In this document: positions 1-54,785 of the stretch, in pieces
Position numbering within the stretch: the stretch's first letter is position 1
Layout of the letters: each line of letters begins with the position of its first letter
From: a virus
Virus record (IMG/VR): IMGVR_UViG_3300044638_001221
Location: 1 to 54,785 of that record
Length of the DNA stretch: 54,785 nt
Strand: one strand, 5' to 3'
Program-made: the position numbers and the translations under genes
The notes under the pieces: model-generated
What the model saw: the letters and a program-made list of their open reading frames with translations, nothing else
Database searches by the model: none
What the model was told of the DNA's origin: nothing

Positions 1-108
1 TCCGAGTCTTACGTTACGCTGCTTGGGCAGTGGGGCATGCTCGTAATGGGTGCGTACTTTGGCGGCAGAACGCTTGAAAAATTAGCCGACATGAAAGGTA
101 AAAAATGA
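1..108 (+). CDS. C-terminal end of a holin-like protein (partial)
   Basis: The first 35 codons of the window are open in frame 1 and end at a TGA that overlaps the ATG of the endolysin gene (ATGA). The visible tail has a short hydrophobic stretch (LLGQWGMLVMGAYFGG) followed by a charged, Lys-rich end, which is the usual build of the last membrane segment and cytoplasmic tail of a small phage holin. The overlap with an M15 endolysin gene supports a holin-endolysin lysis cassette. The N-terminal part lies outside the window, so the family cannot be fixed. Other small membrane proteins next to endolysins remain possible. Confidence 0.6.
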   Translation, partial: SESYVTLLGQWGMLVMGAYFGGRTLEKLADMKGKK

Positions 109-536
109 GCCATCTAAGTAAACACTTCACCCTCGCCGAGTTAACAGTCACAGACCACCGTGAGTTTGACAACAGCCCGACACAGGAAGAAATAAGCAAC
201 CTGCAACGCTTGGCGCAACTGCTGGAGCAAGTTAAAGAAACCCTTGGCGGCAAGCCAATTATGATTAACTCTGCGTTCCGCAGTAAGCAGGTCAATGATG
301 CAGTTGGAAGTTCTGACAAGTCTCAGCATCGTAAGGGGTGCGCGGCTGACCTCCGTGTACCCGGCGTTACCCCTGATGAGGTAGTCCGTGCGGTAATTGC
401 TGCGGGTTTACCCTATGACCAGATCATCCGTGAGTTTGACCGTTGGACGCACATCAGTATCCCAAACACAGAAGATGCAGAACCAAGAGGGGTTGCGCTT
501 ATCATTGACAAAGCAGGTACTCGACCTTTCGCCTGA
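105..536 (+). CDS. Endolysin, M15 peptidase (D-Ala/L-Ala endopeptidase type)
   Basis: The 143-residue protein would cut peptide cross-links of peptidoglycan at lysis. It matches the peptidase M15A/VanY fold: SAFRS at residues 56-60, then Q-H75-x6-D82 and a C-terminal W-T-H116, which give the H/D/H zinc ligand set. It has no signal peptide, so it needs a holin for export, and the holin-like gene ends at its start codon. Length is typical for single-domain phage M15 endolysins. The start at the ATGA overlap is chosen because it gives a complete domain. The catalytic class is clear; the exact bond cut is inferred from the family. Confidence 0.93.
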   Translation: MSHLSKHFTLAELTVTDHREFDNSPTQEEISNLQRLAQLLEQVKETLGGKPIMINSAFRSKQVNDAVGSSDKSQHRKGCAADLRVPGVTPDEVVRAVIAAGLPYDQIIREFDRWTHISIPNTEDAEPRGVALIIDKAGTRPFA

Positions 537-554
537 TTCATGGGAAAATGATCT

Positions 555-3116
555 ATGCCATTACAAAAACTACAGTTCAGACCCGGTGTAAACAGAGAAG
601 GCACTACCCTTGCTAACGAGGGTGGCTGGTTTGACTGCGACAAAATCCGTTTTCGTTCTGGCTACCCTGAAAAGATTGGTGGTTGGCAGGTTGATAATGG
701 GGTAGCCTCTACAGTAGAACCTGTTACAACGCTTGTAGCTACTAGTGGGCTTACCACTGCGGCAGTTGCGCCTAGCGGTGCGTTTTGGGGTATTGCCAAG
801 GCCATGTGGAATTGGATTAACCTAACAGGCTACAACCTTTTGGCGGTGGGAACCAACCTCAAGTACTACATCCAAAACTCCAGCGGTGGTGCGTACAACG
901 ATGTAACTCCCATCCGCTCAACAACCACAGGCGTAGCCAACGCTTTTACCACTACAAATACTTCAACGACTGTTACAGTTAATGACCCCGGACACGGGGC
1001 ACAGATCAACGACTTTGTAAACATTTCTAGCGTATCTGGTGCGGTCAATGGCATAACTGCCGCTAACTTAACTGGCGAGTTTCAAGTTCAGTCCGTTACC
1101 AACAATAACGCCTACACAATCATTGCAGGGGGCGCAGCGACATCTACTGGAACATCTGCGGTTACCGCCACATTTAATTACCAACTGACTACAGGTAACA
1201 CCACATTTACCTTCGGTACAGGCTGGGGAGTGGGTGGTTGGGGTGGCTCTACTGGCCCTTCAGCCGCATCCGCTATAAACGGTGGAACGGCGGTTACTTC
1301 TAGTTCAACTACAGCAATTACGCTTGCGTCTGTTACGGGGTTTACTAACGGTGCAGCATCCATGACTGGCTCGACTATTTCAGCTACAGGTGTGTTGAAT
1401 GTTGGAACGCTTGCCTCTGGGACTATCTACATTGGCATGGTGGTCACAGGCTCTGGAGTACCCGCAGGTACGTATATCCTCTCTAGCGTATCTGGTACGG
1501 GTACTGGGTCTATCTGGAACACCAACACAACCACTGCGGTGGCTTCCACAACGATCACAGGCAGCGGCGGGGTTGTGTTTATTGGCATTGAAGCTATTAC
1601 ATACACAACAGTTAGCGGAAGCACCCTTGCTGGGACTATTACTCGCGGCGTAGGAAACACCCCCACATCTGCCCACGCTGATGGTGAATTAGTTTCTCAG
1701 TTTGGCTCTACCGCAACAGGGTGGGGGTTAGCCGCACCAGAGGGTCTTGGCGTTGGCATCCAGATTCGTTTGTGGAGCCAGTCTAACTATGGTGAAGATT
1801 TGGTGTTCAACCCCCGTGGTAGTGCTATGTACTACTGGGCTAACAACGGGAATCCAAACATTTTTGACCGTGGGCAGATTGTTAAGGCTGGTACGGCTAT
1901 CGCTACTAAATATGGCTCGTTTACACCAGATTCCACATGCCCTTCAATGTCTAACCTTGTGTTGGTGTCCGACTCTTCGCGCTTTACTTTTGCTTTTGGG
2001 TGCAATGACCCAACGGGTGTATATGCAACTGTAGCCCAAGACCCAATGCAAGTTCGTTGGTCTGACCAAAATTCATTAGCCACTTGGACACCAGCAATTA
2101 CCAACCAAGCGGGCGGCATCCGTTTAAGCCACGGCTCTACCGTGGTTACTGCCATACAAACTCGCCAAGAAATTTTGGTGTTAACCGATTCGGCAGTTTA
2201 TTCCTTCCAGTACCTTGGCGCTCCCTACGTATGGGGAAACCAAATTCTTGGTGACAACATCTCTATTGCCAGCCCCAACTCAGTAGCCACAGTTAACAAC
2301 GTCACTTATTGGATGGGCGCAGATAAGTTTTATATGTATTCTGGACGGGTGGAAACCCTGCCGTGCGCGTTGCGCCAGTACATCTATGGCAACATCAACT
2401 TAGCAGAAGCAGCCCAAATTCACTGCGGAACCAACGAAGGCTACAACGAAATCTGGTGGTTCTATCCATCTATCACGGGAACTACGTCTGATGATGAAAA
2501 CGGCACTGGCACACCCGGCTCACCCAATACGTTGATTGATCGCTATGTCATCTATAACCACTTAGAGCGTATTTGGTACTACGGCACTTTTAACGGCACG
2601 ACTGTGCGTCCCCGCACTGCTTGGTTAGACAGCGCACTTCGCTCGGAACCTATGGCGGCTATTGGCTATGTTTCTGGTAGTACTTATACCAACGGTGCTG
2701 TGGTCTATCACGAAACTACCGTGGACAATAACGAAACTACCACCCCTGTTGCCATTGATGCTTACGTTCAATCTTCGGATTTTGATATTGGCGACGGGCA
2801 TAATTTTGGGTTTGTTTGGCGGCTTATTCCTGATATTACTTTTGATGGCTCCACTTCAGCAGCACCCTCCACCAACTTCACGGTTCGCCCACGTCAAAAC
2901 CCCGGCTCCAACTACGGGACTTCAAACAACCCGTTTGTAAACAGCACCCAGTCTTACGCTGGCACAACGACCTACAACGTCCAGCAATTTACCCAACAGG
3001 TCTATGTGCGGATTCGGGGTCGTCAGATGGCGTTTAAGATTTCTTCAACCGACCTTGGTACACAGTGGCAACTGGGCGCTCCACGTATTGATGTCCGACC
3101 AGACGGCAGGAGATAA
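555..3116 (+). CDS. Large tail/connector virion protein (P22 gp10-like)
   Basis: An 853-residue structural protein. Its N terminus (MPLQKLQFRPGVNREGT, then a segment with DKIRFRSGYPEKIGGW) is a hallmark of a conserved family next to podovirus connector genes, often likened to the P22 gp10 DNA stabilisation/tail hub protein. Residues about 110-220 and 240-400 are Thr/Ser/Gly/Val-rich beta repeats that look inserted. The remaining C-terminal part has blocks such as WSDQNSLATWTP and a YVRIRGRQM-type end that are usual in this family. One of the inserted beta segments resembles a segment in the gp4-like protein at 49680-50612. Function in the neck or tail hub is inference; assignment as a virion protein is secure. 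Confidence 0.75.
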   Translation: MPLQKLQFRPGVNREGTTLANEGGWFDCDKIRFRSGYPEKIGGWQVDNGVASTVEPVTTLVATSGLTTAAVAPSGAFWGIAKAMWNWINLTGYNLLAVGTNLKYYIQNSSGGAYNDVTPIRSTTTGVANAFTTTNTSTTVTVNDPGHGAQINDFVNISSVSGAVNGITAANLTGEFQVQSVTNNNAYTIIAGGAATSTGTSAVTATFNYQLTTGNTTFTFGTGWGVGGWGGSTGPSAASAINGGTAVTSSSTTAITLASVTGFTNGAASMTGSTISATGVLNVGTLASGTIYIGMVVTGSGVPAGTYILSSVSGTGTGSIWNTNTTTAVASTTITGSGGVVFIGIEAITYTTVSGSTLAGTITRGVGNTPTSAHADGELVSQFGSTATGWGLAAPEGLGVGIQIRLWSQSNYGEDLVFNPRGSAMYYWANNGNPNIFDRGQIVKAGTAIATKYGSFTPDSTCPSMSNLVLVSDSSRFTFAFGCNDPTGVYATVAQDPMQVRWSDQNSLATWTPAITNQAGGIRLSHGSTVVTAIQTRQEILVLTDSAVYSFQYLGAPYVWGNQILGDNISIASPNSVATVNNVTYWMGADKFYMYSGRVETLPCALRQYIYGNINLAEAAQIHCGTNEGYNEIWWFYPSITGTTSDDENGTGTPGSPNTLIDRYVIYNHLERIWYYGTFNGTTVRPRTAWLDSALRSEPMAAIGYVSGSTYTNGAVVYHETTVDNNETTTPVAIDAYVQSSDFDIGDGHNFGFVWRLIPDITFDGSTSAAPSTNFTVRPRQNPGSNYGTSNNPFVNSTQSYAGTTTYNVQQFTQQVYVRIRGRQMAFKISSTDLGTQWQLGAPRIDVRPDGRR

Positions 3117-3118
3117 GC

Positions 3119-3454
3119 ATGGCAGCAAAAGGCGTAGTAGCCCCACGATTACCCGCAGCACCCGTTGAGTACGATCGTATATACATAGATTCGCTATTGG
3201 GTTTTTTACGCCAGTACTTCAATGCGCTGGATAACCCCGGCCCAGTATTAGTGGCAACGCAAAGACAGCCAGCTACAGGGACTACGCCTGTACAAGTTAT
3301 TTCTGCCCTAAGTTGCGCTGCGCCCGATGCGGCGGGTTCCCCCACTATTAGTCTGCCAACACAGGCGGATTTTGCTAACTTGCGCTCTGGCGATATTTAC
3401 TACGATACGTCTGGCGGGGCTGCAACAAACTACCCACTAAGGATTAAGGCATGA
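3119..3454 (+). CDS. Small conserved virion-module protein, unknown function
   Basis: A 111-residue protein preceded by a good ribosome site (AGGAG, 6 nt before ATG) two bases after the upstream stop. The N-terminal half is basic and aromatic (YDRIYIDSLLGFLRQYFN). The C-terminal half contains DIYYDTSGGAATNYPLRIK, a pattern like the short beta ends of tail-fibre-associated proteins. Its position between a tail hub-type gene and internal virion genes suggests a minor structural role. I do not recognise a named family. Confidence 0.6.
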   Translation: MAAKGVVAPRLPAAPVEYDRIYIDSLLGFLRQYFNALDNPGPVLVATQRQPATGTTPVQVISALSCAAPDAAGSPTISLPTQADFANLRSGDIYYDTSGGAATNYPLRIKA

Positions 3455-3488
3455 TAAACTCAATTAAACCCTTTTATACGAGGCAAAA

Positions 3489-5087
3489 ATGAGCCTACAT
3501 AACGCCGCTAAACATATAGCCGCCCACGGTCGTGGCGAAGACACAGTACTTATCCACATGACCCCCGAAGAGGTTGGCGGTTTACAAGCCGCAGCACTAG
3601 CGCACGGTGGCTCGTTGACGATTAACCCACATACGGGTTTGGCTGAAGCAGGCTTCCTGCAAGCTATTTTGCCTACATTGCTTGGCGCGGGCCTATCAAT
3701 GATTCCCGGCGTTGGCCCTCTTATGGCTGCTGGGCTTGTTGGTGGCGGGACTGCTCTAGCCACTGGGGATTTGAAGAAGGGCTTGATGGCTGGCCTTGGC
3801 GCGTACGGCGGCGCGGGCATTTACGGCGCTATGAATCCTGCGGCTGTAGCAACCCAAGGCGCAAGCACTGCTGCCGCCAGCACTGCTGCTGCGGCCCCAA
3901 CGTCAATTGTTCCAAACGCCACTGCACTGGCTCCCATCCCCGCAGCCGCTCCCCCCGTCCCAATTAGTAATGGTTTGATGGGTTCTGGCACGTATCCGCT
4001 GGGGAATATTCCAGACGTAACCCAGTCGGTTATGGTAAACCCATCATCAGCGGCGTTCTCACCCACTTCAGTAACGCAAGGAACGCCCCCTACCTATCTT
4101 GGCCCCAATATGTCAAGCGCCAATTTACCGAGTACTAAAATTGACCTTGGTCTAAAGCCCAGCTATACGCCCCCTGCTAAATCGTTTGAAGACGCTCTTT
4201 TATCTAGGAACGGCGCTATGGTTGCGGGTTCGGTTTTTGGTGGTTTGCAAGAAGACCCCAAAGCCGCGACTCCAGCCGACGTTGGCATGATTCGCCCGTA
4301 CACATTTGACCGCACCAAGAACGCCAGCGCGTTCCAAGATGTTGCTGGTGAACCGTTGAGTTCCAGAGAACGTAACTATTTTACTGACCAATACACAGCG
4401 TTGACCCCCTATAAAGCACCGGGCCCTGAGTACAAGAACATGGCAGCGGGTGGCCCTGTAGAGCAGATGTCTAACAACGCAGCTATGGGTGCAAACACCA
4501 TGTATCCGATGGCTAACATGGCATCGTCGTCTTTTGCTACACCTTACCAAGCCCCTCTATCTACCAATATGCTTGCCCCTTCCGGTGATGCTGCGGTGGG
4601 TATAAATGCTGAACCCAATATGCAGGGTACTCGTTTAGCTGGTGGTGGCGCTTTAAATGAGGGTATGTTTGGGTCTGTTGGCGAGATGGCTAAAAAAATG
4701 CTCGGGGAGCAACAATCAAACGGCTCACATCAATATACCTATGACCCAAAAACCCAACAATACACTGAAGTGCAGCAAGGTACTTCAATGCCTTATATGG
4801 CTGCGGGTGGCTCGTTGGGTAGCTACTCAGACGGCGGGCGGATGCTCAAAGGGCCGGGTGACGGCATGTCTGACAACATCCCAGCAGTTATAGGCAAAAA
4901 ACAACCCGCACGGTTGGCAGATGGCGAGTTTGTAGTTCCAGCAGATGTGGTGTCACATCTGGGCAATGGCTCTACCGATGCAGGTGCCAAGCAGTTGTAC
5001 GCCATGATGGACAAGATTCGTGCTGCGCGTACGGGCACAAAGAAACAGGGAAAGCAAATCAACCCACGTAAATACATGCCAGCATGA
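3489..5087 (+). CDS. Internal virion/ejection-type protein with hydrophobic Gly-Ala segment
   Basis: A 532-residue protein. Residues 55-115 are a long Gly/Ala/Leu-rich hydrophobic region (LPTLLGAGLSMIPGVGPLMAAGL and on) that could enter or cross a membrane. The middle is Pro/Ala/Met-rich and looks disordered. The end (DGEFVVPADVVSHLGNGS followed by a basic tail) is a common C-terminal signature in phage internal proteins. Recurrent xxGG motifs occur (AAGGPVEQ, AAGGSLGS, SDGGRML). It lies in the block with the two other internal proteins and the giant protein, as podovirus ejection genes do. The role in DNA ejection is inferred from position and composition. Its stop overlaps the next start (ATGA). 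Confidence 0.65.
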   Translation: MSLHNAAKHIAAHGRGEDTVLIHMTPEEVGGLQAAALAHGGSLTINPHTGLAEAGFLQAILPTLLGAGLSMIPGVGPLMAAGLVGGGTALATGDLKKGLMAGLGAYGGAGIYGAMNPAAVATQGASTAAASTAAAAPTSIVPNATALAPIPAAAPPVPISNGLMGSGTYPLGNIPDVTQSVMVNPSSAAFSPTSVTQGTPPTYLGPNMSSANLPSTKIDLGLKPSYTPPAKSFEDALLSRNGAMVAGSVFGGLQEDPKAATPADVGMIRPYTFDRTKNASAFQDVAGEPLSSRERNYFTDQYTALTPYKAPGPEYKNMAAGGPVEQMSNNAAMGANTMYPMANMASSSFATPYQAPLSTNMLAPSGDAAVGINAEPNMQGTRLAGGGALNEGMFGSVGEMAKKMLGEQQSNGSHQYTYDPKTQQYTEVQQGTSMPYMAAGGSLGSYSDGGRMLKGPGDGMSDNIPAVIGKKQPARLADGEFVVPADVVSHLGNGSTDAGAKQLYAMMDKIRAARTGTKKQGKQINPRKYMPA

Positions 5088-5545
5088 CATACACCTTCAC
5101 CGTAGAACGCTTCTCGGACACATACAGCGAACTTGAACCGCTGTATAGGCAGCATTACGGGGAAATGATTGACAGGCTGGCTGGGCAAGGGATTGAGTAC
5201 TCACCCTATAACCCACGCCTTGAGGAGTACATCAAGGCAGGAGATGGCGGTTGGTTGCTGACGTTTGTTTTGCGTTGCGATGGAGTTGCTTGTGGTTATG
5301 GGAATGCCTATATCACCAACGATATGCACAACGGGGATTTGATTTCGCAGGAAGATACGCTTTTTGTATTGAAAGAACACCGTAACGGGGTTGGCAAAAA
5401 GCTTGTTCAGTTTGTACTCCAAGAGCTAAAATCTCGGGGTGTAAAGCGTTTGGTAGTGTCGGCAATGACCGATTTGCGCGTTGCAAAACTTTGGGGCCGG
5501 ATGGGTTTCAAAGAGGCTGCTACGCAGATGATTTACGAATTTTAA
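5084..5545 (+). CDS. GNAT family N-acetyltransferase
   Basis: A 153-residue protein with the GNAT fold. Motif A for acetyl-CoA binding is at residues 98-108 (EHRNGVGKKLV, the R/Q-x-x-G-x-G/A pattern). Before it comes a beta strand (DTLFVLKE), and after it the family's C-terminal block (VVSAMTDLRVAKLWGRMGFKEA). Members transfer an acetyl group from acetyl-CoA to an amine, but the substrate cannot be read from the sequence. It is embedded between internal virion genes with an ATGA overlap, so it is expressed with late proteins. That suggests a virion or host protein target, or an auxiliary gene carried along. Fold assignment is strong. Confidence 0.88.
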   Translation: MTYTFTVERFSDTYSELEPLYRQHYGEMIDRLAGQGIEYSPYNPRLEEYIKAGDGGWLLTFVLRCDGVACGYGNAYITNDMHNGDLISQEDTLFVLKEHRNGVGKKLVQFVLQELKSRGVKRLVVSAMTDLRVAKLWGRMGFKEAATQMIYEF

Positions 5546-5554
5546 GGAACCGCT

Positions 5555-6529
5555 ATGTGCAGTCCATCAAAACCTACAGAACCCACTAGTACGACGAATA
5601 CAACCACGTCTATCCCCGAATACGCCAAGCCGTATGTCGAGCGGATGCTGGGTAAGACAGAGGCGTTATCTAACACCCCGTACCAAACGTACGATCGTGA
5701 ACGCATTGCGGGATTTAGCGACTTGCAGAACAAGTCGTTTGAAGGTGCAAACACCATGCAGCCCTCACAACAGTTGGGGCAAGGCAGCGGGCTGGCGTAC
5801 GGCGCAGGGTTAGGCGGTGTGGGTATGGCGATGCAAGCCAACCCACAGAACTTCCAAAGCCAAGTGGGCGGGTACATGAACCCGTACCTACAGCAATCTT
5901 TGGCACCGCAGTTGGCAGAAGCTAACCGCAACTACGACATAAGCGGAACACAACAACAGGCTAACGCTACAAGGGCTGGCGCGTTTGGTGGCTCACGCGA
6001 AGCGATCATGGCTGCTGAAAACGAGCGCAACCGCAACACAGGGTTAAGCAGCATCATTGGGCAAGGCTACAACACAGCATTCGGTAACGCACAGAACCAG
6101 TACAACCAGTCACAAAACCAAGCCCTGCAAGGGTTGGGCATGGCAAATGCTGCGGCTGGCACTTTGGGTCAGTTGGGTCAAAACCAGTACGGTCAGATGA
6201 TGGGCATCAACCAACTGCAAAACCAGTACGGCGCTCAACAGCAGACACAGAACCAGAACATTTTGGGTCAGCAGTACCAAGACTTCCTAAATCAGCAAAA
6301 CTATCCGTACAAGCAGTTGGGCTTTATGTCTGACATGACTAGGGGTTTACCCTTGTCCCAAGGTTCGTCTACGATATATCAAGCGCCGCCTTCTCTGGCA
6401 TCACAGGCTGTGGGTGTTGGCATGCTGGGTAAGGGTCTGGGTGCGTTTGCCGAAGGCGGTGAAATTGAAGAAACTTACGCTGGCTTGCCAGCAGGTGCGT
6501 TACAGCGCGTCATGGGAGGTCAAGCATGA
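5555..6529 (+). CDS. Gln/Asn/Gly-rich internal virion protein
   Basis: A 324-residue protein with a strong ribosome site (AAGGA). Residues 150-250 are very rich in Gln, Asn, Tyr and Gly (repeats of NQYNQSQNQ and QNQYGQ type), preceded by a conserved block ATRAGAFGGSREAI that is frequent in phage internal proteins of this gene order. It ends in an FAEGGEIEE motif and then AGLPAGALQRVMGG. Its stop overlaps the next ATG (ATGA). Composition and position suggest a minor virion or ejection protein. No enzymatic motif is seen. Confidence 0.65.
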   Translation: MCSPSKPTEPTSTTNTTTSIPEYAKPYVERMLGKTEALSNTPYQTYDRERIAGFSDLQNKSFEGANTMQPSQQLGQGSGLAYGAGLGGVGMAMQANPQNFQSQVGGYMNPYLQQSLAPQLAEANRNYDISGTQQQANATRAGAFGGSREAIMAAENERNRNTGLSSIIGQGYNTAFGNAQNQYNQSQNQALQGLGMANAAAGTLGQLGQNQYGQMMGINQLQNQYGAQQQTQNQNILGQQYQDFLNQQNYPYKQLGFMSDMTRGLPLSQGSSTIYQAPPSLASQAVGVGMLGKGLGAFAEGGEIEETYAGLPAGALQRVMGGQA

Positions 6530-8067
6530 TCGGTCAATCACTAGCCCACATGGATATTGCCGCCTTGCAGAAGGCGGTGTTGGGTATGGACCCTGCGATT
6601 AAGCCGTACGCCGCGCTTGCTGCGTTGCAAGAGAAGGTTAAGTCCCAGCAGATGAAACAAGGTCAAGCGTTGCAGAACCCTGCACAGCCGCCTGTGGCGC
6701 AGCAAATGATGGCGCAAGCCCAGCAGTTAAGCCCCGCGCAAATTAGTAACCCCTATATGGCATCTGGTCTGGGCGCTGCCCCCGTGCAGTCTCCTGTCCA
6801 AGAACCCGCTACCGGCATGGCATCAGGCGGCATCGTTGCGTTTGACGAGGGTGGGGAAGTCCCACGCTTTGCTGGCCCAACAGGTAGCCAAGTGCAAGAA
6901 GCTCAAACTTTTGTAGACGCTATGGGTATTGAACGCAACTCCAAAACTGGGGAACCCGTAAAGTCGATGCTCTCAAGAATAGGTGATTTTCGTGATCGCG
7001 AGCAAGCAAAAGCAGCAATGCCAGAACGCCGCATAGCAAACGCCACAGACGAACTAATGTTACGCCCAACGGCAGCCCCTGCAAGTGCTGATAGCCGCCC
7101 TTATATAGAGCGCGACCTAACTACCCGTCCGCCCGGGCTTGCGAGCCTTGTAGGAAAAATAACCCCCGCCGCTAACTTGAAAAAGGAAGGCTCGACCAAA
7201 CGCGGCCCTGCAAATGTAGCTGCTACGCCAACAGAAAAACCCAAGGCGGGGCTTGGTCAAACCGACCAAGCAAGTAGATACGACACAACCCCACAGTACA
7301 AGACTATGGACGAGTTCTTGGCGGCACGCAAAAACGCTGAGAAAAACACAGACGTATTGCCAGAAGACGAGTACAGCAAAACCTTGCGCCAAAACCTTAC
7401 TAAGCGTGAAGAACGCTTGGCACAGGCAGAGAAAAAGGGCGAGCAGATGGCTTACTTGCAAGCTGCTGGAGCTTTCTTCGGTCCGGGCAGTCTGCAACAG
7501 AACGCTTCACGGGCAATCCCCATGTTTGCTGAAGCCAAGATGAAAGCTAACTCTGCGTTGGAAGCCGCGCAAGAAAAAGCTACGGACGCACAAGATGCGT
7601 GGGCACGCTACAACCAAGCACGCCAAGACGGCAATAAGAAAGACGCACGCGAAGCGTTTAAAGATTTCAACGCCTATACCACCCAAGCCAAACAGTTACA
7701 GCTTACGGGCCAACATTACCAAGATACTGCTGCACATTACATCCGTGCAGACGCAACAGGTTCTCGGATGGCTGATGCCTCTATGGTGGCAGCACAAAAC
7801 CGTGGTCTTGGAGGCGGTGGTGGCGGGGAGAAACGGCAGTTGGACCAACTTAAAGCGTTGCAAACAAGTCTGAAAGACCAGTTAAAAGACCCGATGTTGA
7901 GTTTACCTAGAAACGCAGCACAAAAGGCCGCGTTGGCAAAACAGTTAGTAGAAGTGAACGGGGCTATTGCAGGTATGGCAGGATTGAATACAATGCCAGA
8001 AACAACCCTCAGTCCCGGTGCTGGCGGTGTAAACCGACTGCCTTTAGATCAGTACTATATTAAATAA
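6526..8067 (+). CDS. Internal virion protein with coiled-coil region
   Basis: A 513-residue protein that starts within an ATGA overlap. The N-terminal part is Gln/Ala-rich. The motif MASGGIVAFDEGGEV lies near residue 100. Residues about 255-400 are highly charged and helical, with likely coiled coil (NLTKREERLAQAEKKG and similar), then a second Lys/Gln-rich helix region. No catalytic motif is apparent. It lies directly upstream of the giant polyvalent gene and shares the xxGG motif with the other internal proteins, so a virion or ejection role is inferred. Confidence 0.62.
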   Translation: MIGQSLAHMDIAALQKAVLGMDPAIKPYAALAALQEKVKSQQMKQGQALQNPAQPPVAQQMMAQAQQLSPAQISNPYMASGLGAAPVQSPVQEPATGMASGGIVAFDEGGEVPRFAGPTGSQVQEAQTFVDAMGIERNSKTGEPVKSMLSRIGDFRDREQAKAAMPERRIANATDELMLRPTAAPASADSRPYIERDLTTRPPGLASLVGKITPAANLKKEGSTKRGPANVAATPTEKPKAGLGQTDQASRYDTTPQYKTMDEFLAARKNAEKNTDVLPEDEYSKTLRQNLTKREERLAQAEKKGEQMAYLQAAGAFFGPGSLQQNASRAIPMFAEAKMKANSALEAAQEKATDAQDAWARYNQARQDGNKKDAREAFKDFNAYTTQAKQLQLTGQHYQDTAAHYIRADATGSRMADASMVAAQNRGLGGGGGGEKRQLDQLKALQTSLKDQLKDPMLSLPRNAAQKAALAKQLVEVNGAIAGMAGLNTMPETTLSPGAGGVNRLPLDQYYIK

Positions 8068-8071
8068 CGAT

Positions 8072-11000
8072 ATGGCAACATTCAACACCGCCGCAGCATT
8101 AAAAGCCGGATACACAGAACTCCAGATTGCAGAGTTCTTAGGGCAGCAAAATAAATTTAATACGGCGGCAGCGTTGCAAGCGGGGTATGCCCCCGCTGAC
8201 ATCATCAAACAGCTAAGTGGGCCCCCACCCACTACCATTGGTGGGCAGACTAAAGAATTCTTTAAAGGTATCCCATCGGGGGCGGTGGGTCTTCTCGAAA
8301 CTGCGGCTACTGGTGCGTCTGCTTTGTTGCCAGACGACATGGAAAAGTCTGCGCGCAAGACTATTTCTGAAACTGCCGCTGCTGCCAAAAAACCGTTTGA
8401 AGCCGCTAAAGGTTACGAAGATAGCATTCCACGTAGGCTCGGTGAAGGTGTTGGTTCTACCGCACCGTTCTTCTTGCTTGGCCCCGCAGGAGTAGCGGGT
8501 CGTGTGGCTGGCGCGGGGTTAGGTGTTGCCGCTGGTGCTGGCGAAGCCCGTCAAGAAGCTGAAGCCAAAGGTGCGACAGGTGACGAACGGATGTTTGCTA
8601 CCGCATTGGGTGCCCCAGTTGGCTTGCTTGACCTACTTGCACCACAAGTTAAAGCTGGCAAGAGCATGATTCTCAACGCGTTCAAACGCGGTGGTATGGA
8701 AGGTGCAACCGAAGCCGCGCAGAAAGTTGCTCAAAACTTAATTGCCAAAGGTCTATACGACCCAACGCGTAGTGCGTTGGAAGGGTCAGGCGAAGAAGGC
8801 GCATACGGCGCTGGCACTGGCGCAATCATTAGTTTCTTACTTGACGCTACCCTTGGCAAACGTGCAAAGAGTGGAAGTTCTGCGCCCGGTACTCCCTCTG
8901 GTGAAGCCCCACAAGGTGATGCAGAACAGCAAGCCAAACGCGTTGCCCGAGAGCAAGAGCAGATGGGTGTTAAGCAAGGGCGCGAAGCCCGTGCAGGTGA
9001 GAAGTTGCTTAATATTGACGAGCGGGAAGCCGCCAAAGCAGAAGCTCTTGCACAGAAAGACCGCCTTGCTGCGATGGACCGCCTCAATGCAGAGGCACGC
9101 GCCGTACGCGAAGCTGACTTAAAAGCAGCGTTCCCCGCAGATTACAGCGATGTAATGCAGCGTGCAGACAACTACGTTGAACTGAGCAAAGAGCTAGATG
9201 CGATTGGCAGTTCCCAAACCAAAGAAGCCAAAGCACGCCGTGCGCAACTCCAAGCGCGGATGCAGGGGATTGTGGAAGAAGATACTCGTGTGGTACGTGA
9301 AGTTTCCCGCATCCAGCAAGACCAAGCCCGCTTGGCTAAACAGGCTGGGTTCCCAGCACAAAAGTCTGCCAAAGCATTTGAAGCCGCGCCCCCGCAGATG
9401 GAGATGCGCGAAGCGATGCTTGAGCCGGGGCAAGTACTGCCACCACAGCTTGACTTGCAGGGAAACATCATTACACCAGAGGCACCTGTAGAGGAGCCTG
9501 TTAAACGTTTTCCCACATTTAAAAACGCAACAGACGCAGCGCGTGGCATGCAGCGTGGCGAGGCTGCACTAGCCAAAGAAGCCACAGCCCTACGCAAAGA
9601 ACAAGAAGCCGCTGGGCAGATGACGCTTGCACCACGCGTTGAACCAAAGGTAACAGAGCAGCCAGTTCCTGAGCCAGTCAAGGTTGAGAAGCCCGTTGCG
9701 CTTACGCCTGACACTGTGCCCACCACCGTCACGCCCGACGTTTTGGGTGCCTTGGGTATTGGACGCACGGCAATTATTCGTAAGCCTGACCACGGCATCA
9801 TGGGTAAAGATATTACTGACCCCGCCCAAGCCGCTGAAGTTAAGTCCATCCTTACAGCCTACCGCCAAGGCCGTAGCGCACCCATACAGGAAAAAATAGA
9901 TGCATACCTTGCGCGACCAGAATTCCAAGCCGCCGCGCCTACCGAGAATATTGCAGAAGGAGAGACAAATGCTGGACAAACTGAGCCGCCCCCAGATCGA
10001 ACTGGCGTTCAACTACCTGACCAAACCGTTCAAGGAAAGCCCCCCAGACGAACTCTCAAAATTAAACGAGATGGAGTGGTTTCTCCTGAGCCGGATGTTG
10101 GACAGCCTGCTGTCGGAGAAGCTGAACAGCCCGCTCCAGTAGAAGAAGCCCCTGCCGAAACACCTGCCGAAACACCTGCCGAAACACCTGCCGAAACACC
10201 TGCCGAAACACCTGCCGAAACACCTGCCGAAACACCTGCCGCGCCTAAGAAGCCGATGGGCATGTTCGACCAGTTGGTAAAACCAGAGACTGCCGAAAAA
10301 GGTAAGGGTGAGAAAGCCGCACCTGAACCCACGGTGGAAGAAGAGGCCATCGGTGTAGCACAAGTTAAGTTTGACCCTTGGGACCCCAACAGCTACAGGG
10401 GGATGTGGAAAGACCTTGAGAAAGAAAACGGGCGTAGTCCGGGGGAAGCCCTGCAAGATTTGTTGGATGCAAGGCACGCAGACCAGTTGGGCAAGCGTAC
10501 TATCGGGGCTAAAACCAAGAGCATAAAAAAATCTGTAGACGAGCAGTCTCCAGCAGAAGAAGCTGTACGCGTAGAAGCTGTTACCGCTGCGGTTAAGACC
10601 CTGACGGGTGCTGACAAGATGGTGCTGGCAAAGCACTACAAGCAACCAAAGTTTAACAAAGCTGCCGAAACATCATTCATCAACGATACCATTAAGGCGA
10701 TTACTGACGGCATTGAGTCCGTCTCTAAGGCAATCCACAAGTACGTTCGCAAGGCCATGTCCGGCATGCTGTCTGTGGCTATGGTTATCAACCCACAGTT
10801 TATGAGTTTGCCAGAGGCTGCGCTAATCACCAGCCCTGCCACATACGTAGTTGAGCAGGCGGTTACAGCCACCGTGCCCGCAGATGCCGCTAAGTTCATG
10901 TCGCCTGCCGCCCAGACTGCGTACGCAACAATACTGCCCGCGCTCAAAGCTGACTTAAAATCACGCAATAAGTTGTTCTTGATGCACGACAAACCCTCGG

Positions 11001-14000
11001 CACAGACGTTTGTCTTTACGCCTGACGGGAAGATGTTGATGCACCAAAAGACTTTGCAGGGCAAGGCTGTAGGAGATTTGTACAAAGGTGACAACGACAT
11101 CCCCGCAAACCGCGTCACCCCTGCTGGGCTGTTTAACTGGGAAAAACGTGTTGGTGGTAAGACCGCCAGTGATTATGACTTCAACACCGTATTCGGTATC
11201 AACGACGGCGAAGCATTTATCACCCTGATGCACTCGGTATGGACAAAAGAAACTGATGCAGCCCAACGACTGAAAGCGCTTAACAACGACTCAGCGTCTG
11301 ACTCCCGCTATTCGTTTGGCTGTATCAACTTTTCCAAAAGCGCGTTCAAAGAAATACTCGACAAGTACCAAGACCAGATAGATGGCGCAAAGATGTTTAT
11401 CGTGCCTGATAACCAAGCACGGGTAAAAGACTTCATTAACGGTGACATAGCCAAGAACATAGTGCGCGAAGATAAACTCTTGCGCCAGTCAGTTGAACCT
11501 GTAACTGAGAAAATTACCAAGACCACATCAGGCGCTAAAGCAGCAGCCAACGCCTTACAACGTGCGGTGTACGGCAAGCCAGAAGACTCTGTGCTGGATA
11601 AGCCAGCCGCAGAAGTCACCACTGCCAACAAGGCCAGCGCCTTGGAAGCTGCGCTCCAAGCAAAGGTAGCAGAGGGTGATGTGCGCGGTGCCTTGCAATC
11701 AATTATTAACGCAGATGCGGCTCTCTATAACGCTGTTGACCGCTTGATTGCCAAACGCCTGCTTCTGTCTGGCAGTCTGCCTAGCGTGGAGATTGTGGGC
11801 GAAGGCACGTTGGGTATGGACGGCGACAAAATTGTGGCGGGTCAGTACGATGCTGTAACCGACAAAGTACGGTTGGTCGATGGGTATATTGGTGCCCACA
11901 CACTTTTGCACGAGTTAGTCCACGGCTTCTTGCACCGCGCCGTCAGTGCCCACGAAGGTGGTCAGATTAACAACGCTGGTGTACGCAACTTGCGGGAACT
12001 CTACGACTACGTAGCGGAACAAAACCCTGCTTTGCTTAAAGAGTACGGCATGGTGAACCTCAGCGAGTTTGCGTCTGAGGCGATGTCTAACAAGGATTTC
12101 CAAGAAGCCCTGCAAAAAATTCCATACCGCAGACAAAGCGTGTTTACTTGGTTTGCTAATGCTGTACTGAAAGCATTGGGTGTCTCAAGCACCGACCAGC
12201 ACACCGCCCTTGCTGCCGCTTTGATTTCTGCTGAGAGCGTTATGTCTGAAGGCCGTGCCTTGCAGATGTCAGAATTTGGTAAGCCCGTTCAAGGTACGTT
12301 GCCCGGTGTGGCAAATGTCGCAGTTGGGTTTACACAGCAAGACTACGACGAAGCAAATCGTATTGCCAATAGCCTTGGGCCAGCGGCAGCACCTGCAATG
12401 GGTGGGTTGATTAACACCAGTTTGAAGGCTATGAACCGCGCTTCAGAACAGTCTGGGTTGTTTACCACCTTGCGTCAAGCGTTGGTTGACAAGTACGCGT
12501 CTGTTGAATCCAAAGTGTCCAACAAGTTTTCTCAGGGCGTACGGGATTTCTTTGGCAACTTAAACCCTATGGTTCTGGTACGCCAAGCAGAAGACCACGC
12601 CAAAATATTTATGAGTTTCTTGTCCGATGGCGGCATTAAATTCAGCAAAGATGGTTTAGTAGAAACCTTCAAGCAAAAAGGTTCGGCTGTAGAGGCGCTG
12701 TCTGAAATAAACCAATTTGGTAAAGACAGCGGGCTTGGGTTTGAAAAAGCCAAAGAGTATGTGTCCAGCGTGCTGGAAGGTCACCGCGCTTTTGATATCC
12801 AAGAGAACCACAACAAGCCGTTGGAATCGTCTGCCCTTTCGTTAGAACAGCAAGGTAAGAACAAAGAAGCTGATGCTGAACGCGCCAAGAAAATCAAGCT
12901 GCACCTGACTGCGGAAGACATTGCTACGCTAGAAGCAAAGTACCAAAAGACTCCTGCAATAAAGAAGATACAAGATACGTTCAATGAAACCCGTGGGCAT
13001 GCAATTGACTTGCTGGCTGCGTCAGGTCGCATCTCCAAAGAGACGGCTGATGATTGGAAAGCTAACTCTGCTTACGTGCCGTTTGACCGTGTGATGGAAG
13101 ACATTGGCGTTAACCTGTTGCCACGCGGCAAGGGGCTTGGTGTGATGACCAAGACACCAGAGATTAAAGGTTCGCTTGACCGCCGTGTTAAAGATGTTGT
13201 TGACTCTTACATGGGCACGCTTGGCTGGATGGTTGAAGAAGCCATGCGCCACAACGCCTCTACCAAGTTGTTAAACGAGATGCAGTTGGCAGGGTTTGCA
13301 GATAAGCACCCAGTAATTACTGCGGCTAAGAACCCCAACCTTGTGGTTCGCCTGTACGAGAATGGCAAGCCCACGTTCTACGAAGTCCAGAACGAATACG
13401 ACTTGCTGGCGTTCAAGCAAGCGCCAGAGGTAAACAACTTGTTGATTAACGGCCTAGCCGCTACATCTAGGATTTTGCGAGTCAGCGTGACTGCCATGCC
13501 ACCGTTTGCCGTGAAACAGGTTATTGAAGATGCGACTCGTGCCGCTATGTACTCTGGCGTACAGCGTCCACTAGTTGTGGCAATGAAGACCTTGTACAAC
13601 ATGCCACGCATTTTCTTCGGCGAAATAACTGGGCGCAAGTCCCCTGCCGCCAAGCGCATGGAAGAACTTGGGATTGTGGGCGACTACGATTTCAACATCT
13701 ACCAACCCACCAGCGAAATTGAAAAACAAATCGGCGCTAAGAAGCGTGGTATGGGCGGTACGCTTTTCCATACTCTTGAGAAGTTCACCAAGGCATCGGA
13801 CCTTGCAGGTCGTATGGCCGTGTACGAAGAGACGATGCGTGAGTCTGGTGGTGACGAAGTGCTGGCACAAACCCGCGCACGCGAGTTAATTAACTTCCAA
13901 CGCCGTGGCTCCAGTGAATCAATGCGGGTAGCGACTCGGGTAATTCCGTTCTTTAACGCTTACGCGCAAGGTATGGACGTGCTGTACCGCGCTGCATCGG

Positions 14001-14998
14001 GTATTGATTCATCATCCTCTATAGAACGTGGGGCTGCGCGGCGGTTGTTTATGGGTCGCGTTGCCATGATGACTGCAATGGGCTTTGCCTACGCGCTGGC
14101 TATGTCTGACGACGAGGGCTACAAGAACGCTACGGACGAGGTGCGTGACAACAATTGGCTGCTGCCCAACGGCTACAAGCTGCCAAACCCCAAAGAATTG
14201 GGCTTTATCTATAAAGTTATCCCAGAGCGTATTGTCGAGTACTACCGCCGTAGCGGCACGCCAGAAGAGCAAAGCGCATTGGATGCGTTGAGTGGTGTAG
14301 TTAAAGCCGCTTACTCTGCGTACTCATCGCCTACCACGGTGCCGTCGTATGTTCGCCCAATCTTGGAGAACATGACCAACTACTCGTTCTTCTTGCAACG
14401 CGAGTTGGAATCCGCCAGCCTGCAAGGTAAGGTACCGGGTCAACGCTATACATCTACCACTTCGGAATTGGCAAAGGGTATAGGCGAAGCAGCCAACATA
14501 TCGCCAATCAAGATAGACAATTTGTTCAAGGGTATGTTTGGTATGGCAGGGTCAACCACCTTGCTGGCAACAGACGCTATGCTTAACCCAACGCGCCCTG
14601 ACCGCCCCATCTACCAACTACCGTTTGGCAGTATCTTTACCTACGACACAATTGGTGGGCGTAACAAGACTGAGTTCTACGATTTGCGTGAACGCGTATC
14701 TCAAGCGGATGCTACGTTTAAAGATTTGTTGCAGCACGACCCCGCCAAGGCAGAGAAGTTCTTAGAGAAAAACGAATCGCTTATCGCTATGGCACCGCTA
14801 GTCAATAAGAGTTTGAAAGAGCTTAGTGAAATGCGCAAGGTCCGCACTGCGATTGAGCAAGGCACCGAAGAGCAGCTTGGCGTTGACAGCGCAGAGCGCC
14901 GCAGGCTGATTGACGAACTGCGGGGTTACGAAAACGACTCGGTCAGCTTCGTGCGCGAACTTGAGAAACAGATGCGTGACATGGAATTGATGGAATAA
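8072..14998 (+). CDS. Giant polyvalent virion protein: L,D-transpeptidase-like, zinc-peptidase-like and LPD38-like regions
   Basis: A 2308-residue protein, the largest here. Residues 4-50 hold two copies of a FNTAAAL-x-AGY repeat. Residues 690-725 hold seven perfect AETP repeats. Residues about 966-1130 resemble a YkuD L,D-transpeptidase: TPAGLF, a His in LMHSVW, then S-F-G-C1084-I-N, matching SHGCxN except for one His. Residues 1280-1284 are HELVH, with E1332 or E1336 as possible third zinc ligand. Residues about 1850-1980 (RKSPAAKRMEELGIV to VIPFFNAYAQGMDVLYRA) fit the large polyvalent protein domain LPD38. It follows three internal virion genes and is likely ejected with DNA. No Shine-Dalgarno site is evident before the ATG. 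Domain calls are by motif only. Confidence 0.8.
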   Translation: MATFNTAAALKAGYTELQIAEFLGQQNKFNTAAALQAGYAPADIIKQLSGPPPTTIGGQTKEFFKGIPSGAVGLLETAATGASALLPDDMEKSARKTISETAAAAKKPFEAAKGYEDSIPRRLGEGVGSTAPFFLLGPAGVAGRVAGAGLGVAAGAGEARQEAEAKGATGDERMFATALGAPVGLLDLLAPQVKAGKSMILNAFKRGGMEGATEAAQKVAQNLIAKGLYDPTRSALEGSGEEGAYGAGTGAIISFLLDATLGKRAKSGSSAPGTPSGEAPQGDAEQQAKRVAREQEQMGVKQGREARAGEKLLNIDEREAAKAEALAQKDRLAAMDRLNAEARAVREADLKAAFPADYSDVMQRADNYVELSKELDAIGSSQTKEAKARRAQLQARMQGIVEEDTRVVREVSRIQQDQARLAKQAGFPAQKSAKAFEAAPPQMEMREAMLEPGQVLPPQLDLQGNIITPEAPVEEPVKRFPTFKNATDAARGMQRGEAALAKEATALRKEQEAAGQMTLAPRVEPKVTEQPVPEPVKVEKPVALTPDTVPTTVTPDVLGALGIGRTAIIRKPDHGIMGKDITDPAQAAEVKSILTAYRQGRSAPIQEKIDAYLARPEFQAAAPTENIAEGETNAGQTEPPPDRTGVQLPDQTVQGKPPRRTLKIKRDGVVSPEPDVGQPAVGEAEQPAPVEEAPAETPAETPAETPAETPAETPAETPAETPAAPKKPMGMFDQLVKPETAEKGKGEKAAPEPTVEEEAIGVAQVKFDPWDPNSYRGMWKDLEKENGRSPGEALQDLLDARHADQLGKRTIGAKTKSIKKSVDEQSPAEEAVRVEAVTAAVKTLTGADKMVLAKHYKQPKFNKAAETSFINDTIKAITDGIESVSKAIHKYVRKAMSGMLSVAMVINPQFMSLPEAALITSPATYVVEQAVTATVPADAAKFMSPAAQTAYATILPALKADLKSRNKLFLMHDKPSAQTFVFTPDGKMLMHQKTLQGKAVGDLYKGDNDIPANRVTPAGLFNWEKRVGGKTASDYDFNTVFGINDGEAFITLMHSVWTKETDAAQRLKALNNDSASDSRYSFGCINFSKSAFKEILDKYQDQIDGAKMFIVPDNQARVKDFINGDIAKNIVREDKLLRQSVEPVTEKITKTTSGAKAAANALQRAVYGKPEDSVLDKPAAEVTTANKASALEAALQAKVAEGDVRGALQSIINADAALYNAVDRLIAKRLLLSGSLPSVEIVGEGTLGMDGDKIVAGQYDAVTDKVRLVDGYIGAHTLLHELVHGFLHRAVSAHEGGQINNAGVRNLRELYDYVAEQNPALLKEYGMVNLSEFASEAMSNKDFQEALQKIPYRRQSVFTWFANAVLKALGVSSTDQHTALAAALISAESVMSEGRALQMSEFGKPVQGTLPGVANVAVGFTQQDYDEANRIANSLGPAAAPAMGGLINTSLKAMNRASEQSGLFTTLRQALVDKYASVESKVSNKFSQGVRDFFGNLNPMVLVRQAEDHAKIFMSFLSDGGIKFSKDGLVETFKQKGSAVEALSEINQFGKDSGLGFEKAKEYVSSVLEGHRAFDIQENHNKPLESSALSLEQQGKNKEADAERAKKIKLHLTAEDIATLEAKYQKTPAIKKIQDTFNETRGHAIDLLAASGRISKETADDWKANSAYVPFDRVMEDIGVNLLPRGKGLGVMTKTPEIKGSLDRRVKDVVDSYMGTLGWMVEEAMRHNASTKLLNEMQLAGFADKHPVITAAKNPNLVVRLYENGKPTFYEVQNEYDLLAFKQAPEVNNLLINGLAATSRILRVSVTAMPPFAVKQVIEDATRAAMYSGVQRPLVVAMKTLYNMPRIFFGEITGRKSPAAKRMEELGIVGDYDFNIYQPTSEIEKQIGAKKRGMGGTLFHTLEKFTKASDLAGRMAVYEETMRESGGDEVLAQTRARELINFQRRGSSESMRVATRVIPFFNAYAQGMDVLYRAASGIDSSSSIERGAARRLFMGRVAMMTAMGFAYALAMSDDEGYKNATDEVRDNNWLLPNGYKLPNPKELGFIYKVIPERIVEYYRRSGTPEEQSALDALSGVVKAAYSAYSSPTTVPSYVRPILENMTNYSFFLQRELESASLQGKVPGQRYTSTTSELAKGIGEAANISPIKIDNLFKGMFGMAGSTTLLATDAMLNPTRPDRPIYQLPFGSIFTYDTIGGRNKTEFYDLRERVSQADATFKDLLQHDPAKAEKFLEKNESLIAMAPLVNKSLKELSEMRKVRTAIEQGTEEQLGVDSAERRRLIDELRGYENDSVSFVRELEKQMRDMELME
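9969..10142 (+). CDS. Candidate overprinted small gene nested inside the giant gene
   Basis: A 57-codon frame lies fully inside the giant gene in another frame. It has a near-perfect ribosome site (AGAAGGAGAG, 9955-9964) with 6 nt between GGAG and its ATG. The product is a well-composed helical protein (MLDKLSRPQIELAFNYL..., then EMEWFLLSRMLDSLLSEKL). In the same stretch the main frame encodes a Pro/Glu/Thr-rich linker that looks disordered, which is where a second frame is easiest to carry. Its frame stays open upstream to 9900. No family is recognised. Expression is not proven: the alternative is chance, but ribosome site and composition together make chance less likely. Confidence 0.5.
   Translation: MLDKLSRPQIELAFNYLTKPFKESPPDELSKLNEMEWFLLSRMLDSLLSEKLNSPLQ
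10154..10237 (+). repeat. Seven perfect 12-bp tandem repeats (AETP codons)
   Basis: Unit GCCGAAACACCT is repeated seven times without a mismatch, in phase with the giant gene and encoding Ala-Glu-Thr-Pro each time. Identical codons in all copies indicate recent slippage or expansion. The repeat forms a flexible linker between the N-terminal region and the enzymatic part. Confidence 0.97.
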
Positions 14999-15024
14999 AA
15001 AAACCCCCGATGATTAGTCGGGGG
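14997..15024 (-). terminator. Intrinsic terminator of the leftward block
   Basis: CCCCCGA (15004-15010) and TCGGGGG (15018-15024) form a 7-bp stem with a 7-nt loop. Read leftward, the stem is followed by seven T (A run 14997-15003), a classic intrinsic terminator. Read rightward the stem is followed by CAATTCG, so it is weak or inactive for the late operon. It sits between the convergent giant gene and the last leftward gene. Confidence 0.88.
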
Positions 15025-15075
15025 CAATTCGATCAAGGAGAGACAGCGGCAACTGCTTACCGCGTGCCAATGTTA

Positions 15076-15294
15076 TCACGCAACTCTCCAAGCACGTACG
15101 CCCCACATGCCATTTTCTACCCGCGCTCGGCACTGCACCTTCATATCAAATGACTTTGCCACCATGATGATATGAGTAACTACAGCGCGGTTATCTAGGC
15201 AAGGCACAAAGAAGGACGAGCCCGTTATGAACTTGCCCCACTCTATGGTTACTTGTACGCCTTCAATCTCAAGCTGCTTTAAGTGAGTCGTCAT
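15076..15294 (-). CDS. Small protein, last gene of the leftward block
   Basis: A 72-residue protein from the ATG chosen here; an upstream in-frame ATG would add 11 residues inside the primase gene. It overlaps the end of the primase-helicase gene by 26 nt. The sequence alternates beta-like hydrophobic and charged residues (LEIEGVQVTIEWGKFI) and ends in an Arg/Trp-rich tail. No family is recognised and no clear ribosome site is seen, so it may depend on coupling to the upstream gene. The terminator follows about 50 nt downstream. Confidence 0.55.
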   Translation of the reverse strand: MTTHLKQLEIEGVQVTIEWGKFITGSSFFVPCLDNRAVVTHIIMVAKSFDMKVQCRARVENGMWGVRAWRVA

Positions 15295-18115
15295 CGGCAG
15301 TCTTGGCAATGATTGCATCGACATCAAACACGCTGCTGACTGAGTCGTCTATCAGGATAGCGTTTACAGGTGGTGCTGCAACCATTAAACCTTTTGCCAT
15401 ACGTTTCTTCACAACCTCTACGCGTACGCCATCGTTCTTCAGCGCGTTTAATGTTTCGTGGTAACTAACTTGGTTCTTTGAACACCAGTCCTTAAACGCA
15501 CGTTGTACAAAGTACAGACACTTTGTATCCATATCGTAGCGAATCATCAACGCATTCATGGGGGTCATCAACGGCGCTCTAGGTAACCCGTTGTCTGCGG
15601 CCCTGTCGTGACCAACCAAGATGCTGCGGATGTTGGAGTTGATAAACGAACCGATTGCAGAGATGCCGTCTGTCGGGATGGCCTTGATGTCAGTGCTGCC
15701 CTTACGCAAGAACGCTATGAGCCACTTGAAGATGCGCTTGACATCAATGTCAATCAAACCCAAACGCTGGGCTATAAACCCACCTGTAATGGCAACAGCA
15801 CCAAGGCTAGACCAGAAGCGTTCGCGTTGACCCAAGCCAGCCGCTGCATCCAGTTTGAGTTGCACATCGTGCAGAACTTCCAACGCTTCAGCCCGATTCT
15901 CTACAAGATACTTCATGTAGACCTCGCCAGCCAAGCCAAAGTTCTTGTGCAACTTGGCAAACAGGGTGTCGGTAAATTCCTTGGAGAAGTTGACATCGCG
16001 CTCAATTTTCAACTCGATGATACGCATCAACTCGCCTTCTGGAAATTCCTTCAAGCTGTACAGCTTGTCGTACAGGCTGGCGTTGGACGATGTAATTGCA
16101 ATCAGCCGCCACATGGTGTTGTTGATACGCTCTGCGTTGACTTGTGACTCCATGCGGTTCTTGCCCCGCCCTTGGGTTGTAGCGTAAGCCAACTGCGAAA
16201 CGATGTCTTCACGCATGTTCGTGATTTCGTCAATCGTCACAGGCAGGTTGTTCATCACCCCAAAGCGAAAAATCTTGGAGTTGTATGTATCGTCGTTTTG
16301 CAGGAGCAGGTCAAACGGCTCGCCCCAAATACTGTTGATAGCCATCTGCACGGTTGACTTGCCCGTACCCGAACTACCACTCAGCAGGTTAACGATACCC
16401 CCACGCACCTGCGTGAACTTCAGCAACGGTGTGCCAAAGCCCAGTAGAAACGCAAAGGCTTGCGCTTCCATGCCGGGGTTGTCGTAGAAGTTAACGACTG
16501 ACTTCCACTCTTCCAAGTCACCCTTCTTACCCAGCAGGCCGCAGGTCTGCATGATGGCGGTTGATGGCGGGCTGTATTTAATCCCAGCAGGGGTGATTTC
16601 TCTATCCCCTAAGACGAAAGTGTTTTCGTCTGTCCAGCCAAATTGTGTTCTAACTTTTTCTGCTTGTTCCATATTCTGTAATTCCTTTACCCAACGTGAT
16701 ACATAAAACATGAGTTCGTTTACGCCTTTATCAAGGGCTACTACACCATGTTCCCCAATCGCATCGCGAAAGCGGTCCTTGGCAAGCGCCGATGTAAGAG
16801 GTATCGAAAACTCCCTCACTCCATCTCTTGGCAGATGCAACCGCATCCACAATACTTCCCCCAAAGCTGGGTCAAACATTCGCTTGACCACATAAAAATC
16901 GTTCTCGTAGACTAACTTGTCTTGCCCGTCTTCTTGGCCCGCATCGGCTTTGCGGTATATACCACCGTACTTACCACGGAAAAACGGAAAAGGGTACGCA
17001 GGTATTTGGTACACCCGCTTGTCGTTCGTGTCCGCGTTTATGTCTTCTACTAGGTTATCTTTTTCTGTAGCTGCTTCAATCTCTTTTCCCAACACAATGG
17101 GCGAACCAAACTTACCCTTGTGCTTGCATGACCCACAGGTGTTGGGGTACAAGGTATCGAACATACCGCAGGTGTATGGGCCCTTGGTCAGACCCGCCTT
17201 GTACTCTGTCTGCCCCCTGTCGTACGCAGGGTGCATGTTGGAGATGTCGTGGATGGCAGAGTCACGGTCAATGCAATGCTGCGCAACCGATAAGCCAGCC
17301 CGCCACAAAGGTTCGTCTATGTTGCCTTGGTCTTCCAGTATGCGGGTGAGTTGCGCACAGCCTTCGACTTTAAGGGCAATGATTTTCTGAAAGCGGAACG
17401 TATTGTTCTTGCCAATCAGGCTTTTGGTAGTTTCGTCCAGCCCCTCGGCCTTGAGGTGTTCTGGGACTTCAAAGGGTAAGCTGTCAGTAGTTTGGATGGC
17501 TGGCGCACCCAAGGCTTTTGCAAACTCTATCAAATCAATCTTGCCCTCGCCAGCGATGTACTCGACAGGCAGGGGGTTGCTTGGGTCTTTAAAGTGTGTG
17601 GTGTCTGGCACACGCAAGATGCGGGCAGCATCTGTGGTGCATGACGGGTCAGCGTGTAGCTGTCGTTCTAGGCAAACTTCTTTTAGGCGCTTCGCTACGG
17701 GAATCCAAATGTCTTTCTGTATTGCTTCGTCTAGCACCCAGTACGCATGCAGCCCGTTGCCGGAGTTAACGCATATGGGTTGTGTGAGATTAAGGTCAGT
17801 GCAGAACTGACCGAGTGCTGCTATCGCATCGACCCGCGTGGGGTAGGCTTTTGTTGGCCCGCAATCTAGGTCAAGCCAGAACGACTTGATGACTGATACG
17901 TTTGCCGCCAACCTACGTGGTGGGTTGATTGTTTGCTCGAACGAAGACATCGCGAAGTACGCGTCTGCGCCAGCACCGTGGATAGTTTCAATCTCAGTAA
18001 CGAGTGTGGGAATGTCATTTGTAAACCGTGTGCGAATCTTGCCTTGCATTATTCCAACTGCGCAGTACGTGCCTGTATCGGCAAGCACTGCGGTTAGAAA
18101 TTCTGTTTTTGTCAT
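15269..18115 (-). CDS. Primase-polymerase/helicase fusion (AEP primase plus DUF927-like helicase)
   Basis: A 948-residue replication protein. The N-terminal domain has archaeo-eukaryotic primase signatures: W-L-D82-L-D84 and S118-G-N-G-L-H123, followed by ARILRVPDTTHFK. A Cys/His cluster (CGMFDTLYPNTCGSCKHKG) precedes the helicase part. The C-terminal part resembles DUF927/superfamily 3-type helicases: a Walker A motif GSSGTGKST near residue 580 and a Walker B VTIDE near 628. It would make primers and unwind DNA for the PolA encoded upstream. No clear Shine-Dalgarno is seen at its ATG; no better start is evident. Assignment as primase-helicase is strong, subfamily less so. Confidence 0.88.
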   Translation of the reverse strand: MTKTEFLTAVLADTGTYCAVGIMQGKIRTRFTNDIPTLVTEIETIHGAGADAYFAMSSFEQTINPPRRLAANVSVIKSFWLDLDCGPTKAYPTRVDAIAALGQFCTDLNLTQPICVNSGNGLHAYWVLDEAIQKDIWIPVAKRLKEVCLERQLHADPSCTTDAARILRVPDTTHFKDPSNPLPVEYIAGEGKIDLIEFAKALGAPAIQTTDSLPFEVPEHLKAEGLDETTKSLIGKNNTFRFQKIIALKVEGCAQLTRILEDQGNIDEPLWRAGLSVAQHCIDRDSAIHDISNMHPAYDRGQTEYKAGLTKGPYTCGMFDTLYPNTCGSCKHKGKFGSPIVLGKEIEAATEKDNLVEDINADTNDKRVYQIPAYPFPFFRGKYGGIYRKADAGQEDGQDKLVYENDFYVVKRMFDPALGEVLWMRLHLPRDGVREFSIPLTSALAKDRFRDAIGEHGVVALDKGVNELMFYVSRWVKELQNMEQAEKVRTQFGWTDENTFVLGDREITPAGIKYSPPSTAIMQTCGLLGKKGDLEEWKSVVNFYDNPGMEAQAFAFLLGFGTPLLKFTQVRGGIVNLLSGSSGTGKSTVQMAINSIWGEPFDLLLQNDDTYNSKIFRFGVMNNLPVTIDEITNMREDIVSQLAYATTQGRGKNRMESQVNAERINNTMWRLIAITSSNASLYDKLYSLKEFPEGELMRIIELKIERDVNFSKEFTDTLFAKLHKNFGLAGEVYMKYLVENRAEALEVLHDVQLKLDAAAGLGQRERFWSSLGAVAITGGFIAQRLGLIDIDVKRIFKWLIAFLRKGSTDIKAIPTDGISAIGSFINSNIRSILVGHDRAADNGLPRAPLMTPMNALMIRYDMDTKCLYFVQRAFKDWCSKNQVSYHETLNALKNDGVRVEVVKKRMAKGLMVAAPPVNAILIDDSVSSVFDVDAIIAKTADDDSLKAA

Positions 18116-18183
18116 GGCGTGGGTTTTCGCAGGGGGTGTTTATCTTGAGCCAATGAAGGCCCGACTTTTTAGAGACGGTTAGC

Positions 18184-18408
18184 TTAATACTTTTCAAGGT
18201 ATGCAAGTACCTTGTCTGCATACTTTTGTTTGGGATTGAAGTCTCCCGCAAACCAGTTGTACACCGCTACAGTAGTTACCCCTGCTACTTTTGCAACCTC
18301 TGATACTGGGATACCAAGTTTGATGCATTTGCGCCCGATACGTACACCTATCTTCTTTATGTCTGCTTGCTTGTTCTTATGAACAGTTGATAGTGAATAG
18401 CCAATCAT
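18184..18408 (-). CDS. Helix-turn-helix DNA-binding protein
   Basis: A 74-residue protein with a lambda-repressor-like HTH in its middle (PVSEVAKVAGVTTVAVYNWFAG), followed by a short basic C-terminal helix. Size and composition resemble small Cro-type or XRE-type regulators. A good ribosome site (AAGGA, 5 nt spacing) supports the start. It lies between the ssDNA-binding protein gene and the primase gene, so it is probably made early. It is one of two candidate proteins here that might read the palindromes or promoter repeats of the leftward block; that link is only a guess. Confidence 0.75.
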   Translation of the reverse strand: MIGYSLSTVHKNKQADIKKIGVRIGRKCIKLGIPVSEVAKVAGVTTVAVYNWFAGDFNPKQKYADKVLAYLEKY

Positions 18409-18424
18409 ATGATTCCTTGTGGTT

Positions 18425-18440
18425 GGGGGCCGAAGCCCCC
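18425..18440 (-). other. GC-rich UUCG-type hairpin after the ssDNA-binding protein gene
   Basis: Read leftward the sequence is GGGGGC-TTCG-GCCCCC, a 6-bp GC stem with an UUCG tetraloop, 6 nt after the ssDNA-binding gene stop and just before the HTH gene. No U tract follows, so it is not a standard terminator. The identical 16 nt occurs rightward at 46969-46984. Confidence 0.7.
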
Positions 18441-18446
18441 ATAAAT

Positions 18447-19328
18447 TTACTCGGCAATATCGTCGTCAGCCCACGCATCAAGGACACTAGCTACGCTTTT
18501 CGTCTCAACTTTCTTGGTAGCAACTTTCGTTGGCTCTTTGGTCGGCTCTTCTACCGCAGTGGGTTTAGCAAAGGTGATAGGTAACGCTGGCGCGGAAGCA
18601 TCCGTACCATCCACTTGAGCAACAGTCATCACAACTGCATTCAACGCATCAGGTGTTTGGCCTTGGCTCTTAGCAGTCGCCATCTCTTCAACGCTCAATG
18701 GGCGTACAGCCTTGAACGTCAACTTCGGTGTGGCGCTTGCTGTATCGAAACGCATCTCTGTCACAACCGCAGTCACGGGGATACCGTGTCCACCCAAGAA
18801 CTTGGCGTACTGCTGTAGCGGCATCTTGCCGTTGTCGCCTGTGCCAAAGATTGACTGGGCTGGCAAGGTGAGTTGGTACACATCACCACCGACATTGTTC
18901 TCCAAGACCAACGCGATGCGGTGGCTGAAACGGCAAGCACGGCTGTCGCCTTGACCGGAACCCTTGATGTTCTGTTGGCAGTTCTGGCAGTTGGGGGACT
19001 GCGGATTCTTTGAAGACTTGTCAGGCGCAACGCCATCGTTAGACCAGCACACGGGTGCAGAGTTCTGACCTTCTGTGTAAGTGCCAGCGTAGTAGCTGCG
19101 TGAGGTCTTCTCAGCAGAGCGAACCACAACTACGTTCATGGCGCGGTCGTCGTTTTGTGCAACTTCTTTACCGCCAACAATCATGCGGAATACACCGCCA
19201 CGGATAGACACACGCTTGCCGCTACCGCCGCCACCCATCAGGGCTTTGGTTGTTGCATCGAGTTCCAAGTTTTGGAAGTGTGCTGGAAGGGCGTTACCGC
19301 CTTGAGAAAACAGAGTGAGTTCAGACAT
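18447..19328 (-). CDS. Probable single-stranded DNA-binding protein
   Basis: A 293-residue protein from the ATG preceded by AAGGAG with 7 nt spacing; a longer version from 19352 is less likely. The features fit a phage ssDNA-binding protein. There is a central beta-rich body, four cysteines (one CW, a CQNC pair and one ACRF) able to bind zinc, and an acidic C-terminal tail (DAWADDDIAE) like that used by SSBs to bind partner proteins. A Lys/Thr/Val-rich linker precedes the tail. It sits in the replication operon next to the primase. No direct family match is claimed; the function is inferred from features and context. Confidence 0.65.
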   Translation of the reverse strand: MSELTLFSQGGNALPAHFQNLELDATTKALMGGGGSGKRVSIRGGVFRMIVGGKEVAQNDDRAMNVVVVRSAEKTSRSYYAGTYTEGQNSAPVCWSNDGVAPDKSSKNPQSPNCQNCQQNIKGSGQGDSRACRFSHRIALVLENNVGGDVYQLTLPAQSIFGTGDNGKMPLQQYAKFLGGHGIPVTAVVTEMRFDTASATPKLTFKAVRPLSVEEMATAKSQGQTPDALNAVVMTVAQVDGTDASAPALPITFAKPTAVEEPTKEPTKVATKKVETKSVASVLDAWADDDIAE

Positions 19329-19524
19329 TTGTGGGCTCCTTGAGAATGTCAATGTTCATGTTGAAGTGGCGAGAAAGTTCACTGGCAAAGAATCGGTAAC
19401 TCTTGCCAACGCGAACATACGGGATACGTTTGACTGGGTCTTTCTCCCGAATCAAAGCGTGGATGGTTGACGGGGCGACTTGCAAAAGCTTTGCCACCTG
19501 TGCCAACGTAAGTGCAGTTTCCAA
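19321..19524 (-). CDS. HTH_17/excisionase-like DNA-binding protein, TTG start
   Basis: A 67-residue protein with a MerR/excisionase-type winged helix at its start (ALTLAQVAKLLQVAPSTIHALIRE) and a beta-wing YVRVGKSYRFF. Its first codon is TTG, with AAGGAG 7 nt upstream, directly abutting the TAA of the previous gene. Its stop overlaps the ssDNA-binding gene start by 8 nt. Such proteins act as recombination directionality factors or small regulators. No integrase is seen, so a regulatory role is more likely here. Confidence 0.8.
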   Translation of the reverse strand: METALTLAQVAKLLQVAPSTIHALIREKDPVKRIPYVRVGKSYRFFASELSRHFNMNIDILKEPTNV

Positions 19525-19914
19525 TTAAGCTCTCCTTACAGTTACTGTATATTTATTGTCTACGTTAAGCCCCGGCGGTAAGAGATCAGGATTTTCACGT
19601 AGGAAGTTTTTCATGCTGAGTTGCGATATACGCCGCTCAACAAGGTCAAGCGCATCGTTGTCACGGATGAACTTATGCATAGACCCCCAGTCACCTGTCC
19701 AATAGCGGGTACTCATTGAACGAATGGCTGTGCCATGCGCGGTCTTGATGCTTTCAGCACCAGTCGTCTTGCAGATTTCAAGAAGGTTAGATTCAACCAT
19801 CTCCATCTGTTCTTTTATGTCGTTGTCTTGCGCTTCGTACGCAGCTTTGATTTCAGCACGCTTATCGCGCATTTTTATATAGACCCTTACAAGTCTATCG
19901 GCAGTTATGTCCAT
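19525..19914 (-). CDS. Conserved phage protein with N-terminal coiled coil
   Basis: A 129-residue protein from the ATG preceded by AAAGGAAA. Residues 5-55 form a charged helical coil, followed by a globular part containing HGTAIRSMSTRYWTGDW, FIRDNDALDLVERRIS and NPDLLPPGLNVDN. It is the first gene after a strong leftward promoter. The layout (coil plus small domain) is reminiscent of Gam or Gp157-like phage proteins that protect DNA ends or affect host nucleases, but I cannot confirm this. Function is unknown. Confidence 0.65.
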   Translation of the reverse strand: MDITADRLVRVYIKMRDKRAEIKAAYEAQDNDIKEQMEMVESNLLEICKTTGAESIKTAHGTAIRSMSTRYWTGDWGSMHKFIRDNDALDLVERRISQLSMKNFLRENPDLLPPGLNVDNKYTVTVRRA

Positions 19915-19939
19915 GTCTTTCCTTTCGTTGTTTTGGTTA

Positions 19940-19967
19940 ATAATACACCACAACTTTACTTTGTCAA
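19940..19967 (-). promoter_or_regulatory. Leftward sigma70-type promoter (replication genes)
   Basis: TTGACA (19962-19967) and TATTAT (19940-19945), read leftward, separated by 16 nt. The -35 box overlaps the stop of the SNF2 helicase gene. It lies about 25 nt before the first gene of the coiled-coil/HTH/SSB/HTH/primase set. Confidence 0.8.
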
Positions 19968-21517
19968 GTTCTTTCTAACTCATCTTTGTAAAGTTCCATC
20001 AAATTAAATTGCGCTTGCTCTTTGCTATCGAGAGCCTTGTACAACTTAGCTTCTACTGGACTGCCCATTAGTTTTACAACTAAACATTTGTTCTTCTGCC
20101 CAGCCCGATGTATACGGGCGTTTGCTTGAGCGTATGTTTCATAGGAAGTAATAGGCGACCACCACACCACTGTGTTTGCAGCGTGTAAGGTGACACCATG
20201 TGATGCTGCTTGGGGCTGTATGACAAGCACCCGTGGGTCAGCGTCTTCTTGAAACCGTTTGAAGATATCGGTACGCCTGCCTGCTGGCACGCCCCCGTGG
20301 ATTACTTCTACCGTGTAGTTATCTTTACGCAGGGTGTCGTACAGAATTTCAATCGAATGCCTAAACGGCACAAACACAAGTACCTTGTTGGTGGACTCGT
20401 CGATTACTTCTTTCAGCACGGCGATGCGGTTGCTGGCATCGAACGACACCACCTCGTCGTTGTCTGTATACACAGCGCCACAAGATATTTGCAGCAACTT
20501 GTTTAACTTAGCTGCTGCGTTGACTGCCGTGATTTCTTCACCCGCCGCTTGCACCGCCATAACCTTGCGTAACTTGTCGTAGTACTTGGTCTGCTGCGGG
20601 GTAAGAGGTACTTCCCGCTCGGTGTACAACATGTCGGGCAAGTCAAGGCATTGGTCTTTGGTAAAGCGTATAGCGGGCTGGAGCAGTGCGCTGACTGACT
20701 GCTCTGCGGTAACCTTGGGCACCCACTTGAACGCGGTAATCTTGTGCATCACTTGGTCGCGGTACATGGTAAAACTGCGGGGTGTAGCAGAGGGGTTGAC
20801 TAATTTGGCTAGGCCGTACGCATCAAGGGGCGACTGCGAAGCAGGTGTACCCGTCAGCATCCACAGCCACATGTTGGGTTTCAAGATGCGGTTGAGTACC
20901 TTCCAGCGGGTTGTGGTCGCCGTCTTATACGCGTTCGCTTCGTCAATCACAATCATGTCAAACCCAGCTTTTGCTATGACATCTTCAACCACGGCTACAC
21001 CGTCAAAGTTAATGATGACGAACTCAGCATCGGAGTTAATGATTTGTGTACGCTTTTCTTTGCTGCCGTAGGCTATGCCTACCCTGCGGTGCATCGCCCC
21101 TTTGAAGATGTCGTTCTGCCATGCGGCTTGCATGATGGATAGGGGACAGATGACCAGCACACGCTTGATGTGTTTGGTGTTCATCAGGTAGTCAGCCGCC
21201 CATGTAACCGATAGCGTCTTGCCTGTGCCCGGCTCGTTAAAGCAGAACGCCCTGCGGTGCAGGGTAAAGAACGCGGATGTTTGTTTCTGGTGGGTGAACG
21301 GTTGGTAGATTCCGGGCCAGTTGTACTTGGACACAATGGGCGAGGGTACGTTCTTTATACGTAAGTTTTTAAGTACCTGCGCTTCTTCCAAACCCCAATG
21401 CACCATGACTGTACTAACGTCGCCATCCTCCAGCAATGTGCTTTTTGGGATGACGCTTAACACCTTGTGTGGGTTGCGTAATTTGAGCTTTAATGCTCTA
21501 CCTTCAATAATTTCCAT
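19964..21517 (-). CDS. SNF2-family DNA helicase/translocase
   Basis: A 517-residue superfamily 2 ATPase. Walker A is NEPGTGKT (residues 94-101), motif II is D192-E193-A-N in place of DEAH, motif III is LTGTP (221-225) and motif VI is QANARIHRAGQ near the C terminus. These are the SNF2/Rad54-type signatures. Many phages carry such a helicase near their polymerase, where it probably remodels DNA-protein complexes or recombination intermediates. GGAG 5 nt before the ATG supports the start. It follows the 190-nt hairpin-rich gap after the HNH gene. Confidence 0.92.
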   Translation of the reverse strand: MEIIEGRALKLKLRNPHKVLSVIPKSTLLEDGDVSTVMVHWGLEEAQVLKNLRIKNVPSPIVSKYNWPGIYQPFTHQKQTSAFFTLHRRAFCFNEPGTGKTLSVTWAADYLMNTKHIKRVLVICPLSIMQAAWQNDIFKGAMHRRVGIAYGSKEKRTQIINSDAEFVIINFDGVAVVEDVIAKAGFDMIVIDEANAYKTATTTRWKVLNRILKPNMWLWMLTGTPASQSPLDAYGLAKLVNPSATPRSFTMYRDQVMHKITAFKWVPKVTAEQSVSALLQPAIRFTKDQCLDLPDMLYTEREVPLTPQQTKYYDKLRKVMAVQAAGEEITAVNAAAKLNKLLQISCGAVYTDNDEVVSFDASNRIAVLKEVIDESTNKVLVFVPFRHSIEILYDTLRKDNYTVEVIHGGVPAGRRTDIFKRFQEDADPRVLVIQPQAASHGVTLHAANTVVWWSPITSYETYAQANARIHRAGQKNKCLVVKLMGSPVEAKLYKALDSKEQAQFNLMELYKDELERT

Positions 21518-21707
21518 GTCTTCTCCAATAGCAAATCACTCCAAACGCGAATGTCGTTTGAAGATTTGGGTGGCACCTTGCGGGTGCCAATCGGCTAAAT
21601 CACCAACTCTAAGTACATTTAGAAAGGGGAGTAGGCTTTAGCTGGTGGGGTTAAAGGGTAACAACAGAGAGCCCCCGTAGTCTCACTCCCACCTTACAGA
21701 CTACGAA
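21518..21707 (-). other. 190-nt gene-free stretch with three hairpins
   Basis: Between the HNH gene and the SNF2 gene three inverted repeats are visible: CAAACG/CGTTTG (21542-21560), TGGCACC/GGTGCCA (21571-21589) and GTAGTCT/AGACTAC (21677-21704). None is followed by a leftward U tract, and no consensus promoter was seen. It would be the 5' leader of the helicase gene or the 3' end of the upstream operon. Confidence 0.55.
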
Positions 21708-21986
21708 TTACTTTTTCTTTGGCTTGTTCACTTTAACAGTATGGTCACTGTTACGGCTGAACGAACGATTCTCTGACGCGGTTTTCAACCGTAGGTTGGA
21801 CTTGCCAGCACTACCACCCTTGCTGAGTGGCACCTTGTGGTCAATATCTTTACCCTTGCGGTCTATACCTTCGCGGTCGTACAAGTCACGGGCGTTCTCA
21901 CGCTTGCGTCTTGCAGGGGCTTCACCCCGTTCCAACTGCTGTGTGTATTCTTTTTTGTATGGTCTTGCTTTGTTTACGTATGGCAT
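21708..21986 (-). CDS. HNH-type nuclease-like protein
   Basis: A 92-residue, strongly basic protein. The core IDHKVPLSKGGSAGKSNLRL has the D-H motif, the GG turn and the N of HNH endonucleases. A following ENRSFSRN helix supplies the last conserved Asn region. It lacks the CxxC pairs of many HNH proteins. A strong ribosome site (AAGGAA) precedes the ATG directly after the Cas4-like gene stop. Possible roles include DNA processing at packaging or attack on host DNA. It could also be a homing-type nuclease relic. Confidence 0.78.
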   Translation of the reverse strand: MPYVNKARPYKKEYTQQLERGEAPARRKRENARDLYDREGIDRKGKDIDHKVPLSKGGSAGKSNLRLKTASENRSFSRNSDHTVKVNKPKKK

Positions 21987-22664
21987 TTATTTCCTTCCAC
22001 AGTGGGCGCACTCGCTTACCCAGCAGTAATTCTTACACAAACCGTTGGGCTTTGCGTTCCAAACACCTGAACTATACGCGCCTTCCAGCATGGTGACGGT
22101 AGGCATCCAGTTGCCCCAGTAGCGGTGCTGCTGCTGGGCTTCGTACACCGATGGTACAAACTTACCCTCAGTCAGAAACAACAGGCCACCCTTGACCTTG
22201 TTCACCTTGGGGAACATCTTGAACACCGCCAGCGCCATGAGTTCTAACTGACCAACGTCAGCGTAACGGCTCTTGCCTAGCTTATAGTCCACAACCCGCG
22301 CTTCGCCCCGCTCCTCGTCCACGATGAGTAAGTCGGCTACGCCACGGAACCAGCAGTCGGGGGAAAAGAAGTCGCACGGCTCTAACGATTCGGTCAAAGC
22401 CATTTTAATTTCGCAATACTTGGTGCCAGAGATACGCTTCAAGGATTCCAGCGGCTCTTGCATGAAGTCAAACTTTGCTGGTATGGGTACGTCATCACGG
22501 ATATATAACTCCGCGACTGTGTGTGCTTCCTTGCCATACATGGCAGCTTCGCCCTCTGGCTCTTTCACATCCTTAATTACCTTGGTGTGGTAATACTTCT
22601 TTGGACAGGTTGTAAAAGTTTTCAAGCTAGAAAACGACCATGCTGGAATCTTATTAGCAATCAC
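21987..22664 (-). CDS. Cas4/RecB-like PD-(D/E)xK nuclease with Fe-S-type cysteines, GTG start
   Basis: A 225-residue protein. The chosen GTG start overlaps the polymerase gene end by 11 nt with a GGGGA site upstream; the frame is open to an ATG at 22856. The domain opens with the family's WSFSSLKTFTTCPKKYY. It has the nuclease motifs GVADLL and VVDYK followed by GQLELM. One N-terminal Cys (residue 20) and four C-terminal cysteines (CKNYCWVSECAHC) fit the 4Fe-4S cluster of Cas4/AddB-type exonucleases. It probably degrades or processes DNA ends in replication or recombination. No Cas1/Cas2 or CRISPR array is present. Confidence 0.85.
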   Translation of the reverse strand: MIANKIPAWSFSSLKTFTTCPKKYYHTKVIKDVKEPEGEAAMYGKEAHTVAELYIRDDVPIPAKFDFMQEPLESLKRISGTKYCEIKMALTESLEPCDFFSPDCWFRGVADLLIVDEERGEARVVDYKLGKSRYADVGQLELMALAVFKMFPKVNKVKGGLLFLTEGKFVPSVYEAQQQHRYWGNWMPTVTMLEGAYSSGVWNAKPNGLCKNYCWVSECAHCGRK

Positions 22665-24558
22665 CGTATGACATCCCCATTCCGCTTTCGCAGTTGACTG
22701 GTAACCCTTCGGCCCATGATGGTGTCCAACGCATGCAGGATTCCACATAGGCTCGTGCTTCATCTGCTTCTTCTTGCCGCGCAACAATACCGATAGCATC
22801 GTGTACTGTAAGTACAACCTTGTACCGCTTGGCAATTCGTAACATTTGTTCGCCAATGATACACCGCGCTATTGCCTGTGTAAAGTTTTCAACGACTTTT
22901 CCACCATAAATTTTATTGGTTCCCTTACGGGTGGTGTACTGGAATTGGCGTTTACCCTCGCCATCCACGACTTCAGCCAGCCCGCTGTAGAACACATACA
23001 GCCCGTTCGGTAGGCGGATACGCCCGCCAGTTGGTCCAGCGTCTACGGTCAGCAAGGCATTGCGCCCCAAGGTCATCGTCTGCCCCCTTGCCATGCACCG
23101 CAGGGCTTCTTGGGCTTCGCGCCATAACTGCGGTATCTTGGGGTAGGTAGCGCGGTAGGTATCAATGATTCGCTTGGCTTCATCACTGTCAATCTCGGTG
23201 CCAAATGTTTTGAGTTGCAGTTGGAACTTCGGGCCACCCATGCCGTACCCCGCACCAAGAATCGTTGTCTTACCAACGAACCGCTCAACCTTATCAATCG
23301 TATCAGCCGACTTGTTGTAGATGGCAGATGCCATGATTTTGTATACGTCCTCGCCCTTCGCGAATGCTCCCACCAAATCGTCTTGCTCAGATTCCCACGC
23401 CAAGGTGCGGGCTTCAATCTGTGACGAGTCCGCGTCGATAAACACATAACCCTCTGGCGCAAGGATGGCGTTCTTTAACTTGCCAGCGTTGTCACCCCGA
23501 CTTGGTAGGTTCTGTAGATTTATAGAATCTGTACCGCCCCATCGCCCCGTGTGGGCAGCGTAGTATTTCAACGGGATGGGGAACAGCCCGCGCTTGCCGA
23601 TGTCTATGAACCGTTGGGTGCGTGTCTCTTCAATCGTTGACTTCGTACCCAGCCTAGCCGCGACCAACGCTTGCACCCGTGGGTCTTCGTGTTCTAGCAA
23701 ATCTTGTAGGCCAGCATCTGTCTTGGCAAACGCGTATGTCTCTTTGCCCGTGGTCATGCTTATCTTCTTGGGTGGGGATATACCCAGCCCTTCCAGCATC
23801 TGCGCAAACTTGGGGTTGCTCATCAACGTCTTGCGCACCTCTGCCTTTACCTCTTCGTCACCCAGTATGTGTTTGACGGCTAAGTCTTTGTGGCCTATGG
23901 CTTGCAGTGCGCTGACCAAGTGATTGGTCTTCTGTCCCACCGTCTCAGCAAGGTGCTGCTCTAACAGCGTGCCATCAAGGCGCAGCACAGGGTCAATGAA
24001 CATCTGGAGCGTCAGGTCAATCAGCTTGAGTTCCGACTTGGGGAACTTGCCCTTCTGCATCATGATGTTAAAGATGTCGTAGGTTAGCTGCACATCGTTC
24101 TTACAGTACTCACCATAGTGGGCGAGTTCAAGCTGGCTGAACTGCACCAAGCGTTTGCCCTTGGCGTTATCCACCTCAGTGCCCTTCTGCCCCACGCCAT
24201 ACTTAACGGCGATGTTCTTGAGGGATACGCTTTGTTCTACGCCATGCAGGGCACGGGCCATCGACTGTGTGTCGAGCCAGCCCATAGGTTTAACGCCGTA
24301 CCGCCATGACAAGATAGCCCCATCGAACATGGTGTTGTGCGCCAGCACAAGCGAGTCAGCCCAAGGCAGTTGGTCAAGCGCCGCCGCTAGTAATAGTTCG
24401 CTACCTGATACCCACTTGGGGGGTGCGTCATCTATCTTGTAAGAAAAACCAATCGTCTGGAACAGCCCAGCCCGCACGTACTCTTCAGTACTTATCTTGC
24501 TCAGGCTGTAGTCTTGGTCGTAGTACGTTTCAAAGTCTACCGTAATTAGATGCGTCAT
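22654..24558 (-). CDS. polA: Family A DNA polymerase (PolA) with 3'-5' exonuclease
   Basis: A 634-residue replicative polymerase. The exonuclease domain has D8-x-E10, D79 and Y151-x3-D155. Polymerase motif A starts at catalytic D375 (DADSSQIEAR), motif B is R426-x3-K430-x7-Y438-G, and motif C is V-H586-D587-A. The residue equal to E. coli position 762 is Leu434, a known variant among phage PolA enzymes. Motif C has Ala where Glu is usual. No 5'-3' exonuclease domain is present, as in T7-like polymerases. An AGGA site lies 10 nt before ATG. It overlaps genes at both ends, inside a compact replication block. Confidence 0.96.
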   Translation of the reverse strand: MTHLITVDFETYYDQDYSLSKISTEEYVRAGLFQTIGFSYKIDDAPPKWVSGSELLLAAALDQLPWADSLVLAHNTMFDGAILSWRYGVKPMGWLDTQSMARALHGVEQSVSLKNIAVKYGVGQKGTEVDNAKGKRLVQFSQLELAHYGEYCKNDVQLTYDIFNIMMQKGKFPKSELKLIDLTLQMFIDPVLRLDGTLLEQHLAETVGQKTNHLVSALQAIGHKDLAVKHILGDEEVKAEVRKTLMSNPKFAQMLEGLGISPPKKISMTTGKETYAFAKTDAGLQDLLEHEDPRVQALVAARLGTKSTIEETRTQRFIDIGKRGLFPIPLKYYAAHTGRWGGTDSINLQNLPSRGDNAGKLKNAILAPEGYVFIDADSSQIEARTLAWESEQDDLVGAFAKGEDVYKIMASAIYNKSADTIDKVERFVGKTTILGAGYGMGGPKFQLQLKTFGTEIDSDEAKRIIDTYRATYPKIPQLWREAQEALRCMARGQTMTLGRNALLTVDAGPTGGRIRLPNGLYVFYSGLAEVVDGEGKRQFQYTTRKGTNKIYGGKVVENFTQAIARCIIGEQMLRIAKRYKVVLTVHDAIGIVARQEEADEARAYVESCMRWTPSWAEGLPVNCESGMGMSYGDC

Positions 24559-24976
24559 TAAATGCCTGTCCTATGCTGCTTTGTTGTAAGCTGTTTTGCT
24601 GCCGTAATGCGTTTTCCCAACCTTGTTTGGATGCGTATGCGTTTCTCGCCATTTGCGGGTCGTATTCGTATTGCGGTACTGTGCCTTTCCGTGTGTCTGT
24701 TGTTCCTGAGTCCGCGCCACCAAGGATTTGCTGCAACATATTTTTGTACATATCCGCAAGATAGATTGCACGGTATGTTTCTAGCATCGCACTGACTTCT
24801 TCTTTAGGCAAAGCCCAAAGTGCCTTTGCCCGTACGATGTCGGGGTCGCGTGCAATATCTTGCAGCGCCATTACCAAAGTGTCCCATCTATGCTTGGGGC
24901 TGTGGGGCATGAATTCCTCTGGGTTTGACCCCATGCGTGCTATCACCAGCTTGGTGTAATCAGAAAAGTTTTCCAT
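24530..24976 (-). CDS. Hypothetical protein upstream of the polymerase gene
   Basis: A 148-residue protein with GAGG 6 nt before its ATG. The N-terminal half is helical (LVMALQDIARDPDIVRAKALW and LETYRAIYLADMYKNML). The C-terminal half is Gln/Asn/Ser-rich and looks disordered. It overlaps the VRR nuclease gene by 17 nt and the polymerase gene by 29 nt. No family is recognised. The tight overlaps suggest co-expression with replication genes. Confidence 0.6.
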   Translation of the reverse strand: MENFSDYTKLVIARMGSNPEEFMPHSPKHRWDTLVMALQDIARDPDIVRAKALWALPKEEVSAMLETYRAIYLADMYKNMLQQILGGADSGTTDTRKGTVPQYEYDPQMARNAYASKQGWENALRQQNSLQQSSIGQAFNDASNYGRL

Positions 24977-25274
24977 ACAAGTCCTCTATTTTCATCAGCC
25001 ATTCTTTCAACTGGCCTACGTTTGTTTCGTTGATGACCCACGCCGTGCCGTGTGCCTTGCGTATATTGGCAAGCTCTCGCTCTTGCAAGACAGTCGTTAC
25101 CCCCTTACCCGCCTTGCATTCAATGGCTATGAAGTGCCCATCAAGGCAGCAGATGATGTCGGGTATGCCCTGTCTACCGTAGCCGTTAGCGGGCGGGCAG
25201 AAGTAATAGACACCATGCTCATCGAGTATGGTGCGTACCGCATGCTTGACCTTGACTTCAGGTGTTTGAGCCAT
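24960..25274 (-). CDS. VRR-NUC domain nuclease
   Basis: A 104-residue protein from the ATG preceded by GAGGA (8 nt spacing). It has the VRR-NUC core of the PD-(D/E)xK superfamily: GYGRQGIPDIICCLDG followed by FIAIECKAGKG, giving the D-x-n-E-x-K catalytic set, then the helix QERELANIRKAHG. Phage members are stand-alone nucleases that are thought to act on branched DNA. Length is typical. Its neighbours are polymerase and DUF3310-type genes. Confidence 0.9.
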   Translation of the reverse strand: MAQTPEVKVKHAVRTILDEHGVYYFCPPANGYGRQGIPDIICCLDGHFIAIECKAGKGVTTVLQERELANIRKAHGTAWVINETNVGQLKEWLMKIEDLYGKLF

Positions 25275-25545
25275 GCGTCTGTTCCTCGTCAAGTTTTAGT
25301 GCGTAGTGCTGCGCTTTGCCCGTGTCATCGCTGCCAGCCTTCTTGCCTTGGCGCATGGCGTACTTGATGATGTTGCCTTTGAGGTAGCCACGGAACTCCT
25401 CTGGGGTAAGCACGGATTTCATTACAGCCCAAGGCTGCATGCCCATGTCTTTGTAGTGTGTGCCGCTGACTTGCAAATCGTCAGCGCGTGTACCGTTGGG
25501 CTGGTGTTCCACTAAAGTCTCTGGGAAAAGTTCAATCTGTTGCAT
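25258..25545 (-). CDS. DUF3310 (SaV-like) protein
   Basis: A 95-residue protein started at the ATG with GGAG upstream; a TTG four codons earlier is the alternative. It has the DUF3310 signature HYKDMGMQPWAVM, then GYLKGNIIKYAMR and a closing KAQHYALKLDEE. The family is widespread in phages, often near replication genes. It is sometimes annotated as a nucleotide kinase-like protein, but its function is unproven. It overlaps the VRR nuclease gene by 17 nt. Confidence 0.85.
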   Translation of the reverse strand: MQQIELFPETLVEHQPNGTRADDLQVSGTHYKDMGMQPWAVMKSVLTPEEFRGYLKGNIIKYAMRQGKKAGSDDTGKAQHYALKLDEEQTHGSNT

Positions 25546-25547
25546 AG

Positions 25548-25775
25548 TTATCTCCAAAATTGTTGTAAAGCCGATGTACCAAAACCTTTTTGGTACTCTT
25601 TCTCTTTGGGTTCAGCCAGTCGTTTCTTACTTGGCAAAGCCCCCGCGAACACTTCTTCTTTCGTTTTGAACGTACAGAAACAAAGTTTGCAATACCTTCT
25701 GCGGTAAGTGAATCCTTCGTTCTGTATGGTATCGACAATGGCTATCTTGTCGCCTTCGCACTTGGGGCACTTCAT
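25548..25775 (-). CDS. Small zinc-ribbon protein (NrdR-like ribbon)
   Basis: A 75-residue protein with AAGGAG 8 nt before its ATG. Two CxxC pairs (CPKC near the start and CKLC about 25 residues on) flank a beta hairpin with an Arg-rich strand, like the N-terminal zinc ribbon of the NrdR repressor but without its ATP cone. The rest is Lys/Glu-rich. It may bind nucleic acid. Its start overlaps the stop of the preceding small gene (ATGA). Confidence 0.7.
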   Translation of the reverse strand: MKCPKCEGDKIAIVDTIQNEGFTYRRRYCKLCFCTFKTKEEVFAGALPSKKRLAEPKEKEYQKGFGTSALQQFWR

Positions 25776-25918
25776 CCAAGTAACTCCTTCTGCAACACCT
25801 CTTGGCATGTTGCAAGGTCTTCGTACAAGTGTTCGGGTAGCCTGTGCTTATCTGCAAAGCTCCACGACTCCAACGCCGATAGCAGTTTAATTATTGCGAG
25901 TATCTGTTCTTTAGTCAT
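25772..25918 (-). CDS. Very small helical protein (48 residues)
   Basis: A 48-residue gene: ATG at 25918 with an upstream GAGAGGAAAG site, TGA overlapping the next ATG. The product begins MTKEQILAIIKLLSALESW and continues as an amphipathic helical chain. Overlap with genes on both sides (ATGA at each end) makes a chance frame unlikely. Function is unknown. Confidence 0.65.
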   Translation of the reverse strand: MTKEQILAIIKLLSALESWSFADKHRLPEHLYEDLATCQEVLQKELLG

Positions 25919-26073
25919 GTGTTCTTTCCTCTCCAAATATTGATTGCACGTTTAAGCGCGTACCACAGACTCCGCTGCATAAGCTGCTGTTTTAAACGCT
26001 CGTTCTCCAGCATCAACTCACTGTTATGCGTGGACATTAGGTTCCATGCTTTTTGAATGTCTTCTTGTGTCAT
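25915..26073 (-). CDS. Very small basic helical protein (52 residues)
   Basis: A 52-residue gene: ATG at 26073 preceded by GGAGGGG, stop overlapping the next ATG. The sequence has a probable coiled stretch (SELMLENERLKQQLMQ) and a basic Trp/Arg C terminus. It is joined by ATGA overlaps to genes on both sides. No family is recognised. Confidence 0.65.
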   Translation of the reverse strand: MTQEDIQKAWNLMSTHNSELMLENERLKQQLMQRSLWYALKRAINIWRGKNT

Positions 26074-26477
26074 GTGTTCCCCTCCTTTAGCCATTCTTGA
26101 ATACGCTTAAACGCAACTAAATAATTACCATTCTCGGCAAGCCGTACAGCCTCCAAGAATTGCGCCTCCGTCAGCCCTACCCAAGGGCGTTGTTGCGGGG
26201 TGGTGTAGAGAGGTGTTGAACGCTTAAACCCGTGGTAATCATCAGTCTCATGTGTGTTGTGCCAATAGATAATTTTCTTTTCTTCATCAAGCCACGCCAC
26301 AGGCTCTTGTGCTGGCTCATCGGGGCAGTCTTCACACTTTGTCTTGCAGCCGTTCATCTTCATGCACCAAGGCTCTTGCTGTGCCAAGGCTGCTTTGATT
26401 TTGGTAAGAAGTGCAGTTGGGTATGCAAAATTACCACCTTCAAGCAAAAATGCCATTTCTTCTAAAAGTTCTTTCAT
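26070..26477 (-). CDS. Hypothetical protein with Cys cluster
   Basis: A 135-residue protein with a perfect ribosome site (AGGAGGT). Residues 35-55 hold four cysteines in a short stretch (CMKMNGCKTKCEDC), which could bind metal. A segment with PVAWLDEEKK and STPLYTTPQQRPW follows, which is a common phage pattern of unknown role. The C-terminal helix is LTEAQFLEAVRLAENG. No function can be assigned. Confidence 0.65.
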   Translation of the reverse strand: MKELLEEMAFLLEGGNFAYPTALLTKIKAALAQQEPWCMKMNGCKTKCEDCPDEPAQEPVAWLDEEKKIIYWHNTHETDDYHGFKRSTPLYTTPQQRPWVGLTEAQFLEAVRLAENGNYLVAFKRIQEWLKEGNT

Positions 26478-26686
26478 TCCGTCACCTCCTGTTTTGCAGT
26501 CAAAGATTCCAAGCGTTTAATCCGTGCCACGTTGTAGGCAACGATGGCGGTGTGGTACTCCATGCTCGATTGATGGCGTAGCTTAGTGCGCTGCGCTTGT
26601 ATCAGTTCCTCGGCGATAAGTTCCGCAGGGGTCGGCATGACCCAGTGGTTTATCAGCCATTCCCATACATTTTTTAAGTGGTTCAT
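26474..26686 (-). CDS. Hypothetical protein (70 residues)
   Basis: A 70-residue, mainly helical protein with an aromatic N terminus (VWEWLINHWVM) and a charged C-terminal helix. It is joined to both neighbours by ATGA overlaps. No family is recognised. It could be weakly membrane-associated through its N terminus. Confidence 0.6.
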   Translation of the reverse strand: MNHLKNVWEWLINHWVMPTPAELIAEELIQAQRTKLRHQSSMEYHTAIVAYNVARIKRLESLTAKQEVTE

Positions 26687-26937
26687 TTGAATATGCTCCT
26701 TGCTAATACGGTTTTAGTGGGTTCGCACTGCGTCACGCTCGATGGCTGCTTGTAGATGATGTACCCCGCGATAAAGGCAACGGTTGCTACCATGCCAAGC
26801 AATGTCATTAAATCAATAAAGCCATCCCACAGCCGTTCAAATACGGTTGGCGTTTCGTATTCAATCATGTCGTCAATCGTTTCAAACTTCGCGCCTGTTT
26901 CTTCTGCGTCAATCAATAAGTTTTTTAGCTTGCCCAT
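26683..26937 (-). CDS. Single-pass membrane protein
   Basis: An 84-residue protein from the ATG with GGAAG 7 nt upstream. The first 45 residues are acidic and hydrophilic. Residues 46-66 form one membrane helix (LLGMVATVAFIAGYIIY core), followed by a short tail. It overlaps the preceding gene by 13 nt and the following one by 4 nt. Function is unknown. Confidence 0.65.
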   Translation of the reverse strand: MGKLKNLLIDAEETGAKFETIDDMIEYETPTVFERLWDGFIDLMTLLGMVATVAFIAGYIIYKQPSSVTQCEPTKTVLARSIFK

Positions 26938-27269
26938 ATTGCGTCTTCCCATTCTTTAATATAACCAAAGTGAAGTAAATCGTTTGCAAGTTCAACTTGT
27001 ATGAACTTGTTTTTCAATAAGTGTTTACTCGCCTGTGAGACAAGCCAGAACGCGCTACCTACGCGGTGGCCTATGCTCTTAATCTCACCCATCTTGTCCA
27101 CCATACTTAGCAGTGCCACATCTTTACGTATCCAGTCAGGCAGATGGTCATCATCGAATATGGCTTGTGGCCCGATGATTTCTTTTCTGTGGTCTAGATA
27201 CGCAGTGATGCGCCACCGCCCATCTTCTTCAAGAAGAACGCGGTAGATGTAATCAAAATTACGTTTCAA
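26925..27269 (-). CDS. Hypothetical protein, probable TTG start
   Basis: A 114-residue protein. The frame runs further upstream into the VWA gene, but a TTG at 27269 has an AAGGG site 7 nt before it and lies 10 nt after that gene's stop, so it is taken as the start. It contains RVLLEEDGRWRITAYLDHRKE, an acidic FDDDHLPDWI loop and a C-terminal helix. It directly follows the MoxR/VWA genes and may belong to their unit. No family is recognised. Confidence 0.6.
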   Translation of the reverse strand: MKRNFDYIYRVLLEEDGRWRITAYLDHRKEIIGPQAIFDDDHLPDWIRKDVALLSMVDKMGEIKSIGHRVGSAFWLVSQASKHLLKNKFIQVELANDLLHFGYIKEWEDAIWAS

Positions 27270-27279
27270 ATCTTTGCCC

Positions 27280-28440
27280 TTACATATGAATAGTTGTGCC
27301 GTTGGAAGCAACAGCGTGTTTGTTGTCGGCAATGCACCAAAGGATTGGTGCAGGCCAGTTGTAACCCCAGTCATTGAATACCTCTCCATCTGTGAGCATG
27401 ACGATACAGTCGGGCTTGATGTTGTGTTCATTCAAGTAATCCGACATACAACTCGGGGCCGTACCACCGCCGCCCTTGGGCTTCGTGCTTTCGCGCAGTG
27501 ATGGCAATGCCTGCTCGTCATAGGTTTCGTGTGCAGCTACAGTATGCCCCCAATAAATCACATCGACAAGTTCGGGTTTAACTGACTCGCAAATACCCTG
27601 CGCTTCGGCGAGAAATGCAGCCAGTTCCTTGTCCCCGATTGAGCCTGACGAATCGACACCCAACACAACACGGCGTACCCTGTCGCTATAAGATGTTGGC
27701 AACGTCAAGTCTTGACTCTGGAACCTGCGGTCAATGCGGCGATACGATGTGTAGTCATCCCCTATGATTGAGTTGGTTGCAAACTCACGCATGGCATCGC
27801 GCCAGTCCACCTTGGGGGAAAGCATCTCCATCAGGCCACGGTCTACATTCGCACCCGCCTTGCTTGCAAGGATGCCGCCTTGGCGCAACGCTTGGTCAAT
27901 GGCGCTAGACATGTCGTCCACCTCTGCTTGGGTCATCGACTCACCCGACTCCCAGTCATGCTCATCAAAGCCTTGCTCGCCGCCTTGTGGCTCACCGTCA
28001 GGGTATTGCTTCTTCAGTAGGCGAAACACCTCACCCGCATCCATGTCACGGTACTGCTGGTCTAGACACCCGCCGTCAGGTAGTTTTACAAAACCATCTT
28101 TCAGGTATCTGTCATTGATGGGCAGGTTGATGACATAGTCGCATGCCATGTTGGCTAGTTGCGGGCTGTCTTTGTACATCCATCGCCATGTATGCATATG
28201 CTTGTAGGCACAGTGCATCTTCTCGTGCAGTACCAGCCCCATAAGTTCAGCATCAGTCAGCTTACTGATGAACTGCAAGCCGTACTCGGTGTTGACACCG
28301 TCTGTACGCGCTGTCATCTTGGGGTCGTCCACGACTGTGGATTTCCCATACATAACGATGCATGCAATCATCATGTAATCGGGGTCGCGGATAAGCGACA
28401 CATGCGCCCGCTCAAGGCGCTGTGATTGTGATAAGTTCAT
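27280..28440 (-). CDS. VWA-like protein with N-terminal HExxH metallopeptidase-like domain
   Basis: A 386-residue protein of the DUF2201/VMAP-like type. The N-terminal half has LH72-E-K-M-H76 and D101 in NMACDYVIN, fitting a zinc-peptidase-like fold. An acidic Gly/Glu linker (about 145-185) follows. The C-terminal half is a von Willebrand A domain with the MIDAS motif D263-S-S-G-S and a later LTDGE. Such proteins are usually partners of MoxR ATPases, and a MoxR gene lies 1 nt upstream. The long frame to 28593 overlaps the MoxR gene; the ATG at 28440 abuts its stop (TAATATG) and fits coupled translation. The cellular target is unknown. Confidence 0.85.
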   Translation of the reverse strand: MNLSQSQRLERAHVSLIRDPDYMMIACIVMYGKSTVVDDPKMTARTDGVNTEYGLQFISKLTDAELMGLVLHEKMHCAYKHMHTWRWMYKDSPQLANMACDYVINLPINDRYLKDGFVKLPDGGCLDQQYRDMDAGEVFRLLKKQYPDGEPQGGEQGFDEHDWESGESMTQAEVDDMSSAIDQALRQGGILASKAGANVDRGLMEMLSPKVDWRDAMREFATNSIIGDDYTSYRRIDRRFQSQDLTLPTSYSDRVRRVVLGVDSSGSIGDKELAAFLAEAQGICESVKPELVDVIYWGHTVAAHETYDEQALPSLRESTKPKGGGGTAPSCMSDYLNEHNIKPDCIVMLTDGEVFNDWGYNWPAPILWCIADNKHAVASNGTTIHM

Positions 28441-28441
28441 A

Positions 28442-29497
28442 TTATGCAAACAGGTATTGGTTGGCGATAGCGAACTCGGTGAACTTGTCGTTCTCCATAG
28501 CGAAGTCTTTGCTGGGCTTCTTGACAATGGTCGTACAGAACAACGCTTGCATCTCTTTGGGCATGCGGGACATGTAGTCCATCCAAGAGTCAAGCGTATC
28601 TTCTGATACCCAGTTCAACGCCTGATGCGTGAGCATCATCTTGCCAGCGATTTCCTTGGGCATAGGTGCGCTATCAGGGCCAGCAATAATCTCAGCGCGG
28701 CGTGGCAATGAGTCACCCATCTGAATCCATGCTTGCAAGTCCACAGTAGCGGGCGCACCGATAGTGCCAATCAACGCATTCTCCAGCGCACGCTTGGTAA
28801 ACATACCGCGCTTGTTCACAATCTTGCTGGCCTGTGCCAACGAACGATGCGTAACGAACGCACTGCGCTGTGCCTTGGGGTGGTAAATCATGGGGTTGTC
28901 GTCAGGGTTGTCGTACATCTCGAACGGGTGCAACGCTTCGGGGCGCTCACCTACCCACATAATAATTTCGGGCGACACATCGTTGAAGCGTGCCCATGTA
29001 TCCACCCAGTCAGGTGCAGGCATCTTCTCCAATTGAGTAAACGATACGCGGTTGCGGTGATGCCCTTGGAACACATCGCCCACATTCTCAGAGCCTTTGT
29101 TGGTAGTGCCAAAGACAAACGACTCAGGGTGCAGGTATCGGTTACCCGCTCTGCGCTCAACCAGCAGGGGTAGTGACGCATTCAGCGTGGGCCGTGGTGC
29201 CTTGCCAATCTCATCCAGCATAAGTATCACAGGCACGTTGTCGTGCAGCCCAAACGATTCGTTGTAATAGAACTCAGTCGTCTTGGTATCGTGGTTGACT
29301 GCGGGGATGCGGAAGTCACCCTCATGCATCACAGTCATATCCATGTACACCTTGCGGTGGTTGGGGAAACGCTTGTGCAGCGCATCTATCAAAGATGATT
29401 TGCCAGAACCTATGTGGCCTTCAACGATGGTAGTTACCTCCGTGCCAACGGCAGCGATAAAGTCAACTGTCTCTTGATAATTCATTGATGTTTGCAT
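28442..29497 (-). CDS. MoxR-type AAA+ ATPase
   Basis: A 351-residue AAA+ protein. Walker A is GHIGSGKS (27-34), Walker B LMLDE (D95-E96), and sensor 1 lies near FVFGTTNKG. It is of the MoxR/CbbQ/NorQ type: these ATPases act as chaperones that insert cofactors or remodel complexes through a VWA partner. The VWA gene follows directly, and a helical third protein gene precedes it. The ribosome site is weak (AGAAAG). Phage-borne MoxR/VWA pairs are uncommon, and what this pair remodels cannot be read from the sequence. Confidence 0.88.
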   Translation of the reverse strand: MQTSMNYQETVDFIAAVGTEVTTIVEGHIGSGKSSLIDALHKRFPNHRKVYMDMTVMHEGDFRIPAVNHDTKTTEFYYNESFGLHDNVPVILMLDEIGKAPRPTLNASLPLLVERRAGNRYLHPESFVFGTTNKGSENVGDVFQGHHRNRVSFTQLEKMPAPDWVDTWARFNDVSPEIIMWVGERPEALHPFEMYDNPDDNPMIYHPKAQRSAFVTHRSLAQASKIVNKRGMFTKRALENALIGTIGAPATVDLQAWIQMGDSLPRRAEIIAGPDSAPMPKEIAGKMMLTHQALNWVSEDTLDSWMDYMSRMPKEMQALFCTTIVKKPSKDFAMENDKFTEFAIANQYLFA

Positions 29498-29515
29498 ACG
29501 TACTTTCTTGGTTGG

Positions 29516-30382
29516 TTAAAGGGATAAACTAAATTTATCAGTCAGGTCATCCATCTTGATGATGATGGACTCGCGCATCTCAGGTGACTCACGCAATGAC
29601 TTGATATCTACATCTACTAACGAACTCTCCAATGCTCTACGCGCCGCTTCTAAGTCGGGGTCGTCCAGCACATTCAATGACTGCAAGGTAGTGCATAGAC
29701 CCAATGCGTTCTCAAGCATGGATGCATACAGCTTCTGCGGCTTGCCGTCTTCCTTGGGCAGCATCTTGGCGCGGATATGTACCACCTCTTGATACAGGCG
29801 TTCCCACGGTACATTCATAGCTTCTTGTACCCGCGACTTCACCGATGCTTCAAACTTATTTTTAAGTTGCAGCGCAGCTTCTGCGGGGATGTCTACGCGG
29901 AAGTCACCCGACTCAGGCACAGGTGCAAAGTGGTAGTGAAAGCCGAACTTGCGGTGCATCTCGCTCTCCATTGGGTACTCTCTGACATCGAACAACTTAC
30001 CCAGCTTGAACGCTTGCGCTGCCACCTTGGTGCTGAAGTTCTGCACAAACGTATCCACTAGTACATTGAACTCTTGCTCACGCTGTGTCAACTCATGGCT
30101 TACATCCATGAACGCCTTGGTAGGTATAAGCCGTGTGCCGCTATCAGACCAAGGTAAAGTCACGCTATACAACCAAGTACGCGATACCCCTGCAAATGAA
30201 TTGATAGCTTCCAAGTCTTTGTCTTCGGCGAACAGATTCTTCTGTACCGATGTAGCCGAAGTCCGCGCACCCTTGGCAACGCTGACCTCAGTAGCCGTGG
30301 CTTTGTCTTGCTTACGGCCTGTATATACGCTGATGTTTAAGTCCAGCAACATGGCGCTGGACGATAGGCTTTTGTGTTTCAT
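29516..30382 (-). CDS. Third member of the MoxR/VWA unit, unknown (possibly DUF3150-like)
   Basis: A 288-residue, mainly helical and charged protein. Its N-terminal 70 residues are Lys/Thr/Ser-rich with a short beta part (LLDLNISVYTGRK). The middle includes AFMDVSHELTQREQEFNVLVDTFVQNF and a conserved-looking FGFHYHFAPVPESGDFRVDIP. It lies 18 nt upstream of the MoxR gene. In other genomes MoxR and VWA genes can be accompanied by DUF3150 proteins of similar size and build. I suggest that link from context only. Confidence 0.6.
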   Translation of the reverse strand: MKHKSLSSSAMLLDLNISVYTGRKQDKATATEVSVAKGARTSATSVQKNLFAEDKDLEAINSFAGVSRTWLYSVTLPWSDSGTRLIPTKAFMDVSHELTQREQEFNVLVDTFVQNFSTKVAAQAFKLGKLFDVREYPMESEMHRKFGFHYHFAPVPESGDFRVDIPAEAALQLKNKFEASVKSRVQEAMNVPWERLYQEVVHIRAKMLPKEDGKPQKLYASMLENALGLCTTLQSLNVLDDPDLEAARRALESSLVDVDIKSLRESPEMRESIIIKMDDLTDKFSLSL

Positions 30383-30795
30383 GCTGTTCTCAATAACTCA
30401 ATTGAGTTGTTGGCCTTGTTAGTAAATACCTTATGGGCGTTGTTGCCCCACTCACTTGATGCCATGCTAGAGATAGAGCCCAGCACAGTCATCAACCCCA
30501 CGCCCGCCTGAACCATCTCAGGTGTAAGGAAGAAGGCTTCAACGTCCCCCACTACCATGCGTTTAATGGCTGGCCCGTAAACATTTCGGTATGTGCCATA
30601 CGGCATAAGTGATGGAGCCTTTTTCGCTCGGGTTGGTTTATCAGGGGCAAGTTGGATTACTTCCCCGCCCTTGTTGATAGTCGTGCCATCAGATAGCACG
30701 ATGATGTATCGCGCCTTGCATGCATCAAGTAAGCGTGTTGCTTGCTCGACAGTTTTATGTATAGCGAGGGGTAAAGATTGTGATGTTTCGTTCAT
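30379..30795 (-). CDS. First gene of the MoxR/VWA transcription unit, unknown
   Basis: A 138-residue protein preceded by GGAG (9 nt spacing) and placed about 30 nt downstream of a consensus promoter. It has a helical N terminus, a beta part (ARYIIVLSDGTTIN), a Lys-rich loop and a C-terminal part with YGTYRNVYGPAIKRM and KANNSIELLRTA. No family is recognised. Its stop overlaps the next start (ATGA), so it is co-translated with the helical partner and the MoxR/VWA pair. Confidence 0.62.
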   Translation of the reverse strand: MNETSQSLPLAIHKTVEQATRLLDACKARYIIVLSDGTTINKGGEVIQLAPDKPTRAKKAPSLMPYGTYRNVYGPAIKRMVVGDVEAFFLTPEMVQAGVGLMTVLGSISSMASSEWGNNAHKVFTNKANNSIELLRTA

Positions 30796-30828
30796 AGAAG
30801 TTTCTCCATTAAGTTAATTACAAAGTAA

Positions 30829-30857
30829 AGTTTACATTCAAAAGTTGGGTATGTCAA
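30829..30857 (-). promoter_or_regulatory. Leftward sigma70-type promoter of the MoxR/VWA unit
   Basis: Perfect -35 TTGACA (30852-30857), spacing 17 nt, -10 TAAACT (30829-30834), all read leftward. Expected start of transcription is near 30822, about 27 nt before the first ATG. Three 10-bp tandem repeats lie 30 nt upstream of the -35 box. Confidence 0.82.
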
Positions 30858-30886
30858 ACATGTTGTGAGGGTTGCTCCAATAAGCT

Positions 30887-30916
30887 CCATAGAGAACCAT
30901 AGAGAACCATAGAGAA
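30887..30916 (-). repeat. Three 10-bp tandem repeats upstream of a promoter
   Basis: CCATAGAGAA (leftward TTCTCTATGG) is repeated three times exactly, with a partial fourth (CCA). The period equals about one DNA turn, and the array sits in the 130-bp gene-free stretch just upstream of the TTGACA box. A binding site for a regulator on one face of the DNA is possible. Confidence 0.9.
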
Positions 30917-30926
30917 CCACGCAGGG

Positions 30927-31178
30927 TCATAGGATTGGCCTGTCAGCGGTGACCTGCTCGAAATGGTTCTTGGTGCTGTCGATGAACATAGCCACCTGAT
31001 TGACCGTGCAGTTCTCCACCACGTTCCATACGGTGATGTTGTCCACCATCCACTCCTCGACCTCCATCATCTCCATAATCTCATCGTAGGTAAGGTCGTC
31101 GGGGTAGTACGTCAACCATTCGTCCAAGGCAAAGCGCTCGGCTTTGCTAAGTTTGTTTTCTGTTATTGAGCTGTCCAT
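30927..31178 (-). CDS. Acidic small protein (83 residues)
   Basis: An 83-residue acidic protein from the ATG with AAGGAG 5 nt upstream. It is helical, with many Asp/Glu/Met (YDEIMEMMEVEEWMVDNITVW). It overlaps the upstream gene by 16 nt. Small acidic early phage proteins often act by binding host proteins, but nothing specific is visible. Confidence 0.6.
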   Translation of the reverse strand: MDSSITENKLSKAERFALDEWLTYYPDDLTYDEIMEMMEVEEWMVDNITVWNVVENCTVNQVAMFIDSTKNHFEQVTADRPIL

Positions 31179-31369
31179 GATGTCTCCTTTTGATGTTGGT
31201 AAAAAGTAATCCTGTGCTTGCAGTAGTGCGGCGCAATCCAATCAAGGTTTGTCTCTTCGGCGTACGCTTCTGCTGCATCCATATCCATAAACCGTGCGTC
31301 ACTTACGCTATGCACGATAGCTTCGTCATCAATGAACTCGATGACCCCAAATAATATAAGTACCTTCAT
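31163..31369 (-). CDS. Hypothetical protein (68 residues)
   Basis: A 68-residue protein with a strong ribosome site (AAAGGAG). It has beta-like MKVLILFGVIEFIDDEAIVHSV, then a segment MDMDAAEAYAEETNLDWI and a basic His-rich end. Joined to the upstream gene by an ATGA overlap. No family is recognised. Confidence 0.6.
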   Translation of the reverse strand: MKVLILFGVIEFIDDEAIVHSVSDARFMDMDAAEAYAEETNLDWIAPHYCKHRITFYQHQKETSWTAQ

Positions 31370-31647
31370 TTGCTTTCTCCTTTAAGTTTGTCTGGTATCT
31401 CTAACCCGTCAGCATGCAGCATCGCAATGCCCACAGCCCACGGTATGTCGTGCGTCTGCTCCCAATCCTTGGTGTCGCCGTCATCGTTGTGCAAACTTAT
31501 GGTGAAGTAGCAATCCTTGAACCCCGTGTCAAACGTCAGGCGTAAGTCCACAGAGGTGTTGCCCTTGTCGGGTAGTGCGTATAACTCTTTTTCGTAGTCG
31601 TTGTAAGCGCCGTACGAGTGGACAGGTGTCCATGTGTTTGTTTTCAT
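31366..31647 (-). CDS. Hypothetical protein (93 residues)
   Basis: A 93-residue protein with AAAGG upstream. It is beta-rich (SVDLRLTFDTGFKDCYFTISLHNDD) and ends in a Lys-rich tail. It is the gene after the M20/M42-like peptidase in the same unit, 9 nt downstream of that gene's stop. No function can be assigned. Confidence 0.6.
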   Translation of the reverse strand: MKTNTWTPVHSYGAYNDYEKELYALPDKGNTSVDLRLTFDTGFKDCYFTISLHNDDGDTKDWEQTHDIPWAVGIAMLHADGLEIPDKLKGESK

Positions 31648-31656
31648 AGTTGCCTT

Positions 31657-32751
31657 TCAGTGGGTTGGTTGATATAAACGGTCGAACAAGTCAGTCAATA
31701 CAGCATGTGTATCGAAGCACTCCAGCATGTCTTCTGCATCTTTCAATACCTTCTTGGTGAGTTTCTTTTTGTTCAAGAACTTGAACGCGAACTCGGGGTC
31801 TTGGGGGTAGCACGCATCACCAATCAGATAGAACAAGTCATCGGTCAGGCCGAACCCAGCGTCAGTCATGGCGTCAAAGAGCATTTCTTTATCCATGTCT
31901 AGGTCTGCGTCTGACCATGCGATGGCTGATTGCTGCCAGTTTCCTGTCCACGCTTTCGGGGCGTAGCACTTGTCGTCCACCTCGCCAGCTTTCCTACTAG
32001 TAGGAAGTTTGTCCCACGGCACATTCAGTACCGTCTTAGCCAGCGCTTCGTAGTGGAAGATGTTCAACGACTCTTTGTCGGTATGCTCTCGCTCATAGCC
32101 CACGCTGATGTTGGTGCATTCGGGTATGTAGTTGATGAACTCTGCCGTGTCGGTATACACACCTGTGTCGTCAGGCGAATACATGAAGTCAGGGTGGCTG
32201 TTCAACGCATCGCTCAACGCTTGTGCAAACGCATCACTACAACACCTGCCCCACCCTTGGTGCGAGATGACGCTGTCAATGCCCCTGCGGTCAAACGCAA
32301 TCGCCCTGTCGAACTCACCCAGTAACGCGCTGTGGTTCTCAGATAGGTAGGCCGCACCTATGCCGCCGCACTCTTCACCTTGTGTGAATACATAGTAGCC
32401 AGCAACATTGGCATGCAGCATATGCATCAGCATCGCACAACCCGCGCCATCGTCCGCACCCAGCGGTGCGCCATCTGCGTACCACATGTTCTTGGTCTTA
32501 CGCATCTTGTTCGGGCCATCCTCACGATGCACCGTGTCCACATGGGCAACGAATAGCGTACGGCTTGCTGCGTCATGCCTGTTGTCCACATGCAGGTTGC
32601 CCGCACCGTCTACCCATATGCGTTCGTTCACGCGTTCAGGCACAGCATTGGCAAGCCACTCGGTAAAGTACGCAACAGCCTTACCCTTATGCCCACGCTT
32701 GATAGACAAGGCACGGCACAGAGTTACATACAACATAGATTTCTTATTCAT
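31657..32751 (-). CDS. M20/M42-like zinc aminopeptidase or deacylase
   Basis: A 364-residue protein with the co-catalytic zinc peptidase layout: H70-x-D72 (FVAHVDTVH), GAD100-D-GAG, catalytic pair E126-E127 in TQGEECGG, D154 in AFDRRG and a late H222 (EREHTDKE). These are the marks of M20/M28/M42 aminopeptidases and related deacylases. The last 100 residues form an extra domain outside the peptidase core. It probably hydrolyses a small peptide or acyl-amino acid in the cytoplasm. An exact copy of the 16-bp palindrome family lies inside the coding sequence (31991-32006) and encodes part of LPTSRKAG. Such an enzyme is unusual for a phage. Confidence 0.82.
   Translation of the reverse strand: MNKKSMLYVTLCRALSIKRGHKGKAVAYFTEWLANAVPERVNERIWVDGAGNLHVDNRHDAASRTLFVAHVDTVHREDGPNKMRKTKNMWYADGAPLGADDGAGCAMLMHMLHANVAGYYVFTQGEECGGIGAAYLSENHSALLGEFDRAIAFDRRGIDSVISHQGWGRCCSDAFAQALSDALNSHPDFMYSPDDTGVYTDTAEFINYIPECTNISVGYEREHTDKESLNIFHYEALAKTVLNVPWDKLPTSRKAGEVDDKCYAPKAWTGNWQQSAIAWSDADLDMDKEMLFDAMTDAGFGLTDDLFYLIGDACYPQDPEFAFKFLNKKKLTKKVLKDAEDMLECFDTHAVLTDLFDRLYQPTH
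31991..32006. repeat. 16-bp palindrome, family copy 1 (inside a gene)
   Basis: TTCCTACTAGTAGGAA, a perfect palindrome inside the M20/M42-like gene, in frame. It is the only copy found within a coding sequence. Confidence 0.9.
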
Positions 32752-32782
32752 ACATTCTTTCCAGTTTCGGTTAAGTTAAAGT

Positions 32783-32798
32783 TTCCTACAAGTAGGAA
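32783..32798. repeat. 16-bp palindrome, family copy 2
   Basis: TTCCTACAAGTAGGAA, placed directly after the stop of the Cys-rich 460-residue gene and 32 bp before the peptidase gene start. Confidence 0.9.
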
Positions 32799-34181
32799 TT
32801 ATTCGGTAGTCTCAGGCGCTTCATCGGGGTGATACTTATCGCCATCTACCTCAACACATTCGGTATGGAAGTACCAATTGTCAGTCGCCGTACATTGCCA
32901 GCAGTCGTCTTTGAGTTTCGACTCACCATCGGTATCTTCAGGGGCACACACATCGTCATCGTCATGGTCATACCACACGCCATCGACACACACGGCATCG
33001 TCTATGTGTATGACCATATCTTCTTCATCGTGCAGGTACACCATGTTGTTGTCCGCAAGGTGGCTGCGGTGGTAGTAGTTGCCATCCCCATCTTCAACCG
33101 AATACTCGTTGTCGAAGTAGTAGGTGTTGCCGTTCCGCCCGTCACCGCTGACATAGTTGTCGTGAAGGCAGTTCTCGCACACATGGCGGTCTTCGTGATA
33201 GCCCACCCAGTACCCATCGCCATCGCTGACACTGTCGCCACAGTCCTCACACTGTTGCCCATCATCTACGGGTGACGCACTGCCGCCTGTCGAGTTGCAC
33301 TCAAACTCAGGGTCATCCTCTGTAATCCGCAAGTACCCCTCGCTGCGGTTCACGACCACGCCCTTTGTATCGCCGTCAATGTACGGGGCAAGGAAGTCGT
33401 CACCCGATGCTGCGAGGTACCGCAGCTTCTCGCCATTGTTGTACGCGCTCTGTTTGTCATAGCCCTGCTCAACCAGCCATGCTTCGAGCATCTCGTCTGA
33501 GGGTGAGTACCCAGCGGTCGCCTTGTACGAGCGCACCCAGTACTTGCCACGCTTGCCGTCTATGCACAACGCACGCCCTACTGTCTGCCCACCCTCGATA
33601 CGCACAGCCATGTGCCATCCATACTTGGGGTCATAGCATGAGTACGGGTGGCTGTCGTAGTCCGCATCTTCTTCTTTGTAGCTGTCCCACACCATGCACG
33701 ACTTCGGCCCCCGATGCAGGTGTCCAATCATGTCGTCTGTGGTGTAGACAAACTTACACCCTGTCGCCCCGTGCGCCGCAACCAAGTCACGAATGGCGTG
33801 GTCAGGCAGGTTGGAGAAGTGCATGCGCAGGTACTTGCCCAAAGATGTAATAGTCTGCAAGTTAGACTCACCCTTGCGCTCGTTCTGTGTGTACGCCAGC
33901 CTAGTGGGGTCTGTGTCTGCGCTATGCGGCCATTGCAGCAGCAACTCTTGCCAGTCGTTGGGTCGTGACATACGCATGGCTTTGCGTACTGCGGGGTGCA
34001 GGTTCGCGCTGTACTGCTCACGCCTGTGCCACTCACGCCCAAGCTGCACCTCTTGCTGCTCCCACCCATTGTTGGCGCTCGGCGGTATCGTCTGCCACCA
34101 GCCAGCCAAGATGCGGGCACTTGTGTCAAAGATGTTTTCCATGTCATCGGCGTTGTAGCCTGCTTCGGTATATGTTGCCAT
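32799..34181 (-). CDS. Large acidic protein with multiple Cys/His zinc-binding motifs
   Basis: A 460-residue protein from the ATG with GAGGT 5 nt upstream. The N-terminal half is mixed helical (residues 1-130), followed by a globular region with Tyr/Trp-rich loops. From about residue 325 it holds repeated Cys-pair units: CEDCGDSV, HVCENC, later CWQCTATDNWYFHTECVEV, set in very acidic linkers (DHDDDDVCAPEDTDG). This looks like several small treble-clef or zinc-ribbon units in tandem. Function is unknown; protein-protein binding or decoy roles are possible. Its stop abuts palindrome copy 2 and its leader holds copy 3. Confidence 0.7.
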   Translation of the reverse strand: MATYTEAGYNADDMENIFDTSARILAGWWQTIPPSANNGWEQQEVQLGREWHRREQYSANLHPAVRKAMRMSRPNDWQELLLQWPHSADTDPTRLAYTQNERKGESNLQTITSLGKYLRMHFSNLPDHAIRDLVAAHGATGCKFVYTTDDMIGHLHRGPKSCMVWDSYKEEDADYDSHPYSCYDPKYGWHMAVRIEGGQTVGRALCIDGKRGKYWVRSYKATAGYSPSDEMLEAWLVEQGYDKQSAYNNGEKLRYLAASGDDFLAPYIDGDTKGVVVNRSEGYLRITEDDPEFECNSTGGSASPVDDGQQCEDCGDSVSDGDGYWVGYHEDRHVCENCLHDNYVSGDGRNGNTYYFDNEYSVEDGDGNYYHRSHLADNNMVYLHDEEDMVIHIDDAVCVDGVWYDHDDDDVCAPEDTDGESKLKDDCWQCTATDNWYFHTECVEVDGDKYHPDEAPETTE

Positions 34182-34207
34182 ACCATACCTCTTTCTAGTT
34201 ACAGATA

Positions 34208-34227
34208 CCCTGTGAGTCGGCACAGGG
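34208..34227 (-). other. Hairpin in the leader of the Cys-rich gene
   Basis: CCCTGTG and CACAGGG form a perfect 7-bp stem with a 6-nt loop in the 75-bp gap between the zinc-ribbon gene and the Cys-rich gene. No U tract follows, so it is not a typical terminator. The palindrome copy at 34238-34253 is 10 nt further upstream. Confidence 0.6.
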
Positions 34228-34237
34228 CAAACCGTTT

Positions 34238-34253
34238 TTCCTACAGGTAGGAA
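34238..34253. repeat. 16-bp palindrome, family copy 3
   Basis: TTCCTACAGGTAGGAA, perfect arms, 3 bp from the stop of the small zinc-ribbon gene and upstream of the Cys-rich gene. Confidence 0.9.
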
Positions 34254-34256
34254 TTT

Positions 34257-34466
34257 CTAAGTCCTCTTTGGATTCAATTGTTTAAGTACTTCCATGTCTG
34301 TTACGAGCAAGTAATTACTTTTGTTCATAGGCACTATTGTATGCTTATGTTTGGCTGCTGTCAACTCACCGCATGACATGCATGTGCGATACCCTAGTGC
34401 GTATCGTGCAGGTGGTATGCGTTCCACATAGCATGTCAGGCAGGTGTAGTTGTGGTAGTGCGCCAT
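34257..34466 (-). CDS. Small zinc-ribbon protein (69 residues)
   Basis: A 69-residue protein. Two CxxC pairs (CLTC and CMSC, 18 residues apart) suggest a zinc ribbon. The second of two adjacent ATGs is chosen because GGAG lies 5 nt before it. It overlaps the stop of the small membrane gene by one base. A nucleic acid or protein binding role is possible. Confidence 0.65.
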   Translation of the reverse strand: MAHYHNYTCLTCYVERIPPARYALGYRTCMSCGELTAAKHKHTIVPMNKSNYLLVTDMEVLKQLNPKRT

Positions 34467-34627
34467 CATCTCTCCACGAGTTCTTCAACGATGGACAAGA
34501 GCAGCCATCCACCCATCCAGCCCGCACCCATGCAGAACAGCTTGGCAAACAGTCCTTCGGTCGTCAGCCCAAGGAACAGACAGGCGCACATAAGCACCGC
34601 CATAATGAGTACTTGTAATCTAGTCAT
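34466..34627 (-). CDS. Very small two-helix membrane protein (53 residues)
   Basis: A 53-residue gene: ATG at 34627 overlaps the stop of the upstream gene (ATGA), and TGA overlaps the next start. Two hydrophobic segments (LQVLIMAVLMCACLFLGL and LFCMGAGWMGGWLLLSIV) suggest two membrane passes with a short acidic tail. Early expression suggests an effect on the host envelope. A holin-like role is less likely given its distance from the lysis genes. Confidence 0.65.
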   Translation of the reverse strand: MTRLQVLIMAVLMCACLFLGLTTEGLFAKLFCMGAGWMGGWLLLSIVEELVER

Positions 34628-34878
34628 TTCAGTAACCCCTTCTCAAACATACGCTCCAGCATTGCGCTGTGAATAACTGAATAGCCCAAGTCCTTGCCCT
34701 TGGTTTCCATCCACTCCATCTCTTGCTCGGGGCTCAGTCCGAACGCCCCTGCGTTGCAACAGCACCAATGGATAGCAACATTGAAGTCAGCAGCCGAGTC
34801 GAACCATGTGCCATCGGGTGCAACGCACCCATAAAAAATGTCTTGGATGGTGCGCTTAAATTCTTTCCATGTAGTCAT
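34624..34878 (-). CDS. Hypothetical protein (84 residues)
   Basis: An 84-residue protein with an AAAGGGA site upstream and ATGA overlaps on both sides. It has a run of three cysteines (WCCCNAG) and a C-terminal helix. The stretch FGLSPEQEMEWME is helical and acidic. No family is recognised. Confidence 0.6.
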   Translation of the reverse strand: MTTWKEFKRTIQDIFYGCVAPDGTWFDSAADFNVAIHWCCCNAGAFGLSPEQEMEWMETKGKDLGYSVIHSAMLERMFEKGLLK

Positions 34879-35102
34879 TTGCTTTTCCCTTTCTTTTCAA
34901 ATGTGCCAAGCCATTGTGTGCCTTCGACTTGGGGTTGATACCTCTTGATGTCGTAGTCTTCGGTGTGGGGTAGCGGCACAAGGTAGAGGTTGTAAGTCTC
35001 GCCTTCTTTGTCCATCAGTTGCAGTAGCTGACGCAGGTCGCGGGTTGCGTTGGTCGTCATCCATGTGTACACGCTTGATGCGTAGAAGTGGAAGTCGGTC
35101 AT
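34875..35102 (-). CDS. Hypothetical protein (75 residues)
   Basis: A 75-residue protein, Tyr-rich, with a helical centre (ATRDLRQLLQLMDKEGE) and a basic Lys/Gly tail. It is joined to both neighbours by ATGA overlaps. The layout resembles small phage proteins of unknown role. No function can be assigned. Confidence 0.6.
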   Translation of the reverse strand: MTDFHFYASSVYTWMTTNATRDLRQLLQLMDKEGETYNLYLVPLPHTEDYDIKRYQPQVEGTQWLGTFEKKGKSK

Positions 35103-35284
35103 TTCACTACCCCTTTTTCGCTGATAAATAAATATTCTTCTGGTTCTTGCTCGCGTAGTTCTACTAGCTCTTCGAGGTAGCGGGTTATTTCGATACGCAA
35201 ATACTCAGGCAGGGTTTCCCACATGGATTCGGTTTTGCCATCACTCCACTTGAAGTTAAGCGTACAGTTTGTTACGGTTTTCAT
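35099..35284 (-). CDS. Hypothetical protein, first gene after the structured leader (61 residues)
   Basis: A 61-residue acidic protein with AAAGG 5 nt before its ATG. It has a short beta start and an amphipathic helix (EYLRIEITRYLEELVELREQE). It is the first gene of the unit led by the promoter at 35934-35962 and the long gene-free leader. No family is recognised. Confidence 0.6.
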   Translation of the reverse strand: MKTVTNCTLNFKWSDGKTESMWETLPEYLRIEITRYLEELVELREQEPEEYLFISEKGVVK

Positions 35285-35306
35285 ATATACCTTTCAGTTT
35301 CGAAAT

Positions 35307-35322
35307 TTCCTACAGGTAGGAA
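35307..35322. repeat. 16-bp palindrome, family copy 4
   Basis: TTCCTACAGGTAGGAA, identical to copies 3 and 8, 22 bp upstream of the first gene of the unit. Confidence 0.9.
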
Positions 35323-35868
35323 GTAGTGCGGTATGCACCCACAAGCCCACAGAATGAGCTTGCAGTTGTCTACAACTTGTTAAACGACATAGTGTCCAGC
35401 CACTATGCGCATCGTCTTCGTTTGGTTTGATTCGCATCCACGATAGGTCTTGTCGTTCGCACATCTCCCCTTGTTACAGGGCTTGCGTTCCGCTTGGTTG
35501 GGGGTCATTGCATAGGCGCGGCGAATCATCAGGGCGGGTGTGCCCCAGTAATAGATAGTTGATTGCCGTTAGCTATGCACCACAGGCGATGCCTGCTGTT
35601 GTCTCATCCAATAGGGGTGCGCGATGCACCCCGACCATTTAAGTGGTAAGTACTTTTTATGACCTCTGTTACCAAGGTCATACGCCGACTGCCTACGGCA
35701 CGCCTTGTCGCACAGGAAGTATTCTCACAGACAGTTTCTCTTTGCTTGGCATAAAGCCATTCGTTGACAGTCTGATTCCTACTATGTGCTTCTCGTATAC
35801 ATTACTTCCGAGCGGCGGGTATTCCAAGCCATTGTTGGTGGCTTGTGGTAAACATGTTATTAAAGAAC

Positions 35869-35903
35869 TTCCTACTGGTAGGAGATTTTCCTACACTTGG
35901 GAA
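35869..35903. repeat. 16-bp palindrome, copy 5 plus a degenerate neighbour
   Basis: TTCCTACTGGTAGGAG (35869-35884, one arm mismatch) is followed after 3 bp by the degenerate TTCCTACACTTGGGAA (35888-35903). The pair lies about 30 bp downstream of the -10 box of the leader promoter. Confidence 0.75.
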
Positions 35904-35933
35904 ACCACGATGGATTTCCACTTATTAAGACAT

Positions 35934-35962
35934 AGTATAACACAACTAGAGCGTATTGTCAA
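35934..35962 (-). promoter_or_regulatory. Strong leftward sigma70-type promoter of the structured leader
   Basis: TTGACA (35957-35962), 17 nt, TATACT (35934-35939) read leftward: the best match to consensus in the window. The expected transcript starts near 35927 and runs through the gene-free hairpin region before the first gene. Confidence 0.87.
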
Positions 35963-36004
35963 GTCAGAACAAGTGGAAACAAGCGGCGAATATATCAAAC
36001 AATA

Positions 36005-36505
36005 CTACCGCATACGGGTTATCTCAAGGGCGTTCTCGTTGCCTATGCGCTTGCTCTTGAAGCGTTTACCATCTACCTTCTTGTTGTAGTAGGAAATCAT
36101 GGACTGTATGTTGTGCGCCAGCGCATCAGGTACGATGAACGACTCTCTGTATTTAAGTTCTTTCAAGCGGGTCTTTGCGTCCACACTTGCGCGTATCAAA
36201 TCCTTGCCCTTGTGCTGGTCGCGCATGGCGTGTGCCAGTAGCTGAGTTTTGTTCTCTGCCACATCGTTGATAAATGTTGCGCTTGTATTTATGCGGCGGT
36301 CGATGGCTTTGTTCACCATGACTGCATCTATCGTGGCGGTTGGCAGTTCCATGTCATCCAGCCCATCGAACAAATCCGCATACTTGGTGGTGGCAAGTGC
36401 AGACAGCTTGCGGTTGGGTTCGGGCAGAACGCCGCTCATCTTGTGCGGGTTGCGTTCCGATGTGGGTGCGTTAAACATGGTGTTGAAGTCGTTGAGTAGT
36501 GACAT
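36005..36505 (-). CDS. Hypothetical early protein (166 residues)
   Basis: A 166-residue protein with AAGGA 5 nt before its ATG and a promoter about 30 bp upstream. It is helical and basic. It contains a middle segment with NKAIDRRINTSATFINDVAE and a strongly basic C terminus (YYNKKVDGKRFKSKR) that could bind nucleic acid. No family is recognised. It stands apart from the next gene by the structured leader. Confidence 0.65.
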   Translation of the reverse strand: MSLLNDFNTMFNAPTSERNPHKMSGVLPEPNRKLSALATTKYADLFDGLDDMELPTATIDAVMVNKAIDRRINTSATFINDVAENKTQLLAHAMRDQHKGKDLIRASVDAKTRLKELKYRESFIVPDALAHNIQSMISYYNKKVDGKRFKSKRIGNENALEITRMR

Positions 36506-36535
36506 GGTGTTCCTTGTGTTCTGTGTTCCAATCAG

Positions 36536-36564
36536 ATTATGCGTGTACTCAGAGGGGAAGTCAA
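36536..36564 (-). promoter_or_regulatory. Leftward sigma70-type promoter
   Basis: TTGACT (36559-36564), 17 nt, CATAAT (36536-36541), read leftward. Transcription should start about 25 nt before the ATG of the 166-residue gene. Confidence 0.78.
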
Positions 36565-36739
36565 TAGGAACGATGTGGTAAAAGATAATGGAAGTGTGTA
36601 GATGGTAATGGAAGATAGCAAATTAGGTGTTTTTGTTCCATGTGTACGCAAAAGTCTGGTTTTTGAAAATAAAACCTAGCCGTATTTCCGAACATGCTGC
36701 GCCTAACCGAACGAACAGAAAACCCACAAAAAATAGAAG

Positions 36740-36755
36740 TTCCTACCAGTAGGAA
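36740..36755. repeat. 16-bp palindrome, family copy 6
   Basis: TTCCTACCAGTAGGAA, perfect arms, in the gene-free stretch upstream of the promoter at 36536-36564. Confidence 0.9.
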
Positions 36756-36803
36756 AAATTCCCAGCCCCAAACCCACAAAACCAAAGAAACGAGAACACA
36801 CTA

Positions 36804-37012
36804 CTAACTAATAATAATATATATCTATATCTCTCTCTCTCTCATGTGCTATTCTTGATTGGTTGCTACTAAACGATATCAAACAGCATGTTCTGATAGC
36901 GACCAAGAACTTTTGTGTACAGGCGTGGTTGCTTAGAACATAGAACGCATGGTTGCATGGGTGCTTTGGCGTGGTTGCTACGGCGTAGACCCCACCAGTT
37001 CTCTACCAGTTC
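36804..37012. other. Gene-free region with AT-rich tract, CT run and GGTTGC repeats (candidate origin)
   Basis: The 605-bp gap 36506-37110 has no believable gene. It holds an AT-only-like tract (36804-36830), a CT dinucleotide run (36831-36843) and four GGTTGC repeats at 36861, 36927, 36951 and 36973, the last three spaced 24 and 22 bp. ACCAGTTC is also repeated at 36994 and 37005. Repeats beside an AT-rich tract resemble iteron origins, but no replication initiator of that type is seen, so this is only a candidate. Confidence 0.35.
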
Positions 37013-37016
37013 CCAG

Positions 37017-37055
37017 AAAAAAAAATAAAAAACCCGCATGGCGCAAACCAAGCGG
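37017..37055 (-). terminator. Second tandem terminator
   Basis: Read leftward, CCCGC and GCGGG (37032-37036 with 37051-37055) form a short stem with a 14-nt loop, followed by a run of T interrupted once by A. It lies just downstream of the stronger terminator at 37060-37081. Confidence 0.65.
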
Positions 37056-37059
37056 GCAA

Positions 37060-37081
37060 GAAAAAACCCCTCTTGCGAGGG
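37060..37081 (-). terminator. Intrinsic terminator after the 156-residue gene
   Basis: CCCCTC-TTGC-GAGGGG (37066-37081) forms a 6-bp GC-rich stem with a tetraloop; read leftward it is followed by six T (37060-37065). It ends the single-gene unit of the 156-residue protein. Confidence 0.92.
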
Positions 37082-37091
37082 GTTCTGAAAA

Positions 37092-37107
37092 ATCCTACAG
37101 GTAGGAA
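37092..37107. repeat. 16-bp palindrome, family copy 7
   Basis: ATCCTACAGGTAGGAA, one mismatch in the first base, 3 bp after the stop of the 156-residue gene and just before its terminator. Confidence 0.82.
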
Positions 37108-37110
37108 AAT

Positions 37111-37581
37111 TTATTCTTTGATTTCGTACCCTTCCGATTCAAGGTAGGCTTGGATAATTTCGGACAATGTGCCCTCATCATTTTGAAATGCGGTTTCAAA
37201 GTCTGACACTAAACCCGCAAAATCTTTGTGAGAAAAGAGCTTCGCAAGTAACGCGTGTACTTCGCTTGGCGCTTTGTCTTTCCCGCCTTTGGCTTTGCCC
37301 TTGGATGCACTAAAAGAAAATGGCGTGCCCTCGTTAACTGCAGCGACAATGGCGGTCATATAGTTAGCCACAGTCTTTGCCGATACACCTTTGAATGTAG
37401 CTTTCATTGCGTCTTGTAATGTTGCACGGTTAACGCAAGTCTTGACAGACTTACCAAATTTCAAGCCCGCCTTTTTGCAGTCAGTGATTTTGGTGTTTAT
37501 CACTTCCAAAGCATTGTGCCCACTATGCACTGCAGCGACAATGGATTTAATTGTGCCGATTGAATCGAATGATGTAGTCAT
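37111..37581 (-). CDS. Hypothetical early protein in its own transcription unit
   Basis: A 156-residue protein with its own consensus promoter and tandem terminators, so it is the first leftward unit. It is helical and Lys/Ala/Val-rich. A middle segment (FKGVSAKTVANYMTAIVAAVNEG) is followed by a Lys/Gly-rich linker (KGKAKGGKDK) and an acidic C-terminal helix (EIIQAYLESEGYEIKE). No family is recognised. Strong separate expression suggests an early protein acting on the host, such as an inhibitor or regulator; this is inference. No typical Shine-Dalgarno is obvious. Confidence 0.68.
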   Translation of the reverse strand: MTTSFDSIGTIKSIVAAVHSGHNALEVINTKITDCKKAGLKFGKSVKTCVNRATLQDAMKATFKGVSAKTVANYMTAIVAAVNEGTPFSFSASKGKAKGGKDKAPSEVHALLAKLFSHKDFAGLVSDFETAFQNDEGTLSEIIQAYLESEGYEIKE

Positions 37582-37643
37582 AAAATACCCCTAAAGTTAC
37601 TAGGTATCGGTAGAGATAAAACACTCTTTGAACCGATAAATGC

Positions 37644-37672
37644 ATTATGCGCCCTTTTAATCACTTTGTCAA
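37644..37672 (-). promoter_or_regulatory. Leftward sigma70-type promoter of the first early gene
   Basis: TTGACA (37667-37672), 17 nt, CATAAT (37644-37649), read leftward. A palindrome of the 16-bp family lies 14 bp upstream of the -35 box, and an ATCGGT/ACCGAT inverted repeat lies between the start site and the gene. Confidence 0.83.
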
Positions 37673-37686
37673 GCGTTATATATTCT

Positions 37687-37702
37687 TTCCTACAGGTAGG
37701 AA
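37687..37702. repeat. 16-bp palindrome, family copy 8
   Basis: TTCCTACAGGTAGGAA, perfect arms, immediately upstream of the first early promoter and in the divergent region between the leftward and rightward blocks. Confidence 0.9.
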
Positions 37703-37899
37703 AAACGCCCCTACGCCATCGACTTGCGCCACCAGTTCCCCCCACCCGCCCCCCACCGTCCCGCTATGTGTTAGGAGTCCCGTGGCTGCTATACACTGTA
37801 TTACAGTCAAACGATGTCCAGTTAATTTCAAATCGACCCCCCACCCCCCTTCTTTTTCCGGCAAGATTACATTTATTTTTACTTACAGGAAACCCCCCC

Positions 37900-37913
37900 A
37901 CGTTCCGGAACGT
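37900..37913. promoter_or_regulatory. 14-bp perfect palindrome in the divergent region (candidate operator)
   Basis: ACGTTCCGGAACGT is a perfect palindrome, unrelated to the 16-bp family. It lies about 20 bp upstream of the weak -35 box of the terminase promoter, in a 385-bp gap (37582-37966) that otherwise shows only C-rich runs and the leftward promoter region. Confidence 0.55.
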
Positions 37914-37930
37914 ACCCCCTTCAATATTTT

Positions 37931-37960
37931 TTAACTGGTTCTATTATTTTTTGGTATAGT
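37931..37960 (+). promoter_or_regulatory. Rightward promoter of the head module, possibly leaderless
   Basis: TTAACT (37931-37936), 18 nt, TATAGT (37955-37960). The start of transcription expected 6-7 nt after the -10 box falls at the A of the terminase small subunit ATG (37967). No ribosome site precedes that ATG, which fits a leaderless mRNA. Confidence 0.6.
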
Positions 37961-37966
37961 ACGCCC

Positions 37967-38617
37967 ATGTTTAATTGCGTCCCAGAGTTATCCCACCCTC
38001 TGCCAGAAGCAGAGAAAGACGTGCTGAATCTGCACGAGAAGGTGGCTGCGCTTTTCAAAACTGTTGAGTTCTTGAAAGCATTTGGTGCAGATGACACCCC
38101 CAACGAAGAAGACAAGGTCAAAGCAAGGGCGGGTTTCTATACGTCGGTCACCGATGCAGAAGACCCATCGACGGCTCCAGCAAACATAGCTGTGATAAAC
38201 ACCCCCGGCTCGGTAATGCACTTGCGGCAAATCTTGAGTGAGTACGACCATGTGGTCGTCAGGTCTGCTGTACAGATTCGCACCTACGTCACCAACAAGC
38301 TAATTGAAGAATCCACCAACCCCGATGCCAAAATCAGGATGCGGTCTTTGGAGTTACTTGGTAAGATCGGTGATGTGGGCCTCTTCGTAGAGCGCAGCGA
38401 AATCACGGTCAAGCATAAAACGACCATTGAGTTGCAAGCGTCTATTAAAGAGCGGATTTCCAAGCTGCTGCAAGTTCGCAGTAAGGCCGAGGAGATTCAA
38501 GATGTGCCAGTCAAGGCGGTAAGTCTGCGCGAAGCGGCAGACGATATGTTGGATGAAACCCCTGTAACCCTAGTCGTGGACAACACCCGAACCGATGAAC
38601 GAGACAGCAGAGCTTGA
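37967..38617 (+). CDS. terS: Probable terminase small subunit
   Basis: A 216-residue protein just upstream of and overlapping the large terminase gene by 23 nt. It has a helical N terminus, a central part (VVRSAVQIRTYVTNKLIEESTNPDAKI) and a long charged helix (ELQASIKERISKLLQVRSKAEE). Size, position and helical build fit a phage small terminase that recognises DNA for packaging. No direct HTH signature is obvious, so the assignment rests mainly on context. Confidence 0.7.
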   Translation: MFNCVPELSHPLPEAEKDVLNLHEKVAALFKTVEFLKAFGADDTPNEEDKVKARAGFYTSVTDAEDPSTAPANIAVINTPGSVMHLRQILSEYDHVVVRSAVQIRTYVTNKLIEESTNPDAKIRMRSLELLGKIGDVGLFVERSEITVKHKTTIELQASIKERISKLLQVRSKAEEIQDVPVKAVSLREAADDMLDETPVTLVVDNTRTDERDSRA

Positions 38618-40133
38618 ACTCGCCAGTTTGCTGAACCAAGACCTGTCTTTGCTCAGTGAGGAAGAGTTGTTGGCTTTGGAAGAAGAAGTCGTGGAAGTCG
38701 AACGTCGCGAAGTGGCGCGGGCATCGCGTGACTCTCTGCTGGAGTTCTGTGTGCGTATGAATCCTGACTACAAAGTCGGGGCACACCACAGGAAGTTGGC
38801 GGGCTTGCTAGAAGATATGGCGTTTGGGCGCAAAGACCGTGTGGCTGTGTCTGTTCCACCGCGTCACGGTAAGTCATTTTTGGTTTCTGTGTATTTTCCA
38901 GCATGGTTTTTAGGCAATTTCCCTGATAAAAAAGTACTTATGGTGTCCCACACCTCTGACTTGGCTGTGGACTTCGGTCGAAAAGTGCGGAATTTGGTCG
39001 ATCAAGCAGCATATAAAGAGATTTTCCCAACTGTAACACTAGCAATCGACTCAAAAAGCGCAGGACGGTGGAATACTAACTCAGGTGGAGAGTACTTTGC
39101 AACAGGTGTGGGTTCCGCATTGGCTGGTAGAGGTGCGGATTTGCTGCTGGTTGACGACCCACACAACGAACAAGACATCATTAACGGTAACTACGAGGTA
39201 TTCCACAAGGCGTATGAGTGGTTTACCTTTGGTGCGCGTACCCGCTTGATGCCCGGAGGGCGTGTTGCGATCGTGCATACCCGTTGGCACCCCAGTGACT
39301 TGATTGGGAACATGGCGAAAGACATGGCACGCAACGGCGAGGCCGACCAGTACGAGTTTTTTGAGTTCCCAGCGATATTTAACGAGAACACCCCTGACGA
39401 GCAGGCGTTGTGGCCGGAGTTTTACGACTTAAAGGCGCTGCACCGCACTCGTGCGTCTATGCCCGCGTACCAATGGAACGCGCAGTACCAGCAAAACCCC
39501 ACATCCGAAGAAGGTGCGATTATTAAACGTGAATGGTGGAAGCTATGGGAGCGCGAAGACCCCCCAGAGTGCGAATACATCATCATGACGCTTGACGCGG
39601 CGGCGGAAAAGAACAACCGTGCCGACTTTTCGGCTCTTTTGACGTGGGGTGTGTTTGAAGATGACGAGTTGACCCAAGGTGCGGCCCACTTGATACTGCT
39701 CAATGCGATCAACGTGCGGGTGGAGTTCCCCGAGTTGAAAGACCTGTGCATGCGCGAGTACAAGGAGTGGGAGCCTGACTCGTTTGTCGTTGAGAAGAAG
39801 TCCAACGGTACACCGCTGTTCCAAGAATTTAGGCGAATGGGCATTCCCGTGGCAGAATTCACCCCACACAGGGGCACAGGTGATAAAGTAGCACGCTTGA
39901 ACGCTGTTGCTGATGTGTTCAGATCAGGCATGGTCTGGTATCCTGCGGGTAGACGCTGGGCGGAAGCTGTGGTAGAACAAGTAGCCGCATTCCCAGCCTC
40001 TGAAAATGATGACATGGTTGACTGCACATCAATGGCGTTGCAACGCTATCGCAACGGCGGGTTTATCCGGCTTGACAGTGACTATGACGACAAAAATTAT
40101 TTGTCGCGTCCGCGTAAAGCGGCGTACTACTAA
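38595..40133 (+). CDS. terL: Terminase large subunit
   Basis: A 512-residue packaging motor. The ATPase part has Walker A VPPRHGKS (87-94), Walker B LLLVDDP (183-189) and the coupling segment IVHTRWHPSDL. The C-terminal RNase H-like nuclease has TLDAAAEK, VVEKKSNG and a late DMVD. It packs DNA through the portal encoded next. Translation starts inside the small subunit gene. Domain order and length are typical for phage large terminases. Confidence 0.97.
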   Translation: MNETAELELASLLNQDLSLLSEEELLALEEEVVEVERREVARASRDSLLEFCVRMNPDYKVGAHHRKLAGLLEDMAFGRKDRVAVSVPPRHGKSFLVSVYFPAWFLGNFPDKKVLMVSHTSDLAVDFGRKVRNLVDQAAYKEIFPTVTLAIDSKSAGRWNTNSGGEYFATGVGSALAGRGADLLLVDDPHNEQDIINGNYEVFHKAYEWFTFGARTRLMPGGRVAIVHTRWHPSDLIGNMAKDMARNGEADQYEFFEFPAIFNENTPDEQALWPEFYDLKALHRTRASMPAYQWNAQYQQNPTSEEGAIIKREWWKLWEREDPPECEYIIMTLDAAAEKNNRADFSALLTWGVFEDDELTQGAAHLILLNAINVRVEFPELKDLCMREYKEWEPDSFVVEKKSNGTPLFQEFRRMGIPVAEFTPHRGTGDKVARLNAVADVFRSGMVWYPAGRRWAEAVVEQVAAFPASENDDMVDCTSMALQRYRNGGFIRLDSDYDDKNYLSRPRKAAYY

Positions 40134-40141
40134 GGAAGAAT

Positions 40142-42625
40142 ATGGCGATTGACAAAGCAATTTATAGCGCACCTATGGGTCTGCAAGATACGTCGGGGCC
40201 AGCCCTCGACATCGAAATTGACAACCCAGACATGGTGACTCTTGATGATGGCAGCGTTGAAATCACCATCATGCCCGGTGAAGAGAAGGGCGAAGACGGA
40301 ACCGCCTTCAACGACAACTTAGCTGACCACATGGACGAGGGTGCGTTGAACGAGTTGTCAGGTGACTTGGTAGAAGAGTACGACAACGACATCAGCAGCC
40401 GCAAAGAGTGGGAGAAAACCTACACAGAAGGTTTAAAACTTCTGGGCTTGCAGTACGAAGAGCGCACAGAGCCGTGGAGCGGTGCATGCGGGGTGTTCCA
40501 CCCCATGTTGACTGAGGCAGTGGTTCGCTTCCAGAGCGAAACCATCATGGAAACCTTCCCAGCGATGGGGCCCGTCAAGACGCTAATCATCGGCAAAGAC
40601 ACCCGCGAGAAAGAAGAAGCTGCCAAGCGCGTGCAAGATGACATGAACTATCAGTTGACTGAAGTCATGGTTGAGTACCGTCCCGAACACGAGAAGATGC
40701 TGTGGAACTTGCCCATCTCGGGTTCAGCATTCAAGAAGGTGTATTACGACCCTGCACTGGGTCGTCAGGTGTCGATGTTTATCCCCGCAGAAGATGTGAT
40801 TCTGCCGTACGGCACATCAGAGATGACACTCGCACCCCGCGTGACACACCGCATGCGCAAGAGCGAGAACGAGATTAAGCGTCTTATCAGCGCAGGGTTT
40901 TACCGCGACATTGAGTTGGGCGAACCAAGCAAAACAGTTGATGAGATTCAGAAAGCCAAAGACAAAGAGACTGGGTTTAGCGCGTCATACGACGACCGCT
41001 TCCAGTTGCTTGAGATGCACGTCGAGCGTGACTTACCCGGCTTTGAAGACAAAGACGAAGATGGTGAAGAGACAGGCCTTGCCCTGCCGTACGTCATCAC
41101 GATGGTCAAAGACACCAAAGAAATCTTGTCCATCCGTCGCAACTGGAAAGAGAACGACGAGCTACACAAAGCACGCCAGCACTTCGTGCATTACCAATAC
41201 ATCCCCGGCTTCGGTGCGTATGGCTTTGGTCTGATTCACTTGATTGGTGGCGCTGCCAAGAGCGCGACATCTCTCACACGCCAGTTGGTTGATGCGGGCA
41301 CGCTGTCTAATTTGCCCGGTGGTCTGAAGACCCGTGGTCTGCGTATTAAAGGAGACGACACTCCCATCGCACCGGGCGAGTACCGTGATGTGGACATCAC
41401 ATCGGGCACACTCAAAGACAACATCGTCAACCTGCCATACAAAGAGCCAAGCCAGACCCTGTTGGCGTTGATGAATCAGATCGTTGATGACGCACGCAGA
41501 TTTGCTGCGGTGGCTGATATGAAGGTCAGTGACATGAGCGCGAATGCGCCCGTGGGCACTACGTTGGCTATCCTTGAGCGCATGCTCAAAGTGATGTCTG
41601 CTGTACAAGCTCGACTGCACTACAGCTTGAAGCAAGAGTTGAAACTCTTGGCTGGCATCATCCGCGACTACACAGACCCAGACTATTCATACGATGCTGA
41701 TGGCCCACGCGGCGCACAAGCTAAAGAGTCTGACTACCACAAGGTAGAAGTTATCCCTGTGAGCGACCCCAACGCGGCGACCATGAGTCAGCGTGTTGTG
41801 CAGTACCAAGCCGTCATGCAGATGGCGCAGCAGTCACCACAGATTTACGACTTGCCACAGTTACATCGTCAGATGCTGAATGTGTTGGGTGTCAAGCATG
41901 CCGAGAAACTTGTGCCGTTGGAAGACGACATGAAGGCTGTTGACCCAGTTACAGAAAACATGAATATCATCAAGGGCAAACCCGTCAAAGCGTTTATCAC
42001 CCAAGACCACAAGGCCCACATCGCTGTCCACATGGCTGCGATGCAAGACCCCAAGATTGCACAGGTGCTGGGGCAGAACCCGCAGGCCCAGATGTTGATG
42101 GCTGCTGCACACGCACACATCGCAGAACACCTTGGCTTCGAGTACCGCGCACAAGTCGAAGCGCAGTTGGGCGTGCCACTGCCTGCACCAGACCAACCGA
42201 TGGACCCGAAAGTGGAAGCACAACTTGCACCGTTGATTGCACAAGCCGCTCAACAGTTGTTGCAAAACAACCAGAAAGAGGCCGCTCAACAGCAAGCCCA
42301 GCAACAGCAACAAGACCCAGCCGTTCAAATGGACCAAGCCCGGTTGCAGTTGGAAGGCCGCAAGGTCGATATTTCCGAGAAGAAACTACAGATAGATGCG
42401 GCTGCGAAAACAGATCAACTCGACATCGAGCGCGAACGCATCGCTGCCCAAGAACGAATCGCTGGTATGCAAACTGGCGCAAAGGCCGAGAGCGACAAGA
42501 TGAATCTCTCAGCTAAACAACAAGCCGAAGGCTTGCGCATCGGTGCAGAGGTGGCTAGAAACCAAGCACAGATGAACCGTCAATCCGCCCAACAAAAGGC
42601 GCAACAACCGAAGGAACCTGATTGA
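40142..42625 (+). CDS. Portal protein (P22 type)
   Basis: An 827-residue protein with AAGGA before its ATG, 8 nt after the terminase. Size is that of the long P22-like portals. Landmarks are LQYEERTEPWSGACGVFHPM, a MLWNLPISGSAFKKVYYDP block, YQYIPGFGAYGFGLIHLIGG and a helical NLPGGLKTRGLRIKGDD region of the channel. The last 150 residues are Gln/Ala-rich with probable coiled coil (QQQAQQQQQDPAVQMDQAR), as in barrel-bearing portals. It forms the dodecameric vertex for DNA passage. Confidence 0.95.
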   Translation: MAIDKAIYSAPMGLQDTSGPALDIEIDNPDMVTLDDGSVEITIMPGEEKGEDGTAFNDNLADHMDEGALNELSGDLVEEYDNDISSRKEWEKTYTEGLKLLGLQYEERTEPWSGACGVFHPMLTEAVVRFQSETIMETFPAMGPVKTLIIGKDTREKEEAAKRVQDDMNYQLTEVMVEYRPEHEKMLWNLPISGSAFKKVYYDPALGRQVSMFIPAEDVILPYGTSEMTLAPRVTHRMRKSENEIKRLISAGFYRDIELGEPSKTVDEIQKAKDKETGFSASYDDRFQLLEMHVERDLPGFEDKDEDGEETGLALPYVITMVKDTKEILSIRRNWKENDELHKARQHFVHYQYIPGFGAYGFGLIHLIGGAAKSATSLTRQLVDAGTLSNLPGGLKTRGLRIKGDDTPIAPGEYRDVDITSGTLKDNIVNLPYKEPSQTLLALMNQIVDDARRFAAVADMKVSDMSANAPVGTTLAILERMLKVMSAVQARLHYSLKQELKLLAGIIRDYTDPDYSYDADGPRGAQAKESDYHKVEVIPVSDPNAATMSQRVVQYQAVMQMAQQSPQIYDLPQLHRQMLNVLGVKHAEKLVPLEDDMKAVDPVTENMNIIKGKPVKAFITQDHKAHIAVHMAAMQDPKIAQVLGQNPQAQMLMAAAHAHIAEHLGFEYRAQVEAQLGVPLPAPDQPMDPKVEAQLAPLIAQAAQQLLQNNQKEAAQQQAQQQQQDPAVQMDQARLQLEGRKVDISEKKLQIDAAAKTDQLDIERERIAAQERIAGMQTGAKAESDKMNLSAKQQAEGLRIGAEVARNQAQMNRQSAQQKAQQPKEPD

Positions 42626-42813
42626 TAAAAGAACTTGAAATACTGCGAAAGAAATTTCGCGAACGCATGAACCAACTAGCCGATACCGTGGCTACAGGTA
42701 AGTGCGCCGATTTTGGTGAATACCAAAAGCTTTGCGGGGTGATCGAGGGACTGGCCTACGCAGAGAGGGATTTAATCGACCTCGCGGAAACGATGGAGAA
42801 AAACGATGAGTGA
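42622..42813 (+). CDS. Small helical protein between portal and GroES-like genes, TTG start
   Basis: A 63-residue protein. The start is a TTG that overlaps the portal stop (TTGA), with AAGGA 6 nt upstream. It is helical throughout (ILRKKFRERMNQLADTVATG, then YAERDLIDLAETMEKN). It overlaps the next gene by 8 nt. Similar small proteins follow portal genes in other phages, but the role is not known. Confidence 0.7.
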   Translation: MIKELEILRKKFRERMNQLADTVATGKCADFGEYQKLCGVIEGLAYAERDLIDLAETMEKNDE

Positions 42814-43237
42814 ACTCACGCTAGAACCCGGCATGTACGCCATACCTGTTGTGCCAGCAATTTCTGAAAAAGAAGTTGAAGACATTCCAATTGAAGACAG
42901 AGCCAAGCAGTTGCCAACCCCACAAGGTTGGATGTTGTTAGCGGCAGTAATTGATGTACCAGAGACGTTTGAAGGCTCAAGCATCATTCGCGCTGAAGCC
43001 ACCCGTAAGGTAGACGAGATGACCTCGCCAGTCTTATATGTGATATGCCTCGGCCCCGAATGCTACAAAGATGAAACTAAATTCCCCAGTGGACCCCGCT
43101 GTAAGGCAGGTGATTTCATCTTGACGCGCCCGTACGCGGGAACACGCGTAAAAATCCACGGCAAAGAATTCCGCTTGCTCAACGATGACCAAGTAGAAGC
43201 AACCGTGCAAGACCCCCGTGGCATAAGCCGCGCCTAA
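42806..43237 (+). CDS. GroES-like co-chaperonin
   Basis: A 143-residue protein with a Cpn10-like layout: an opening LPTPQGWMLLAAV, a mobile-loop region, then SPVLYVICLGPECYKDE, CKAGDFILTRPYAGTRVKIHGKEFRLLNDDQVEATV. These match the beta-barrel strands of GroES: GP-x-V region, KxGD-x-V, and the closing V/L-N-D-D. It probably caps host GroEL during folding of the capsid protein. It sits in the head operon next to portal and scaffold, where T4 gp31-type proteins would be needed. The fold is inferred by pattern only. Confidence 0.78.
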   Translation: MSELTLEPGMYAIPVVPAISEKEVEDIPIEDRAKQLPTPQGWMLLAAVIDVPETFEGSSIIRAEATRKVDEMTSPVLYVICLGPECYKDETKFPSGPRCKAGDFILTRPYAGTRVKIHGKEFRLLNDDQVEATVQDPRGISRA

Positions 43238-43247
43238 GGAGATAAAC

Positions 43248-44279
43248 ATGTCAAAATTTAAAGGTGACACGTTCAGATTCCCTGACGAAGTACAGGTCAA
43301 CGTCAAAAACGAAGACAGCGAAACGAAGGTTGAATTTGAAATTGAGGGCCAAGAACCCGAAAAAGTGAGTAAAAAGGTTGAAAAGCAAGAACCTGAGATT
43401 GAAATTGTTGACGATACCCCGCCCACAGAGACGCAATACGACACCAAAAACAAGCATGTAGAAGACCCTACAGAAGAGGAATTGGACACGTATTCGTCAA
43501 ATGTACGCAAGCGTATTGAGAAATTGACCTATGCACGCCGTGACGAAGAGCGTGCAAAACAGGTGGCGCTAAACGAAAAGCAAGAGCTTGAGAAGTTAGC
43601 GCAGTCGTTTGTCGAGGAAAACCGCCGCTTGCAGGAATATGTGCAAAGTGGTGAGCAGGCGTATATGGAAAAGGTCCAAACGCTGGCAAAGATAGAACTC
43701 GACAATGCCAAGTCCAAACTCAAGCAGGCGTACGATGCAGGGGATTCTGAGGCTCTTGCTTCTGCACAGGAAGAAATGATGCTTGCAGGCATGAAAGTGC
43801 AGCAAACACAAAATTTCAGGCCTACCCCTTTACAACAGCAAAATGATGTTGTACAGTCCGCTCAAACAGCCCCCGCTCCTGCGGCACCCAAGCTGGACCC
43901 GAAGACATCCGCATGGATAGAACGGAACTCTTGGTTCGGTGACGGTAAGGAAAAAGCCATGTCGGCTTATGCGATGGGACTGCATCAAGAATTAGTAGAC
44001 AAATACGGGGAAGACTTCGCCCGCACCGACGAGTACTTTACTCAAATCGACGACACCATGCGTCGCACATTCCCCAACAAGTTCAAGTCTGATTCAGACG
44101 ACGAACCAAATGTTCGGGACACCCCCAGAAATAAACCCGCAACAGTTGTTGCGCCTGCAAATCGTGTAACGTCTGCGAAGAAAATTCGCTTGACTCAAAC
44201 GCAAGTATCACTCGCCAAACGACTAGGTGTACCCTTAGAAGTTTACGCAAAACATGTAGCTGCAATGGAGAATAAATAA
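43248..44279 (+). CDS. Probable capsid scaffolding protein
   Basis: A 343-residue, highly charged protein with AAGGAG upstream. The first 90 residues are acidic (Glu/Asp/Lys-rich), residues 90-180 form a long coiled coil (RDEERAKQVALNEKQELEKLAQ), and the C terminus is basic with Ser/Thr (RVTSAKKIRLTQTQ). Scaffolds typically have this build and lie just upstream of the capsid protein. No protease domain is seen. Its stop and the next start share TAATG. Confidence 0.8.
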   Translation: MSKFKGDTFRFPDEVQVNVKNEDSETKVEFEIEGQEPEKVSKKVEKQEPEIEIVDDTPPTETQYDTKNKHVEDPTEEELDTYSSNVRKRIEKLTYARRDEERAKQVALNEKQELEKLAQSFVEENRRLQEYVQSGEQAYMEKVQTLAKIELDNAKSKLKQAYDAGDSEALASAQEEMMLAGMKVQQTQNFRPTPLQQQNDVVQSAQTAPAPAAPKLDPKTSAWIERNSWFGDGKEKAMSAYAMGLHQELVDKYGEDFARTDEYFTQIDDTMRRTFPNKFKSDSDDEPNVRDTPRNKPATVVAPANRVTSAKKIRLTQTQVSLAKRLGVPLEVYAKHVAAMENK

Positions 44280-44728
44280 TGGCTGAAATTGACCGCACCG
44301 CACGTAGTAAAACAACCCGCGACTCTATCAAGCGCGTCGGGTGGCGTCCTGCTTCCGTTTTACCAGACCCAGACCCACGTCCGGGAATTGCTCACCGTTG
44401 GATTGCAACATCTGTTTTGGGTGAATCTATGCATACTAACGTGTCGAAAAAACGACGCGAAGGTTGGGAACCCGTCAGAGCCGAGGATTATCCTGAATTA
44501 GAAATTCCGGGCAATCCCGCTGGCAATGTGGAAGTCGGGGGCTTGATGTTATGCGCGTGCCCACTTGAGATTGTGCAAGAACGTAACGCTTATTTTGCGC
44601 TGCAAGCACAAGCTCAAACTGACTCTGTAGATTCGAAATTCATGGGTCTTAGCGACCCGCGTATGCCGACTTTTACCGAGAAAAAATCAAATGTGTCTCG
44701 CGGCACAGCTTTTGGTTCTGGTTCTTAA
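44279..44728 (+). CDS. Hypothetical head-module protein (149 residues)
   Basis: A 149-residue protein with an Arg-rich start (RTARSKTTRDSIKRVGWRPASV), a central RREGWEPVRAEDYPELE block and a Gln/Ser-rich end. It starts within the scaffold stop (TAATG). A capsid-associated role is inferred from position between scaffold and decoration genes. Confidence 0.65.
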   Translation: MAEIDRTARSKTTRDSIKRVGWRPASVLPDPDPRPGIAHRWIATSVLGESMHTNVSKKRREGWEPVRAEDYPELEIPGNPAGNVEVGGLMLCACPLEIVQERNAYFALQAQAQTDSVDSKFMGLSDPRMPTFTEKKSNVSRGTAFGSGS

Positions 44729-44747
44729 TCTTTTTTTGGAGTCTTAA

Positions 44748-45344
44748 ATGGCATTTCCTACCGTTTCGGCACCTTACGGCCTAGAAGCCATCAACTCGCT
44801 TGATGGTAAACCCTATGCTGGTGCATTCCGCCAAATTCCAGTTGCTACTGGTTTCGGCACCGCTATTTTTAATGGCGATACCGTACAAATCAATAGCGAT
44901 GGTTATTTGATTAAATCAACTACCACAAACTCTGGCACTATTGTCGGCGTTGCTATGGGTGGTCAGTACGTTAATTCGTCTGGTCAAACCGTGCAAGGTC
45001 AATATATTCCAGCGTTGGCTTCCACATCTACTAACCCAGCTTACGCTTACGTTGTAGACGACCAACAAGCTCTGTTCAAAGTGGCCGTTGTTACCTCTGG
45101 TACAACTATGGGCACCGCGAGCCGCGCTGATGTCGGTTCTAACGTCGCTTTGGTGTTGAATGCAGGTAACACTAGTACTGGCAACTCAGCTTTTGCTGTG
45201 ACATTGACTGGTGCTGGCACTACTGCAACCATCCCAATTCGTGTTATCGACGTTGTCGAACAAACTGCATCTGCGGCTGGTGTTTACACCGAGTTGTTGG
45301 TGAAGATTAACACTCACCAATATAACAACACCACTGGTGTATAA
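44748..45344 (+). CDS. Probable capsid decoration/cement protein
   Basis: A 198-residue Thr/Ser/Gly/Val-rich beta protein (MAFPTVSAPYGLEAINSLDG start, IPIRVIDVVEQTAS near the end). It lies directly before the major capsid gene, the usual place for a small abundant decoration protein. Composition fits an all-beta virion protein. The precise fold is not recognised. Confidence 0.72.
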   Translation: MAFPTVSAPYGLEAINSLDGKPYAGAFRQIPVATGFGTAIFNGDTVQINSDGYLIKSTTTNSGTIVGVAMGGQYVNSSGQTVQGQYIPALASTSTNPAYAYVVDDQQALFKVAVVTSGTTMGTASRADVGSNVALVLNAGNTSTGNSAFAVTLTGAGTTATIPIRVIDVVEQTASAAGVYTELLVKINTHQYNNTTGV

Positions 45345-45355
45345 GGAGCTAAATC

Positions 45356-46264
45356 ATGGCTATTTCACGCGCACAACTACTTAAAGAACTTCTCCCCGGT
45401 CTGAACGCTTTGTTCGGTATGGAGTACGCCCGTTACGGCGAAGAGCATAAAGAAATCTTCGAAACCGAAGCTTCTGAGCGTTCTTTTGAAGAAGAGACAA
45501 AGTTGTCTGGTTTCTCTGCTGCACCTGTCAAAAACGAGGGCTCTGCTCTTTCATATGACAATGCGCAAGAAGCATGGACTGCTCGCTACAACCACGAGAC
45601 TATCGCTCAAGGCTTCTCCATCACTGAAGAAGCAATGGAAGATAACTTGTACGACAGCTTGTCTAACCGTTACACCAAGGCTCTTGCCCGTGCAATGTCT
45701 TACACCAAGCAAGTTAAGGCAGCATCTGTTTTGAACAACGGCTTCTCCTCTAGCTACGCTGGTGGCGACGGTGTTGCTCTGTTCTCTACAGCACACCCCT
45801 TGGTTTCTGGTGGCGTTAACAGCAACACTCCTACTACCCAAACCGATTTGAACGAGACTTCCTTGGAAGCCGCCGTTATCCAGATCGCTGCTTGGACGGA
45901 CGAGCGTGGCCTGTTGATCGCTGCTAAACCACGTAAGTTGGTTGTTCCTCCTGCGTTGATGTTCGTTGCTACCCGCCTGTTGGAGACAAACCTCCGCGTT
46001 GGCACTACCGACAACGATATCAACGCATTGAAGAACAATGGTTCGATTCCAGAAGGTTATTGCGTTAACCACTTCTTGACCGACACCAACGCTTGGTTCT
46101 TGTTGACTGACGTACCTAACGGCTTGAAGCATTTCGAGCGTGTTCCTTTGGCAACCTCGATGGACGGTGACTTTGATACCGGCAACGTGCGTTACAAGGC
46201 TCGCGAGCGTTATTCGTTCGGCTTTTCTGACCCATTGGGCGCTTTTGCCTCATCGGGTTCTTGA
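45356..46264 (+). CDS. Major capsid protein (Mu gpT-like, HK97 fold)
   Basis: A 302-residue protein with AAGGAG upstream. Landmarks are LLPGLNALFGMEYARYGEEH at the start, an ETIAQGFSITEEAMEDNLYD core, LFSTAHPLVSGG and LVVPPALMFVATRLLETN, ending in RYKARERYSFGFSDPLGAFAS. These match the gpT-type major head subunits with the HK97 fold. Codon use is highly regular, as for an abundant protein. A strong terminator follows 22 nt after the stop. Confidence 0.94.
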   Translation: MAISRAQLLKELLPGLNALFGMEYARYGEEHKEIFETEASERSFEEETKLSGFSAAPVKNEGSALSYDNAQEAWTARYNHETIAQGFSITEEAMEDNLYDSLSNRYTKALARAMSYTKQVKAASVLNNGFSSSYAGGDGVALFSTAHPLVSGGVNSNTPTTQTDLNETSLEAAVIQIAAWTDERGLLIAAKPRKLVVPPALMFVATRLLETNLRVGTTDNDINALKNNGSIPEGYCVNHFLTDTNAWFLLTDVPNGLKHFERVPLATSMDGDFDTGNVRYKARERYSFGFSDPLGAFASSGS

Positions 46265-46286
46265 TTGCCTTCGGGCTTATCAGAGA

Positions 46287-46309
46287 GGGCTCCTTCGGGG
46301 GCCCTTTTT
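46287..46309 (+). terminator. Intrinsic terminator after the capsid gene
   Basis: GGGCTCC-TTCG-GGGGCCC (46287-46304, one G-U pair) with an UUCG tetraloop, followed by TTTTT. It ends or attenuates the head transcript after the capsid gene. Confidence 0.93.
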
Positions 46310-46314
46310 ATTTG

Positions 46315-46343
46315 TTGCACACGCTTAAATAAAGTGATATATT
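46315..46343 (+). promoter_or_regulatory. Rightward promoter downstream of the capsid terminator
   Basis: TTGCAC (46315-46320), 17 nt, TATATT (46338-46343). It restarts transcription right after the terminator for the decoration/connector/tail genes. Confidence 0.68.
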
Positions 46344-46352
46344 GCAGCTAAT

Positions 46353-46409
46353 CCGGGTTTTCCGGTGTATCAAACAGTCCCGGCTGACTGGCATGCAAGA
46401 TTGATACAC
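46353..46409 (+). promoter_or_regulatory. Nested inverted repeats in the 5' leader of the next gene
   Basis: GTGTATCAA (46365-46373) and TTGATACAC (46401-46409) are perfect 9-bp arms. Inside them CAGTC/GACTG (46375-46390) forms a second stem. A CCGG/CCGG hairpin (46353-46365) precedes. The structure lies between the promoter start site and the ribosome site (AAGGA at about 46422). It could be an RNA element or a two-site operator. Confidence 0.5.
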
Positions 46410-46435
46410 TTCAACGCATGTAAAGGAATTACATC

Positions 46436-46960
46436 ATGGGATTCGCAACTCACCTTGGCCCTTGGTTGCTTGGCACTGTCCGCAACACAACTGGCACGAC
46501 CGTTGGCACTATTGAAAACTGCGGCGCAACCGTTGTTTCTCAGACATTCAAAAAGAACTACGCAGGTCAAGCCGCTTCCGCGACTACCGACACCATTTGC
46601 GTGTTACCTGCTGGCGCTCAAATCGTTGACATTTTGATTGACACCACTGTTGCATTTACAGGCTCTACCGCAGCCAATGTAAGCCTTGGTGATGGCACTA
46701 CAGCCGCCTTGTACTGGGCTGCTACAGACGTGACCACTGCTGGTCGCGCAGCCGTTAGCAACGCAGCAGCTAAGTTGGGCGCATGGTGCGGTGCTGCATC
46801 TACAGCTTCCCCTAATGGTATTGGAATTGGCGCAACAGACGTAAAAATTGTTGCCACAATGACTCCAACCGTAGCCGCAGTGACCGCAGGTACTGTGCAG
46901 TACACCATCATGTACGTGGTTGCTAACTCTAACGGTTCGCAGTTCCCAGCATCTGCTTAA
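46436..46960 (+). CDS. Beta-rich virion protein (174 residues)
   Basis: A 174-residue Ala/Thr/Val/Gly-rich protein with AAGGA upstream. It contains QIVDILIDTTVAFTGSTAANVSLGDG and GTVQYTIMYVVAN, typical of all-beta head or tail decoration proteins. It is the first gene after the new promoter, so probably made in quantity. No family is recognised. Confidence 0.68.
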   Translation: MGFATHLGPWLLGTVRNTTGTTVGTIENCGATVVSQTFKKNYAGQAASATTDTICVLPAGAQIVDILIDTTVAFTGSTAANVSLGDGTTAALYWAATDVTTAGRAAVSNAAAKLGAWCGAASTASPNGIGIGATDVKIVATMTPTVAAVTAGTVQYTIMYVVANSNGSQFPASA

Positions 46961-46968
46961 TTGATCTT

Positions 46969-46984
46969 GGGGGCTTCGGCCCCC
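46969..46984 (+). other. GC-rich UUCG hairpin, second copy
   Basis: GGGGGC-TTCG-GCCCCC, identical to the leftward-read hairpin at 18425-18440, placed 8 nt after a virion gene stop. The following CATTACAGG lacks a U tract, so it is not a standard terminator. Confidence 0.72.
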
Positions 46985-47003
46985 GCATTACAGGAGATTA
47001 ATT

Positions 47004-47480
47004 ATGGGTATGCAAACCGACGTTAAATCGCAACACGGTGGAGTTTCTGGCTTGATGGTTCCGTACCGTACTCGCCTTAAAGGAGCGGTTGTTTTTCCGT
47101 TTTCTGGTGCTACTGAGTACACTGTTTTGGTGGACGATCAAAGCATAAGTGGAACTTACGCAAGGGCCACCACAACAGCGACAATTACAGCAACTAATCA
47201 CGGCTTGAAGGCGGGCGATTGGGTTTATTTGGACTGGGATTTGGCGGATAACCCGTACCAAGTTCAAACAGCGTCCACTGCAAATACGTTTACTGTTACT
47301 GTCGCCAATTCTGGCGCAGCCAGCGGAAATGTGACTGTGTGGAATGATGTGCTGCTGCAACTAGACGCATCAAATCAAACTGGGTACAGCGTACCAATTC
47401 CCGGAGAAGGCGTCCTTGCTCATAACGGCGTACGACTTTTCTTAGGCGCTAACACGCATATCACGGTGTTTTATGGCTGA
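47004..47480 (+). CDS. Beta-rich virion protein (158 residues)
   Basis: A 158-residue protein with AGGAG before ATG. It has an inner domain (TITATNHGLKAGDWVYLD, then YQVQTASTANTFTVTV) that recurs in phage structural proteins and resembles residues 120-220 of the tail protein at 555-3116. A minor virion role is inferred. It overlaps the glycosyltransferase gene by 8 nt. Confidence 0.65.
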   Translation: MGMQTDVKSQHGGVSGLMVPYRTRLKGAVVFPFSGATEYTVLVDDQSISGTYARATTTATITATNHGLKAGDWVYLDWDLADNPYQVQTASTANTFTVTVANSGAASGNVTVWNDVLLQLDASNQTGYSVPIPGEGVLAHNGVRLFLGANTHITVFYG

Positions 47481-48222
47481 TACAGAGAAGAGCGTTAACC
47501 TAGTTGGGCGCAAACTTATGGTTTGCATCCCTGCTTACGACGGCAAGCTGAATATTGATTCGGCTTTTGCGTTGTCCAACCTCGCCGTTAAGGTGCAGTC
47601 GTTGGGGGTTAAGCTCTATCTCACACACCTTTCGGGGTGTTCCCTCATTACAAAGGCACGCAACTGCTTGGTTGCGGACTTTCTCAAATCCGATGCAGAC
47701 ACGCTTTTGTTTATTGATGCTGACGTGGTGGTTACCGCTGACGCAGTACTCCGCCTAATGGCGTTGAGCCTTGACAAAGACATCACGGCTGGTATTTACC
47801 CACGCCGTGGCATGGACCGCAAGTTCTTCCTTGACTACCACCTTGATGAGAATGGTGCGCTTGAGTTTGACAAGAACGGTTTGATGCGCGTAAAACGTAT
47901 CGGTACTGGATTCATGATGATTCAGCGTCACGTCCTTGAGACGATGATTGCTAACCACCCAGAGTGGAGCTATTCCAACAACGTCGATAACCGTACCGAC
48001 AGCGCCATCTTCGACTTGAAGATTGTGAACGGCGAATACTACGGCGAAGATTATCTCTTCTGTGACCGCGCAGCCGAAGACGGTTTTACGGTTTACTTAG
48101 ACCCGTCAATTAGCTTGCCCCATGTGGGGCAGGAAAAGTTTACCCGTAGCTTTGAAGAAGATGTGTTGCAACCTTTGCTTGCTGAACACTGCACTCCGAA
48201 ACTGAAAGTTGTAAATGGCTAA
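47473..48222 (+). CDS. GT-A type glycosyltransferase
   Basis: A 249-residue protein with the GT-A/GT2-like pattern: MVCIPAYDG at the start, a helix with KARNCLVADFLKSDADTLLFIDAD (metal-binding D82-x-D84), and a late YYGEDYLFCDRAAEDG acceptor-side motif. It should transfer a sugar from a nucleotide sugar. It is translated inside the virion gene block by overlap with both neighbours. A capsid or tail protein target, or host glycan, is therefore plausible; DNA modification is less supported because no hydroxymethyl-nucleotide genes are seen. Fold is clear, substrate unknown. Confidence 0.85.
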   Translation: MADTEKSVNLVGRKLMVCIPAYDGKLNIDSAFALSNLAVKVQSLGVKLYLTHLSGCSLITKARNCLVADFLKSDADTLLFIDADVVVTADAVLRLMALSLDKDITAGIYPRRGMDRKFFLDYHLDENGALEFDKNGLMRVKRIGTGFMMIQRHVLETMIANHPEWSYSNNVDNRTDSAIFDLKIVNGEYYGEDYLFCDRAAEDGFTVYLDPSISLPHVGQEKFTRSFEEDVLQPLLAEHCTPKLKVVNG

Positions 48223-48469
48223 GAAAAACCCATCCCTTGCAGTGGGGCGTGGCGAAAAGCTACCAGTTTCTAAGGGGGCGGGGCTGACTGCCAAAGGCCG
48301 CGCTAAGTACAACGCAGCCACAGGGTCAAACCTCAAAGCGCCACAGCCACAGGGCGGGGCCCGCAAGAAGTCATTCTGTGCCCGCATGTCGGGTATGCCC
48401 GGTCCGATGAAGGACGAAAAAGGCAAGCCTACTCGTAAGGCTGCTTCACTAGCAAGATGGAAATGCTGA
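48215..48469 (+). CDS. Small basic protein with conserved C-terminal block
   Basis: An 84-residue, Lys/Gly/Ala-rich protein. It has the conserved blocks GRAKYNAATGSNLKAPQPQGG, RKKSFCARMSGM and a closing KAASLARWKC, a family widespread in marine and freshwater phages near virion genes. It overlaps the glycosyltransferase gene by 8 nt. Function is unknown; its charge suggests DNA contact or virion assembly. Confidence 0.72.
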   Translation: MAKKNPSLAVGRGEKLPVSKGAGLTAKGRAKYNAATGSNLKAPQPQGGARKKSFCARMSGMPGPMKDEKGKPTRKAASLARWKC

Positions 48470-48470
48470 T

Positions 48471-48731
48471 ATGGAATTAAGCACAATTTGGTCAGCAGTC
48501 CTCTCTGTTTTGATGGGGGTTTTTGGCCTGTTCGTAAAAGAAAAGTTTGCGCAAATGAAAGAAATTGGTGAAGACGCGAAGCGTGTTGAGCGTCTTTTAA
48601 ACATAACTCGCGAGGAGATTGCCCGTGATACAGTTACTCAAGCAGAAGTTCAACGGATTACTGACCACATTGACCAACGCTTTAACAAGCTTGAAGCAAA
48701 AATTGACCAGCTTATTCAAGCGGGAAAATGA
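48471..48731 (+). CDS. Membrane-anchored coiled-coil protein (spanin- or holin-like)
   Basis: An 86-residue protein with one N-terminal membrane helix (IWSAVLSVLMGVFGLFV) and a long charged coiled coil (EDAKRVERLLNITREEIARD through RFNKLEAKIDQLIQ). This N-in single-pass plus coil build fits an inner-membrane spanin subunit or a minor virion protein. It is far from the endolysin gene in this window, so a lysis role is only a suggestion. Confidence 0.6.
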   Translation: MELSTIWSAVLSVLMGVFGLFVKEKFAQMKEIGEDAKRVERLLNITREEIARDTVTQAEVQRITDHIDQRFNKLEAKIDQLIQAGK

Positions 48732-49171
48732 TGCCAAGCACGAGTAAGAAGCAACACAATTTCATGGCTGCGGTGGCTAACAACCCATCATTTGCCAAGA
48801 AAGCGGGAGTCCCACAGTCCGTTGGTAAAGACTTTACCGACGCTGATAAGGGCAAGAAGTTTGGTAAGGGTAGTAGTACCCGCGCTGATGTACAAGGTAT
48901 TAACCAGCCAAAGACCAATCACGGTGCGATGGCATTTTTTAAAAGAGGTGGAACTATGGCTACTAAGAAAATGAACGAAGGTTTTATGGCAATGATAGCT
49001 AAGAAAAAAGCTGGAGCCGAAGCGCCGTCTAAGATGGGCAAACCTGTGATGAAAAAAGGCATGGACACTGCCAAAGACGGAATGAAAATGGCTAAAGGTG
49101 GCGGCATTGAGTCCAAGGGTAAAACCAAAGGCAAAATGATTACCATGAAGTCCGGCGGCAAAGCCTGCTAA
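48728..49171 (+). CDS. Lys/Met/Gly-rich small virion-module protein
   Basis: A 147-residue basic protein. Residues 1-70 contain KKQHNFMAAVANNPSFAKKAGVPQSVGKDF, a block common in phage virion regions. The rest is Lys/Met/Gly-rich (FKRGGTMATKKMNEGFMAMI, MKMAKGGGIESKGKTKGK). An internal ATG at 48956 with AGAGGTGGA upstream could yield a second, 72-residue product. Its start overlaps the coiled-coil gene stop. Function is unknown. Confidence 0.65.
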   Translation: MMPSTSKKQHNFMAAVANNPSFAKKAGVPQSVGKDFTDADKGKKFGKGSSTRADVQGINQPKTNHGAMAFFKRGGTMATKKMNEGFMAMIAKKKAGAEAPSKMGKPVMKKGMDTAKDGMKMAKGGGIESKGKTKGKMITMKSGGKAC

Positions 49172-49174
49172 ACC

Positions 49175-49450
49175 ATGATGCCTAGCCGTGGTATGGGGGC
49201 TGTTGCCTCCAGCAAAATGCCTAAAGGCGTGAAAAAAGCACGCCGGGACGATACCGATTTCACCGAATATAAAAAGGGTGGGAAGGTTAACGCGGCGGGC
49301 AATTACACAAAACCCAGTCTTCGCAAGAAGATTGTGTCTCAGGTAAAAGCCGCAGCAGCGCAAGGCACAGGTGCAGGACAGTGGTCAGCACGCAAGGCCC
49401 AACTTGTAGCCAAGAAGTACAAGGCGGCGGGTGGTGGGTACAAAGATTGA
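49175..49450 (+). CDS. Small basic protein with KWSARKAQ-type motif
   Basis: A 91-residue basic protein starting 3 nt after the upstream stop. It contains YKKGGKVNAAGNYTKPSLRKK and GAGQWSARKAQLVAKKYKAAGGGY, a conserved phage family next to connector genes. Charge and Gly content suggest nucleic acid binding or an assembly role. Its stop overlaps a TTG start (TTGA). Confidence 0.72.
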   Translation: MMPSRGMGAVASSKMPKGVKKARRDDTDFTEYKKGGKVNAAGNYTKPSLRKKIVSQVKAAAAQGTGAGQWSARKAQLVAKKYKAAGGGYKD

Positions 49451-49680
49451 AAGCGCCACAGCAATCCCTAAAAAATTGGGGCGACCAGAAATGGCGTACC
49501 AAGTCGGGGAAACCTTCTTCCAAAACGGGAGAGCGTTACTTGCCAGAAGCAGCAATCAAGTCTTTAAGCCCCGCGGAGTATGCGGCGACTACCCGTGCTA
49601 AGCGCAAGGGTAAAGCGGTAGGTAAACAGTTTGTAGCGCAACCAAAAGGTATTGCAAAGAAAACAGCAGGATTTAGATAA
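49447..49680 (+). CDS. Small basic protein, TTG start
   Basis: A 77-residue protein. The frame is open to a GTG at 49381, but the conserved part starts at the TTG overlapping the upstream stop, with GGTGG 10 nt before. It carries KNWGDQKWRTKSGKPS, RYLPEAAIKSLSPAEYAATTRAKR and a basic tail, a known phage-conserved pattern of unknown role. It directly precedes the gp4-like connector gene (overlap by 1 nt). Confidence 0.7.
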   Translation: MKAPQQSLKNWGDQKWRTKSGKPSSKTGERYLPEAAIKSLSPAEYAATTRAKRKGKAVGKQFVAQPKGIAKKTAGFR

Positions 49681-50612
49681 TGGCATACACCTCTGGCAGC
49701 ACATCGTTCAACCTTGACCTCTCCGAGTTAGTCGAAGAGGCGTTTGAGCGCGCAGGTTCAGAGCTACGTACTGGCTATGACTTACGCACAGCGCGGCGTT
49801 CGTTGAACCTGATGTTTGCTGAGTGGGCCAACCGTGGCATCAACATGTGGACGTTTGAGCAGGGCACAATCACCCTGACTCCGGGCTTACCCACATACGC
49901 GCTACCGCTGGATACCGTGGATTTACTAGACCATGTGATTCGCACACAAGCGAATGTGACGGCTACTCAGGCTGACCTGACCATCACGCGTATTAGTGTT
50001 TCTACCTATGCCACGCTGCCCAACAAACTGCAACAGGCCCGTCCTATCCAAGTGTGGGTTCAACGGCTAGATGGGCAGACCTCGCCTACCACTTCTACGT
50101 TGAATGGGGCCATAACCTCCACAACAGCCACCACAATCGTTTTAAACACCGTGGTAGGGCTACCCGCCACAGGGTTCATTAAAGTCGATTCTGAGACGAT
50201 CTGGTACGGCTATATTGATGGCAACACCCTTGGCAACTGCTTTAGAGGCCAAAACAACACAACTGCGGCGACCCACATCACGGGTACAGCCGTGTACGTA
50301 CAGAATTTACCTTCCATCACCGTGTGGCCTACACCTGACAGTTCGCAGACTTATCAGTTCGTGTACTGGCGCATGCGCCGTACCCAAGACGCTGGCGGCG
50401 GTGTAAATGTCATGGATGTGCCGTTCCGCTTTGTGCCATGTATGGCGGCGGGTTTGGCGTACCACGTAGCCCTCAAAGTGCCCGGTGGGCTAGAGCGCAT
50501 ACAGCTTTTGAAAGCCCAGTACGACGAAGCATGGATGGTTGCTGCTGACGAAGACCAAGAACGTGCGGCAGTGCGCTTCGTTCCAAGGCAGATGTTTATC
50601 GGGGGAACGTAA
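49680..50612 (+). CDS. Head-to-tail adaptor (P22 gp4-like)
   Basis: A 310-residue protein. The N-terminal helical domain (LVEEAFERAGSELRTGYDLRTARRSLNLMFAEWANRG) and the C-terminal part (VMDVPFRFVPCMAAGLAYHVALK) match the P22 gp4-type connector that binds below the portal. Residues about 140-210 are an inserted beta segment (TTATTIVLNTVVGLPATGF to GNCFRGQNNTTAATHITGTAV) resembling one in the protein at 555-3116. Its stop overlaps the next start. The adaptor role is well supported by family pattern. Confidence 0.82.
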   Translation: MAYTSGSTSFNLDLSELVEEAFERAGSELRTGYDLRTARRSLNLMFAEWANRGINMWTFEQGTITLTPGLPTYALPLDTVDLLDHVIRTQANVTATQADLTITRISVSTYATLPNKLQQARPIQVWVQRLDGQTSPTTSTLNGAITSTTATTIVLNTVVGLPATGFIKVDSETIWYGYIDGNTLGNCFRGQNNTTAATHITGTAVYVQNLPSITVWPTPDSSQTYQFVYWRMRRTQDAGGGVNVMDVPFRFVPCMAAGLAYHVALKVPGGLERIQLLKAQYDEAWMVAADEDQERAAVRFVPRQMFIGGT

Positions 50613-51001
50613 TGGGTAATCGGTACGCGTCAGGCAAGAATGCGATTGCGGAATGCGACCGTTGCGGGTTTCGTTTCAAACTGACCAAACTGCGGCGCGA
50701 GGTCGTAAAGACCAAGAATTACGACTTGCTTGTGTGCGGCCCCTGTTGGGACCCAGACCAGCCCCAGCTTCAACTGGGTATGTATCCAGTTGACGACCCA
50801 CAAGGTGTGCGTGACCCACGCCCTGACAGAAGTTACCAAATTTCTGGCTTGGATACGGAAGGATACCTTGGAGGTGGCAGCAGGGTTTTTGAATGGGGGT
50901 GGAACCCTGTAGGCGGGGCATCATTTTTTGATGCAGCTTTAACACCAAATGCCTTGGCTTTAACCGTAAGTCTTGGTACAGTAACGATAGCAACAACTTA
51001 G
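50612..51001 (+). CDS. Zinc-ribbon virion-module protein
   Basis: A 129-residue protein with CDRCGFRFKLTKLRR and CGPCWDPD forming a four-Cys zinc ribbon, then PQLQLGMYPVDDPQGVRDPRPD. This block is highly conserved next to connector genes in many phages. The C terminus varies and is beta-like. It probably is a minor structural or assembly protein. Confidence 0.75.
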   Translation: MGNRYASGKNAIAECDRCGFRFKLTKLRREVVKTKNYDLLVCGPCWDPDQPQLQLGMYPVDDPQGVRDPRPDRSYQISGLDTEGYLGGGSRVFEWGWNPVGGASFFDAALTPNALALTVSLGTVTIATT

Positions 51002-51010
51002 GAGTTGAAA

Positions 51011-51190
51011 ATGGACAAAGCAGACTTAAAACAGGACAAGAAAATGATGGCAGGTGCCGTGCATAAGCACGAGAAAAAGATGCACCCCGGCAAGCCAATG
51101 ACTAAATTAGCCAAAGGCGGCAAGACTAACGAAATGATGAAGAGCATGGGCCGTGGTATGGCTAAAGTTGCAAATCAAGGGGGCAAGTGA
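51011..51190 (+). CDS. Small Lys/Met-rich protein (59 residues)
   Basis: A 59-residue basic protein with AGGAG 6 nt upstream of the second in-frame ATG, which is taken as the start. It shares the Lys/Gly/Met composition and a LAKGGKTNE motif with the other small basic proteins of this block. Stop and next start overlap (TGATG). Confidence 0.65.
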   Translation: MDKADLKQDKKMMAGAVHKHEKKMHPGKPMTKLAKGGKTNEMMKSMGRGMAKVANQGGK

Positions 51191-51447
51191 TGGCTAAATT
51201 CAGCATGAAAAAAGGCGGTAAAGAAGTTGGCGCTGCCAGCGTCTACGCCAAACCCCACGATATGTCTGGTAAAGAAACCAAGGCTGTAGTCCCAACTGAG
51301 ACTGGCGCTAAACGCATGACAGAGATGAATCCCTCTGTTGGCGGTATCAGCAAGGGTAACTACCCACCCACCAAAACTAGTGGTATTAAAATCCGTGGTA
51401 CTGGCGCGGCTACTAGAGGCGTGATGGCTAGAGGACCAATGGGATGA
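51190..51447 (+). CDS. Small Lys/Gly-rich protein (85 residues)
   Basis: An 85-residue basic, probably disordered protein (MAKFSMKKGGKEVGAASVYAK start, GTGAATRGVMARGPMG end). It is part of the run of small basic virion-module genes and is joined to the next gene by an ATGA overlap. Function is unknown. Confidence 0.65.
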   Translation: MAKFSMKKGGKEVGAASVYAKPHDMSGKETKAVVPTETGAKRMTEMNPSVGGISKGNYPPTKTSGIKIRGTGAATRGVMARGPMG

Positions 51448-52166
51448 CCTACACGGAGTTAATAACAGCGATTCAAACGTATACAGAAAATACGTTTCCC
51501 GCCACCACTTTGGCGGACGGAACACCTGTGTCTTCAACGACCCAATTGAATCGCTTTATTACACAGGCTGAACAGCGTATTTATAACTCTGTTCAGTTCC
51601 CATCCCTACGTAAAAACGTAACTGGTAGCGTTACTTCCGCAAATAAATATCTGTCTTGCCCTGACGATTTTCTGTCTACCTACTCGTTAGCAGTGATTGA
51701 CGCTGCTGGTGTGTACACGTTCTTGCTTAACAAAGATGTTAACTTCATCCGTGAAGCGTACCCACAGCCAACCGATACAGCCATTCCTAAGTACTACGCC
51801 TTGTTTGGCCCAACGGTTACGTCTTCTACGATCAGCAATGAGTTGTCGTTTATCGTGGGCCCAACACCAGATGCTACATACAGTGTAGAACTGCATTACT
51901 ACTACTACCCGCAATCAATCACAGTTACCGCTTCTGGGCAGACTTGGTTGGGCGACAACTTTGACACAGTCCTCTTGTACGGTTCGCTGGTTGAAGCGTA
52001 CACCTACATGAAGGGCGAAACTGACATCATTACTTTGTACGATATCAAGTACAAAGAAGCACTTGCGCTTGCTAAACGCCTTGGTGACGGTCTGGAACGC
52101 AGCGATGCGTACCGCAGTGGTCAAGCGCGGGAAGCCCCGTTGCCACAGAATTTCGGGGTTAAATAA
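51444..52166 (+). CDS. Tail/connector protein, conserved phage family
   Basis: A 240-residue protein. It begins MTYTELITAIQTYTENTFPA and includes LNRFITQAEQRIYNSVQFPSLR, LPDD-like CPDDFLSTYSLAV and a C-terminal helix with YMKGETDIITLYDIKYKEAL. This family recurs beside gp4-like connectors and is thought to be a neck or tail-tube component. Overlaps exist on both sides (ATGA, TAATG). Confidence 0.78.
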   Translation: MTYTELITAIQTYTENTFPATTLADGTPVSSTTQLNRFITQAEQRIYNSVQFPSLRKNVTGSVTSANKYLSCPDDFLSTYSLAVIDAAGVYTFLLNKDVNFIREAYPQPTDTAIPKYYALFGPTVTSSTISNELSFIVGPTPDATYSVELHYYYYPQSITVTASGQTWLGDNFDTVLLYGSLVEAYTYMKGETDIITLYDIKYKEALALAKRLGDGLERSDAYRSGQAREAPLPQNFGVK

Positions 52167-52609
52167 TGGCGTTTACAGGCAATTGGGCAACCAACACGTT
52201 TAAGACAGGCATGCTGGGCGGCGTGTTTAACTTTGATACTGGGACTTCTCAAGTATTCAAGATTGCTTTGTACACCAACGCAGCCACACTAGATGCCACT
52301 ACAGCAGCCTATACAAGCACGGGTGAAACGTCTGGCGGGAATTACGCGGCTGGCGGGCAAATTTTGGTTATTAGCCAAGTTCCGACAATTGGCACCCAAA
52401 CAGGCGCTGCAACAACGTACTTATCTTTTACAAACGCCGCATGGAGTGGCGCAATCACCGCACGAGGCGCGTTGATTTACTTGGCTAACGGCACAACAAA
52501 CCCAACGGTTTGTGTGTTAGATTTTGGCGCAGACAAGACCTCAACAGCAACCTTCACCGTACAATTCCCAGCAGTCACTAATACGTCTGCGATTATTCGA
52601 CTCTCATAG
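52166..52609 (+). CDS. Beta-rich tail protein (147 residues)
   Basis: A 147-residue protein rich in Thr, Ala, Gly and Ser (WATNTFKTGMLGGVFNFDTG start, GADKTSTATFTVQFPAV near the end). The start shares TAATG with the upstream stop. It is likely a short tail or fibre-associated protein. No family name is given. Confidence 0.65.
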   Translation: MAFTGNWATNTFKTGMLGGVFNFDTGTSQVFKIALYTNAATLDATTAAYTSTGETSGGNYAAGGQILVISQVPTIGTQTGAATTYLSFTNAAWSGAITARGALIYLANGTTNPTVCVLDFGADKTSTATFTVQFPAVTNTSAIIRLS

Positions 52610-52617
52610 GAGCCACC

Positions 52618-53217
52618 ATGCACAAAGAACAATCAGGTTTTGGCGATAACGCCGTAGCCACCCTGCAAGCTAATGCGTCCATCCCAGAGGGTATGGGTAT
52701 TGAGGGTTACTACCAAGTCGAGTGCCGTGACGCACAGGGCAACCTCAAGTGGGACGAGGCGTTCCCTAACTTGGTGGTAGCTGTTGGCAAAGAGTTGTTG
52801 CTGGACACCCTGCTCCGCACATCTGGAACATACACCACCGTTGGGCCATTCCTTGGCCTGATTAACAACAGCACCACGTTTGCAGCAGCAGACACCATGT
52901 CTTCTAAGACGTGGACAGAGTTGACTACCTACACCGTTGGCGGCTCAGCGGTTCGCGGCACAGCGGTATTTGCGGCGGCTAGTTCGTCTGGCTTAACTCC
53001 ATCGAACGTGACTACGTCTACAGCCACAGCGATTACTTACACAATGACAGGTTCTGCTACTGTGTATGGTTGTTTCTTGGTGACAGGTACTGGCGCAGTC
53101 AGCACAATCTCTAGCACTGCGGGTACTTTGTACTCCGAAGGTAACTTCAGCACTGCCAAGACTGTTACTTCTGGCGACACCGTAACTGTTACCTACTCGA
53201 CTACTGCGACTTCATAA
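52618..53217 (+). CDS. Beta-rich tail protein (199 residues)
   Basis: A 199-residue protein with AGGAG upstream. The N-terminal part (EGYYQVECRDAQGNLKWDEAFPNLVV) is of a type often found in tail or fibre base proteins. The C-terminal part is Thr/Ser/Gly-rich repeats. It lies between tail genes and the fibre-like gene. A structural role is inferred. Confidence 0.65.
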   Translation: MHKEQSGFGDNAVATLQANASIPEGMGIEGYYQVECRDAQGNLKWDEAFPNLVVAVGKELLLDTLLRTSGTYTTVGPFLGLINNSTTFAAADTMSSKTWTELTTYTVGGSAVRGTAVFAAASSSGLTPSNVTTSTATAITYTMTGSATVYGCFLVTGTGAVSTISSTAGTLYSEGNFSTAKTVTSGDTVTVTYSTTATS

Positions 53218-53227
53218 GGGGTCTTAA

Positions 53228-54271
53228 ATGGCTCTAGCCCTCAATGACCGGGTACAACAGACTGGCACAGCCAACACCACAGTAAGTTTTACGCTTACTG
53301 GCTCTGTCGCGGGCTTCCAGTCCTTTGCCGTGGTGGGCAATGGTAATACCACCTACTATTCTTCCTTTGACGCTACGGGCAATTGGGAGGTAGGGGTTGG
53401 TACATATTCAACGACTGGCCCAACGCTAACGCGTACAACTATTCTGTCGTCCAGCAACTCCGGTTCAGCGGTTACGTTCAGCGGTACGGTCAATGTCTTT
53501 GTAACCTATCCATCTAGCAAGTCTGTTAATTTAGACGCATCTGGTAACGTCAGTCCGTTGGGCACAATTGCTTCTGGTACTTGGCAAGGCACAACCGTAG
53601 GTGTGGCTTACGGCGGCACAGGCGTAACTTCCTCCTCTGGCGCTAACTCGGTGATGATTCGTGATGCTAACCAGAACGTATCTATTAACCGACTTAACCA
53701 ATCCAATACCTCTATTGCGGCGGCAGGTGGCACAACGGCGCTAACTGCGGCATCTAGTTACTCTCAGACCCTTACTGGCACAGGCAACCAGACTTACACA
53801 ATGCCAGATGCGACTACCCTGAGTACAGGCGTAGCGTTTGGGTTTAACAATAACGCAACTGGAACACTGACACTCCAAGACTATGCCACTGGCTCGATTG
53901 GAACGATTACCTCTGGTGGCGCGATTGAACTTGTATTGGTATCTAACGCCACTGTTGCGGGTACATGGGACTACCACGGGTATCTCCCAGAGAATGTGAC
54001 TTGGGGTACTAACGCCCTTAACATGAACTCTACGGTCATCACAGGCGGTACATGGCAGGGTGGAACTATTGCTAGTAATTATGGTGGTACAGGGCTAACA
54101 AGCTACGCCGTTGGTGACATTTCTTACTACGTTTCTGGCACTGCCCTGTCTAAATTGCCAATTGGTGCAAACGGGTATGTTTTGACTTCAAATGGTACAG
54201 GCCCAACATGGGCAGCAAGCACCGCAGCCTCAGTTGACCAAGCGTACTATTTTGCTTTTATGATGGGATAA
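53228..54271 (+). CDS. Tail fibre-like protein
   Basis: A 347-residue protein with AAGGGG upstream. The first 100 residues (NDRVQQTGTANTTVSFTLTG and TLTRTTILSSSNSGSAVTFSG) form a conserved fibre attachment-type domain. After this come repeat units GTWQGTTVGVAYGGTGVTS and GTWQGGTIASNYGGTGLTS. Such YGGTGxTS repeats are typical of phage tail fibres. It likely helps host binding, with a C-terminal hydrophobic tip (AYYFAFMMG). Confidence 0.82.
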   Translation: MALALNDRVQQTGTANTTVSFTLTGSVAGFQSFAVVGNGNTTYYSSFDATGNWEVGVGTYSTTGPTLTRTTILSSSNSGSAVTFSGTVNVFVTYPSSKSVNLDASGNVSPLGTIASGTWQGTTVGVAYGGTGVTSSSGANSVMIRDANQNVSINRLNQSNTSIAAAGGTTALTAASSYSQTLTGTGNQTYTMPDATTLSTGVAFGFNNNATGTLTLQDYATGSIGTITSGGAIELVLVSNATVAGTWDYHGYLPENVTWGTNALNMNSTVITGGTWQGGTIASNYGGTGLTSYAVGDISYYVSGTALSKLPIGANGYVLTSNGTGPTWAASTAASVDQAYYFAFMMG

Positions 54272-54274
54272 GAA

Positions 54275-54598
54275 ATGGCTACCTACACCAACGTATCGTA
54301 TGGGGTTAAGAACGTAAGCACGAGCGGTTCAACCGTTACAACAGTTTCTTCTGGCACATTGGCTGTAGCCAGCCTTGTGGTGTCCAACACTTCCGTTTCC
54401 CCGATTACCTGTGACGTTTACATCACCCGTTCGGCGGTTAACTACTATTTAGTAGAGACAGCAACCGTCCCAGTTGGCGGGTCGTTAGAGGTAATTCAAG
54501 GCAACAGGATTATTTTGCAGGCTTCAGATGTTTTAGTAGTACTCTCAAGCGCAGCAACATCGGCAGACGCTTGGGTATCAGGATTGACGGTGGTCTAA
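54275..54598 (+). CDS. Small beta-rich virion protein
   Basis: A 107-residue protein, mainly Ser/Thr/Val (SLVVSNTSVSPITCDVYITRS and ASDVLVVLSSAATSADAW), resembling small fibre-adjacent proteins that coat or attach to virions. It starts 3 nt after the fibre gene stop. Function is not known. Confidence 0.68.
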   Translation: MATYTNVSYGVKNVSTSGSTVTTVSSGTLAVASLVVSNTSVSPITCDVYITRSAVNYYLVETATVPVGGSLEVIQGNRIILQASDVLVVLSSAATSADAWVSGLTVV

Positions 54599-54785
54599 AT
54601 GGCGTATCTAGGCAACACCCCTACACAGCAGGCGTTTACACCAGCCATTGATTATTTTAATGGTAATGCCTCTGCCACGTCATTCACGCTGTCTCGCCCC
54701 GTTGCGTCTGTGGCGCAGGTACAGGTAACTATTGATAACGTAGCCCAGAATCCTAGTTCTGCTTACACGGTCAGCGGTAACACAA
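54599..54785 (+). CDS. N-terminal part of a tail fibre-like protein (partial)
   Basis: An open frame starting at the ATG adjoining the upstream stop and running off the window. The 62 visible residues include AYLGNTPTQQAFTPAIDYFNG and ATSFTLSRPVASVAQVQVTI, a common start of phage tail-fibre or virion-attachment proteins. The C-terminal receptor-binding part lies outside. Confidence 0.75.
   Translation, partial: MAYLGNTPTQQAFTPAIDYFNGNASATSFTLSRPVASVAQVQVTIDNVAQNPSSAYTVSGNT

Follow-up and report, generated by a model that had tools for sequence, protein, structure and literature searches.

The leader that precedes the replication genes of this virus is almost certainly a structured non-coding RNA. 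Sequence comparison places it in a previously undescribed family, new among the few very large RNAs of phages, with 35 distinct elements in two clades: one in the window (the entire 54,785-nucleotide stretch analysed here) and the others in 34 further viral contigs, a count that includes some near-identical strains and a few elements cut by contig ends. The carriers are uncultured lake phages, distant relatives of HTVC023P and DSL-LC04. The element would be a large structured RNA of about 330-750 nt, transcribed leftwards from its own strong promoter; the transcript of the early (replication) operon would begin with it.

Promoter and gene-free leader

The initial annotation described an empty stretch at 35285-35962, which is confirmed and lies on the minus strand. 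Within it the leader spans about 650 nt, from 35933 to the start codon of the gene at 35099-35284, with the RNA 5′ end (about 35927) placed from the -10 box. The TTGACA-N17-TATACT promoter that had been called the best in the window is present (Table 1), but its 11 of 12 matching positions are equalled at three other sites; all four are on the minus strand, and only this one carries a TG extended -10. The same TTGACA promoter with a 17-nt spacer occurs in every family member whose contig extends far enough.

The statement that this DNA holds no credible gene also stands. No sense-strand gene of at least 60 aa lies between 35933 and 35285, the longest sense ORFs there being 56 and 49 aa. From member to member the longest sense ORF changes in length (28 to 116 aa) and follows no shared frame; the search for a conserved coding frame in family members found none. 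A small protein from the 49-aa ORF (35380-35529) was considered and rejected, as the frame is split in two in L004 and present in no other locus. The leader is hairpin-rich as described (single-sequence folding z = -3.1 on the minus strand and -5.6 on the plus strand, with the family excess on the minus strand), its family palindromes are borne out by one exact copy, one with a single mismatch and one degenerate copy, and the small genes downstream are indeed packed closely or overlapping. Beyond that annotation, the element is now assigned to the minus strand, contains a boxA-like motif and belongs to a widespread family.

A second gene-poor stretch of about 600 nt is found at 36506-37110, with a CT-rich simple repeat near 36830, a palindrome at 36740 and DNA-level conservation with L004. 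On the minus strand at 37020-37090, after the gene at 37111-37581, two tandem strong intrinsic-terminator-like hairpins with T-runs would isolate the transcription units upstream of the RNA.

Table 1. Features of the leader and its immediate surroundings, in window coordinates
Feature	Position	Strand	Remarks
Promoter TTGACA-N17-TATACT, near-consensus, TG extended -10	35934..35962	-	motif and conservation
Large structured RNA with leader (putative)	35285..35927	-	homologues in 34 other distinct contigs; covariation
P0 hairpin GGAAAUCCAUCGUGGUUUCC	35900..35919	-	kept in L048, which is without the RNA
Degenerate palindrome copy	35888-35903		TTCCTACnnGTAGGAA family
5′ family palindrome CTCCTACCAGTAGGAA	35869..35884	-	TTCCTACnnGTAGGAA with 1 mismatch
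boxA-like motif GTTCTTTAATAACA	35855..35868	-	conserved in nearly all members
P1 hairpin	35825..35845	-	hairpin in 27 of 27 distinct sequences, mean z -3.3
PX helix, 5′ arm CGCC	35814..35817	-	pairs with 35701-35704
P2 hairpin CUCG...CGAG	35792..35812	-	six distinct arm pairs, all paired
PX helix, 3′ arm GGCG	35701..35704	-	pairs with 35814..35817
P5 hairpin GCCG-UAGGCAGU-CGGC	35684..35699	-	loop nearly invariant; six distinct arm pairs, all paired
Hairpin with loop UGGUAACAG	35658..35682	-	read from alignments without statistics; stem differs, e.g. in L013, L072, L083
Middle domain, conserved blocks UUAAAUG and ACGACAAGACCUAUCG	35438..35643	-	missing from short forms
3′ domain: variable hairpin 35387-35408 and extended helix 35326-35381	35326..35408	-	26 predicted pairs
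3′ family palindrome TTCCTACCTGTAGGAA	35307..35322	-	exact TTCCTACnnGTAGGAA; missing in several relatives
First gene of downstream operon, 61 aa	35099..35284	-	another first gene in most relatives

Distribution of the family

The closest named records are phage DSL-LC04 and Pelagibacter phage HTVC023P, whose terminases have 46.6% and 45.7% identity, respectively, to the terminase of the window. Scanning IMG/VR with the terminase yielded 80 related loci, whereas no viral contig gave a relative when the neighbouring protein (36005-36505) served as bait. By blastn the leader is conserved in L004 and, in pieces, in other loci; nhmmer with a two-sequence profile located it, running opposite to the terminase gene, in about 20 loci. 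Two DNA patterns built from the conserved core added further members, including clade B (L088, L090, L091, L093, L095, L098, L102-L105 and L108); terminases of this clade share only 50-52% identity with that of the window. Searching 18 further related contigs, mostly fragments, with a covariance model gave no additional member. The RNA of L004, the closest relative, matches that of the window at 86% of 528 aligned bases and is thus better conserved than the genes on either side, which have 60-70% nucleotide identity.

The RNA has no family match in Rfam 15 at the gathering score, group I and group II intron and ribozyme models included, and none among the large-RNA families of Rfam at a permissive E<=5. 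Three versions of it gave no blastn match in GenBank phages, and it was not found in the parts compared of DSL-LC04 (30 kb) and HTVC023P (25 kb) or, within the sensitivity of a core-pattern scan, in one genome per species from 84,980 bacterial and archaeal species. The 22 bacterial matches to a 21-base P5 pattern are chance-like, none reaching beyond the motif (about 10 bits at most), and were rejected.

Two features of the related genomes were seen in passing. Many related contigs (the starts of L002, L003, L005, L008 and L009) end 0.65-1 kb upstream of the terminase, equivalent to window 37600-37960 and close to the C-rich repeat of 37738-37849; this may be where the genome ends or is packaged. 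DSL-LC04 (L131) has its own gene-free stretch of about 640 bases at 20474-21118, near the small terminase gene; it is unrelated to the family RNA by profile search and may hold a different RNA or an origin.

Fold and covariation

The elements follow a common order from 5′ to 3′: P0, a palindrome, the boxA-like motif, P1 and a junction closed by PX that encloses P2 and the variable P3 region, then P5, in many members the UGGUAACAG-loop hairpin, the middle domain and the 3′ domain with its extended helix, and finally, often, a second palindrome before the ribosome-binding site. Clade A members have a similar hairpin with an AUCG-like loop at the place of P0. The arms of PX, about 110 nt apart in the window, occur across the family as CGCC/GGCG, CGUC/GACG and CAUC/GAUG, and the loop of P5 is nearly always UAGNCAGU or UACCCAGU.

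Covariation in relatives, which the initial annotation had proposed as a check, was scored on related sequences with shuffles and slides rather than with R-scape. The helices were tested singly because RNAalifold on long MAFFT alignments resolved only part of the fold, the hairpin sequences being too diverged. PX, P2 and P5 are paired in 99.4% of cells against 87.2% after shuffling, and their covariation score on a 27-sequence alignment is 0.333 against 0.095, a value reached in none of 500 shuffles. Moving one side by 1-3 columns lowers pairing to 24-55%, and exchanging arms between rows leaves P5 62% and P2 68% paired, against full pairing of the real arms. The slide control and the repeated arm types weigh more than the shuffles, since related sequences can beat shuffles without any structure. 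In the 3′ domain, 11 of the 26 predicted pairs have changes on both sides.

The fold favours one strand. Among 14 members the mean folding z is -3.2 on the sense (minus) strand and -0.9 on the antisense strand; one alignment, D5, folds slightly better in antisense (-12.7 against -10.9), whereas the sense strand folds better in the other four and in each of the 14 single sequences. For the window, the margin from boxA onward is bare (z -2.4 sense, -2.2 antisense), and the whole leader gives the reverse. These results bear on the suggestion that the region is part of an origin, or another DNA element whose hairpins act as DNA. Gene-free, palindrome-rich DNA close to replication genes would suit such an element, but the folding excess and most of the consensus fold belong to one strand, the consensus uses G-U pairs, the covariation is of the RNA type, and the conserved promoter and boxA point to transcription, so that we regard a DNA element as very improbable. 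The stable regulatory RNA that had also been put forward is upheld as far as the RNA goes: strong covariation together with the lack of a conserved protein frame, two of the points on which the initial annotation would have let it stand or fall, make the structured RNA real.

Genomic position and length forms

In the window the RNA heads a leftward gene block carrying DNA polymerase, helicase and primase, assumed to form one transcript over all genes down to 15269, and in seven further contigs from both clades (L100, L083, L084, L087, L097, L090 and L095) it is on the same strand as the DNA polymerase gene, about 9-17 kb upstream of it. The first gene after the RNA differs between relatives, which argues against control of one particular gene. 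No terminator is seen between the RNA and this gene, and the consensus fold leaves the ribosome-binding region unpaired. A riboswitch or attenuator acting on the next gene would be expected in the 5′ leader of an operon, but these three observations oppose it, and it is the least probable of the readings weighed here.

The distance from boxA to the ribosome-binding site is 326-751 nt across members. Clade B and most of clade A have the middle domain; L083, L013, L022, L054, L056, L057, L016 and L080, about one third of full-length clade A members, are without it. In L048 (1-568) the promoter, P0 and one palindrome are followed directly by the sequence that relatives have 3′ of the 3′ palindrome; the ribosome-binding region is kept and boxA and the RNA are missing, as if the two palindromes had recombined and removed them. 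The L048 contig covers only 7 kb of a genome that may carry a copy of the RNA elsewhere. The frequent lack of the middle domain and the loss in L048 indicate that the RNA is not indispensable everywhere.

The position of the RNA also bears on a cis-acting role, in which the whole RNA would be a processive antiterminator, a giant counterpart of HK022 put or the Bacillus EAR element, that rides with boxA on the polymerase through the early operon of about 20 kb. The RNA always heads the early operon and is co-directional with it, boxA is present, no terminator is seen before the next gene, and the variability of that gene fits a general rather than a gene-specific effect. However, put and EAR are several times smaller than these 330-750 nt, a separate middle domain has been gained or lost, and terminator-like sites in the operon (24, against 19.9 in shuffled sequence) show no excess, so no special need for read-through is visible. 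We consider cis antitermination by the whole RNA a minority possibility, to be taken seriously.

The boxA-like motif

A motif of the type G(U/C)UC(U/A)UUAA(A/C)A lies 53-93 nt after the -10 box in nearly all members, with weaker forms in L016 and L080. The copy in the window departs from the consensus, and a match in the window alone is expected by chance, so the argument for boxA rests on conservation. In clade B the motif is often GCTCTTTAACAA, which we take to be the boxA of the E. coli rrn operons. Conservation of the motif suggests that it probably serves transcription of the RNA. It also bears out in part the initial proposal of an antitermination leader like put or nut RNAs; the length, far beyond what nut or put would need, does not agree with that proposal.

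In E. coli, boxA relieves Rho termination in a reporter with a 567-nt untranslated leader insert, and expression of nut RNA is reported to titrate Nus factors (PMC4807359). The latter effect, together with the strong promoter and boxA, would allow the leader to act as a decoy: by titrating NusB/S10, or other host factors that bind RNA, it would reduce the synthesis of rRNA in the host. Copies of boxA would suffice for this, and the conserved multi-helix body would be left unexplained; we judge a decoy to be very improbable.

The palindromes

The sequence TTCCTACnnGTAGGAA, allowing up to three mismatches, has nine matches in the window against 1.5 expected, all within 31991-37702 (8 main sites). 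Six palindrome types occur among the phages: TTCCTAC-n-GTAGGAA, TTCATAC-n-GTATGAA, TCTAATATTAGA, TTCGTAC-n-GTACGAA, TTCCCAC-n-GTGGGAA and GTCATAC-n-GTATGAC. In the DNA examined, each phage keeps to a single type, present 3-12 times, and lacks the other five. The palindromes lie mostly between (early) genes, near both ends of the RNA and sometimes at the tips of RNA hairpins (L100). Their spacer varies by about one base, as would be more natural in an RNA hairpin than in a rigid DNA operator. They may be recognised by a lineage-specific protein or mark places of RNA processing, and could also be operators of different immunity-like specificities.

Proposed role of the RNA

We propose that boxA would load host NusB/S10 and allow the polymerase to pass a long, untranslated and Rho-sensitive leader, as in rRNA operons. 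Less certainly, the body of the RNA would work in trans, folded and perhaps processed, as has been suggested for GOLLD and ROOL. We have a modest preference for action in trans over action in cis, on the grounds of the size of the RNA, its conserved loops and its modularity; as no terminator is seen at its 3′ end the RNA may be simply a leader, a discrete RNA being putative. For the chain as a whole, a new RNA family at the head of the early operon with boxA antitermination and action in trans, we see an even chance.

An extension of this proposal, which we hold to be rather doubtful, is an rRNA-like phage transcription unit, in which host antitermination would be captured through boxA and a large RNA would fold co-transcriptionally, be freed by processing at the flanking palindromic hairpins and act in trans, perhaps on ribosomes or as an oligomeric scaffold of the GOLLD or ROOL kind.

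Very large structured phage RNAs of unknown function number only a handful, and the present family is distinct from them and not in Rfam 15. It offers clues that other large phage RNAs lack, namely a promoter, a boxA-like signal and a fixed place heading the replication operon, and in addition short and long natural forms and, in L048, a clean example without boxA and the RNA. These make its expression and function directly testable.

Comparison with known systems

GOLLD and ROOL are large RNAs of phages and prophages, of unknown function, that form RNA nanocages and are often near tRNA islands (PMC12286853). The family RNA resembles them as a very large, multi-helix, phage-encoded non-coding RNA without a known protein partner. 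It differs in having no sequence or covariance-model match to either and in heading the early operon, preceded by a promoter and a boxA-like motif; the window also has no tRNA, though tRNA proximity is frequent rather than obligatory for GOLLD and ROOL.

The EAR element of Bacilli is about 120 nt long. Like EAR/LoaP, the present family opens a long operon with a structured RNA, but the family RNA is larger and without an Rfam match. With lambda nut and HK022 put it shares the position in the leader of a phage early operon, together with boxA (nut) or an RNA that acts on polymerase (put), although it is several times longer and multi-domain, and any direct action of it on polymerase is hypothetical. 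HK022 put RNA is short, about 65 nt with two hairpins, and at 326-751 nt the family RNA falls outside its size. In lambda nut the hairpin comes after boxA, whereas in the family RNA it precedes boxA, as in rrn leaders.

The order of the rrn leader is boxB-boxA-boxC (PMC10250234). In both systems a strong promoter is followed by a hairpin, boxA and then a long untranslated structured RNA; the family RNA differs in being phage-encoded, in containing no rRNA, in a body unrelated to Rfam and in that its hairpin is a lineage-specific palindrome. The family suggests a link between the giant RNAs of phages and the machinery of host rRNA transcription.
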